Shown: in pieces, positions 1-33,182 of the stretch
Layout of the letters: every line of letters begins with the position of its first letter
Numbering within the stretch: position 1 is the stretch's first letter
IMG/VR virus record: IMGVR_UViG_3300030117_005909
Coordinates: 1 to 33,182 of that record
Origin: a virus
Length of the DNA stretch: 33,182 nucleotides
Direction: 5' to 3' (one strand)
Program-made: the position numbers and the translations under genes
The notes under the pieces: generated by a model
What the model was told of the DNA's origin: nothing
Seen by the model: only the letters and a program-made list of their open reading frames with translations
Database searches by the model: none

Positions 1-1632
1 CGGAATACTATTATCCGCTGCTGCTATTGTTAATGTTTCGTTACTTCCATCGCTGCCTTCAGTTAAAGTAACATTTGAACCAGCAACTAATTTGCCATTT
101 AAAAAACCAGCCGTTGTGTCATTCGATGAAACTTTTACTGCTTGGTCCGTATTGACAACAATGGAGCTCCAGGCTGAACCAGTATAATATTTTAAAGCGT
201 TTGCTGAAGTCGAATAGAATAAATCTCCAGCATCCAGACTTGAAGTTGGATCTGATGATCCTACTCTATATCTTTCTGCAAAACTATTTACTCCAGAAAT
301 ATTGTCTGCAACTGTAGTAACATTTGCTTTTATTCCTTCAATAGCATTTAAGTCAGATACAAAATCTGAGGTTGCTAATTGGTTTAAATCTGAAACTATG
401 TCAGAAGTTGCTAAAGTATTTAAATCAGAAACGATGTCAGACGTTGCAAGAGTATTCATATCAGCAATAACATCTGATGTTGCAAGTAACGCCATGTCAG
501 CAATTACATCTGAAGTAGCAAGTAAAGCCATATCAGCTATAACATCTGTCGTAGCCAGTAAAGACATGTCAGTAATTACAGCACTTGCTGATAAAGCATT
601 AATATTTGTTTGGTCCGATGAAGTTGGAGTTGTTCTTACCCAAGCAGATCCAGTGTAAACCATCATTACATTGTTTGAGCTATTAAAATAAAGTGCACCA
701 GTAACTAAGCTGTCACCGTCATTATCGGTGGAAGGATCACTAGATTTTGCTCCTAAATATCTGTCATCAAAATTATCGTAACTCGTTGCAGCGTTGGTAG
801 CTGAAGTAGAAGCTTCGCTGGCTTTAGTTGAAGCCGTAGAGGCTGAGGCAGCCGCAGCTGTTTCTGATGAAGCGGCAGCAGTCGCAGAACTAGCAGCAGC
901 AGTCGCAGAACTAGCGGCAGCTGTAGCTGATGATGCAGCAGCAGTTTGAGAAGTAGTCGCTGAAGCAGCGTCAACTAATAAAGACCACTTAGCACTGTCA
1001 GTGTTTGTGGTTAATGGTTGTGATCCAGAAGAAGTGTGAGCAGTAATACAAATAAAAATATTATTGGTACTGGTATCTTTAACAATGTCTCTAATAGCGT
1101 AAGTTGTTGATGCTCCCCAGTCTCCTTTAAAAGTTCCAAGTTCTTGAGTAACAGCTATTTCTCCTGAGCTATCAAAAGCTAAAATTTTGTTGGCTCTATC
1201 AGTTGCACCTACAGTAAACTCTGTAGATGTCATGGTATTAGTTCTTGATAATTTTAAGGATCTATCGATCTGTTCTTGTAATTCTTGAGTAATTGAAATT
1301 GATTTATCGTGAGCTGTTTCAATAGTCTCCGCACTCATAGGATCGTTTTCTATTAGATCCATACCTTGAGTTTGTGGAGTTGAACGTCTTAATAGTACAG
1401 TCTCGCCTGAAGCTGGAATATTGCCACTGGTAAATGTAACGGTTCCAGAACTAGATCCTACTCCACTAACCGTATAGTGAGTACCTTTGCTTTTAACAGT
1501 CTCAGTTCCAGTTGACGATCTAATTATTACCTCAATATGATCGTCATCGGTAATTTTAAAACTATACGTAAAAGCTGAAGTTGAGCCATTACCGCTATAA
1601 CTATTTTTAATTGTTGTTGTTGATATTGTCAT
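1..1632 (-). CDS. Tail fibre protein, T7 gp17-like N-terminus (C-terminus beyond window)
   Basis: Open without a stop from an ATG at 1632 to the window edge, 544 codons, so the C-terminus is missing. The N-terminus (MTISTTTIKNSYSGNG, a beta-rich ~100 residues containing ETVLLRRSTP) matches the T7 tail-fibre N-terminal domain that anchors the fibre to the tail. It is followed by a helical stretch with QELQEQIDRSLKL, an Ala/Ser/Thr heptad block and a tandem 12-residue repeat, the layout of a trimeric shaft. The missing distal part should bind the host receptor. It starts 3 bases after the stop of the upstream internal protein gene, as the last visible structural gene. Confidence 0.85.
   Translation of the reverse strand, partial: MTISTTTIKNSYSGNGSTSAFTYSFKITDDDHIEVIIRSSTGTETVKSKGTHYTVSGVGSSSGTVTFTSGNIPASGETVLLRRSTPQTQGMDLIENDPMSAETIETAHDKSISITQELQEQIDRSLKLSRTNTMTSTEFTVGATDRANKILAFDSSGEIAVTQELGTFKGDWGASTTYAIRDIVKDTSTNNIFICITAHTSSGSQPLTTNTDSAKWSLLVDAASATTSQTAAASSATAAASSATAAASSATAAASSETAAAASASTASTKASEASTSATNAATSYDNFDDRYLGAKSSDPSTDNDGDSLVTGALYFNSSNNVMMVYTGSAWVRTTPTSSDQTNINALSASAVITDMSLLATTDVIADMALLATSDVIADMALLATSDVIADMNTLATSDIVSDLNTLATSDIVSDLNQLATSDFVSDLNAIEGIKANVTTVADNISGVNSFAERYRVGSSDPTSSLDAGDLFYSTSANALKYYTGSAWSSIVVNTDQAVKVSSNDTTAGFLNGKLVAGSNVTLTEGSDGSNETLTIAAADNSIP
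355..570 (-). repeat. Six tandem 36-bp (12-residue) repeats in the tail fibre shaft
   Basis: Reading the fibre frame, six 12-residue units follow each other, with consensus D-(M/L)-(A/N)-x-L-A-T-(S/T)-D-(V/I/F)-(I/V)-(A/S). Units differ by a few substitutions (MALLATSDVIA, LNTLATSDIVS, LNQLATSDFVS). The DNA period is 36 bp. The pattern suggests a repetitive fibrous shaft. The repeats also keep the opposite strand open, which produces a spurious plus-strand reading frame. Confidence 0.9.
859..945 (-). repeat. Ala/Ser/Thr 7-residue repeats (21 bp) in the tail fibre
   Basis: In the fibre frame the heptapeptide S-S-A-T-A-A-A recurs about four times with a 21-bp period. Such low-complexity alanine/serine heptads are frequent in phage fibre coiled-coil or helical shaft segments. 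Near-identical DNA units make this a likely site of copy-number change. Confidence 0.85.
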
Positions 1633-1635
1633 TTA

Positions 1636-4482
1636 TTAATCCGCCATTTTTAAGTTTAAATCGTTTTTCAATTGCTCCATACCAGAAGCCTCTAATCTTT
1701 TTGCTATGTCTTTGTCTTGTTGCATTAAATCTTTTGTGTAACTTCTTGCTGCTGATACAGTTGCAGTTACTAATTTTTCTTTAACGTTATCAGGAAGCAT
1801 TTGGTAATAATCTTCCTGGAACATTTTTTCTAATCCTGGTACTTGTTTTAATTTAAAAGCAGATTTTAAAACTGATCCACTAGGAGCTGGAAATCCTCCT
1901 TTTTCTGTAAGATTGCCAGATAACATTTTAAAAACACTTTCCTCTTCTGAAGTCATTTCTACTGATTGAGGAAATATTCTTGTTAATCCAGTATTGTCAG
2001 AATAATTCATATACCTATTTATTTTAGGCAAAGTAGGATTTAATCTTCTTAATTCTTGTGTTACTGGAGTTTTTCTTACTTTATTTAAAAAACCTATTTT
2101 ATAAACTGGTTTACCTAATATATCGTAGTCTTTATATTGATTAGCTTCATAAACATTCTTTAATAATAATTCGTCAAATTCTCTTGTTATCTTTTTAAAA
2201 TCATCATCAAAAAATTTACCTACTTGCTCTGCACCAGTTGGTACAAATGAAGCTGCGTATCTTTGAAAATACTTACTCCAAAATTTATCGTCAGTATCAT
2301 TTAGATAAGCTTGTTTTCCGTATGTCCAATCTTCAGCAAAGTTTGTTACACCTTGCATATAAGTAGAGTTAGAGATGTTTTCGCCAAAAGCTAAAATCAT
2401 TCCTAATGTAAAATCTGTATAAGATTGCCATGCTTTAGGATCGTCTTGTATATAGTGAGCAAGTTGACCTAGATCCGCACCCATACTTAACATTTGAGCT
2501 AATGGATCTAAACCTATTGTACTAATTCTAAAGTCTTCGAAGTTAATTGATTTAGGAACTTCGTTTTGTATTTTTAATAATTCATTTTTACTTTTTTTAT
2601 TAACGTTTGGATATGAACCGTTTACATGATTGAAGTAACCAAGTGGAGCAATCATTCCATAGAATGAATATCCTAATGTCATTTTAGCTAGAGCTCTTTG
2701 TCTTCTAGCACCACCAGCAGCTAAATCATCGTTAAATGTTTTAACTAAATGTTGTAGTCCTGGAGTTCTTTCTAAAGCAAAACCAGCAATATTAGTTGGC
2801 GTTCTAATAAAAGGTAAATAATAATTGGTCCACCAAGAAAACCATCCAGAATTTCTTTTAATAGCAGATCCAGTTTTTAAAACGTTATCTAAAAAATCTC
2901 CTCTTTTTTTAGTCTGATAAGTTACATAGTGAGCTGCATCGTAAGCTTCTTGAAGTGCGTTTTTAGATGGATTGACAACAAAGTCTGCGATGTAATCAGC
3001 AGCTTGTTTTTGATCTAATACACCAAGCTCAATTTTCTTCATCGCTTCTCTAAAACCTAAAGCGTAAAGTTCACCTCTGTATTCAATATTTTTAAAATAG
3101 TTATCTGCAAAAGTTAAAAATCTTGTAGGTATTCTTCCAAGAGTAATAATATTACCTACTGTATCAATAGCACCAGAAGCTAATTTATTTTCAACATTAA
3201 AATTAGCACCACTAGCAGCATTAACTCTATCTCCTAATTCTACTTTACTACCTTTAGAAAAAATTGGTTTTATATCTGCTGCTTCAAATCTTCCACGTAG
3301 CATGTTTGAAATTGACTTAGCCATAGCTGCGTGCATCTCTGTAGCCATTTGGTGTTTGCCAAAAGCTTTAGCAACATCTTCATAAACAGCCATTTTATCA
3401 AAATTAGCTTTACCTAAAGTTGGCATCATTGTAGCTAATTTTCTTTCAACTTGAGTAATAGCTTGAGTGATCCAATTACCAGCAGTATTTCTAATATGCG
3501 TCATTGGATTTGAAAGAATGACGTTAATAAAACTTTCTGCTATAGCATCTGAAAATTTACCAATATTTGCATAAGCTCCAGTCTGCTGATTGAAGGCTAA
3601 TTTTCTATCTGCTCTACCACTTTCTAAATATAGTCTAGCAAAATCTCTAGAAGCTCCTTCATCTCCTAATTCTAAAACTAAATCTCTTTCTAAGAGCTCA
3701 TCCATCCTAGGATTAAAAGTTGATCCTTGAGTTCTAGTTGGTATTCTAAATTGCTGAAGTGCTCTACCAGTTTCAGTTTGAACACCTTTAATAACTTTCT
3801 GTAATTCTGCTGTAAGAGCAAAGTGCTGTCTAAAAGCTACAATGTCAGCCATATCGCCAGTCTGAGCTTTATTAGCTAATACATCTAATTTATTTAAAGA
3901 TGCTACTAATAATTCTCTAGCGGCATAAATAGTTTCTGCGTTTAAAGTATATCCAGGCTGCAACGTTAATAATTTTGCTGTTAAATTACTTTCGTTTTGA
4001 CCTAATAAAGTAGCAAGTTGTTTTGTTACTTTTTGAGTTTGAACGCCTCTTTTTTGTTTATTAATATCTTTAGCAAACTTTTCAGATATTTTTTCTATTA
4101 AAACTTTTATATCGTCTTCTGATGTAATTTTATTAATGTTAAAGTCAGTTAAAATTTCTTGACTAATTTTTTCATTAATAGATGTTAATTTTAAATCTTC
4201 TAAAACTTCGTCAGCTTGCTGATCTACATCTTTAATTTTAATTTTTTCTTTTATAATTTTTACTTGAGTAGCTGATTGTTCGCCATCTTTTAAAGTAATT
4301 TTTTTATCTTTACCTATTTTAATCTTTTTATCTTTAGGTTCTTTTTTTAATAAATTACCTCTTGGAGTTAATTCTGTTCCTTCTTCAGCAGCTTTTACTT
4401 TGTCTGCTACTTCATCAAGATTTATTTTTGTTTTGTCTAATACTTTCTTTTTAGCTAAAGTTTTTAATATTGCTGCTACCAT
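1636..4482 (-). CDS. Large internal (ejected) virion protein with LPD38-like polyvalent region
   Basis: A 948-residue protein in the position of T7 gp16. The first ~150 residues are lysine-rich and helical. The central part carries signatures I recognise from large polyvalent protein-associated domain 38: ILSNPMTHIRNTAGN (322-336), R-I-P-T-R-F-L-T-F-A-D-N-Y-F-K (450-464), YVTYQ (519-523) and PFIRTPTNI (557-565), followed by hydrophobic segments near 605-625. Polyvalent proteins are thought to be injected with phage DNA. It lies just before the tail fibre in the late block, the place of core/ejection proteins. I see no clear transglycosylase motif. Assignment to ejection is inferred from order and domain type. 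Confidence 0.65.
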   Translation of the reverse strand: MVAAILKTLAKKKVLDKTKINLDEVADKVKAAEEGTELTPRGNLLKKEPKDKKIKIGKDKKITLKDGEQSATQVKIIKEKIKIKDVDQQADEVLEDLKLTSINEKISQEILTDFNINKITSEDDIKVLIEKISEKFAKDINKQKRGVQTQKVTKQLATLLGQNESNLTAKLLTLQPGYTLNAETIYAARELLVASLNKLDVLANKAQTGDMADIVAFRQHFALTAELQKVIKGVQTETGRALQQFRIPTRTQGSTFNPRMDELLERDLVLELGDEGASRDFARLYLESGRADRKLAFNQQTGAYANIGKFSDAIAESFINVILSNPMTHIRNTAGNWITQAITQVERKLATMMPTLGKANFDKMAVYEDVAKAFGKHQMATEMHAAMAKSISNMLRGRFEAADIKPIFSKGSKVELGDRVNAASGANFNVENKLASGAIDTVGNIITLGRIPTRFLTFADNYFKNIEYRGELYALGFREAMKKIELGVLDQKQAADYIADFVVNPSKNALQEAYDAAHYVTYQTKKRGDFLDNVLKTGSAIKRNSGWFSWWTNYYLPFIRTPTNIAGFALERTPGLQHLVKTFNDDLAAGGARRQRALAKMTLGYSFYGMIAPLGYFNHVNGSYPNVNKKSKNELLKIQNEVPKSINFEDFRISTIGLDPLAQMLSMGADLGQLAHYIQDDPKAWQSYTDFTLGMILAFGENISNSTYMQGVTNFAEDWTYGKQAYLNDTDDKFWSKYFQRYAASFVPTGAEQVGKFFDDDFKKITREFDELLLKNVYEANQYKDYDILGKPVYKIGFLNKVRKTPVTQELRRLNPTLPKINRYMNYSDNTGLTRIFPQSVEMTSEEESVFKMLSGNLTEKGGFPAPSGSVLKSAFKLKQVPGLEKMFQEDYYQMLPDNVKEKLVTATVSAARSYTKDLMQQDKDIAKRLEASGMEQLKNDLNLKMAD

Positions 4483-4499
4483 AATTTTTGTAAATTTTT

Positions 4500-4526
4500 A
4501 AAAAGACGTATTTGAAGATAGTCTTT
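4500..4526 (-). terminator. Weak hairpin between the two largest late genes
   Basis: AAAGAC (4502-4507) pairs with GTCTTT (4521-4526) around a 13-nt loop. On the minus strand the stem runs into a short T tract. The stem is only 6 bp and AT-rich, so it is at best a partial terminator or an RNA-processing structure in the 61-bp gap. Confidence 0.3.
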
Positions 4527-4543
4527 ATTTAGTTAATTTTTGT

Positions 4544-7348
4544 TTAATTTGAAATAGTATTGTTTCCTTGATCCTCTAGGACTGCTTTACTAGCAGCTCC
4601 ACCAGCTATTACTGGACCAAAGTATTCGAATAATGATTGTCCTTCTTCTTGGACTGATTTCTTCATTGAAGGTGAAATTTCTATAACAAATATTTTAAAA
4701 TCTTTATCATCTAACAAGTTTTGTATTGGTCTTAGGTCTTGTCCATCAATAGTGCTATACATAACTCCATCATCATCAAATTTTAAATTAAGATCCATTT
4801 GATATGGTCTAATCAATTTTTCTTCAGAACTGTCAATTACAGTAACTTTGCTACCCCACTTCTTGCCATATTTTTTCAAGAAGGATGGAATTGCTTTGTC
4901 ATACAATGAAACTTTACCTACGTTTTCAGGTTGAACAATGTCTACGTTTTTTGCAAAAGCAGCTTCAAATCTATTTGATCCAGTATAATTAACAGACGAA
5001 TATCTATCACCTTCTTTAGCTGTTGCAGTCATAGTGCCTTCTCTAAACTGCGTAATGTCTCTATAAACATCTGGTGGTAATAGTTTTTCAGCATCTTCAA
5101 AACTCATTCTTTGGCTTGAAAATACACCACCTGGTTTATTAAAATAAACTTGCAAGAGATCATCTGATCGATCGACACCTTTTGTAACCTGAATATTAGA
5201 TAAAGATAGATCCATGCCATATCTTCTAGCAGCTACTATTCCACTAGGTATTGCTATCTGATCGAAGCCGTTATCAGCAGCATCTCTAATCATTCTCTTT
5301 AATACTACTTCGTACCAAGTATTTCTAAATGGAAAATCAACTTTGTCTCCTACATTTGTGCCAGGAAATTTTCCTGAAGCAACAAACTGACCTAAATCAG
5401 ATTGCATCTCTTCAATAAATATAGTTTTTTTACCGTTAATATTTCTTTCTTTATATCTTACGTGAGCAAACTCTCCATCTACTTGAAAATGTCCTCCAGA
5501 ATATGCAAGCTTACCTTTTTGAACAATTTGTCTTGGTGATCCATCTCCTAAATCTATTTCTGAAGTTTTAGTATATGGAGCTTGTCCATCATCATACGCA
5601 AAAGCTTTTACTTTGTATTTTTCTCCACCTTTAACAGTAAATCTTTCAAACTTAGGATAAACAAAATCTGGTCCTAATTCTTGTATCATTTTCTCAGCAT
5701 CTCTTATGTATAGTTCGTTTTGAACTGATCCAAGATCCTGAGCATCAATTAATTCAATTTTAACACCATCAGTTCCTTTATCATAAGAAATACTTTTTTT
5801 AGATGGTGAATAAAATAATTCGTTATTGTCTATAAAATTATCATAGTAACTATCATCAGCTAAAGCTTCATAAGAATTATCTCTGAGTAATTTTAATTCT
5901 CTAGCAAAATCTTCTTCAAAGTTAGCAATAGGTACTCTTATATCTTTACCTCCAAAGCCTTCTACTTTGATAACTACATTATCGTTAGAACCTCCAAAAT
6001 TATCTCCATGTGCTCGGCTACCTTCAATATTTGCTCTAAGAGTTCTATATTCCTCTAACTCATTTATTCTATCTTTTGGAAAATTATATTTTGCAGCTAG
6101 TTCTGGTATATCCTCTTCTATAGGAAGATCGTCTAACTCTTCTAATAATTGACCGTATGGACTATCAAAATCTACTTCTTTAATTCTAAATTCGTTTTGA
6201 TCTATAAAATTATAAAGTTCTTCTTTAGTTGCGTTTGGATTTTTTCTCATAAACTCATCCGCACCAGACCATTTTAGTTCAGACGTTTTAATACCTTTTG
6301 TATTCTTTATTGTATTAAATAGTTGTTCGCCTGATAATTTATCTGCTTGATCTCCAGCTACTTTTTTAAGTATAGATTTAAATATTGGAACAGCACCAGC
6401 TTGTAACTCATAACCATACTCATTAGTAGTTCCTGGTATCATTGATTGATCGCCTTTTATACGATCCTCAAAATTTAGAGTTTTTTTTTCCTCGCTCTCG
6501 TTAGCGTCTATAATTTCTGTATTGGATTGATTTGGAAACTCTGTCTCTAGTTGTGAAACAGCAGCACCAGCAGCAGCTCCAGCACCTACAGCTATAGCTC
6601 CTTGTTGAGCTTTTTCAGCTTTAATTTTTCTAGCATCAAGAATACCTTTTAATAATTTTTCCCCAGCACCAGTGTAAAATAAATATTCACCAAATTGCAT
6701 GAATTTATCTACAACTTCTTCGTACGGTGTATCAGCTGGTAAATTAAAAGTTTCTTTTACTGCTCTAAAAAATCTACTGTCTGTAAAGAAAGTTTCTGAT
6801 TTATCAAAAGCTAAAGCTTCGCTCATAGCACTTGATATAATTAATGATGGTCCTTTAGGTAATCCAGAATTATTTAATTTTTTATATATTGGATATGTAT
6901 ACATCTGACTTTGAGGCAACATACTTACTAATTTAGATATAAACGGACTATCCTCTTCAAACGTTCCTAATTTTTTCTTTATTTCATCTAATTTAGAATA
7001 AAGGTTATCGTATGCTTCTTGGTCCATTTCATCAACGTTAGGATCTAAAACATAAGCAACGTTATTTAGAAAATGACCTAAGTTCACACCACCATTGCCA
7101 ATACTTATTAATGTATCTCTTGGTAAATCTTTTAAAAAGAAATCAGCAACATCCTTCATAAAAATTCTACTTTCGGTTTCATCCATTTTTTCAAACTTTA
7201 CTTCACCAGAATTTTCATCAGGTTTTTTGCCTTCAATAATATCTGTATCTATATTATTTTTTTCAGCAACTTTATAAGCTGTACTTTTTTTGATAAGTGA
7301 GCTTCTTTGTTTTTCAAAACTTTCGTCTATTAAATCTATTGCTTTCAT
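4544..7348 (-). CDS. Large internal (ejected) virion protein with polyvalent-protein module
   Basis: A 934-residue protein. Residues about 353-391 (TSELKWSGADEFM ... FIDQN) resemble a short module common in large polyvalent proteins. Residues 619-703 carry their recognisable core: GGHFQVDGEFAHVRY, IFIEEMQSD, then PFRNTWYEVVLKRMIRDA and GFDQIAIPSG. A small-residue hydrophobic segment (AIAVGAGAAAGAAV, 251-264) and another near the C-terminus could insert into membrane. Its place among gp13-, gp14- and gp15-like genes suggests a protein packed in the capsid and injected with DNA. It overlaps the start of nothing and abuts the upstream gene by one base. The catalytic nature of the conserved core is unknown to me. 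Confidence 0.65.
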   Translation of the reverse strand: MKAIDLIDESFEKQRSSLIKKSTAYKVAEKNNIDTDIIEGKKPDENSGEVKFEKMDETESRIFMKDVADFFLKDLPRDTLISIGNGGVNLGHFLNNVAYVLDPNVDEMDQEAYDNLYSKLDEIKKKLGTFEEDSPFISKLVSMLPQSQMYTYPIYKKLNNSGLPKGPSLIISSAMSEALAFDKSETFFTDSRFFRAVKETFNLPADTPYEEVVDKFMQFGEYLFYTGAGEKLLKGILDARKIKAEKAQQGAIAVGAGAAAGAAVSQLETEFPNQSNTEIIDANESEEKKTLNFEDRIKGDQSMIPGTTNEYGYELQAGAVPIFKSILKKVAGDQADKLSGEQLFNTIKNTKGIKTSELKWSGADEFMRKNPNATKEELYNFIDQNEFRIKEVDFDSPYGQLLEELDDLPIEEDIPELAAKYNFPKDRINELEEYRTLRANIEGSRAHGDNFGGSNDNVVIKVEGFGGKDIRVPIANFEEDFARELKLLRDNSYEALADDSYYDNFIDNNELFYSPSKKSISYDKGTDGVKIELIDAQDLGSVQNELYIRDAEKMIQELGPDFVYPKFERFTVKGGEKYKVKAFAYDDGQAPYTKTSEIDLGDGSPRQIVQKGKLAYSGGHFQVDGEFAHVRYKERNINGKKTIFIEEMQSDLGQFVASGKFPGTNVGDKVDFPFRNTWYEVVLKRMIRDAADNGFDQIAIPSGIVAARRYGMDLSLSNIQVTKGVDRSDDLLQVYFNKPGGVFSSQRMSFEDAEKLLPPDVYRDITQFREGTMTATAKEGDRYSSVNYTGSNRFEAAFAKNVDIVQPENVGKVSLYDKAIPSFLKKYGKKWGSKVTVIDSSEEKLIRPYQMDLNLKFDDDGVMYSTIDGQDLRPIQNLLDDKDFKIFVIEISPSMKKSVQEEGQSLFEYFGPVIAGGAASKAVLEDQGNNTISN

Positions 7349-8985
7349 TAATCTTTGTTATCTCCAAAAAGTTTTATTAAACTGTTTAGATCCAGAGCTT
7401 GATTTTCAGTCTTAGCAGCAGCAAAATCTACACCACCTATTTTTTTTCTAACTTCAAAAACATCCTTAAGTAAATCTACTCTTGATATGTCTTCTAAAAA
7501 TTCTGATCTTGTAATATCACCACTTTTAAATTTAATGGCTAACTCATCATTAATATTATCAAAAAATTTTGTAGGTTCTTTCTTAATTGCATCAGCCATA
7601 TTTTCCATGCTGAAATTCAATGGTACTAAATTAGGAGAATAAATATCTGGTAGTTTATTTTGTGAAACTTTACTAATTGTTCTTAAATAAGCTTCTTCAG
7701 GTGATAATCCATCTTGCACTACATATCTGTTAAATCTTGATACAGCATCTTGAGTTTCTTCTTTGTCTTCAGTGGTAATACCACCAGATCCAAAAAGTAT
7801 GTCTCCAATACCTTCTAAATCACCTAAATTTATTTTAAGTCTTCTATAATAAGATTTATAATCTTCGTGTTTTGTTGGATCATCTTTAAAACTATTTATT
7901 AGTTTGCTTAAAATTGCAGTATCTTTAATTGTTGTGCTTTCTAAAAAGTCTTTAGATGAACTATAAGTGTTTTGTAAGTCTTCTAATTCATTAACGTTAT
8001 CAGCTATAACTATTTGATTATTTATTCTATTTATAAAATCTGCATCAGAAATTTTATCTGGATTTAAAAATAAATCTATTAAGGCGTTATATTGAGCTGA
8101 ATTTAAATCTCCATTATCTTTTGCATCGTGCAATTCATCTATTGTTGGTCTGTCTTTATCATCTAATATTCTGTTACCATATTCTGTAAATATAGTTATT
8201 TGGTTTTTTGATCTTTCGGTTACTTCTTTATCATTTCTCATCATCTCTTCTTGAGCATCTGATACAAATTTATTTTGAGCTTTTGCTAAATATAAGGAAC
8301 CATATTGTAATCCATATTTTTCAATTATTTCATCTCTTGAAAGCATTACATCTAATGGATTATTTTTTATTGATAAATTAATTAAAGTTTCATTCTTTAA
8401 ATAATTCCACTGGTCCATTTTTTTTTGATGTTCTTTTGGACTTGATTTCATTTTATTAACTGGATTATCAAACCAATCTGTAAAATCTTTATCTCCAGCA
8501 GCTCTAACTCCTGGATCTGAATTTGTTCTATCTAATAAATTATTTTGTAAAAATTCTGCATCATTCAAAGAAGTTTTTTGTGCACTATTAGATAATACAG
8601 ATTTATATAATAATGAGTTATTTTTTATTCTTTGCTTATTTATATATGTGTTTACTAAAGATTGAACTTGTTTGTTTTCATTGCTTACATCTATATCATA
8701 AGCAGTTTCCATTTCTTCCTCAGCTAACATCAACGTAGTATTTTTAGATGCGTTAGCTAAAACGTTATCAATAAGTTTTTGTCTTGGAATTATTAAATCG
8801 TAAAATCTATTTTGATCTTCAATTGCTTTTTGGTCTTTTTTAATTTTATCATAAACTGCTCCAGCTTGAGATATGTTAGAGCCAATTTGTGCATAAAAAG
8901 ATGGCGACATAGCAAGTGCTGTTACATTAATAGGTTTACTACCTCTAACTTCCATTTCAGATTTTTTAATTTCAAATTTAGCCAT
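7348..8985 (-). CDS. Putative internal virion protein (T7 gp15-position)
   Basis: A 545-residue, strongly helical, charged protein without membrane segments or cysteines that I can see. The sequence itself is not one I recognise. It sits directly after the gp14-like gene and before the two giant ejected-protein candidates, the position of the T7 gp15 internal core protein. The short gap (2 bp) to the upstream gene and one-base overlap with the downstream one indicate a single operon. Function is inferred from gene order only. Confidence 0.5.
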   Translation of the reverse strand: MAKFEIKKSEMEVRGSKPINVTALAMSPSFYAQIGSNISQAGAVYDKIKKDQKAIEDQNRFYDLIIPRQKLIDNVLANASKNTTLMLAEEEMETAYDIDVSNENKQVQSLVNTYINKQRIKNNSLLYKSVLSNSAQKTSLNDAEFLQNNLLDRTNSDPGVRAAGDKDFTDWFDNPVNKMKSSPKEHQKKMDQWNYLKNETLINLSIKNNPLDVMLSRDEIIEKYGLQYGSLYLAKAQNKFVSDAQEEMMRNDKEVTERSKNQITIFTEYGNRILDDKDRPTIDELHDAKDNGDLNSAQYNALIDLFLNPDKISDADFINRINNQIVIADNVNELEDLQNTYSSSKDFLESTTIKDTAILSKLINSFKDDPTKHEDYKSYYRRLKINLGDLEGIGDILFGSGGITTEDKEETQDAVSRFNRYVVQDGLSPEEAYLRTISKVSQNKLPDIYSPNLVPLNFSMENMADAIKKEPTKFFDNINDELAIKFKSGDITRSEFLEDISRVDLLKDVFEVRKKIGGVDFAAAKTENQALDLNSLIKLFGDNKD

Positions 8986-8987
8986 AA

Positions 8988-9428
8988 TTAAGCTTGTTGC
9001 GATTTATCGTAATTACTTTTAGCTTTTGCACCTTCACTAGCAGCAGTAAGTAATCCTTGCATGTATGCTTGATCTCCTCTTGCTTCTAATAGTAAAGATT
9101 GATTTTCCATATCAATTTGTTCTGTAGATTGATTATAATCTGCAATAGCTAAATCGGTTGCTTGTTCTACTTTGAATGCTTGAGCTGCATAAAAGGTACT
9201 CGTACCCAATCTAAATTCTGCACCTGATCTTAATAGATTTACAAAGAAATCAGAATATTGAGATTTTTGAGCTTTAAGTAATCTTGGTTTTTCTATTCGT
9301 TCATAAACACGTTTACGTTCAGCAGCCTTTTCTCTATTTAAAGCAGCTTGTCTGTCGTAAAGTTCTTTATTGTATTTACCTACTTTATAGGCTCCTACAG
9401 CAGCAATAATATTTCCTACATAACTCAT
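8988..9428 (-). CDS. Internal virion protein B-like (T7 gp14-like)
   Basis: A 146-residue protein starting MSYVGNIIAAVGAYKVG, a short glycine/alanine hydrophobic N-terminus, followed by long alanine- and glutamine-rich helices (YDRQAALNREKAAERKRVYE). This arrangement is typical of short gp14-type internal proteins of podoviruses that line the injected channel across the outer membrane. It follows the gp13-like gene by one base. T7 gp14 is longer (196 residues), so this is a compact version. Confidence 0.6.
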   Translation of the reverse strand: MSYVGNIIAAVGAYKVGKYNKELYDRQAALNREKAAERKRVYERIEKPRLLKAQKSQYSDFFVNLLRSGAEFRLGTSTFYAAQAFKVEQATDLAIADYNQSTEQIDMENQSLLLEARGDQAYMQGLLTAASEGAKAKSNYDKSQQA

Positions 9429-9429
9429 A

Positions 9430-9882
9430 TTAATAAATCACACTCATTTGATAATAATCAGAACCATCTGGTCCATACTTTCTTTTTAATCCTTCGTTTG
9501 TAAAACCACACCATGTTGCAAATCTAATACCTCTTTTAAAATCTGCTTTTACTGATGTTTGAAGTCTTTTTATTTTATATTTTTTACAAGTTTCATCTTG
9601 TAATCTTTTTATTGTTTTTGCTGCTAATATTTTTATATCAAAAACATTAATTCCAGCTAGTACCCAAGCCTCAGCCACACCATCCCATAATTGTACTATC
9701 CCACAAGCAAATACTGGTTTGTCGTTTAAAAAATATGTAAACGCCTGACCTTTTTTTGAATACTTAAAAATTCTTGTGTCCTCGCTAAAACTAGCATCTT
9801 TTTCCATAAGCTTATCATTTAAGCCTTCAGAGATAATTTGTTCAGCGTGTTTTATTTCAAATAATTTAATTTTATCCGTCAC
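9430..9882 (-). CDS. Internal virion protein A-like (T7 gp13 / GNAT-like fold)
   Basis: A 150-residue protein resembling the T7 gp13 family, which has an acetyltransferase-like fold. Visible marks are W-D-G-V-A-E-A-W-V-L (about 66-75), the helix with KRLQDETCKKYKIKRLQTSV, and the terminal GFTNEGLKRKYGPDGSDYYQ. In T7, gp13 is needed for virion assembly but is not retained in large amounts. Its start overlaps the end of the tail tube B gene by 11 bp, indicating translational coupling. Confidence 0.7.
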   Translation of the reverse strand: MTDKIKLFEIKHAEQIISEGLNDKLMEKDASFSEDTRIFKYSKKGQAFTYFLNDKPVFACGIVQLWDGVAEAWVLAGINVFDIKILAAKTIKRLQDETCKKYKIKRLQTSVKADFKRGIRFATWCGFTNEGLKRKYGPDGSDYYQMSVIY

Positions 9883-11641
9883 TGGTTACTAACGTTGGAT
9901 AGATTGCTAAAATAGAACAAGGTAAAGGTTGATCTTGTTTTACAAATATAAAACCATCTGAATTAAAATCATCGTTAAATTCTATTTCTTTATCTCCAGC
10001 AATAAATGTTGGTACTGGAGAACCCATAGCAGAAGATGTTGTTCTAAATGGTATTGCTTCTAAATTAGATAAGCTTGGTCCAACTTTTACACCAACAGTT
10101 TCAAATAATCTTAATACTACTTTTGAAATTCTTTTTGTTTTACCTTGAGAAGTACCTTCAGCAGCTCCACCTTCTATCCTCATTGTTTGTAATACACTAT
10201 CAAACGATAATCCAACAACAGCTTTTGTACATGATCTGTCCAGGCTAACAGCTCCAGAACTTACAACCTTATCAGGATGCGCAGCTCCATCAGCTAATAT
10301 AGAAACTGTTTGACCTTCTAAATGAGATAATCCAGATAACGTTGAAGTAGAAGATCCACTATAAGTTAAATGACTATCTGAAAATCTAAAATTTGTTGGA
10401 TCTGTTTCGTCATAATCAAAGTCTGCAAAACACTCTATATATCTTTTTGTAGCTCCGTTAATTGTTCTCTTAACAATAACCCATAATTCATCTTCGTTTA
10501 AAACTCCTGAAATACTAGCAACGCTCTCAACAACGGCATCACCAGATCCAAAAGCTCCACCCAGTATATGTCTATGCCAAGCTACAACTTCTTCCGATCT
10601 AAGATATGTTAATCCAGCTAATTGACCGTCATCTCTAACACACCATAAAATACTATCTGGTGATTGTTGATATGACATCTCGTTAATACCGCTTGTTGTT
10701 ACGGTATCATTTAAAATAGTAAGATCAGCTGCTTGATAACCATCTACATCAAAGTTGTAAGCTAGTTCTCTAATTTTTCTTTTTGCTCTTTGTAAAAACA
10801 ACGTAGCATTACCAGCTGGTTGAGCATCTACATTAGCAGATCCATAAGAACTTTGTCTTTTAATAGTAATATTAGTCGGTGTTATACTTGCATCCGTACC
10901 ATCAGCCGATACAGTAAATTCTCCTCCAGTCGTGCCTAAGATTAAAGTTCTTTGTGCTTTTAAAAACCTTATGGCGTTGACTTGGTTTGATGCAATTGTG
11001 TAAATCATTGCATGATCCGCATCAGTTCCAACTGTAAAGTTTTCGTAATCTCCAGATTTAGAAAACCATACTGTTTGTGGATTATTATTTGTGTTTGCAA
11101 AAACTAATCTTTGTTCAAAGAATGATACACAACTAGGTCTATTATCTGAACCTGATATTGTTATTGATGAAGTTTGCGTAAATGAAACAGTAGATAAAGT
11201 CCAGGATGTATGTCCAGTTCTACTAAGTTTACGCACGTCATGGTTTGGATGGCATAAATAAATTACATCCGCACTTTGAGCAAATTTAATATCAAATAAT
11301 TCTGCTGTTAAATATGGAGAAGAAATTTCATAAGCAGATCCACCTGATAAAATTTGACCTTTATCTTTGTAAAATCTTATGTACTGATCGCCAAACTCCA
11401 TAATGTAAGTTTGTGTAGTAGAAAATTCAAAAGGTATTAATCTTGTTTTGTTTGCAGAAGTTTTTACTTCTGAAATAAATTGAGTACCTACTCTTCTTGT
11501 TGCAGCTCCTTGAGGATGAACTAAGAAGTTTTCTAATGTTTTACAACTTGTATTATATTTAGCAAAGTCTTGTCTTCCATCTAATTTAGCAGAAAATTCA
11601 CCACTTACGAAAGAGTTTAAAGCAAGAGTTGTTCTAGGCAT
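9872..11641 (-). CDS. Tail tubular protein B / tail nozzle-like protein
   Basis: A 589-residue protein whose N-terminus contains the marks of a widespread podovirus tail protein: N-S-F-V-S-G-E-F-S-A-K-L-D-G-R, then CKTLENFLVHPQGAATRR and RLIPFEFSTTQTYIMEFGDQ, followed by a beta-rich body. Members are annotated as tail tubular protein B or stabilisation/nozzle proteins, and they close the distal end of the short tail. It follows tail tube A with a 150-bp gap that holds a hairpin and a promoter-like site. It is shorter than T7 gp12 (about 790 residues). Confidence 0.8.
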   Translation of the reverse strand: MPRTTLALNSFVSGEFSAKLDGRQDFAKYNTSCKTLENFLVHPQGAATRRVGTQFISEVKTSANKTRLIPFEFSTTQTYIMEFGDQYIRFYKDKGQILSGGSAYEISSPYLTAELFDIKFAQSADVIYLCHPNHDVRKLSRTGHTSWTLSTVSFTQTSSITISGSDNRPSCVSFFEQRLVFANTNNNPQTVWFSKSGDYENFTVGTDADHAMIYTIASNQVNAIRFLKAQRTLILGTTGGEFTVSADGTDASITPTNITIKRQSSYGSANVDAQPAGNATLFLQRAKRKIRELAYNFDVDGYQAADLTILNDTVTTSGINEMSYQQSPDSILWCVRDDGQLAGLTYLRSEEVVAWHRHILGGAFGSGDAVVESVASISGVLNEDELWVIVKRTINGATKRYIECFADFDYDETDPTNFRFSDSHLTYSGSSTSTLSGLSHLEGQTVSILADGAAHPDKVVSSGAVSLDRSCTKAVVGLSFDSVLQTMRIEGGAAEGTSQGKTKRISKVVLRLFETVGVKVGPSLSNLEAIPFRTTSSAMGSPVPTFIAGDKEIEFNDDFNSDGFIFVKQDQPLPCSILAIYPTLVTSDG

Positions 11642-11689
11642 AATTTTTGATTTTTAATATTAATAATTTAGTTTTGTTATTGAACTGAT

Positions 11690-11695
11690 TGTCAA
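11690..11695 (-). promoter_or_regulatory. Candidate -35 box upstream of tail tube B
   Basis: A perfect TTGACA on the minus strand, 48 bp upstream of the tail tube B start. No good TATAAT lies 16-18 bp away (ACTAAA at 17 bp), although AT-rich sequence follows. Could be a weak internal late promoter. Confidence 0.25.
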
Positions 11696-11753
11696 ACATT
11701 GGAGGTTAAAACGACTTTCAGTTCGTATGTAAAACACTAGATAACAGCAATAG

Positions 11754-11793
11754 TGGCGATTAGATTTGACGGTCTAGTCGCCATTATCTTTTT
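11754..11793 (+). terminator. Hairpin with T tract on the plus strand, between tail tube genes
   Basis: TGGCGATTAGA (11754-11764) pairs with TCTAGTCGCCA (11773-11783) around an 8-nt loop, giving an 11-bp stem with one G.U wobble on the plus strand. TTATCTTTTT follows on the plus strand, the layout of an intrinsic terminator. On the minus strand, the coding direction here, the stem has an A.C mismatch and no T tract. The end of the run overlaps the stop of tail tube A. The rest of the 150-bp gap holds only a 15-codon minus-strand reading frame (11737-11784), which I do not call as a gene. Confidence 0.5.
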
Positions 11794-12370
11794 AGAGCCT
11801 CGCATCCGTAAATTCGTTAGCCTCTATAGTATCTACAGAATTTTCTGTAGCATCAATAAATCTAGCTTCTCTCAATCTTTCATCAGCTCTTGTCATATAA
11901 TTGTTAGCTAACGTTGCATTGTTAGTTACAGCATAAGCTATGTCAGCAGCGAGTTGATGAGAAATTGCTTCTAATAGATAAGCATCATAATTATTTGGAT
12001 CTGTATCTAATCCTACGTAAACTAAAAAAACAGTTCCTTCATTTGTTTTTACTTTTCTACCTTCTATTTTGTATTCCATAGATGAAGCTACACTGTCAGT
12101 AGTTCCATTGTGAATTTTTAAAACTCTTAAACAATCTGAAGGTAAAGTATATTGATTAGAAAATTCTATTACTGGAGCTGCACTATCTTGAGCTAATTGA
12201 ACTCTTTTAATTAAACTATTCCAAGGATGCGATCTAAAAATTCTGTTTCTAATTGGTTCGTATCTTTGATTACAAAGTCTCGCATTTTTAGTATCATCTG
12301 TTAATGCACTAATTGTTGAAGCTCCTAATAAATTTAAAGCTGAATTACAAATATCTACTACTGATGCCAT
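11792..12370 (-). CDS. Tail tubular protein A (T7 gp11-like)
   Basis: A 192-residue protein of the usual gp11 size. It has the family N-terminus V-D-I-C-N-S-A-L-N-L-L-G, then CNQRYEPIRNRIFRSHPWN, ITLP-like F-S-N-Q-Y-T-L-P-S-D-C-L-R-V, and the helix LLEAISHQLAADIAYAV. In T7, gp11 forms the dodecameric adaptor ring under the portal. Its ATG overlaps the stop of the upstream small gene by one base. Confidence 0.88.
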   Translation of the reverse strand: MASVVDICNSALNLLGASTISALTDDTKNARLCNQRYEPIRNRIFRSHPWNSLIKRVQLAQDSAAPVIEFSNQYTLPSDCLRVLKIHNGTTDSVASSMEYKIEGRKVKTNEGTVFLVYVGLDTDPNNYDAYLLEAISHQLAADIAYAVTNNATLANNYMTRADERLREARFIDATENSVDTIEANEFTDARL

Positions 12371-12603
12371 TATGTTTCTTCTCCTAATTTTCTACATTCA
12401 AATTTGACTACAATTTTATTTGTTTCTATGTAATCTTTCTCAAACTCTTCTAATTCTTGTAAACTTATAAATGTATTATGTGCAAGCTTGTAACCTGAAG
12501 CTACACAATCATAATGACTAAGAAATTGATAGCCAGGAATTGTGCTGCTTGGACATTGTCCAGTTACCTGAGAGCATAAATATAAATATAAAATAAATTT
12601 CAT
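12370..12603 (-). CDS. Small putative exported cysteine-containing protein
   Basis: A 77-residue protein with a short hydrophobic N-terminus (KFILYLYLCS) that looks like a weak signal peptide, followed by a Cys-containing middle (TGQCPSST, HYDCVASGYKLAHNTF) and an acidic helix ending in FECRKLG. Four cysteines in all suit a periplasmic or virion-exposed fold. I do not recognise a named family. It is coupled to tail tube A by a one-base overlap, so it is expressed with the late genes. A second small protein of related design lies at 31161-31361. Confidence 0.55.
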   Translation of the reverse strand: MKFILYLYLCSQVTGQCPSSTIPGYQFLSHYDCVASGYKLAHNTFISLQELEEFEKDYIETNKIVVKFECRKLGEET

Positions 12604-12618
12604 TGATAAATTTTGTTT

Positions 12619-12659
12619 GGCTGGCGGTCGCTAAACAAGAAACCGCCAACCGTTTTTTT
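12619..12659 (+). terminator. Strong intrinsic terminator oriented on the plus strand
   Basis: GGCTGGCGGT (12619-12628) pairs with ACCGCCAACC (12642-12651), a GC-rich 10-bp stem with a 13-nt loop, followed on the plus strand by G and seven T. This is the best intrinsic terminator in the window, yet it faces against the minus-strand late genes. Read on the minus strand, the same stem is followed by AAACAAAATTT, which is not a T tract, so late transcription may only be slowed or its 3' ends protected here. Confidence 0.7.
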
Positions 12660-12667
12660 AATGGTGA

Positions 12668-13117
12668 TTACTCAACTGAGTAGTTTACCCAACAAAAAAT
12701 AGTACCAGAAGCAGTTGCGCCTCCAGTAGTTATTAATATGTCAGTTTCCGCAGTTGTTCTGTAACCCAAACCAGTAACAGCTGGAATTGGAGCACCAGTT
12801 GAACTTCCAGCCAACATTGACTGAGTTTGTCCAGCTACGTTCCATGTTCCAACGACACCGATGTATCTGTCATCGTCTCCGCTATCACCAACTTTTAATG
12901 TAACAGATCCACCTAGAGCGTCACACTTAAGTATAACGTCATGGATTGTTGCATGTTTTGGTATTCTAGCGATCGTGATGTCAGATCCACTTGCTAGTGA
13001 AGAAGCTTCATAAGTATCGTGAAATACTCTTAACTTTCCACCAGCGTTTTCACTACTCACTTTAACCACTGGAGTAGCATCCATGTTTGTGATGTTTGCA
13101 CCTTTAACACTTGCCAT
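12668..13117 (-). CDS. Putative capsid decoration / minor structural protein
   Basis: A 149-residue, Gly/Ser/Thr-rich, beta-type protein (DITIARIPKHATIHDVILKC, LKVGDSGDDDRYIG, ILITTGGATASGT). It begins 19 bp after the major capsid gene with a perfect GGAGG 8-12 bp upstream of its ATG, so it should be made in large amounts. Proteins of this type directly behind a capsid gene are usually head decoration or minor capsid proteins. No motif proves the role. A GC-rich hairpin (12619-12651) follows the gene. Confidence 0.55.
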   Translation of the reverse strand: MASVKGANITNMDATPVVKVSSENAGGKLRVFHDTYEASSLASGSDITIARIPKHATIHDVILKCDALGGSVTLKVGDSGDDDRYIGVVGTWNVAGQTQSMLAGSSTGAPIPAVTGLGYRTTAETDILITTGGATASGTIFCWVNYSVE

Positions 13118-13136
13118 AATTATATCCTCCTATTTA

Positions 13137-14000
13137 TTAAGCTTCGTGAGCTTGGATTGTGACTATTTTTTCTTCTTCCATTCTAGTAGCACCGATTGAC
13201 TGGCAAACGTAGATTTGAGTTGAGTAGCCTTTGTCAGCTCTCTCATCAATTCTAGTCATTAAGTCTTGACCGATAGCCATCTTAACTCCATCCATAGCGT
13301 AAGCTAGGCAAAGTCTTTTAGAAGAGCCGATTGATAGTCTGTTTGACACTATAAAGTTAAAACCAAGAAACGTATTAACTTCTCCGTTCGCCAACGCTTT
13401 TACAGTGTTGAAGTCAGAAGATGTTACTTGAGTTGTTCCTAACAAATCAGAAATTTGTTTTGGTCCAACTACAATGTATCTTGGAATTGACGGATCAACA
13501 GAAGCACTATCCATTATTTCTTTAGCGTTTCTAAGTTTAGCGATTGTTAAACCGTCTGTACCACTTTCAGTGATTTTTTGTGCACTAGGTAAAGCAGTAG
13601 TTGTACTACCAGTTTCACCAGTGAAAGCATCACCACTGATTGCAGCAATGATTTCATCATCTTGAGCTCTTCCTAATGCAAAAGCAGCAGCCTGAGCGTA
13701 TGATGATGTTGGATCGATAAGAGTTCTAACCTTATCTTGATTGTCGATAAGATCAGCGTACTCATAATCTACCAAAGATACTCTTCTTCTAGCGTGTGGA
13801 GTGTCGATTTGTGGAGTATCACCGTGTCTTGTTGTTCTTTTGACAGCGGTTGCAACACCTACTTGATCGAAGAAAGCATTTTTTCCAACAACACTTTCCG
13901 TATCAACACTACCTCTTAGAAGAGAGCCTTTTTGTTGTGACAACATTTGTACATTGTTTGAATACTGCTGTACAAAAGCTGTAGTTATTTGAGTTGACAT
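13137..14000 (-). CDS. Major capsid protein
   Basis: A 287-residue protein starting MSTQITTAFVQQYSNNVQML, with R-T-T-R-H-G-D-T-P and RRRVSLVDYEYADLIDNQD, a loop rich in Thr/Gly near 125-140, and P-R-Y-I-V-V-G-P-K-Q with AYAMDGVKMAIGQDL further on. This is the pattern of T7-like/podoviral HK97-fold capsid proteins, here shorter than T7 gp10A (345 residues). It has the strongest Shine-Dalgarno in the block (GAGGAGGAC about 7 bp from the ATG) and follows the scaffold gene, the standard order. Codon use is noticeably less A/T-biased than its neighbours, as often seen for abundant proteins. Confidence 0.88.
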   Translation of the reverse strand: MSTQITTAFVQQYSNNVQMLSQQKGSLLRGSVDTESVVGKNAFFDQVGVATAVKRTTRHGDTPQIDTPHARRRVSLVDYEYADLIDNQDKVRTLIDPTSSYAQAAAFALGRAQDDEIIAAISGDAFTGETGSTTTALPSAQKITESGTDGLTIAKLRNAKEIMDSASVDPSIPRYIVVGPKQISDLLGTTQVTSSDFNTVKALANGEVNTFLGFNFIVSNRLSIGSSKRLCLAYAMDGVKMAIGQDLMTRIDERADKGYSTQIYVCQSIGATRMEEEKIVTIQAHEA

Positions 14001-14048
14001 ATAATGTCCTCCTCTTTTGGTTGATTGATTGATTTATCGATTTGATTT

Positions 14049-14062
14049 TCCGTTTACACGGA
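14049..14062 (-). promoter_or_regulatory. Small leader hairpin upstream of the capsid gene
   Basis: TCCGT pairs with ACGGA around a GTAA tetraloop (GNRA type when read on the minus strand), about 50 bases upstream of the capsid start, in an 89-bp gap. Could stabilise or mark a processed 5' end of the capsid message. No promoter is evident. Confidence 0.3.
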
Positions 14063-14089
14063 TCTCGTCTTTACCTTTATAGTCGGCAA

Positions 14090-14290
14090 TTAGACTTTAC
14101 TCTTAGAGGTCTTGCACTTACAAGGTTTTCTCTTAGAATTTTTTAATACCCAATCATAGTAAGTATCTGCGATAGGTAGCGGATCTCTACGTTCATTTTC
14201 TGGTGAAAACTCAGTAGCTAATCTCAAACATTCCAGACGTATTTCAACATCTGTAATATCTCCTTGAGGTTCAAACTTTTCGTTAGCCAT
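14090..14290 (-). CDS. Small conserved-looking protein between scaffold and capsid
   Basis: A 66-residue protein (MANEKFEPQGDITDVEIRLE) with a basic, cysteine-containing C-terminus (KRKPCKCKTSKSKV). I recognise no domain. The start overlaps the end of the scaffold gene by 8 bp, so it is translationally coupled, and it is followed by an 89-bp leader before the capsid gene. Small proteins with this acidic helix plus basic tail occur between scaffold and capsid genes in related podoviruses. A role in head assembly is possible but not shown. Confidence 0.55.
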   Translation of the reverse strand: MANEKFEPQGDITDVEIRLECLRLATEFSPENERRDPLPIADTYYDWVLKNSKRKPCKCKTSKSKV

Positions 14291-15113
14291 TATCTTTTAG
14301 CTGATAAAGTCTTTGTACTTCTTGTACAGCTTTTCTATGGTTTACGTGTGATTTATCCCAATAAGCAGATCCAGGCTGAGTAAGCGTTTCTATTTCTGTA
14401 TCAATTTCTTTTACAGTCATAGCAGCTGTTCCTTCACCTTTAACAAAACTATCTTCTGACATTCTCTCAGCTAATGTTGCCATAGCTCTAATTACCTCTG
14501 GACTATTACCTAATGGCGTTCCATCAGCAAGTTTTGTATTACGAAGAAACTCATTACCAAAAGCATTGACAGCTAAATTTCTAGCTTGCGCTATTTTTAA
14601 ATCATAAGCTGGTCCAAATTCTTTTCTAAGTTCAGCTTCAGCATTTGCTTTTGATGCCTCTACGTTTACATTTTGAGACTGTTCATTTTGCTCTGCTAAA
14701 TTATTATAATACTTAATTATACCTTGAGCTTGTCCAGGTAATAAGCCTAGTTTGTGAGCTTCTTCAGAAAAATTCTTAAGAGTTGCCTCGTCAAGTTTTG
14801 TTTCTTTAGGTAATTCATATTTATAACCGTCAGCAGTTTCAGGTCTACCTAATTTAGAATAAACAACATCCCAATCCTCTTTAGTTGCTAATTTATTCGG
14901 TAAAGGTATTTTATCTGCACCTACTAATTTTTGTGAGTGCAAATAAGACTTTACAAAATCATTCATGTTAGAAAAATTCTGTAAAGATTTCTCCTCTTGA
15001 TACTCTTGAGGTATGAGCGTTTTAAAATCTACGCTCTGTTCTTGTTGCGATTGATCTAATACTTCAGCTTGAGCTGTTGTATCAGATTGCACGTTTGCAG
15101 TTGTCTGATCCAT
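14283..15113 (-). CDS. Capsid assembly scaffolding protein (T7 gp9-like)
   Basis: A 276-residue, acidic, Gln/Glu-rich helical protein (N-terminus MDQTTANVQSDTTAQAEVLD). The middle contains LPNKLATKEDWDVVYSKLGRP and GYKYELPKE, followed by long helices with GLLPGQAQGIIKYYNNLAEQ. This segment is a hallmark of podovirus scaffolding proteins. It lies between portal and capsid genes as expected. The protein would fill the procapsid and leave before DNA packaging. Confidence 0.8.
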   Translation of the reverse strand: MDQTTANVQSDTTAQAEVLDQSQQEQSVDFKTLIPQEYQEEKSLQNFSNMNDFVKSYLHSQKLVGADKIPLPNKLATKEDWDVVYSKLGRPETADGYKYELPKETKLDEATLKNFSEEAHKLGLLPGQAQGIIKYYNNLAEQNEQSQNVNVEASKANAEAELRKEFGPAYDLKIAQARNLAVNAFGNEFLRNTKLADGTPLGNSPEVIRAMATLAERMSEDSFVKGEGTAAMTVKEIDTEIETLTQPGSAYWDKSHVNHRKAVQEVQRLYQLKDNG

Positions 15114-15116
15114 AGT

Positions 15117-15338
15117 TTACTCCTTTTTTAAGATCATCGCTTTAATGAAAAGAAGAACTGATCTTTGTCCTTCCAAAAAAGCGGTTTCGTTGGCGTTGTC
15201 TTTACTAAACGTAGATACGTTAAAGTGACAACGTTTTTCTAGATCATCGATGACTTGTTTGCCTTCGTCAGATCCAAAAACTGTTTTGTAGTTAATTACT
15301 AACTCTTTAATTTTTTTATCGTGTTTGTTGTTGTCCAT
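15117..15338 (-). CDS. Small protein between portal and scaffold
   Basis: A 73-residue protein (MDNNKHDKKIKELVINYKTV) with a central F-G-S-D-E-G-K-Q-V-I-D-D-L-E motif and a C-terminal hydrophobic helix (RSVLLFIKAMILKKE). The pattern resembles small head-operon proteins found between portal and scaffold in marine podoviruses, but I cannot name the family. It overlaps the portal 3' end by 23 bp and ends 3 bp before the scaffold start, so it is part of the same message. Confidence 0.6.
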   Translation of the reverse strand: MDNNKHDKKIKELVINYKTVFGSDEGKQVIDDLEKRCHFNVSTFSKDNANETAFLEGQRSVLLFIKAMILKKE

Positions 15339-16938
15339 TTAAAGCTTGCACTAGAGGAGCAGCATTTTTGGCTTGCTCAGATTGCATCATTTCCATTTGC
15401 ATTTGAGCTTGAGCAGCTTGTTGTTCTTGACGGACTGCTCTTAATTCTTGAACTTCTTTATCAGATTTAATCATCTTAGCTGGTAAACCAAGAAGATTTA
15501 TTATTTGTTTAACTAATCCATTTTCATCTATGTAATCTGTTACTGGAGCTATTTGTGATATAGATCCAAATAATTCTAATCCTCTCATTATACCTTCTAT
15601 TTGTGATCCTTTTTGAGCTATTGCTACTGGGGAAACATATTCAATATCAATCTCTTGATTAGTTAATATATCTGGAGCTGATAAAAATTGTTTGTCTCTC
15701 AACATAATATTAAACACTCTAATAATTAATGGCTGTAATAATTCTTGTTGTAGTCTTCCGATTACTGGACCAAGTATTCTCATTTTCTCTTGATTACGTT
15801 GCATTACTTCTGTCGCTGTCATTGTTCTATTTTCTTGAATTAACAGCTGATCGACATGAAATGTACGTGATATGGAACTTCTTCTTTGGTCTTCCATGTT
15901 TAAACCTAAAGGATTATTAGCACCAATTTGAAGAGGCTCAATTCTGTCTCTAGATCCTGATCTATAATAATTTAAAGATCCAGGAGCCGTTCTTATAGGT
16001 AGCATCATTGCATCATCTGGAACAAGTAAAGGTGGATCTACTTGTTTTTGAGCAGCTCTTAATGATACTTCAACCATTTTATTTAAAACTTTAACATCAG
16101 GTAAAGAGTTCATACCTGGTGATCTTCCGTAAATTTCGTTAGATGCTTTTAAGTATCTTGGAACTACATAAGGAAATTCTCTAAAACCTCCAAGTGATAT
16201 TATGTGTCCAGTTTGAAATTCCATATAAACAGATTGGAACGGCATATTCTGTTTATCTAATTTTTTTGGATTATAAGTTTCTCTTGGTTTAACAACGTGA
16301 ACTAATTCAACATCATCAAACGGAGCCTTTTGATACTTAACTAATATATCTCTTGATAAATTATCTTTACCAAACATATCAAAACAAGCTTTCGCAGTCA
16401 TTTTGAATTTTCTATAAATAGTATCAACTAATCCTTTATCGTTTTCTGTAATATAAATTTCTTTAATATGTCTTGCAGAAAATCTAATTATATCGTCTAC
16501 ATCTTTTTCTATGTATAAGCATGAAGTACCAAAAGCGATAAGATCGTGATAGTTCTCAAATATTTCTTGTTGGAAATTTGATCTAGCAAAAGCTACATAC
16601 ATTTTTTCCATACTATCCTCTAGCCATTCTTTCGCTTCATCTAAATCATTTAAAGCAGCTTCTTTGTATCTTAACTCAAACCATCTATTCGCTTGAGATG
16701 TAAGCATACCATGTAAAGAACTTGCTAATAGTTCTAGACTATGAACAGCTGTACTATCGTAAATCTGTACATTTCTTTTATCACCTTTTGATCTTTCTCT
16801 ATTAACATCAGATTTTCTTGGAAGCATGTAATCAGATACTTCTTGCCAATGGCTTTCCCAAGTTTGTCTTTTGCTTTGTAATCTGGATAAATTATCTTTT
16901 AATTCTTTTGAAAATTTTCTGTATTCTTCTGATTGCAT
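15316..16938 (-). CDS. Portal (head-tail connector) protein, T7 gp8-like
   Basis: A 540-residue protein of the usual size for T7-type connectors (T7 gp8 is 536). Visible family marks are the N-terminal helix, W-E-S-H-W-Q-E-V-S-D-Y-M-L-P-R, YDSTAVHSLELLASSLHGML, ANRWFELRY, and the long Gln-rich C-terminal helix (QEQQAAQAQMQMEMM). Twelve copies form the vertex ring through which DNA is packaged by TerL. Gene order TerL - two small proteins - portal - scaffold - capsid supports the call. Confidence 0.92.
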   Translation of the reverse strand: MQSEEYRKFSKELKDNLSRLQSKRQTWESHWQEVSDYMLPRKSDVNRERSKGDKRNVQIYDSTAVHSLELLASSLHGMLTSQANRWFELRYKEAALNDLDEAKEWLEDSMEKMYVAFARSNFQQEIFENYHDLIAFGTSCLYIEKDVDDIIRFSARHIKEIYITENDKGLVDTIYRKFKMTAKACFDMFGKDNLSRDILVKYQKAPFDDVELVHVVKPRETYNPKKLDKQNMPFQSVYMEFQTGHIISLGGFREFPYVVPRYLKASNEIYGRSPGMNSLPDVKVLNKMVEVSLRAAQKQVDPPLLVPDDAMMLPIRTAPGSLNYYRSGSRDRIEPLQIGANNPLGLNMEDQRRSSISRTFHVDQLLIQENRTMTATEVMQRNQEKMRILGPVIGRLQQELLQPLIIRVFNIMLRDKQFLSAPDILTNQEIDIEYVSPVAIAQKGSQIEGIMRGLELFGSISQIAPVTDYIDENGLVKQIINLLGLPAKMIKSDKEVQELRAVRQEQQAAQAQMQMEMMQSEQAKNAAPLVQALNGQQQTR

Positions 16939-16939
16939 A

Positions 16940-17587
16940 TTAGCCTAATAAAACTTTTTTACCTAAAGTTAATTCCTCTTCTTGATCGTTCAATATTGTA
17001 ATTTTTCTACCTTCTCTATTAGCTTTAAGTTTTTTCTGAGCTGCTGTTAAATCTCCATCTGTAGCTGTCATCTCTATATTTGTTGGTCCATCTGGAGCTG
17101 CGTCTACTGCTTTTTTCTGAGCAGCTTTAGCTTGCGTTCCAGCCATATTAATTCCGCCATTATCTCTAGATCCACCGCCTACTAATGGATTACCATAAGC
17201 ATCTGTCGTATTTGTCAATCTGTCATCTAAATACGATTTATAAACTTTTTCTTGTTGTGAAGAGCTGAGTTTATTAAATTTTTCTGTATTGATAACTTCA
17301 CCTTCATACTTAAATCTTCCAGCATCTAATACTTTGTCTTCAAAGAAACCTCTTGTGATTTTTGATCCTTTTTTAAAAGGCTCTTTAAAAATTCCTAAAA
17401 TTGTACCAGCTGCTCCAGGTAATTTTAATTCTTCTATATTTTTTGCACCTTGATTTCTAAATTCATTTCTTCTTGATGCTCGTTCGGCATCATACGCAGT
17501 TCCGTAAGTTCCGTCTGTTTTTCTTCCAGCTGGTCCTACTCCACCACCGCCTCCAGTTGATGCTTCACTACCTCCAAAAAAACCCAT
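16940..17587 (-). CDS. Structural-region protein with C-terminal ITILND...KKVLLG motif
   Basis: A 215-residue protein with a glycine-rich start (MGFFGGSEASTGGGGGVGPA), a charged middle and a C-terminal end GRKITILNDQ ... GKKVLLG. The neighbouring 76-residue protein ends in the same way (GRRSTILTDP ... KVLLGG). Proteins with this tail are common between terminase and portal genes in podoviruses, function unknown to me. It starts 4 bp after the upstream gene with GGAGG before its ATG and ends one base before the portal start. Confidence 0.6.
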   Translation of the reverse strand: MGFFGGSEASTGGGGGVGPAGRKTDGTYGTAYDAERASRRNEFRNQGAKNIEELKLPGAAGTILGIFKEPFKKGSKITRGFFEDKVLDAGRFKYEGEVINTEKFNKLSSSQQEKVYKSYLDDRLTNTTDAYGNPLVGGGSRDNGGINMAGTQAKAAQKKAVDAAPDGPTNIEMTATDGDLTAAQKKLKANREGRKITILNDQEEELTLGKKVLLG

Positions 17588-17591
17588 AATG

Positions 17592-17822
17592 TTATCCTCC
17601 TAATAAAACTTTTTGATCGATATTTTCATCTGCAATTTCATTCAGACCGCCTGGATCTGTAAGAATTGTAGAACGTCTACCTTTTCTTTTTCTCTCTTGA
17701 TCTTCCAACAATCTTCTTTGTTCAAGCTCTCTTTGCTCATCTTCATAAGATGGAGTATCTTCTGGATCTTGACTTTGAAAATCAGGAGGATCTGGATCGA
17801 ATATTTTTTTAATAAAACTCAT
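17592..17822 (-). CDS. Small acidic protein with C-terminal TILTD...KVLLGG motif
   Basis: A 76-residue protein: short N-terminal helix (MSFIKKIFDPDPPDF), a highly charged Glu/Arg central helix (EDEQRELEQRRLLEDQERKR) and the tail GRRSTILTDP ... KVLLGG. The tail is shared with the next gene, suggesting that both bind the same partner, perhaps portal or terminase. Two bases separate it from the terminase gene. Similar short proteins flank TerL in many podoviruses, with no established role that I can state. Confidence 0.55.
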   Translation of the reverse strand: MSFIKKIFDPDPPDFQSQDPEDTPSYEDEQRELEQRRLLEDQERKRKGRRSTILTDPGGLNEIADENIDQKVLLGG

Positions 17823-17824
17823 AA

Positions 17825-19096
17825 TTATAATATTTTGTAATCGCTTAATGCTGTTTCTTGTCTGTTAATGTTTGTTTGTTTCAGTCCATCAAACCCAGTA
17901 GCCAGTATTCTAACAGCATCGCAAAAATGACTGGACCAGGAATGAACTGGTTTTAAAGCAAATACTCTTTCTTTTTCTGAGTATTTCCTATGATAGTGCC
18001 TAAGAGCATTTATGAGCTCTTTGCAATTATCAATATCTATCTTGCATCTAGGCAACAACATTTTAGTTGCGTGGATGCCATCTTCCAAAGGAATTTTGTT
18101 TACTACTCTAAATTTTATGCCAAGCTGATAAGCTACTTCTCTTCTTGATCTACCAGAGCTAAACTCCGTAACCTCAATATCATGCGGAGCATAATGCGTG
18201 CCGTATGTATAAGGCTTTGATTTCATAAGCTCTACATAATGAGGTAAAGCTTCGTTTCTATTTGCATAGCAATCTATAATGTGAATGCTATGTCCAACCT
18301 CTTGAAAGAAAACTATTGTAGTATCATCCTTCCAACCAAGGTCTATAGCAGTATGTACTAAATAGCTTGGATCGTATGGTACTGTAGTTAATTGTTTCTT
18401 GTCTTCTAGATCAGAGATAATATCACCATAAATAGAACCAGGCACGTTACCAGTAAAACTACATTCAAATTCTTGTTTGAATTTAGCTTCTCCCATAACG
18501 GTAAGTGCATTATCCAGTTCTTCTTTATCAATAATTCCTGTCTCACTGGCTCTAGCCGTGTAAAGAAACCATTTGTCATTGCTTTGAGCTTTTTGATAAT
18601 AGTCATAAAATATATTGTTCATTGATTGCGGAGTGCCAACCATAATCATAAATCCTTTACGGTCAGACAACGCTGGAGTTATTACTTCATCTATTAGTGA
18701 TGCACTGACTTGAGCGGTTTCATCTATAATTACTCCGTCAAGGTAAACACCTCTAATACTATCTGGATTTTCAGAAGACAATAAAGTTATCCTAGATCCA
18801 TTTATAAAATCACACCTTAGTTCCGTTTCGTTGTATTTGGTTCCAGGAATTTTATCGGTGTAAAATTTTAAGAAATCCCAAGCAATGCTTTTCGCTTGCT
18901 TATACGTTGGAGCTATATAAGCATACCTTGGATTATAATTCTTATTGGTTAGGCAACACTTAACAAGATGGTTTATACATAGCGTTGACTTGCCAAACCT
19001 ACGATGACACAAAAGCAGAGCGTACCTATGCTTAAGTAATTCAGAGTGTAAGTAAGCTTGCTGCTTTCTTGGCGAATACGGTATTGTTACTTTCAT
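17825..19096 (-). CDS. Terminase large subunit (packaging ATPase/nuclease)
   Basis: A 423-residue TerL. The ATPase domain has Walker A H-R-R-F-G-K-S-T (31-38) and Walker B GVIIDE (121-126), followed by the coupling motif region VGTPQS (153-158). The RNase H-like nuclease domain has AIDLGWKDDTT (first catalytic Asp at 252), APHDIEV and the terminal HFCDAVRI Asp. It pumps DNA into the prohead and cuts concatemers. The ATG overlaps the stop of the upstream small gene (TAATG). It is shorter than T7 gp19 (586) and more like the compact terminases of other short genomes. Confidence 0.92.
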   Translation of the reverse strand: MKVTIPYSPRKQQAYLHSELLKHRYALLLCHRRFGKSTLCINHLVKCCLTNKNYNPRYAYIAPTYKQAKSIAWDFLKFYTDKIPGTKYNETELRCDFINGSRITLLSSENPDSIRGVYLDGVIIDETAQVSASLIDEVITPALSDRKGFMIMVGTPQSMNNIFYDYYQKAQSNDKWFLYTARASETGIIDKEELDNALTVMGEAKFKQEFECSFTGNVPGSIYGDIISDLEDKKQLTTVPYDPSYLVHTAIDLGWKDDTTIVFFQEVGHSIHIIDCYANRNEALPHYVELMKSKPYTYGTHYAPHDIEVTEFSSGRSRREVAYQLGIKFRVVNKIPLEDGIHATKMLLPRCKIDIDNCKELINALRHYHRKYSEKERVFALKPVHSWSSHFCDAVRILATGFDGLKQTNINRQETALSDYKIL

Positions 19097-19284
19097 TAGT
19101 GCAAAGTTGGTGGATGGTCCATTCCAAAGTAGCTCATATTTATCTTTCTAAATAAATACTCTGTAAATTCTAATTGATCCTCTTTGCTATAAAATCCGTG
19201 AAAGTTTATTAGCAATTCGTTTTCATCCGTAGAGAACGATATAGCTGTTACTTCTTTAAATCTGTTTGGTATCTTCTTACTCAT
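19096..19284 (-). CDS. Small unknown protein upstream of terminase
   Basis: A 62-residue protein (MSKKIPNRFKEVTAISFSTD ... MDHPPTLH) with alternating hydrophobic residues suggesting a small alpha/beta fold. No family recognised. GGAG about 13 bp upstream of the ATG (TTAGGAGCAACAAATAC) supports the start. Stop and terminase ATG overlap, so it is co-translated with TerL. Confidence 0.5.
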   Translation of the reverse strand: MSKKIPNRFKEVTAISFSTDENELLINFHGFYSKEDQLEFTEYLFRKINMSYFGMDHPPTLH

Positions 19285-19484
19285 TGTTTGTGTATTTGTT
19301 GCTCCTAAGATTTATCGTATAAGACCTGGCGACCACTTTTTGTGGTATAGCCTATTGATACTTTTTCTGTATTTTTGCCTGTACTTTTTCGATAGTAGTT
19401 ATGTAAACCTTTAGTTTTCTAGATAAACAAACAATTAATTTTAAAACTTGTAACCTGGTATGTAACTTAGCTCATCAACGAACC
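19285..19484. other. 200-bp gap between TerS and the terminase-associated gene
   Basis: No reading frame of note. It holds a 5-bp hairpin ACCAC/GTGGT with an A or T5 loop (19332-19346) and two copies of TGTAAC spaced 13 bp apart (19451-19468). On the minus strand no intrinsic terminator is visible, so transcription probably continues into TerL. The gap may hold a packaging (pac/cos-like) site next to the terminase genes, but nothing in the sequence proves that. Confidence 0.4.
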
Positions 19485-19919
19485 TCATGTCGTGTGCGAG
19501 ACTTTGTTTGTCGCCTCTGGACTAACCGAGTTTGTAACGTTCTTGATTTCCTCTTGATCGGAATTGCTCCAAGTAATTTGGATATTTGTATCTTGCTTGA
19601 TCTCTTGCTTGTCTCCATATATTCCTATTAGTTTCGATGCCATCCATCGATAGTGATGTAACTTCTCACGAACAACAGCAATGTTCTTGTTATCTGCAAA
19701 CTCAAGTTCCTCAATCATCTTATCAAGGTAAGTCTGAGCTGCGATCTTACGAGCAGTCATTATCTTATCTGCAAATACTTTATCTTCAGCAATCCAGTCA
19801 TAAACTTTAGATAGACTTGGATTAGTCTTGTCTTGGCAAATCCTGGTTAAAGGTTTGCCGTTCATTAATTCTTTTATAATTCTTGAACTTATCTCTGGTG
19901 TTAGCTTTAACTTGTTCAT
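19485..19919 (-). CDS. Terminase small subunit-like protein
   Basis: A 144-residue protein with a typical TerS plan: N-terminal L-T-P-E-I-S-S-R-I-I-K-E-L and G-K-P-L-T-R-I-C, then NPSLSKVYDWIAEDKVFADK (helix-turn-helix), a central helical part with MTARKIAAQTYLDKMIEELE, and RWMASKLIGIYGDKQEI, which is common in TerS of proteobacterial phages. It should bind the packaging site and deliver DNA to TerL. The first 98 bp overlap, in another frame, the upstream HGG-motif gene, an unusually long overlap. Confidence 0.75.
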   Translation of the reverse strand: MNKLKLTPEISSRIIKELMNGKPLTRICQDKTNPSLSKVYDWIAEDKVFADKIMTARKIAAQTYLDKMIEELEFADNKNIAVVREKLHHYRWMASKLIGIYGDKQEIKQDTNIQITWSNSDQEEIKNVTNSVSPEATNKVSHTT

Positions 19920-20109
19920 AATTTATATTCTTCAAATTCTGTAAAGACCTTAACTTACCATCTAGTGTTTTTGGACCGCTGCTCCAGCCTCCGTGTATGC
20001 GGCAACGGATAGTTCCTTTTTTAGTTAATATACCTGGAGCCTTACAAGGTAATTTGTTTTGTTTGTTGATCGTTTGGCACTGTAAGCGATGTTTATGTCT
20101 AGCAGCCAT
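19822..20109 (-). CDS. HGG-motif protein upstream of terminase
   Basis: A 95-residue basic protein with a Cys/His pattern: C-Q-T-I-N-K-Q-N-K-L-P-C-K-A-P (10-24), then IRCRIHGGWSSGPKTLDGK (34-52). This Cys...Cys...C-x-x-H-G-G-x(3)-G-P-K-T arrangement recurs in small phage proteins encoded beside terminases. It probably binds zinc and possibly DNA, but I know of no proven function. It is the first gene downstream of the 20200-20227 promoter. Its last ~32 codons overlap TerS. Confidence 0.65.
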   Translation of the reverse strand: MAARHKHRLQCQTINKQNKLPCKAPGILTKKGTIRCRIHGGWSSGPKTLDGKLRSLQNLKNINYEQVKANTRDKFKNYKRINERQTFNQDLPRQD

Positions 20110-20171
20110 AAGCGTTTTTAGTAATTAGATGTAAAAGAAAAAAGAGAAAAAGAAAATATCGCTTTTGAAAT

Positions 20172-20188
20172 CGTATTCTCTGAATACG
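20172..20188. promoter_or_regulatory. Perfect palindrome just downstream of the late promoter (operator candidate)
   Basis: CGTATTC-TCT-GAATACG, 7-bp arms with a 3-bp spacer, centred about 13 bp downstream of the predicted start point of the 20200-20227 promoter. The position is right for a repressor that blocks the packaging/structural genes. A hairpin in the 5' leader is the alternative reading. Confidence 0.5.
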
Positions 20189-20199
20189 TATATCTACAA

Positions 20200-20227
20200 A
20201 TTATACAGCTGAGTTATAACTTTTCAA
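20200..20227 (-). promoter_or_regulatory. sigma70-like promoter of the packaging/structural operon
   Basis: On the minus strand TTGAAA (20227-20222), a 16-bp spacer and a perfect TATAAT (20205-20200). It lies in a 151-bp AT-rich gap between the DUF6362-like gene and the HGG-motif gene and faces the terminase genes. With no phage RNA polymerase in the window, this is the natural start of late transcription by host polymerase. Confidence 0.65.
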
Positions 20228-20260
20228 ATGGAAAATATTTTTTTTAAAACTATTTGAAGA

Positions 20261-20737
20261 TTAAGACAATAAATAGAGATTTCTGTTCAATAAGTCAAAT
20301 TTTATTTCAGTTTTTATTTTCTCTACTAGCTTTGATAGGATTGTCAGATATTTATTTTTAATTGTAGTTCTATGATAACCAAAATGTCTAGCAAGCTCTG
20401 TCCATTTATATTTTTTAGCTCTCATCCATAGCAACTCTCTTACCTCTATAGGATTATCAACTATATCTTTATCAACTAACATCATAATTTCTATTGCAAA
20501 CTCCCACCTGGTTATCTGTCTTGGTGATGCTCTGAGCTTCAATTGCTTTTGATAATAACCAATATCTTTCTTATCATAGCTAGTAATCAATATATCATAC
20601 ATACTTGGCGATCCAGGATGCCTTGGTTTTGATATAAAACGTTCTGTACGAGCTGCATCTTCAAATAAATTAACAATGTTATCTATCTTTAAGATGTCTT
20701 CTCTTAAATGATAATTAAAGTCTTGTTTAGTCTCCAA
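20261..20737 (-). CDS. DUF6362-like helix-turn-helix protein
   Basis: A 158-residue protein. The C-terminal half has S-P-R-Q-I-T-R-W-E-F-A-I-E (70-82), E-L-L-W-M-R-A-K-K-Y-K-W-T-E-L-A-R-H-F-G and HRTTIKNKYLTILSKLVEKI, the pattern of DUF6362, a helix-turn-helix protein frequent in alphaproteobacterial phages. I infer DNA binding. It could be a late regulator or an accessory packaging protein, since it is the last gene before the late promoter. It overlaps the upstream gene by 11 bp. Confidence 0.65.
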   Translation of the reverse strand: METKQDFNYHLREDILKIDNIVNLFEDAARTERFISKPRHPGSPSMYDILITSYDKKDIGYYQKQLKLRASPRQITRWEFAIEIMMLVDKDIVDNPIEVRELLWMRAKKYKWTELARHFGYHRTTIKNKYLTILSKLVEKIKTEIKFDLLNRNLYLLS

Positions 20738-21254
20738 GCTTTTTCTCCTTCATAACCTTAGTAAAAATCCATGGATATTTTATTTCTTTTTGTGATATTT
20801 GTTTTAGCTCTGCATCAGTTAAACTGAATAACTTATCGTAAAGATCGTATTGATCTAAATTGGCAAACTTGTACGTAATATTTAATTGCTCTGGCTCTCG
20901 TTTTAAATGTTGCTGTAAGTTGGTCCAACCTTTACCAGAATTATAGCCTAGAAATCCAATTGATTTAATGAATGTTTTATATCTTGGCAAATCAAATTCT
21001 AATCTTCGTAAAGCTTTGTTATCTATAACAGAAACTAAAGCATCACCTTCTACAGTTACACTACACAAATCATTTAATATCTTTTTTACTCTATCAACTG
21101 GCAACAATAAATCGTTTGCAGTTTGTACGTAATTAATAAATGGTTTTAAAGTTCTTACATTATACTGCGAGCACCAATAGTTATAAGCTTTAAATGCTGT
21201 ATCTGTAATTTGTAATTTTAATACTTCTTTATCTGCTATGTAAAATTTCTGCAT
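20727..21254 (-). CDS. Unknown protein with possible winged-helix N-terminus
   Basis: A 175-residue protein. Residues 16-65 (TDTAFKAYNYWCSQYNVRTL ... VDRVKKILNDL) read like a winged-helix or replication-initiator-type fold, followed by a segment containing FLGYNSGKGWTNLQQHLKRE. No named family recognised. It overlaps the upstream gene by 26 bp and the downstream one by 11 bp, forming a three-gene unit transcribed away from the early operon. A DNA-binding role is only suggested. Confidence 0.5.
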   Translation of the reverse strand: MQKFYIADKEVLKLQITDTAFKAYNYWCSQYNVRTLKPFINYVQTANDLLLPVDRVKKILNDLCSVTVEGDALVSVIDNKALRRLEFDLPRYKTFIKSIGFLGYNSGKGWTNLQQHLKREPEQLNITYKFANLDQYDLYDKLFSLTDAELKQISQKEIKYPWIFTKVMKEKKLGD

Positions 21255-21696
21255 AATCTTTTTGTTGTGCTGGTGTTAAACTATTTATCTTTTTTTTAAA
21301 AATTTCTTTGCGTGTACAACTTGGATAATGCTTTACCTGGAATGATGCTAAAAAACTTATCCATTGCTCCCAGCTGCAATGTTGGATCTTCGAATAATTT
21401 GGACTTATTTTTTTTACTGATACTCTATAAACTCTTTCTAATTCTTCGTGATACCAAATGATGTATGCGTTTAAATTAGACTTTTCAGCAAGTCTTCGTA
21501 TTAATCTATGTCCTTTTTTATAATCTTCTCTTGGTCCTTTATGCCTAGTCAATTCAGCAAGCATTAAAGGCTCACTGCACGCTATACACGAGCATACTTT
21601 GTCTAAATCTATATAAGCTATACCATCGTGGCTTTCACGGTGAGTTTTGGAATATGCGTTAAAACTCACGTCTTTTGCGTATATTTGGCGTGCCAT
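21229..21696 (-). CDS. Unknown protein, first leftward gene of the divergent region
   Basis: A 155-residue basic protein (MARQIYAKDVSFNAYSKTHR). Cysteines at C-S-C-I-A-C (34-39) and later single Cys/His residues could bind a metal. The segment G-H-R-L-I-R-R-L-A-E-K-S-N-L-N-A-Y-I-I-W-Y-H is the most conserved-looking part. No family recognised. It begins about 40 bp downstream of a predicted minus-strand promoter (21745-21772) and so should be expressed under control of the 21781-21797 palindrome. Confidence 0.55.
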   Translation of the reverse strand: MARQIYAKDVSFNAYSKTHRESHDGIAYIDLDKVCSCIACSEPLMLAELTRHKGPREDYKKGHRLIRRLAEKSNLNAYIIWYHEELERVYRVSVKKISPNYSKIQHCSWEQWISFLASFQVKHYPSCTRKEIFKKKINSLTPAQQKDYAEILHSR

Positions 21697-21744
21697 AATT
21701 AAGTGCCACTTCTAGCTAGATAAACAAAAAATGGCTGTTTTCGC

Positions 21745-21772
21745 TCTATATAAGCGGAATATAAGAAATCAA
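21745..21772 (-). promoter_or_regulatory. Leftward promoter candidate of the divergent region
   Basis: On the minus strand TTGATT (21772-21767), a 16-bp spacer and TATAGA (21750-21745), each 4 of 6 matches to the sigma70 consensus. It would start transcripts near 21738, 42 bp upstream of the 21696 ATG. Confidence 0.45.
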
Positions 21773-21780
21773 GACTTATT

Positions 21781-21797
21781 TTCTACATTTTGTAGAA
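21781..21797. promoter_or_regulatory. Perfect 17-bp palindrome between divergent promoters (operator candidate)
   Basis: TTCTACA-TTT-TGTAGAA, 7-bp arms and a 3-bp centre. It lies 8 bp from the leftward -35 and 6 bp from the rightward -35 box, so one bound dimer could act on both promoters. The adjacent rightward operon begins with two putative DNA-binding regulators, the natural candidates to bind it. Confidence 0.6.
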
Positions 21798-21803
21798 TAA
21801 TAG

Positions 21804-21831
21804 TTGCTTTTATAGGAATAACTCTTATATG
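21804..21831 (+). promoter_or_regulatory. Rightward (early operon) promoter candidate
   Basis: TTGCTT (21804-21809), a 16-bp spacer and TATATG (21826-21831). It faces the early operon. If used, transcripts start near 21838, almost on the ATG at 21839, which would make a leaderless message, or the true start of the first gene lies further in. Confidence 0.4.
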
Positions 21832-21838
21832 TACGAAA

Positions 21839-22501
21839 ATGCAAAAAACAAAGAAAAAATACAACTTTCAGCACGTGCAAAAGTTTCCTGTAAATTCTTC
21901 CGATACACAAAACAGTTCTCAAAATGTAGAATTAAAAATGATGAAGAAAGATAAATATAATAAAAAATTTTATGAAAATGCTGTTGCAACAGTTAATGAT
22001 GCAAATCTTAACAGAGCAAAAAGAATTACAAAAAGAGTATTTAACCGATTACAAAATTTAAATAGTAAAACAAAAATTTTAACAAATAAAACTATGCCTA
22101 CTGTTATCACACTATTTAAAGACGTTGTTTTTCAAAATTTAGATTTACACGATGCTTGGCATAAAGATCCAATATTAAAAAACTTTATTGGTGACACAAA
22201 ATTTTACCTTTTACATAAAATTATGAAAAAAACATTAACTGGTAAACCTTGTTACAAAGAAAAGCTTTGCACTTATAAAAATTTAGGTGTTTCAATAAAA
22301 ACTGCATATAAAATTTTAGATGAATTAGTTCAAGATGGATATTTAATTTATATGGATGCTTTTGATACAGATGAAAAAAGAAATACAAAAAATATTAGAC
22401 CTTCTGAAGATGTAGCTGTTGCATACAATTCACTATATTTAACACAACTTGAAAAACAATATAACCATGTAAAAGATTTTTTAAATGAGAATAAGCCATA
22501 A
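21839..22501 (+). CDS. Winged-helix regulator-like protein, first gene of the early operon
   Basis: The frame is open from an ATG at 21731, but the first 36 codons are hydrophobic, lack a ribosome-binding site and overlap the divergent promoters and palindrome, so I prefer the ATG at 21839 (220 residues). ATG at 21938 is another option. The C-terminal part has L-C-T-Y-K-N-L-G-V-S-I-K-T-A-Y-K-I-L-D-E-L-V-Q-D-G-Y-L, a winged helix-turn-helix with a wing carrying D-E-K-R-N, like MarR/replication-initiator-type regulators. The N-terminus is lysine-rich. It probably controls the divergent region or initiates replication. The 3' end overlaps the next gene by 17 bp. Confidence 0.55.
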   Translation: MQKTKKKYNFQHVQKFPVNSSDTQNSSQNVELKMMKKDKYNKKFYENAVATVNDANLNRAKRITKRVFNRLQNLNSKTKILTNKTMPTVITLFKDVVFQNLDLHDAWHKDPILKNFIGDTKFYLLHKIMKKTLTGKPCYKEKLCTYKNLGVSIKTAYKILDELVQDGYLIYMDAFDTDEKRNTKNIRPSEDVAVAYNSLYLTQLEKQYNHVKDFLNENKP

Positions 22502-23825
22502 TAAATATTCAATACAAAAAATAGATGACAAAGTAAAGTTTGTCGATTTTAAAGAAGGAACGGTTTCAGATTTAGTTCATACCTTTGTTAATAAATTTAA
22601 CGGATCTTTATTATCTGAAAATACTGCCAAGGTAACTTTCTTTTACGCTAATGGAAATGTCAGAGAAATATTTGGACCAGAAAATGAAATTTATATTTTA
22701 TCAAAAAAAGTAATTAACGATAAAAAAAATTATGTCGATAAAGAAAAGATGATGACGATATTTATGGAGCAATGGAAACAAGCAGCTCCTTCATATTACA
22801 ATTATTATAATCCAAATCTAAACTCTCGAAAAGCAAGAGGTATAATGGGTTTATTGTCTGAAGTTGATGAAGAAAAATTTAAAATACAGCCTGGAGAAAT
22901 ATTAAAAACACAACTAGCAAGTCAAAAAATTAGCACTGAAAAATTTGCAGAAACTTTAAATAAAAATAAATCATCAGTGTACAGTCATATTAAAGGTGAA
23001 AGAGCTCTATCAAGAGATGTAGCAATAGAGTATTCAAAAAAACTTGGTATAGATCCAGTAGATTTAATGTTTGAAAAGAAAACTGTTGAAGTATGGGGAT
23101 ATGTAGATTTTATAAAAAAATCAATTAAAAACAATTTTACATCTTACAAACATCCAGGAGAAATAGTACCAGTTGAAGGTGTTGCACCAAAAGTAATTAT
23201 TGGTAGAGATTATTATTCTCCTAATTTAAGAGCAGTCAAATCTACAACAGACGGATCTATGTATGATGATAAAACATTTTTTTACTACAAGGATAATCAA
23301 AGAAATTTAGAAACACACAACAAGCTTTGTGCTGTAGGTGGTATGTTTAAAAACGGTTTATTTGGTTTTTGGATTGGTATTTATGAATTATATCAAGGCA
23401 AACATAACTTAATTAATCCAGATCCTTTTGCAAAAGATAAATATATTTTAGAAGATTTTGAGCCAAATTTTATTTCACCTATTGCTTTAGTTTCAGATGT
23501 TAAAGCTGTAACTGATAATACTTCAGCAAAATCAATTATACCTGAACATTTATATTATGAAGAAGCTAGAAAAGAGAGACAACTTTACGATCTAGAATTT
23601 AGATATAAAAAAGCAATTACAGAATTAGAGTTGCAAGAGACACAACAAAAAAAAATATTTGAGAAAACAGAAAAATTAAAAGAATTATTTGAAAAAGATA
23701 AAAAAGTATTAGAGCAACAAGTAGAGAATGCAAAACGTAGTGTTGAAAAAGCGATTGAAGAAAACAAGTTAAAACTTTTCGATCTAAGAGAAGTTGTTGA
23801 GGAGAACCAGAAGAGACGTGCGTAA
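22485..23825 (+). CDS. XRE helix-turn-helix protein with LexA/S24-like domain and C-terminal coiled coil
   Basis: A 446-residue protein. Residues 1-130 are a domain I do not recognise. About 136-200 hold an XRE-type helix-turn-helix (LKTQLASQKISTEKFAETLN, SSVYSHIKGERALS, LGIDPVDLMF). About 203-330 resemble the LexA/CI C-terminal fold: V-E-V-W-G-Y-V-D-F, then STTDGSMYDDKTFFYYKD, where G-S-M would hold the Ser. Where LexA has its catalytic Lys, the sequence reads IGIYELYQGKHNL, with no obvious lysine in place. The last ~85 residues form a long coiled coil. It is the best phage repressor candidate. Lack of self-cleavage is inferred. Confidence 0.6.
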   Translation: MRISHNKYSIQKIDDKVKFVDFKEGTVSDLVHTFVNKFNGSLLSENTAKVTFFYANGNVREIFGPENEIYILSKKVINDKKNYVDKEKMMTIFMEQWKQAAPSYYNYYNPNLNSRKARGIMGLLSEVDEEKFKIQPGEILKTQLASQKISTEKFAETLNKNKSSVYSHIKGERALSRDVAIEYSKKLGIDPVDLMFEKKTVEVWGYVDFIKKSIKNNFTSYKHPGEIVPVEGVAPKVIIGRDYYSPNLRAVKSTTDGSMYDDKTFFYYKDNQRNLETHNKLCAVGGMFKNGLFGFWIGIYELYQGKHNLINPDPFAKDKYILEDFEPNFISPIALVSDVKAVTDNTSAKSIIPEHLYYEEARKERQLYDLEFRYKKAITELELQETQQKKIFEKTEKLKELFEKDKKVLEQQVENAKRSVEKAIEENKLKLFDLREVVEENQKRRA

Positions 23826-24114
23826 GTTAGAAGATTATTCAAGTAAAGAACTAAAAGAAATGTTACCTCCACAAAAAGTTGCTAGAGAATTTGGATTAAA
23901 CTCAGACACGTTAGCTTACATGAGAGAATGCAGCAGAGATGAAGGTAGACTTAGAGGTCCAATGTTTTTAAAAGATGAAAATATTATTCTTTATCAAAGA
24001 AAAAGCGTTGTAATTTGGTTACATAAAGCAATGTTCTCGCCAACGGAAAGTGCCAAAAGTGCGGAAACAAACCAAACAAATAAATCAAAAAGAAATCTAT
24101 CATCCGTCAAATAA
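23818..24114 (+). CDS. Excisionase/AlpA-like DNA-binding protein
   Basis: The frame is open from TTG codons at 23794 and 23797, but GTG at 23818 overlaps the previous stop, with GAGGAG upstream, giving 98 residues. Residues 16-65 (M-L-P-P-Q-K-V-A-R-E-F-G-L, TLAYMRECS, GPMFLKDENIILYQRKSVVIWL) follow the winged-helix plan of excisionases and AlpA-type regulators. The C-terminus is a polar tail rich in Ser, Asn and Lys. It could bend attP DNA with the integrase (28714-29979) during excision, or regulate transcription. The integrase is 5 kb away on the other strand, unlike many int-xis pairs. Confidence 0.6.
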   Translation: MRKLEDYSSKELKEMLPPQKVAREFGLNSDTLAYMRECSRDEGRLRGPMFLKDENIILYQRKSVVIWLHKAMFSPTESAKSAETNQTNKSKRNLSSVK

Positions 24115-24152
24115 TAGAAACCAACTAGGATCTAGGTAAAGCATCATACAGA

Positions 24153-24185
24153 TATAATCTTTTATTTCATAGAAGCTCTCTATGA
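24153..24185 (+). promoter_or_regulatory. TATAAT box and palindrome at the start of the nuclease gene
   Basis: TATAAT at 24153-24158 lacks a good -35 box. It is followed by TCATAGA-AGCTC-TCTATGA (24167-24185), a perfect 7-bp inverted repeat whose right arm includes the nuclease ATG. The repeat could be an operator or a hairpin hiding the start codon. It sits in the only gap (67 bp) of the otherwise overlapping early operon. Confidence 0.35.
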
Positions 24186-25210
24186 TTATAAGAGATAAAA
24201 AACTTCAAGATCCATTATTGGAGACATCACTTCCAAATATTTTTAACATATTAGATATAAACCACTGGTCTAGCACTCAAGGATCTTATGCAGATGGACC
24301 ATGGTTTTTTAGATACGGAATTTGCGATCAGAAAACTAGAAGATTGTTTGACGGCAATGCGAAGATGGCTGCTGGTGTAGCAGTTGGTTCAGCTATCCAA
24401 TACAATCTTGCAAACGAAATTTGGAAAATAAATCCAAATACTCAGAAACTTTCTCCATTTGTTAATGAGAAGCTCACTCTGGATCTTTGTATACAAAAGG
24501 TCCAGGAGGAGTTTAACAATTACAAACCAGTAAATGAGAAAGATCAAATAGGTTTCGATAGGTATAAAGAAACTATACCTCAAACAGTTTTACAGCTACG
24601 TGAAGCTGTAGAAACACTAGGCATATCTGGAGACGTTGTTGCGGAAAGTATCCTTTCGTTCCATGACAAACGTTTGCTTTTACCAACTGTAGGAAGATCC
24701 GACCTTGAACTTCTAACAAGTTCTTTTGCTGCTAGTTCTTCATCATCATCCATTGCTAGTGGCAGTTCTTTCTCCTTGTTAGAAATTAAAACAAGCTGGG
24801 ATCGAGTTTCCAAACAAAAAAAAGATGGTTCATGGTCTTTTGTAAATGCAAAAACTCCAGTAGTGCCTAGTCGTAATCACTTACTCCAGTGTGCGTTTTA
24901 TAAAAAATGTAAACCAGAAGCTAGAATACATTTAATCTACGTAGTTAAAGATGGTTTTAAAATATTTAATGAAGTGAATTGTCAGGATCTATCTGACGAA
25001 AATTTAGAAAATTATTACGAAGAGTTATTCAAAGTATTTCAAAGAAGAGAACGTCTGATAATGCGTTACGATAATTTATCAGACAAAGATCAAGCTATTG
25101 CAGAAATCGTCAAGGATTTAGATCCAGTGTTCGATCATCCATATTTATGGTCGATTGGTTCACAATTTGTGCATGAAGCTAAAAAACTTTGGAATGCTGG
25201 AGGTGTTTAA
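24182..25210 (+). CDS. PD-(D/E)XK exonuclease, RecB/Cas4-like
   Basis: A 342-residue nuclease. The catalytic triad reads V-G-R-S-D-L (Asp174) and L-E-I-K (Glu201, Lys203), followed by a QxxxY-type helix (LLQCAFYKK), as in RecB-family and phage exonucleases. It lies directly before an ERF-like annealing gene, the usual exonuclease + single-strand annealing pair for phage recombination and for making concatemers. Between Asp174 and Glu201 there is an insertion rich in serine (residues 180-197), odd for this fold. No Fe-S cysteine cluster is visible. Confidence 0.8.
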   Translation: MIIRDKKLQDPLLETSLPNIFNILDINHWSSTQGSYADGPWFFRYGICDQKTRRLFDGNAKMAAGVAVGSAIQYNLANEIWKINPNTQKLSPFVNEKLTLDLCIQKVQEEFNNYKPVNEKDQIGFDRYKETIPQTVLQLREAVETLGISGDVVAESILSFHDKRLLLPTVGRSDLELLTSSFAASSSSSSIASGSSFSLLEIKTSWDRVSKQKKDGSWSFVNAKTPVVPSRNHLLQCAFYKKCKPEARIHLIYVVKDGFKIFNEVNCQDLSDENLENYYEELFKVFQRRERLIMRYDNLSDKDQAIAEIVKDLDPVFDHPYLWSIGSQFVHEAKKLWNAGGV

Positions 25211-25212
25211 TT

Positions 25213-25800
25213 ATGACTAAAGACAACGATAAATTAATTGCTGCTGTATCAGCGTTTAAGAAAATAGCTGCAAAAGAAGCGATTAAAATACACAACAAAG
25301 ACTACAATCTAGTCAGTACAAGATTAGGTGTAGCAAGAAGAGAACTAGGTATTTCATTAGACCTAGTTGATACGATAGTTCACCAAGACGATAAAAAGGT
25401 GATAGTTCAAAGCGATGCTTACATCGATGGTAAGCATGTCGGAACTGGTTTGGCTGAAGAGATTAGAACTCAAAGTCATATCAATAAGACTTCCGCTTTG
25501 GAGGTAGCTCAATCAAGTGCTTGGGGTAGATGTCTTGCGAGTTTAGGCTTTAGCAATGACAACTTAGCATCAGCAGAAGAAGTTTCTGTTGCGATTGAAG
25601 CTCAAGATCGTCAATTACAAACAGCACTCCAGGAGCTTGGAACAGTCTCTCATCCTGGTAATTACAAATCTTGGTTAGCAAAACATAGAGATATGTTAGC
25701 AAAAATTAAGACAAGTAATCCTATTGCTTACGGAAAATTCCAAGAGCGATTTACGGAGCTGAAATCAAATCTAGAGACTAAAGGAGTGTTAAATGGCTGA
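25213..25800 (+). CDS. ERF-like single-strand annealing protein
   Basis: The ATG at 25213 has GGAGG 9 bp upstream and follows the nuclease stop by 2 bp. This is preferred over the earlier ATG at 25189, and gives 195 residues. The region V-G-T-G-L-A-E-E-I-R ... NKTSALEVAQSSAWGRCLASLGF matches the ERF-type signature (usually ETxAIGRALA). Such proteins anneal complementary strands during phage recombination. Pairing with the upstream exonuclease supports the role. A Walker motif is absent, so it is not a RecA-type ATPase. It overlaps the next gene by 8 bp. Confidence 0.7.
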   Translation: MTKDNDKLIAAVSAFKKIAAKEAIKIHNKDYNLVSTRLGVARRELGISLDLVDTIVHQDDKKVIVQSDAYIDGKHVGTGLAEEIRTQSHINKTSALEVAQSSAWGRCLASLGFSNDNLASAEEVSVAIEAQDRQLQTALQELGTVSHPGNYKSWLAKHRDMLAKIKTSNPIAYGKFQERFTELKSNLETKGVLNG

Positions 25801-26044
25801 CGGTCAAGACACTAAATCTTTTGGAACTGCAATATTAAATACTAATAAAGCTAGTCCTAAAAGTTATGATCTAAAAGGTACTATCGATATTGAAGGTACG
25901 AAGTATCGCTTTGGAGCATACAAATCAACTGCATCAGGTAAAGGCAAACTTCCAGAAGGAAGTCCATATTATTGGATGCACCGTGTAGAAAAGTTGGAGA
26001 TGAACTCTGAAGGTGAGAGTTTCGATCCAGCTGCATTGGAGTAA
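25793..26044 (+). CDS. Small unknown protein downstream of the annealing protein
   Basis: An 83-residue protein, beta-rich, with G-T-I-D-I-E-G-T-K-Y-R-F-G-A-Y-K-S and aromatic residues in SPYYWMHRVEKLEM, compatible with a small OB-like or DUF736-like fold. AAGGAG lies 7 bp upstream of the ATG. Because it follows nuclease and annealing genes with overlap, a role in single-strand DNA handling is plausible. I do not recognise a family, so this is inference from context. Confidence 0.55.
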   Translation: MADGQDTKSFGTAILNTNKASPKSYDLKGTIDIEGTKYRFGAYKSTASGKGKLPEGSPYYWMHRVEKLEMNSEGESFDPAALE

Positions 26045-26048
26045 TTCA

Positions 26049-26222
26049 ATGGACACGGATAGATTTAAGTCAATCGCAATATCAATGCCTTCTTATACTA
26101 AGCTAAAAGAGATGGCTAAGAATAAGTTTGATGCACCAGTAAGCATGGCAAAGATTGTTGAGATGGCGATAAACAAATCTTATGAAAAGTTCGTAGAGAA
26201 TAAAGATGAGCATAGATCATAA
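26049..26222 (+). CDS. Ribbon-helix-helix-like small regulator
   Basis: An open frame extends upstream to 26013, but the ATG at 26049, just after the previous stop, gives a sensible 57-residue protein: D-R-F-K-S-I-A-I-S-M-P-S-Y-T-K-L-K-E-M-A followed by VSMAKIVEMAINKSYEKF. A short beta strand and two helices of this spacing are typical of Arc/CopG-type repressors. It overlaps the next gene by 17 bp. Confidence 0.6.
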   Translation: MDTDRFKSIAISMPSYTKLKEMAKNKFDAPVSMAKIVEMAINKSYEKFVENKDEHRS

Positions 26223-26478
26223 GATAGAGCATATCCGTAAGATCAAGCGTGCAGAGTATGGAAGCTTTACCTTAAACTTAAAGTTAATAGGTAAAACCTG
26301 GTCCGCTCTGCTCGGCTTGGACACACCCATTCCAGCTTACAAAGTAGCTTTAATGTATGCAGCTTCTAAAGTTATTAGAGCAGCTCATGTATACAAAGAA
26401 GATAACTTTGTAGATGGAATAAATTATTTACGAAAAGCTCAAGAATTACAGCAGCAAGAGAATAAAAAAGATGGCTAA
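26206..26478 (+). CDS. DUF6378-like phage protein
   Basis: A 90-residue protein with A-E-Y-G-S-F-T-L-N-L-K-L-I-G-K-T-W-S-A-L-L-G (17-38), then IPAYKVALMYAASKVIRAAH and DNFVDGINYLRKAQEL. This is the layout of DUF6378 (YGD-like start, W-S-A-x-L-G, M-x-x-K-x-x-R-A, D-x-x-x-Y), found in many phages beside recombination or nucleotide genes. The fold resembles all-helical MazG-like NTP-processing proteins, but catalysis is not established. It overlaps both neighbours. Confidence 0.65.
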   Translation: MSIDHKIEHIRKIKRAEYGSFTLNLKLIGKTWSALLGLDTPIPAYKVALMYAASKVIRAAHVYKEDNFVDGINYLRKAQELQQQENKKDG

Positions 26479-26776
26479 AATAATTAATTTTCCAAACTCA
26501 CCTAAAACAACAGCTCAAAAAGATGCGGAGCTGATGGAGCTTAAAAAAATTGAGGTAGAAACCACTTTACAAATTGCTATGTCTTCGGACCTTTGGGATC
26601 ACTATGTAATCACAAAACAAGATATAGATAATTTAGCTCAGTTTGGAGAGGTAATGACTTTTCCACCAATTGCTGCTGCAAGACTTATATCAAAGCTAGC
26701 TGAGTATAATAGAAAGTTAGCAGCTGTAATAGACATAAGTATAGCAACAGAAGAAATTATAGATCCATGGAAATAA
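26471..26776 (+). CDS. Unknown early protein
   Basis: A 101-residue, mostly helical acidic protein (MAKIINFPNSPKTTAQKDAE, then LKKIEVETTLQIAMSS). The N-terminal I-I-N-F-P-N motif resembles short peptides at the start of several small phage proteins but does not identify a family. It overlaps the DUF6378 gene by 8 bp and is followed by an overlapping TAATG. Confidence 0.5.
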   Translation: MAKIINFPNSPKTTAQKDAELMELKKIEVETTLQIAMSSDLWDHYVITKQDIDNLAQFGEVMTFPPIAAARLISKLAEYNRKLAAVIDISIATEEIIDPWK

Positions 26777-27120
26777 TGAAAAAGAGAAAACAAAGAGTAG
26801 TAGAAAATCCAAAAATTACTTATGATAGTTACTTTCACTATCAAAACTTTAGCAGTGATGAGCCTACTGCGAGAATAAATAATTCACCGTGGCACTTAAA
26901 ATATGAAGATGGAGTTCCAGCTTTTTATTTCAGGTATCAAGATACATTTAAGCAAGTGTCCTTTGAATGCTTCATAACCAATGCCAACAACAGTCGAACA
27001 TTTGACTTTAGTAATTGGCAAGATCAGGTTGAAGCTTATTTCAACAAACCACTAGAGGAGGTTAAAAAATGTCTAATCAAGGCACAACAGAAGATCAAAA
27101 AATCTTCAACCATCAATTAG
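26776..27120 (+). CDS. Unknown early protein
   Basis: About 114 residues, from the ATG that overlaps the previous stop (TAATG). An in-frame ATG at 26767 would add three residues. The body has aromatic-rich beta segments (Y-D-S-Y-F-H-Y-Q-N-F, VPAFYFRYQDTFKQVSFECF) and a basic C-terminus (KKCLIKAQQKIKKS). No family recognised. The last 52 bp overlap the XRE gene, whose ribosome-binding site (GAGGAGG) lies inside this gene, so the two are coupled. Confidence 0.5.
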   Translation: MKKRKQRVVENPKITYDSYFHYQNFSSDEPTARINNSPWHLKYEDGVPAFYFRYQDTFKQVSFECFITNANNSRTFDFSNWQDQVEAYFNKPLEEVKKCLIKAQQKIKKSSTIN

Positions 27121-27506
27121 GTAAAAATATAAAATACCTAAGAAAACAAAAAGGCTTAACACAATCAAGAGTTGGCAAAGTCATTAATACTTCGTTCCAA
27201 CAAATTCAAAAGTATGAAAGAGGTACTAATGCACCTCATCCAGCTTCACTTGTTAAGCTTGCATTATTTTTCAAGATTAGTTTGGATAGATTATGTAGTC
27301 AAAATTTAATCAGCGATCTTGAAAGATTTAAAGACAAAGTAAAAGACTTGGAGGTAGCTACAGCAGATGGAGTAGCGGTTCCAATGGAAGGCATGACTAA
27401 CGAAATAGATGCGTTAGTAAAAAAAGTACAGCAGAACTCAGAGAAGTTTGTAGCTGGACAGCCGTTGTTATTTAAATTTAATAAAGAGGTTGATCCATGG
27501 CTGTAA
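27069..27506 (+). CDS. XRE/Cro-family transcriptional regulator
   Basis: A 145-residue protein. Residues 16-75 form a Cro/CI-type helix-turn-helix: L-G-K-N-I-K-Y-L-R-K-Q-K-G-L-T-Q, VINTSFQQIQKYERGTNAP, PASLVKLALFFKISLDRL. The remainder is an acidic helical part without a LexA-like peptidase domain. It could act as Cro/antirepressor against the repressor candidate at 22485-23825. A strong GAGGAGG lies 6 bp upstream of its ATG, giving higher translation than its neighbours. Confidence 0.75.
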   Translation: MSNQGTTEDQKIFNHQLGKNIKYLRKQKGLTQSRVGKVINTSFQQIQKYERGTNAPHPASLVKLALFFKISLDRLCSQNLISDLERFKDKVKDLEVATADGVAVPMEGMTNEIDALVKKVQQNSEKFVAGQPLLFKFNKEVDPWL

Positions 27507-27868
27507 TAAAAGCAAATAAAGTCAAATTTGAGGTAGTTAAACAAAACATACTTGGAGCTGCATCAAAATACATGATTAAACTGTCATACGAGCCTATACA
27601 CTACGAAAGTAATGAGATTGTGAGTATTATACTATGTAATGAAACACCGTATATAACGCTCTCTGAAGAGAAAAGAGATAGTGTAACAACGCTCCAGGAA
27701 ACTGGTCCTTCATTAACACCGCCACCAAAAGTTACAACACCAGAGCAATTGTTCGGCATGGAGCCTACAGTAGAAGAAGTGTCTGAAGCTGCAATTGCTG
27801 ATGAGAACATGGCAATAGCTAGTGGTAGATTAACACCAGAGGATGCTGAATGGCGTATAAAAAAATAA
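27497..27868 (+). CDS. Unknown early protein
   Basis: A 123-residue protein. The N-terminal half is beta-rich (VKFEVVKQNILGAASKYMIK), followed by a proline/threonine linker (GPSLTPPPKVTTPEQLFG) and an acidic helical C-terminus ending RLTPEDAEWRIKK. No family recognised. It overlaps the XRE gene by 10 bp and the next gene by 19 bp, so it is in the same message. Confidence 0.5.
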   Translation: MAVIKANKVKFEVVKQNILGAASKYMIKLSYEPIHYESNEIVSIILCNETPYITLSEEKRDSVTTLQETGPSLTPPPKVTTPEQLFGMEPTVEEVSEAAIADENMAIASGRLTPEDAEWRIKK

Positions 27869-28047
27869 AATCAGGTGAAGCTAGTTTTATATCAGAACAA
27901 AAATTCAACACTGTAGAGGATGCTCATAATAATAGTAATCCTACAAGTGAAGAAGATATTACAATCCAGGAGGTAAAAATTGAGCATACACGTATAAAAA
28001 AAGAAGAAGATAATGAGGAGGTAAAGAAAAATGTCCTTGGACAGTAA
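27850..28047 (+). CDS. Small charged early protein
   Basis: A 65-residue protein, highly charged and probably disordered (EEDITIQEVKIEHTRIKKEE). No domain visible. It overlaps the upstream gene by 19 bp and the downstream one by 17 bp. The downstream ribosome-binding site GGAGG lies within it. Its reality rests mostly on the unbroken chain of overlaps. Confidence 0.4.
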   Translation: MAYKKIKSGEASFISEQKFNTVEDAHNNSNPTSEEDITIQEVKIEHTRIKKEEDNEEVKKNVLGQ

Positions 28048-28288
28048 AGTTGAAAGACTAAATAAAAGGTATCGTGGATTAGCAAGAGTTACTACTGCTA
28101 TCAACGATCTATATATCTACGGTATCTATGAAAGTAATTTTCCTAAATTAATGGAAATTTTAAATAAAGGTAAAGACGCATGTAAAGATCAGATTAAAGA
28201 AACTAAGCATGAGATAGAAGCTAATGCTGGTTATGTAGTGCATGAACCTAGTTTAAAGACAGATCCACTAGCTAAGGAAACTGAATGA
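28031..28288 (+). CDS. Small unknown early protein
   Basis: An 85-residue helical protein (MSLDSKVERLNKRYRGLARV ... DACKDQIKETKHEIEANAGY) with a good GAGGAGGTAAAG ribosome-binding site 7-12 bp upstream of the ATG. No family recognised. Its end overlaps the next ATG (ATGA). Confidence 0.5.
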   Translation: MSLDSKVERLNKRYRGLARVTTAINDLYIYGIYESNFPKLMEILNKGKDACKDQIKETKHEIEANAGYVVHEPSLKTDPLAKETE

Positions 28289-28668
28289 TGACTTATACTG
28301 GTTTGTTTGAGGAAGGAAAAAAGGATGAGCAAATCAGTAAACTCAAAAAAGAAATAAAAGAATTAAAAGCCATTGATAGATCCCACCAAAAGCTTAACGG
28401 TGATTTAAGATTAGAAATAGAAAAATTAAAAAAAGATATTCAGATATTGCAAGAAGGTAACGATGCTATGAATTTATATAGAGATGATGGCATAGGAGCC
28501 AAGTTAGAAGAGATTGTGAGAGCTATGGTTGGACATGTAAAGGTTGCTAGACCATTAATAAATAAATATCCAAGAAACAAATTGTTCTCTACAGCTGTCA
28601 GGAAGATTTCTGAGCATGCAGTAGAAATTCATAAAATTTGCAAAAAAATCAAAAATAAAATCAACTGA
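28285..28668 (+). CDS. Coiled-coil protein, last gene of the early operon
   Basis: A 127-residue protein. Residues 10-57 form a clear heptad coiled coil (EQISKLKKEIKELKAIDRSH, LRLEIEKLKKDIQIL), followed by a mixed helical part ending in a basic tail (ICKKIKNKIN). Function unknown. It ends 46 bp before the convergent integrase gene, with a hairpin between. Confidence 0.5.
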   Translation: MMTYTGLFEEGKKDEQISKLKKEIKELKAIDRSHQKLNGDLRLEIEKLKKDIQILQEGNDAMNLYRDDGIGAKLEEIVRAMVGHVKVARPLINKYPRNKLFSTAVRKISEHAVEIHKICKKIKNKIN

Positions 28669-28672
28669 GAGC

Positions 28673-28702
28673 CACGGAGACTGCGATTGTGCAGCCTCCA
28701 TG
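28673..28702. terminator. Hairpin between the convergent early operon and integrase
   Basis: CACGGAGACTGC (28673-28684) pairs with GCAGCCTCCATG (28691-28702) with 10 of 12 pairs and a 6-nt loop, the most GC-rich structure in the 45-bp convergent gap. It lacks a T tract directly after either arm, so it may be a weak terminator, Rho-assisted, or a processing signal. Confidence 0.4.
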
Positions 28703-28713
28703 ACCTTTGATAC

Positions 28714-29979
28714 CTAGTTTAAATCTTCGTATACGTGATCTAACGCTTGAGCGATTTTAGCGTCTTTCGGTGAGTTTTTATGTAGATCACCATGCTTTCC
28801 ATAAATACCTCTCGTAGTATTTATATTTTGATGACCTATTTGCGTTCTAATAAAGTTATCAGATAGAACTGGTTGCTCCGCCTGGTTGTCTAGCAATGCA
28901 GTAGAAGCAAAGTGTCTAAATGTTTTAAAAGGTTCGCCTTTAAATTTAGATGATATTACTTTGATGTGTTCATTGTTATCTTCAATAATAGCTAAACCAA
29001 TATTAGCATAAGATCGCCATAAGAAATTTCTTAATTGTTTATCTGTAATTGGCAATCTAGTATTTGCATGCTGAAGTACATATTTTGGATCTTGAATAAA
29101 ATCCTTTTGTCTAGCTTTGAACCTAACTAATAAATGTAAAAGCTTTGATGGCATAATTAATACTCTACCAATTTCTTCAGCTCCTAACCTATCAGCTTTA
29201 GTACCTACAGTAATTTGATTACGCTCATTTATTGTACGATCAATTTTAATACGCTTTGTATTGAAGCTAATGTTGGACCAAGGTATCGCTCTTATTTCTG
29301 CTGGTCTTGCACCAAGATACATAAACAAACAAACACCAATAAAATTAACAAGATCATCATAAGTATAATTCTCTTTGTCTTTAGGTTTGATCTCATTATA
29401 AAGTTTTTTAACTTCATAAAGAGTTATCATTGTAGTTTCTTTTCTCTTGTCAGATCCATCAGTAGGTTTGAGTTCTGGATAATCGTTGATTTCAAAAAAT
29501 TCAATATTATAATTTTTTCTCTCAACTAAATCTTCATTGATGCACCACTCAAACATACCTTTGAATTGAAAGATATGAGTATTACATGTTCTATAAGTAA
29601 AATTAGCTGCACGTATTTTTTTGAAATATTCTTTCAAATGTTTTGCAGATAAATCTCTAAGTAAAACATGTTTAGGAAAAAAGCTTACCACCTTCTCCAT
29701 GTTACGTATGTAAAGTTTAGCCTGGTCCTCACTCATACTATCGTATGTGTTCCATAGCTCATACTTGTAGTTAGCAAATTTAGTCCATGCTTCTACAACA
29801 GTTAATTCAGATACAGCCTTCAAAGCCTTCTCTGGTTCCTTAACTAGATTGTCTCTAAAATCTTGAGCTTCTTTCTCAGTCTCAAATTTAGATACTTGTT
29901 TATATTTACCTAGGTTGTCCATTTGTTGGACCACAAACCATTTACCTCTAGGTACTACTTTTGTCTTAATCATTTTCAT
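28714..29979 (-). CDS. int: Tyrosine-recombinase integrase
   Basis: A 421-residue phage integrase. The N-terminal ~55 residues look like an arm-binding domain (V-P-R-G-K-W-F-V-V-Q), 60-165 are the SAM-like core-binding domain, and 185-410 the catalytic domain. Catalytic residues are Arg225 (G-A-R-P-A-E-I), Lys261, Arg355 and His356 (K-T-F-R-H), His383 (I-G-H-Q-N) and Tyr393 (R-G-I-Y-G). In the H-x-x-R box the first position is Lys352 instead of His. It makes the phage temperate. It converges with the early operon, and the probable attP lies just upstream (30053-30280). Confidence 0.92.
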   Translation of the reverse strand: MKMIKTKVVPRGKWFVVQQMDNLGKYKQVSKFETEKEAQDFRDNLVKEPEKALKAVSELTVVEAWTKFANYKYELWNTYDSMSEDQAKLYIRNMEKVVSFFPKHVLLRDLSAKHLKEYFKKIRAANFTYRTCNTHIFQFKGMFEWCINEDLVERKNYNIEFFEINDYPELKPTDGSDKRKETTMITLYEVKKLYNEIKPKDKENYTYDDLVNFIGVCLFMYLGARPAEIRAIPWSNISFNTKRIKIDRTINERNQITVGTKADRLGAEEIGRVLIMPSKLLHLLVRFKARQKDFIQDPKYVLQHANTRLPITDKQLRNFLWRSYANIGLAIIEDNNEHIKVISSKFKGEPFKTFRHFASTALLDNQAEQPVLSDNFIRTQIGHQNINTTRGIYGKHGDLHKNSPKDAKIAQALDHVYEDLN

Positions 29980-30052
29980 TCTCCATTTCTAGAGGATTAA
30001 AATATGATTGCAAAATGCACCGCTCACCCAACCTACATGAGAGTGACAGTCC

Positions 30053-30085
30053 AAGTGACAATGTAACTTTTTCTGTAACTTCTGT
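30053..30085 (+). repeat. Arm-type direct repeat, copy 1 (integrase-binding candidate)
   Basis: AAGTGACAA then TGTAACTTTTTC and TGTAACTTCTGT, so two TGTAACTT motifs 12 bp apart. It matches copy 2 (30249-30280) in 22 of the last 24 positions, with one indel upstream. Tandem short sites near an integrase gene suggest the arm sites bound by the integrase N-terminal domain. Confidence 0.6.
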
Positions 30086-30201
30086 AAGATTATTTGAGAT
30101 TGTGTGATGAAATATAATTAAACTCGGATGAGAATAATTGGCTATTTTTCTATCAAAAGTTTTCATATTTAAACCTCTGATAGCTTATTAATACTAGGTT
30201 T

Positions 30202-30214
30202 TTGCTTTTAGCAA
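30202..30214. other. Inverted repeat between the arm repeats (attP core candidate)
   Basis: TTGCT-TTT-AGCAA lies 117 bp from arm copy 1 and 35 bp from copy 2. Core sites of tyrosine recombinases are imperfect inverted repeats around a short spacer, and this is the only such element between the arms. Evidence is positional only. Confidence 0.3.
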
Positions 30215-30248
30215 GCACTTAGTTATCCCAGTATTCAAGCCTTTTTTA

Positions 30249-30280
30249 AAGTGAACTGTAACTTTTTATGTAACTTTTGT
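30249..30280 (+). repeat. Arm-type direct repeat, copy 2 (integrase-binding candidate)
   Basis: AAGTGAAC then TGTAACTTTTTA and TGTAACTTTTGT. Same orientation and same 12-bp internal spacing as copy 1 at 30053-30085. Together they flank about 160 bp, similar to the size of phage attP regions. Confidence 0.6.
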
Positions 30281-30303
30281 CAAAAATGACAAATGGAGTT
30301 GTA

Positions 30304-30462
30304 TTATTTAAAACCTTTTCTCATTTTACGATAAGCCTTTTTGCTAATTGTAGATTTCTTTTTTGATCTACTCGTACCAGCTTTTTTACGTTTGTTTATA
30401 TTGTAGTATAAACCTTTACGTGCAATCTTACCGCTCTTAGTTTTGTGATAACCTTTTTTCAT
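30304..30462 (-). CDS. Very small basic protein (KKGYHKTKSGK type)
   Basis: A 52-residue protein, about 40% Lys/Arg. It starts M-K-K-G-Y-H-K-T-K-S-G-K-I-A-R-K and ends AYRKMRKGFK. The sequence has the look of a short basic protein family I associate with marine podoviruses near lysis or integrase genes. Its ATG lies 26 bp inside the upstream gene, with AAGGA upstream, so it is translationally coupled. High charge suggests nucleic-acid or ribosome binding, otherwise unknown. Confidence 0.65.
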   Translation of the reverse strand: MKKGYHKTKSGKIARKGLYYNINKRKKAGTSRSKKKSTISKKAYRKMRKGFK

Positions 30463-30781
30463 ATTGTTTCCTTTTTAGTTCAGCAAGATAATTGTCGAAC
30501 TTTTTACTTACTTTTTCTTTTTCTTGAACGCTGATTTTTTTTTGTGAGAATAAGCGTTCTTCTTTTTTTTGCTTTTTTTCTTGTACATGTTTCCTCCTAT
30601 GATTTGCATAATCCTCTAGACAATCCTTAAATGGTTCTTTGCCTGGAGTATGGATCTTGCAAAATATTTTATGTTCAGCGTTTATGACGTAGCTATCGCT
30701 GTTAGGTTCATTTGTTTGTATATCAGTACCGCACCAATCGCACGGTTGCATGAATATACGTCTACTTTTTTTGCGTCTCAT
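30437..30781 (-). CDS. Small CxxC (zinc-finger-like) basic protein
   Basis: A 114-residue protein. The N-terminal part has M-Q-P-C-D-W-C-G-T-D-I (Cys14, Cys17) and further C-K-I-H (Cys41, His44), which could form a Cys3His zinc site. From residue 60 on it is a highly charged Lys/Glu helix (RKHVQEKKQKKEERLF). No family recognised. The start codon lies 6 bp from the tRNA promoter, which points the other way. Confidence 0.55.
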   Translation of the reverse strand: MRRKKSRRIFMQPCDWCGTDIQTNEPNSDSYVINAEHKIFCKIHTPGKEPFKDCLEDYANHRRKHVQEKKQKKEERLFSQKKISVQEKEKVSKKFDNYLAELKRKQYEKRLSQN

Positions 30782-30786
30782 AATTA

Positions 30787-30815
30787 TTGAAACACCAGAT
30801 AATTCGGTCTATAAG
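30787..30815 (+). promoter_or_regulatory. sigma70-like promoter of the tRNA-Ser gene
   Basis: TTGAAA (30787-30792), an optimal 17-bp spacer and TATAAG (30810-30815), each 5 of 6 matches to consensus. Predicted start near 30822, 5 bp before the tRNA. This is the best-spaced promoter in the window besides the late promoter. Confidence 0.6.
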
Positions 30816-30826
30816 TTTATAAATTT

Positions 30827-30917
30827 GGTGAGATGGGTGAGTTGGCTTAAACCACAGCTTTGCTAAAGCTGCGAAGGTGAAAATCTTCCGTGGGTTCGAA
30901 TCCCACTCTCACCGCCA
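30827..30917 (+). tRNA. tRNA-Ser (anticodon GCU), with encoded CCA
   Basis: Acceptor stem GGTGAGA/TCTCACC is fully paired (30827-30833 with 30907-30913), followed by discriminator G and CCA. The anticodon stem CAGCT/AGCTG encloses TTGCTAA with anticodon GCT at 30862-30864. A long variable arm (GAAG...CTTC), as expected for tRNA-Ser, precedes a T arm GTGGG-TTCGAAT-CCCAC. It would read AGC/AGU serine codons. The gene lies antisense to the surrounding minus-strand genes, one base from the stop of the DUF6321 gene. It may supply tRNA during infection, or be the attP tRNA for integration. Confidence 0.93.
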
Positions 30918-30918
30918 C

Positions 30919-31161
30919 TTAACACTTCCAACGTCTACGAGCTGCTTTACCTCTTGGTCCAGTCCAAGATTTTGATCTAGCACAAAAAGCTTTACGTCTT
31001 TTAGCAGCTTTAGATCCTCTTTTAACTTTACCAGTTACAGCTCCTTTTAGTTTAGATCCAGGATTGTCTCTTCTATATTTTCTAATACCAGCTTTTGTCA
31101 TACCAGCACCAGACTTTGTGGATCTATAATATTTTTTAGTCCTAGGTGGATTTTTAGCCAT
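30919..31161 (-). CDS. DUF6321-like small basic protein
   Basis: An 80-residue, very basic protein: R-T-K-K-Y-Y-R-S-T-K-S-G-A-G-M-T, then RKYRRDNPGSKLKGAVTGKV, SKAAKRRKAFCARSKSWTGP and RGKAARRRWKC. This matches the DUF6321 pattern known from marine phages. The two Cys and Lys/Arg richness suggest nucleic-acid binding. Its stop lies one base from the tRNA 3' end on the opposite strand. ATG overlaps the stop of the upstream gene. Confidence 0.75.
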   Translation of the reverse strand: MAKNPPRTKKYYRSTKSGAGMTKAGIRKYRRDNPGSKLKGAVTGKVKRGSKAAKRRKAFCARSKSWTGPRGKAARRRWKC

Positions 31162-31361
31162 TACATTTTACTTATTGAAATAATCTTTTTATCCTCAAGG
31201 ATTGCATTTACTTTTACACACTGAAAAGTAGCATTAGAATTTCTCTCTCCTTCTCTCTTCAATTTAATACATGTACTAACCTTTTGATCTGGTACGTAAT
31301 AATGTTCCATAAGTTTTGGCGGATCACCAATATACATAAGTAAAGCTAAAACAATTTCCAT
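31161..31361 (-). CDS. Small putative exported protein with two cysteines
   Basis: A 66-residue protein. The first ~12 residues (EIVLALLMYIG) are hydrophobic like a signal peptide or membrane anchor, followed by V-S-T-C-I-K-L-K-R-E and NATFQCVKVNAIL, with two Cys that could form a disulphide in the periplasm. It is placed within the lysis-type gene group, one-base overlaps on both sides. No named family. It resembles in design the 77-residue protein at 12370-12603. Confidence 0.55.
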   Translation of the reverse strand: MEIVLALLMYIGDPPKLMEHYYVPDQKVSTCIKLKREGERNSNATFQCVKVNAILEDKKIISISKM

Positions 31362-31735
31362 TATTGAGCTCCGTTTAAATGCCTTGTTATGTTCTTCAAA
31401 TACTCTACATTTTTTTCAGCTTTGTTGAGCTGTTCTTCAAGGTGATCTAACATCACTTGAGTATGAATATTTGCTTCTAATAATTCTGAATGCTTTTCAA
31501 TCTGAAGTGCGTTTGCCTCAATCAGCATAAAGATTTCAAGATTTTTTGGTTCTTGTTGAGCCTTCTTGAGAAGATCACTTTGCATTAAAGTATCTTGAGT
31601 TTCTAATGCAGTAATTCTATTTTGAAGATTACTAAAACCGTATACTGATGAAATAATTATAGATACGATTACAACAAAGTTTGCAATAGGTATATTCAAT
31701 CGTGTTTTATCAGATACGTTTATTTGATCTTTCAT
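31361..31735 (-). CDS. Membrane-anchored coiled-coil protein (inner spanin or holin accessory candidate)
   Basis: A 124-residue protein with one N-terminal transmembrane segment (F-V-V-I-V-S-I-I-I-S-S-V-Y-G-F, about 20-34) followed by a long periplasmic-type helix (LQNRITALETQDTLMQSDLL; LDHLEEQLNKAEKNVEYLKN). One TM plus coiled coil next to endolysin and holin genes is the plan of an i-spanin, which would help disrupt the outer membrane. I see no overlapping lipoprotein o-spanin gene, so the role is uncertain. Confidence 0.55.
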   Translation of the reverse strand: MKDQINVSDKTRLNIPIANFVVIVSIIISSVYGFSNLQNRITALETQDTLMQSDLLKKAQQEPKNLEIFMLIEANALQIEKHSELLEANIHTQVMLDHLEEQLNKAEKNVEYLKNITRHLNGAQ

Positions 31736-31839
31736 CTATTTTTCTGTTGACGTTTTTCGTGCTTATTTAATCGCTTCTTATGTCTGAAAAGTTTCTTAGG
31801 TTTTTCTCTAGCAACAAACTCTTTCCACTTACGAGCCAT
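31732..31839 (-). CDS. Very small basic protein
   Basis: A 35-residue protein (start M-A-R-K-W-K-E-F-V-A-R-E-K-P, end EKRQQKNR), more than 40% Lys/Arg. The ATG directly follows the stop of the holin-like gene, and its stop overlaps the next ATG (ATGA), so it is held between two coupled genes. Short basic proteins of this type are found in the same neighbourhood in marine podoviruses. Function unknown. Confidence 0.55.
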   Translation of the reverse strand: MARKWKEFVAREKPKKLFRHKKRLNKHEKRQQKNR

Positions 31840-32208
31840 TTACTTTTTCTTTTTAAGGAACTTAGTAATTCCAGAACTTCCAAACGATCCTCCAACTATT
31901 GTCAAAATAATTATCCAAAAATAATCCGAAGCACTTTCCAAAATCATCCAGCCTCTTTCCATGGCATCTTGTAATTCTGGTATAAAATGAGCGATGAAAA
32001 TAAGAGAAAATACTATAACTAACCACTCATCCTTTAATGAATTATCTCCACTCTTTATATTCTGTAAATCTACATTCTGAGCGTTTTGTATTTCCTTCTC
32101 TCTTATTATTGCATCCTTCTTTAATTTATGAGTAACAGCTCCAATAGTCTTTTCTGCAACTAACTTAGTCAAAGGATTTTTTAGCAATGGAAGAATAAAA
32201 CCAAGCAT
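31840..32208 (-). CDS. Holin-like membrane protein (3TM GTA-type)
   Basis: A 122-residue protein with an N-terminal amphipathic/hydrophobic helix (MLGFILPLLKNPLTKLVAEK), then K-D-E-W-L-V-I-V-F-S-L-I-F-I-A-H-F-I-P (58-76) and YFWIIILTIVGGSFGSSGIT (95-114). K-D-E-W plus G-x-S-F-G-x-x-G is the pattern of the 3TM holin family used in gene-transfer-agent release. It lies next to the endolysin and would permeabilise the inner membrane so that the M15 peptidase reaches the wall. Start overlaps the endolysin stop. Confidence 0.7.
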   Translation of the reverse strand: MLGFILPLLKNPLTKLVAEKTIGAVTHKLKKDAIIREKEIQNAQNVDLQNIKSGDNSLKDEWLVIVFSLIFIAHFIPELQDAMERGWMILESASDYFWIIILTIVGGSFGSSGITKFLKKKK

Positions 32209-32606
32209 TAGTAAATCCAGGCGTTAGGTCTATGAGATAAATCTTCAGGTGAGATTATATCTACATGAATAAAGGTTCTAGCAATACCAAGACCAGTTAC
32301 TTTTTTTGAAAACCAATCTATTAATTGTTTTCTATGTTGAGAATTGCTGACATGTATATCAACAGCTTTTGCAGTTGTATGTGGACCAGATAAACCAGTT
32401 GATGAAACCTTATTGTTGTGTGATGGACAACGATATGCGGATGTAATTGTTAATGGTCCTAATTCATCTCTAGCTTCTTGTAATAAATCTAATAAATCAG
32501 AATATACTTCTACATGACCGCAGCCACACTGACATTTAAATTCATCAAGTGCGAAGTTCTTCCACTTCTCCATCCACTCTGATTGTTCTCTTACGTAAGT
32601 TGACAT
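32208..32606 (-). CDS. Endolysin, M15-family D-Ala peptidase
   Basis: A 132-residue zinc peptidase: L-T-I-T-S-A-Y-R-C-P-S-H-N (52-64), G-P-H-T-T-A-K-A-V-D-I-H (74-85) and F-I-H-V-D (112-116). Zinc ligands should be His76, Asp83 and His114. The C-terminus ends in P-N-A-W-I-Y, typical of M15_3 peptidases that cut peptidoglycan cross-links. No signal peptide, so it needs the adjacent holin. The first 62 bp overlap the upstream nuclease gene in another frame. Confidence 0.85.
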   Translation of the reverse strand: MSTYVREQSEWMEKWKNFALDEFKCQCGCGHVEVYSDLLDLLQEARDELGPLTITSAYRCPSHNNKVSSTGLSGPHTTAKAVDIHVSNSQHRKQLIDWFSKKVTGLGIARTFIHVDIISPEDLSHRPNAWIY

Positions 32607-32838
32607 AAATATTCTTAACTCCTAATTTTATTTGTAATTCTGTTCTTTCACGTTTACGGTGATGAGCGTCATTATCCGTTTTGACATCGTAAAGTTCGAA
32701 AGATTTTGTCTTTATATTTAACCTGACAATATCAATTGGTCCTATTCCACAAAAATTGCTAAAGACATAATGATTGTCATCAATTAAATGCGAAGCTGCT
32801 AATAGGTGAGCTTTAATACCTCTGTTGAAAAATTTCAC
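32545..32838 (-). CDS. Small PD-(D/E)XK endonuclease-like protein
   Basis: A 97-residue protein with the core of a nuclease: G-I-G-P-I-D-I-V-R (Asp36), then Y-D-V-K-T (Asp51, Lys53), and QIKLGVKNIYVNLRKRTIRV at the end. The spacing of the first Asp and the D-x-K strand fits the PD-(D/E)XK fold of short resolvase- or restriction-type phage proteins. Position between lysis genes suggests late expression, so it might resolve or trim replicated DNA before packaging. It shares 62 bp with the endolysin. Confidence 0.6.
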   Translation of the reverse strand: MKFFNRGIKAHLLAASHLIDDNHYVFSNFCGIGPIDIVRLNIKTKSFELYDVKTDNDAHHRKRERTELQIKLGVKNIYVNLRKRTIRVDGEVEELRT

Positions 32839-33068
32839 TTATAAGAAAAGAAACCTATAATTCCAGCAATGATTGATCCAATAAAAACTAAAGCAGCAAC
32901 AGCTCCTCTACCTTTATTAACGCTCTCTGATAATTGAGAGACTTTTTTATCTAATTTTTCTATTGAAGCTTTTATATGCTCCATACGTTCTGCACACAAT
33001 CTTTCGTGTGATGATAATCTAATACCTACTCTCTCTTGAGTTATAGCTGTAGTAGATTTTTTAGGCAT
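32835..33068 (-). CDS. Single-TM small protein (holin-like candidate)
   Basis: A 77-residue protein: an N-terminal polar part, a helix (HERLCAERMEHIKASIEKLD KKVSQL), then one C-terminal transmembrane segment (G-A-V-A-A-L-V-F-I-G-S-I-I-A-G-I-I-G-F-F) and a basic end. Phage proteins with a short coiled coil before a C-terminal TM occur beside endolysins as holins or regulators of lysis. It overlaps the next gene by 4 bp (ATGA-type). The lysis role is inferred. Confidence 0.5.
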   Translation of the reverse strand: MPKKSTTAITQERVGIRLSSHERLCAERMEHIKASIEKLDKKVSQLSESVNKGRGAVAALVFIGSIIAGIIGFFSYK

Positions 33069-33069
33069 G

Positions 33070-33182
33070 CTACAAAACTATTGTGTTAGCTTCTTCTTTA
33101 GTAAGCGGTTGTCCAGCGATTAGTTTAGCTTTAGCACTAGCTTTTAAATTTTCTTTTGCAGTAGCTTCTTCTTCAGCAGTAG
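33070..33182 (-). CDS. C-terminal fragment of a structural-type protein (N-terminus beyond window)
   Basis: Open from the window edge to TAG at 33070: the last ~37 residues are A/K-rich (TAEEEATAKENLKASAKAKL then IAGQPLTKEEANTIVL). This ending (K-A-S-A-x-A-K-L-I-A-G-x-x-L-T-x-E-E-A) is common at the end of proteins encoded next to tail fibres in podoviruses. It stops 1 base before the next ATG at 33068. The N-terminus is missing. Confidence 0.6.
   Translation of the reverse strand, partial: TAEEEATAKENLKASAKAKLIAGQPLTKEEANTIVL

Follow-up and report, generated by a model that had tools for sequence, protein, structure and literature searches.

A palindrome between divergent promoters is very probably the operator of a lambda-like repressor in a temperate HTVC010P-type pelagiphage

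HTVC010P-type phages rank with the ocean's most abundant viruses, and the open-access literature that we searched describes no operator or lysogeny control for them. A pelagiphage transcriptome paper covers other types, HTVC022P and HTVC027P (PMC12753301). Here we ask which protein reads a short palindrome that lies between two divergent promoters, and what is controlled from it. The window (the whole stretch of DNA that was analysed, 33,182 bp) is a virus contig of 33 kb related to Pelagibacter phages, marine and of the SAR11 type. Its structural genes and gene order match HTVC028P, and lytic HTVC010P-type phages less fully; the HTVC010P-type group has been named Ubiqueviridae (PMC10504331). 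The elements of the divergent gap, all read directly, are as follows.

21781-21797: candidate operator O1, the 7-3-7 palindrome TTCTACA-TTT-TGTAGAA, centre 21789
21772-21767, minus strand: P_L -35 box, TTGATT, 8 bp from the palindrome
21750-21745, minus strand: P_L -10 box, TATAGA, after a 16-bp spacer
21804-21809, plus strand: P_R -35 box, TTGCTT, 6 bp right of O1
21826-21831, plus strand: P_R -10 box, TATATG, after a 16-bp spacer and 7 nt before the ATG at 21839

The palindrome, the boxes, their spacers and the distances of 8 and 6 bp are exactly as the first-pass annotation had them. The palindrome has no other copy in the 33,182-bp record, whether exact or with one mismatch, and its centre falls at about -50 relative to both predicted transcript starts: the P_R mRNA is predicted to be leaderless and to start at the ATG at 21839, and the P_L transcript is predicted to start at about 21738 on the minus strand. 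The P_L boxes match the consensus at 8/12 positions and the P_R boxes, scored by hand, at 7/12; a stock promoter scan of the window listed neither pair. The boxes are weak alone and become credible only via the relatives described below. A terminator or RNA role for the palindrome was rejected because it lies upstream of both predicted transcripts. Separately, the P_L leader has a hairpin just ahead of the first leftward gene (21704-21735, minus strand; z about -2). Such leader hairpins also occur in L133, L140, L141 and L143 (z down to -5 in L143), where a U-rich stretch then follows, and are possible attenuators or terminators.

The genes on either side of the gap, and two others considered below, are listed here.

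20261-20737, minus strand: third P_L-operon gene, 158 aa, DUF6362 with HTH
20727-21254, minus strand: second P_L-operon gene, 175 aa, no family match
21229-21696, minus strand: first P_L-operon gene, 155 aa, CxxC motif
21839-22501, plus strand: accessory winged-helix protein, first gene of the P_R operon in the window phage, with weak HTH_36 and DnaD-like matches
22485-23825, plus strand: predicted repressor, second gene of the P_R operon
23794-24114, plus strand: small basic protein, in a slot that holds an HTH_17-like (excisionase-type) protein in some relatives
27069-27506: second XRE regulator
28714-29979, minus strand: tyrosine integrase, which marks a temperate lifestyle

A repressor gene and an integrase are thus both present in the window, which fits a temperate HTVC010P-type pelagiphage. 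Among 23 records, every one that has the repressor and enough flank also has the integrase. The two genes occur together in HTVC028P and in the SAR11 single-cell genome behind L260, and both are absent from 10/10 lytic isolates. No dyad comparable to O1 was present in 9/9 lytic gaps examined, one of these phages, HTVC204P, retaining a single TGGATAA half. The single-cell contig (L260, AG-439-N16 contig 15) has both TTATCCA operators as well as the integrase.

The repressor family sits right of the gap in temperate relatives, and early recombination genes come after the P_R operon. Homologues of the 21839 product occupy the same slot in L144, L145 and L160; the winged-helix gene is an optional insertion between P_R and the repressor gene, found in a few lineages. 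The HTH_17-like call in the slot after the repressor gene is a weak match from the L170 protein, and the window's own protein there has no family match. On the minus strand at 20200-20227, in the 150-bp gap before the terminase-side genes, there is a good promoter match (TTGAAA-16-TATAAT), and the corresponding place in HTVC028P has TTGCAA-16-TAAAAT with a similar spacer. This is a candidate late promoter; late genes would then not need to depend on P_L. The window also has a tRNA-Ser (GCT) at 30827-30917, possibly an attachment-site remnant or cargo, for which no counterpart was found in HTVC028P.

To collect the corresponding gaps of relatives, we used two queries, the leftward gene and an alignment of repressor-family proteins. 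In IMG/VR, the repressor as a single query returned no relatives and the alignment returned 121; several dozen distinct gap sequences were obtained. In most temperate HTVC010P-type relatives the position of the palindrome is taken by a 17-bp 7-3-7 dyad, placed 5-6 bp ahead of the rightward -35 box; each gap examined had a single dyad of this type. The half-sites themselves differ. Many distant temperate relatives have TTATCCA-NNN-TGGATAA, other temperate relatives have TTATGCG/TTATCCA, the HTVC028P group has AAGACC/AGTCTA, L209 has TAATACA, and L204 has TTTTACT/TTCTACT. The bases inside the 5-6 bp interval vary, as does the distance to the leftward -35 box. The best promoter match starts 5 or 6 bp past the dyad in 35 of 44 listed sites (O1 and the second operator, O2, together), a count that is based on operators picked by hand from the gaps of related phages and whose entries are not independent.

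The seven nearest relatives keep both P_L and P_R. Their P_L -35 box is TTGATT (TTGAAT in two) and is followed at the same spacing by a TATAAG/TACAAG-like -10 box; at P_R the -35 box is TTGACT or TTGACA, and then comes a conserved (T)TATAGGA that the window shares. These relatives (L133-L143) keep the left half of the palindrome, as TCYACA, and lack the right half. Most nearest relatives have another dyad, AGTnAAC-N5-GTTnACT, over the P_R -35 box, perfect in L194. From the alignment, then, it is the layout that is conserved among relatives, not the palindrome sequence. The first-pass annotation had looked to such an alignment for conserved boxes and a conserved palindrome: the boxes and their arrangement have held, and the exact palindrome has not been kept in the closest relatives.

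In L133-L143 and L180-L196 the AGTnAAC-N5-GTTnACT dyad lies about one helical turn from the position of the dyad in other phages, and may represent a different immunity type on the same promoter. At the relatives' P_R and nuclease promoters, mostly 5-10 nt separate the -10 box and the start codon, so that early mRNAs of these phages, too, would have no leader or hardly any. A distant clade, freshwater-like or otherwise (L241-L255), has the same repressor family with longer, different dyads: GTCAAGT-N11-ACTTGAC in the divergent gap of L242-L245, and GTAGTCA-AGGC-TGACTAC before the nuclease gene of L241.

Most temperate relatives also carry a second site, O2, before the nuclease gene, with half-sites that match those of O1. 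Examples are TTAGACT-ATC-AGTCTAA at 4118-4134 in HTVC028P and TTATCCA-ATC-TGGATAA in L170. Scored automatically on 18 representatives, O1 and O2 arms agree at a mean of 12.2/14 positions within a phage versus 10.2/14 between phages, and 0/20,000 permutations matched as well. The two sites are roughly 1.6-1.9 kb apart in most relatives. The intergenic gaps of the window yielded no second TTCTACA-type site, so two operator regions of the same specificity are a feature of most relatives, and the window shows one site.

The window's own half-sites recur elsewhere. A distant phage, L216, has TTCTACA-ATA-TGTAGAA 6 bp from a -35 box and TTATACG-ATC-TGTAGAA before its nuclease gene. An IMG/VR pattern scan for TTCTACANNNTGTAGAA alone gave mostly unrelated contigs among the matches listed. 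Scans that required the palindrome, 6 bp and TTG gave 13 stretches, and those that required it with 5 bp and TT gave 46. Besides the contig of L216, two of the phages found under these spacing constraints, L295 and L067, share the gene context, and both have TTCTACA-AAT-TGTAGAA 5 bp from TTGACT.

What kind of protein is encoded to the right of these sites? The 22485-23825 product has an N-terminal domain, an HTH at about residues 136-187 (predicted helices), a lambda-CI-like beta domain at 199-338, and a coiled coil. Of 20 family members, 17-18 have HTH_3/HTH_26 matches (best 1.8e-6); that of the window member is sub-threshold (0.0025). The model of the full protein has moderate confidence (pLDDT 73) and resembles a lambda-186 hybrid repressor most closely, with lambda CI among the other top matches. 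Modelled alone, the C-terminal domain reaches pLDDT 87, and its top seven Foldseek matches are all C-domains of lambda repressor (CI) or LexA, with a modest best E of 3.8e-3 at probability 1.00. A sequence-only search of this domain in the PDB gave weak unrelated matches and did not detect the S24/LexA-like fold. Sequence and structure models together predict a CI-like repressor, with a Cro/C1-type HTH and an S24/LexA-like C-terminal fold. Residue 258, in a GSM-like motif, is an invariant serine. Self-cleavage by a Ser/Lys pair, as in RecA-dependent induction, is doubtful because no lysine is invariant after it.

If this protein reads the sites, its recognition helix (NKSSVYSHIKG in the window) should change with them. 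Half-sites do co-vary with the recognition helix beyond overall relatedness (partial correlation 0.40; 6/5,000 permutations), with operators picked by hand for this comparison. The relatives support an earlier suggestion of a shared operator between divergent promoters, in an integrase phage, with a DNA-binding protein encoded just to the right. Two regulators had been named as candidates: the 22485 product is a plausible reader, and the 21839 product turns out to be an accessory protein absent from this position in most relatives.

Taken together, we think it likely that the palindrome is O1 of a temperate HTVC010P-type pelagiphage, and that a dimer of the 22485-23825 product binds it and controls P_R and P_L, likely negatively. 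The dimer would occupy the two TTCTACA half-sites, from where, flanked by the two -35 boxes, it would affect P_R and P_L simultaneously. P_R would drive the repressor's own operon, after which come early recombination genes, and P_L, in the other direction, a set of three small genes of which one or more carry an HTH. The likely outcome would be negative, with the repressor's own synthesis limited and the lytic programme held down, which would serve to maintain lysogeny. In most relatives, O2 before the nuclease gene would likewise control the early operon, and C-terminal domains could bridge O1 and O2; a loop of this kind is plausible by analogy with lambda. Since the P_R operon includes the repressor gene, the simplest circuit would combine negative autoregulation with repression of P_L.

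The leftward operon is not a lysogeny operon. Its first gene is kept in integrase-less lytic HTVC010P-type phages too, with regulator genes adjoining, and therefore belongs to the lytic programme; the repressor is encoded in the rightward operon. Nor does a single operator replace the OR/OL arrangement as a family rule, as the first-pass annotation had proposed, given the matching second operator of most temperate relatives. Several points count against repression by the 22485 product as we describe it: a repressor encoded inside the operon that it represses is unusual for lysogeny maintenance, the palindrome differs in the nearest relatives, no O2 was found in the window, and the constant 5-6 bp spacing would suit an activator too.

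The same protein and site could instead work in the other direction, with the dimer activating the rightward promoters, or both activating and repressing them, through contact with RNA polymerase; this would drive an early burst or keep up production of the protein itself, in the manner of lambda CI at PRM. At O1 and O2 alike, 5-6 bp separate the operator from the rightward -35 box, while the distance to the leftward box varies; such constant spacing is typical of activators. Moreover, with the repressor gene downstream of P_R, some P_R activity is needed in the lysogen. However, a centre at about -50 is neither of the usual activator positions, and switching on the nuclease operon from O2 would make no sense for a lysogeny protein. 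The dyad over the -35 hexamer in the nearest relatives should block P_R, and so favours repression. We consider activation unlikely, though it is the most serious of the alternatives, and retain repression by the 22485 product as the preferred explanation.

It is improbable that another protein of the same phage reads the palindrome. The second XRE regulator (27069-27506), the 21839 winged-helix protein and an HTH protein of the leftward operon are all putative DNA-binding proteins. The second XRE protein is present in temperate relatives and was not found in the lytic records searched, but its recognition helix is nearly constant within lineages and hardly changes where the operators differ, which rules it out as the specificity partner. 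Most phages with the site have no 21839 product, and lytic phages without the site in their gaps retain the leftward-operon genes.

A host factor is less probable still. The palindrome would then mark a replication origin with a pair of DnaA boxes, which several relatives have in TTATCCACA-like form, or be the operator of a host regulator. Replication origins are often located in divergent gaps, a DnaA_C protein is encoded by lytic relatives, and TTATCCACA or a near match lies inside the dyads of L175 and L170. Yet phages that share a host group have different half-sites, which follow the phage protein, and the lytic phages that encode the DnaA_C protein lack the site. In the window, TTCTACAAA is a poor DnaA box, and the site reads TTCTACAxx on both strands and does not consist of TTATNCACA DnaA boxes. 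Finally, AT-rich DNA often contains such palindromes (for perfect 7-3-7 ones, the expectation at this composition is about 4.8 in the whole window, versus 3 present), but a functionless chance palindrome deserves hardly any weight, as the probability of a perfect one within the 31 bp between the -35 boxes is about 0.002 (about 0.02 with any spacer of 0-8 allowed) and the same half-sites stand at the same spot in L216, L295 and L067.

We compared the proposed repressor-operator pair with known systems. Like lambda CI at OR/OL, it combines 17-bp dyads, an HTH protein with the same predicted C-terminal fold, control of divergent promoters and, in most relatives, two separated operator regions. 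Unlike lambda, the pelagiphages have one site per region rather than three, and their operator lies upstream of the -35 box, near -50, rather than overlapping the promoter. Their repressor gene is inside the rightward operon that it controls and is not divergent from it, and the repressor has an extra N-terminal domain and a long coiled coil, with no conserved lysine at the place expected for self-cleavage. The opposite operon is common to lytic phages, and the divergent genes are unrelated. The arrangement works like a lambda-type repressor-operator pair, yet is not a lambda-type immunity region, as it has neither divergent cI/cro nor tripartite operators.

A precedent for a single-operator switch is the telomere phage PY54, with its single OR3 operator (PMC4488713). 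There too a single short palindrome lies between divergent units and is specific to the phage's own regulator, unlike in its multi-operator relatives, whereas PY54 has cI and cro in divergent orientation, Cro as the known reader, and an operator upstream of the repressor gene (PMC4488713). Phage 186 Apl combines the roles of excisionase and early-region regulator (PMC7498355). The lambda-186 hybrid is the best match of our full model, and in some relatives of the window the gene that directly follows the repressor's encodes the small HTH_17-like protein; phage 186, however, has its own pR/pL layout and clustered sites, and the likeness is one of predicted structure. HTVC028P and other temperate HTVC010P-type phages share the window's gene order, repressor family, dyad layout and integrase. 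HTVC028P differs in its half-site (TTAGACT/AAGACC versus TTCTACA), in lacking a 21839-type gene, and in having two matched operators, with a clear O2.

Tentatively, these phages may share a lysogeny circuit unlike that of lambda, and we offer this joint proposal as a possibility only: a CI-like repressor would be encoded in the early operon that it controls, single 17-bp sites would lie at about -50 of leaderless promoters, O1 and O2 would be bridged, and operator and recognition helix would be exchanged in concert. The result would be many immunity groups, among them TTCTACA, TTATCCA, TTAGACT, TAATACA, TTCTACT and others. With a predicted operator, its reader and their matched specificities in hand, superinfection immunity among SAR11 phages would become predictable from sequence, and could be tested, for example, with the cultured HTVC028P.

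Follow-up and report, generated by a model that had tools for sequence, protein, structure and literature searches.

A candidate CI-like repressor-operator switch at the sole divergent junction of an HTVC010P-type pelagiphage genome

The intergenic gap between the two divergent gene units of the phage genome analyzed here contains a perfect palindrome, TTCTACA-TTT-TGTAGAA, which probably serves as operator for the CI-like repressor encoded by the phage itself, with one bound dimer controlling both divergent units. This reading, which is drawn from sequence comparison, is considered to best explain the conserved palindrome arms, the enrichment of the AC-N5-GT dyad in related gaps, the natural swaps of repressor genes, the covariation of the recognition helix, the helical phasing of the operators, the predicted repressor fold, the position of the gap at the sole divergent junction of the genome and the presence of an integrase together with an integrated relative.

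Results

The window, i.e., the whole stretch of DNA that was analyzed (viral record IMGVR_UViG_3300030117_005909; 33,182 nt), is, as judged from its gene content and similarity, the genome of an HTVC010P-type pelagiphage of SAR11 (Ubiqueviridae, a family name taken from PMC10504331). It carries the structural and packaging module shared by this type, its packaging/head region is 76% identical at the DNA level to that of Pelagibacter phage HTVC028P, its nearest cultured relative, and 17 cultured pelagiphage records match. As both ends of the window fall in apparently one tail-fiber gene, the genome is probably near-complete and circularly permuted. On the circular map, all genes from 21696 leftwards through the ends to 28714 (the integrase gene) are directed leftward and all genes from 21839 to 28668 rightward, and the gap at positions 21697 to 21838 thus represents the sole divergent junction; this map and this junction (gp04/gp05) are shared by HTVC028P. 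An open reading frame starting at ATG 21731, which would render the gap coding, was rejected, as it would enclose the conserved rightward promoter and as relatives have promoters and operators at this location.

The first leftward gene (21229 to 21696, minus strand) specifies a CxxC motif and is conserved in all HTVC010P-type phages examined, with homologs in 20 phage records and 333 IMG/VR stretches; a Pfam-type profile search returned no helix-turn-helix (HTH) match for this left neighbor of the gap. It is followed by a gene (20727 to 21254, minus strand) whose counterpart in cultured relatives carries the annotation "putative transcriptional regulator" and by an HTH-like DUF6362 gene (20261 to 20737, minus strand; PF19889, E value of 6e-12), beyond which the leftward unit harbors packaging, structural, lysis and integrase genes. 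The rightward unit holds the repressor gene (22485 to 23825) as well as a recombination nuclease gene. A small gene (23794 to 24114), whose start overlaps the end of the repressor gene, directly follows the latter in the window and in relatives; that of L267 (positions 2397 to 2657) is HTH/excisionase-like by eye, with no significant Pfam match.

The palindrome (17 bp, perfect 7-3-7; positions 21781 to 21797) is located between the −35 boxes of two back-to-back promoters, these being TTGATT-16-TATAGA on the minus strand (21745 to 21772; −35 at 21772 to 21767 and −10 at 21750 to 21745) and TTGCTT-16-TATATG on the plus strand (21804 to 21831; −35 at 21804 to 21809 and −10 at 21826 to 21831). It lies 8 bp from the leftward and 6 bp from the rightward −35 box, with 31 bp between the two boxes. 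An earlier note on this DNA had described the palindrome, the hexamers, the 16-bp spacers and both distances, all of which were re-read exactly as stated. The absence of the two promoters from the list of a consensus scanner is explained by their match to the sigma-70 consensus at 8/12 and 7/12 positions (hand count), both being devoid of the last T of the −10 box. The predicted rightward transcript start is at, or no more than 2 nt from, ATG 21839, and the rightward transcript is therefore predicted to be leaderless.

Two degenerate half-copies of the operator core, the function of which is putative, are centered 11 bp to either side of the palindrome center: AC-N5-tt (21774 to 21782) matches the position of the left copy in relatives, and aa-N5-GT (21796 to 21804), which touches the rightward −35 box, aligns with AACTAATAGTT and similar sites in relatives. 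The palindrome itself occurs once in the window, with no other copy within two mismatches. Perfect palindromes with 7-bp arms (loop of 0 to 8) arose in 326 of 2,000 dinucleotide shuffles of the gap (16%) and in 34 of 2,000 shuffles (1.7%) of the 31 bp between the −35 boxes; given the former rate, the window sequence alone is indecisive and it is conservation that decides.

A scan of 2.9 million IMG/VR viral contigs for the palindrome followed by TTG after 4 to 8 bp returned 82 stretches, three of which (L211, L253 and L267) carry homologs of the gap-flanking genes. These three represent two distant lineages, L211 and L253 being near-identical phages, and their proteins share approximately 28 to 35% identity with the window proteins encoded on either side of the gap. 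Each of the three has the palindrome inside the same gap, 5 to 6 bp from the rightward −35 box (6 bp in the window), as TTCTACA-AAT-TGTAGAA in L211 and L253 and as TTCTACA-ATA-TGTAGAA in L267. The alignment across relatives that the earlier note had proposed thus revealed identical arms at the same place as well as retained promoter boxes, and such a combination of constant arms and a free center is the signature of a dimer site.

Access to relatives required a terminase search and alignment queries, as searches of IMG/VR for close homologs of the 21839 and 22485 products returned no match, and the phage collection yielded neither a DNA match near the gap nor a match to the 21839 protein. Relatives L093 to L099, found via the terminase route, encode a left gene product 67 to 72% and a repressor 34 to 38% identical to those of the window. 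A leftward promoter is present at the same place in L093, L095, L096 and L099 (TTGATT or TTGAAT-16-TATAAG or TACAAG), while the rightward side of the L093 to L099 gaps bears a −35 box within GTTGAC followed by TTTATAGGA (TATAGGA in L093), the corresponding window sequence being GTTGCTTTTATAGGA. The rightward promoter is TTGAAA-16-TATATA in L267 and TTGaAA-16-TATATA in the HTVC028P group. The TTTATAGGA (or TATAGGA) element is near-invariant in the rightward spacer, and better conserved than the −10 box, in the window (21809 to 21817), L093 to L099, L128, L176 and L183; TATAGGA was rejected as the true −10 box, given that no −35-like hexamer is found at a suitable distance. In many B-type relatives, TCCTATA or CCTATA is also found close to the start codon. 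The cultured HTVC010P-type phages L003, L004 and L009 possess a divergent gap with back-to-back promoter-like boxes, the −35 hexamers of which overlap in one GTTGACAAC (TTGACA in one direction and TTGTCA in the other).

An unbiased scan of 240 dyad classes across 15 representative gaps with this repressor type placed AC-N5-GT, the core of the window palindrome (ACA-TTT-TGT), among the top three classes, with 24 occurrences against 6.1 expected (z of 7.5, where 95% of shuffle maxima fall below 4.6), these counts overstating independence owing to the shared descent of the relatives. The dyad is present in 13 of the 15 gaps, mostly as two copies and ranging from one to three, and its extended forms covary (AACTAATAGTT, AACCAGTGGTT, AACAAAGTGTT, AGACTGATAGTCT and AGACCAATGGTCT). 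AC-N5-GT was not enriched among B-type relatives; a TTGCA-N4-TGCAA dyad at the −35 box of some of these (L108 and L157) was not singled out by the scan and is not claimed as an operator.

Relative to the rightward promoter, operator centers fall at −38, −48/−49, −59 and −70, i.e., whole helical turns apart, with one L174 copy at −17. This phasing is pronounced (Rayleigh R of 0.98 at 10.5 bp, n = 8, P of approximately 5e-4; none of 100,000 random placements was as good), the eight positions having been reduced by hand to one per lineage, with a stray L001 match left out and shared descent lowering the weight of the result. Positions relative to the leftward promoter are unphased (R of 0.41). 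In the three TTCTACA lineages, the −35 boxes are 24 to 31 bp apart and only 2 to 8 bp separate the site from the leftward −35 box. Members of the AAC-N5-GTT group have one operator copy that overlaps the rightward −35 box; L093, L095, L096, L099 and L187 carry another copy beside the leftward −35 box (center at −42).

The plus-strand gene at 22485 to 23825 specifies a 446-amino-acid CI-like repressor composed of an N-terminal domain of approximately 130 amino acids, a Cro/C1 HTH (residues 134 to 197), a CI/LexA-like C-terminal domain and a long C-terminal helix. HTH_3 is matched in the window protein with an E value of 0.0025 (below the Pfam cutoff when taken alone), and HTH_26 or HTH_3 is matched in 10 of 17 family members with E values down to 2.6e-9. 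The AlphaFold model (pLDDT of 77) has as its top Foldseek match the lambda-186 hybrid repressor 7jvt (E value of 5.1e-5 over 226 columns), followed by the lambda CI fragments 8gmu and 2hnf (E values of 0.005 to 0.008; probabilities of 0.99 to 1.0), and its HTH aligns with those of ImmR, P22 c2 and 434 Cro with Z scores of 10 to 12. No sequence-level match to Pfam S24 was obtained. The product displays two hallmarks of CI-type proteins, a Cro/C1 HTH and a LexA/CI-like C-terminal domain. At the alignment level, the serine of a presumptive Ser/Lys self-cleavage pair, as would underlie SOS induction, is near-invariant in a G-S-M-like motif (S258); no conserved lysine follows, position 298 being an invariant glycine.

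Natural swaps connect this gene to the operator. The left gene products of L128 and L131 are 98% identical and their repressors 33%, the corresponding values for L189 and L159 being 96% and 25%, and within each pair the gaps are alike toward the left promoter and unlike toward the operator and right promoter. The repressor tree places the window between L267/L282 and the AAC-N5-GTT group. A recognition helix of the form S-x-V/I-Y-x-H (window, L267 and L282) accompanies TTCTACA, and Q-S-I/V-Y-x-Q accompanies AAC-N5-GTT; here, L282 stands in for the L253 type, its repressor being 76% identical to the L253 repressor N terminus, such that the helix of L211 and L253 is known through L282 alone. Because the operator is exchanged with the repressor gene and the recognition helix varies with operator type, the 22485 product is the likely binder of the palindrome, which would represent its own operator, and the comparison supports a genuine operator that belongs to this repressor family and is passed on with the repressor gene as an exchangeable cassette.

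The earlier note had assigned putative DNA-binding regulators to both of the next two rightward genes, an assignment which is upheld for 22485 by its HTH and CI-like fold and weakened for the first, 21839 to 22501 (plus strand; 220 amino acids). The product of the latter bears a weak winged-helix/DnaD-like resemblance, with sub-threshold matches (phrog_186, E value of 6e-4; HTH_36 below the cutoff) and a poor model (pLDDT of 40). The gene is an extra one in this lineage, with homologs in L160 and L144 only, at the same place between the gap and the repressor gene. L253 and L267 have the same palindrome, and there the repressor gene directly follows it with no 21839-like gene between; the 21839 product was rejected as the binder on these combined grounds.

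A tyrosine integrase is encoded at the far end of the leftward unit (28714 to 29979, minus strand; PF00589, E value of 4e-9; phrog_1, E value of 5e-32). A 53.8-kb contig of the SAR11 single cell AG-470-O10 contains a relative that encodes both an integrase and a repressor of the 22485 family; in this contig, part of a tRNA-Ser gene and the host genes for sarcosine oxidase, MatE and GatB lie past the integrase. Phage genes next to host genes in this contig indicate that the HTVC010P-type group integrates, as demonstrated for this relative, whose operator type differs from that of the window. By extension, the window virus is probably temperate and its switch probably serves lysogeny; the HTVC028P record (host HTCC1062) makes no mention of lysogeny. 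A complete tRNA-Ser(GCT) gene is present within the leftward unit (30827 to 30917, plus strand), approximately 0.9 kb from the integrase gene, and the integrated relative of the SAR11 contig (G001:C8) is bounded by tRNA-Ser(GCT) on one side and by a truncated tRNA-Ser on the opposite side. The tRNA-Ser gene may therefore be the attachment site; a search of the SAR11 contig for a direct repeat forming an att core returned only a 17-bp match of 94% in opposite orientation within two tRNA-Ser sequences.

Discussion

It is proposed that a dimer of the 22485 product sits between the −35 boxes of the sole divergent promoter pair, thereby serving both units from one site. The bound dimer would most likely keep RNA polymerase off the leftward promoter and hold down its own rightward promoter (autoregulation), and would so stabilize the prophage, its loss allowing both units to run. 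At 8 and 6 bp from the −35 boxes, the dimer should at least hinder polymerase at both; however, being centered at −49/−51, it overlaps neither −35 box, which renders plain occlusion of both polymerases uncertain. We infer, rather than observe, repression of both promoters and a role in lysogeny.

The same dimer might instead act in lambda-like dual fashion, repressing the leftward (lytic) promoter and activating the rightward one, through which it would maintain its own synthesis, by contact with RNA polymerase on a fixed face of the helix. The phasing of operators to the rightward promoter across lineages and their loose spacing to the leftward one would suit this, as would the poor rightward −10 box and the proximity of the leftward −35 box in the TTCTACA lineages, yet we regard it as rather unlikely: the copy that overlaps the rightward −35 box in the AAC-N5-GTT group favors autorepression, the phasing may simply reflect cassette inheritance, and −49 is not a usual class II activator position. 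A broader formulation, ventured as a tentative proposal, is that the repressor is a phased dual regulator which contacts RNA polymerase at its own promoter (activating or holding it) and blocks the opposite one, operator number and specificity evolving by turn-sized steps and cassette swaps; if true, this abundant phage group would possess lambdoid-like exchangeable immunity types. About as doubtful as the lambda-like action is an early-to-late switch of the lytic program, in which the repressor of the rightward early operon would shut off early transcription and release the late, leftward genes, in the manner of p4 of phage phi29 at early/late divergent promoters. The repressor gene does share its operon with a recombination nuclease gene, the leftward unit does contain packaging and structural genes, and a divergent promoter gap between the two units is likewise present in cultured relatives whose gap region was read and has no integrase close by; against this, the CI-like fold, the integrase and the integrated relative point to lysogeny, and the late genes are preceded by a stronger promoter of their own, accompanied by a conserved dyad (20227 to 20200). 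The early/lysogeny switch envisaged in the earlier note retains its divergent promoters, conserved operator, downstream regulator and integrating group, and is corrected as to the repressor gene, which is located inside the rightward operon with the nuclease gene.

The rightward operon encodes a second Cro/C1-type regulator (27069 to 27506), 4.6 kb downstream of the repressor start, as a possible Cro counterpart. That it is the main binder, or that both proteins compete for the site in Cro/CI fashion, is improbable: its product strongly matches phage repressor families (phrog_8, E value of 7e-15) and has a counterpart, gp15, in HTVC028P, but it is the adjacent repressor gene, with its recognition helix, that the operator type follows. 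No homolog of 27069 was found on the swapped contigs (L128/L131 and L189/L159), so that the swaps bear on the adjacent gene only. A chance palindrome in AT-rich intergenic DNA, for which the shuffling rate of the whole gap might speak, is hardly credible in view of exact arms at the same place in distant lineages around a variable center. The 22485 repressor acting from its own operator thus remains the preferred reading.

Repressor-operator switches between divergent promoters are textbook knowledge from lambda, whose operator has the same length, 17 bp, as the window palindrome. The repressors of lambda (CI at OR), P22 (c2) and 434 share with that of the window a Cro/C1 HTH and a CI-like C-terminal domain, the window protein differing from lambda CI by its extra N-terminal extension of approximately 130 amino acids and its long C-terminal helix. 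Like lambda, relatives of the window carry two or three phased operators in the interval that separates their divergent promoters, whereas the window itself has, in place of three operators, one perfect operator and two degenerate half-copies at ±11 bp. Furthermore, its repressor gene lies in an operon with recombination genes, and there is no adjacent cro that would, together with the repressor gene, flank the operator. The earlier note's concept of a single operator as a compact alternative to lambda OR/OL consequently holds for the one site between the −35 boxes of the window and not for the family, in which one, two or three phased copies occur. Nor is such a layout new, since phages with one operator separating divergent genes have been described: immB of the telomere phage PY54 (PMC4488713) has a single 16-bp palindromic operator in such an intergenic region. 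That operator (OR3) differs in being a Cro-binding site placed between the cI and cro genes. In the compact CI/MOR switches of TP901-1 (PMC4892519) and staphylococcal phi13 (PMC8516035), CI is likewise expressed from one member of a divergent promoter pair that encloses an operator (OR); these systems differ in having three operators (OR, OL and OD) and a MOR partner, no such partner being seen in the window, and TP901-1 has strong sites outside the promoter interval.

HTVC028P (MW273921; gp04/gp05) resembles the window in gene order, in its repressor (31% identity) and left gene product (30% identity) and in an AC-N5-GT operator centered at −48 of the rightward promoter, and differs in its operator arms (AGACC...AGTCT) and in having no 21839-like gene. 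No description of the regulation of this junction, nor of an operator or immunity region of HTVC010P-type phages, was found in the papers retrieved. Phages of this type are among the most abundant ocean viruses (PMC12753301), and the group has been reported to use host RNA polymerase, with predicted sigma-70 promoters and "two transcriptional regulator proteins" (PMC10504331). What is new here is the switch region of these phages, with its repressor-operator specificity pairs, its cassette exchange and an operator number (one to three) and position that change in whole helical turns. A named repressor, a likely operator, both promoters and natural specificity pairs are now at hand, which opens SAR11 phages to direct tests of lysogeny and of immunity to superinfection and allows operator type to be read from metagenomes.

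Elsewhere in the leftward unit, a strong minus-strand promoter (TTGAAA-16-TATAAT; 20227 to 20200) is followed by a perfect 7-3-7 dyad (CGTATTC/GAATACG; 20172 to 20188), a T-rich leader and the small-terminase/late genes. Promoter, dyad and poly(T) tract are kept in L093, L095, L096 and L098 to L101 and altered in L104, L108, L124 and L128, and the region from 20172 to 20227 is a candidate late promoter with an operator, attenuator or antitermination hairpin.
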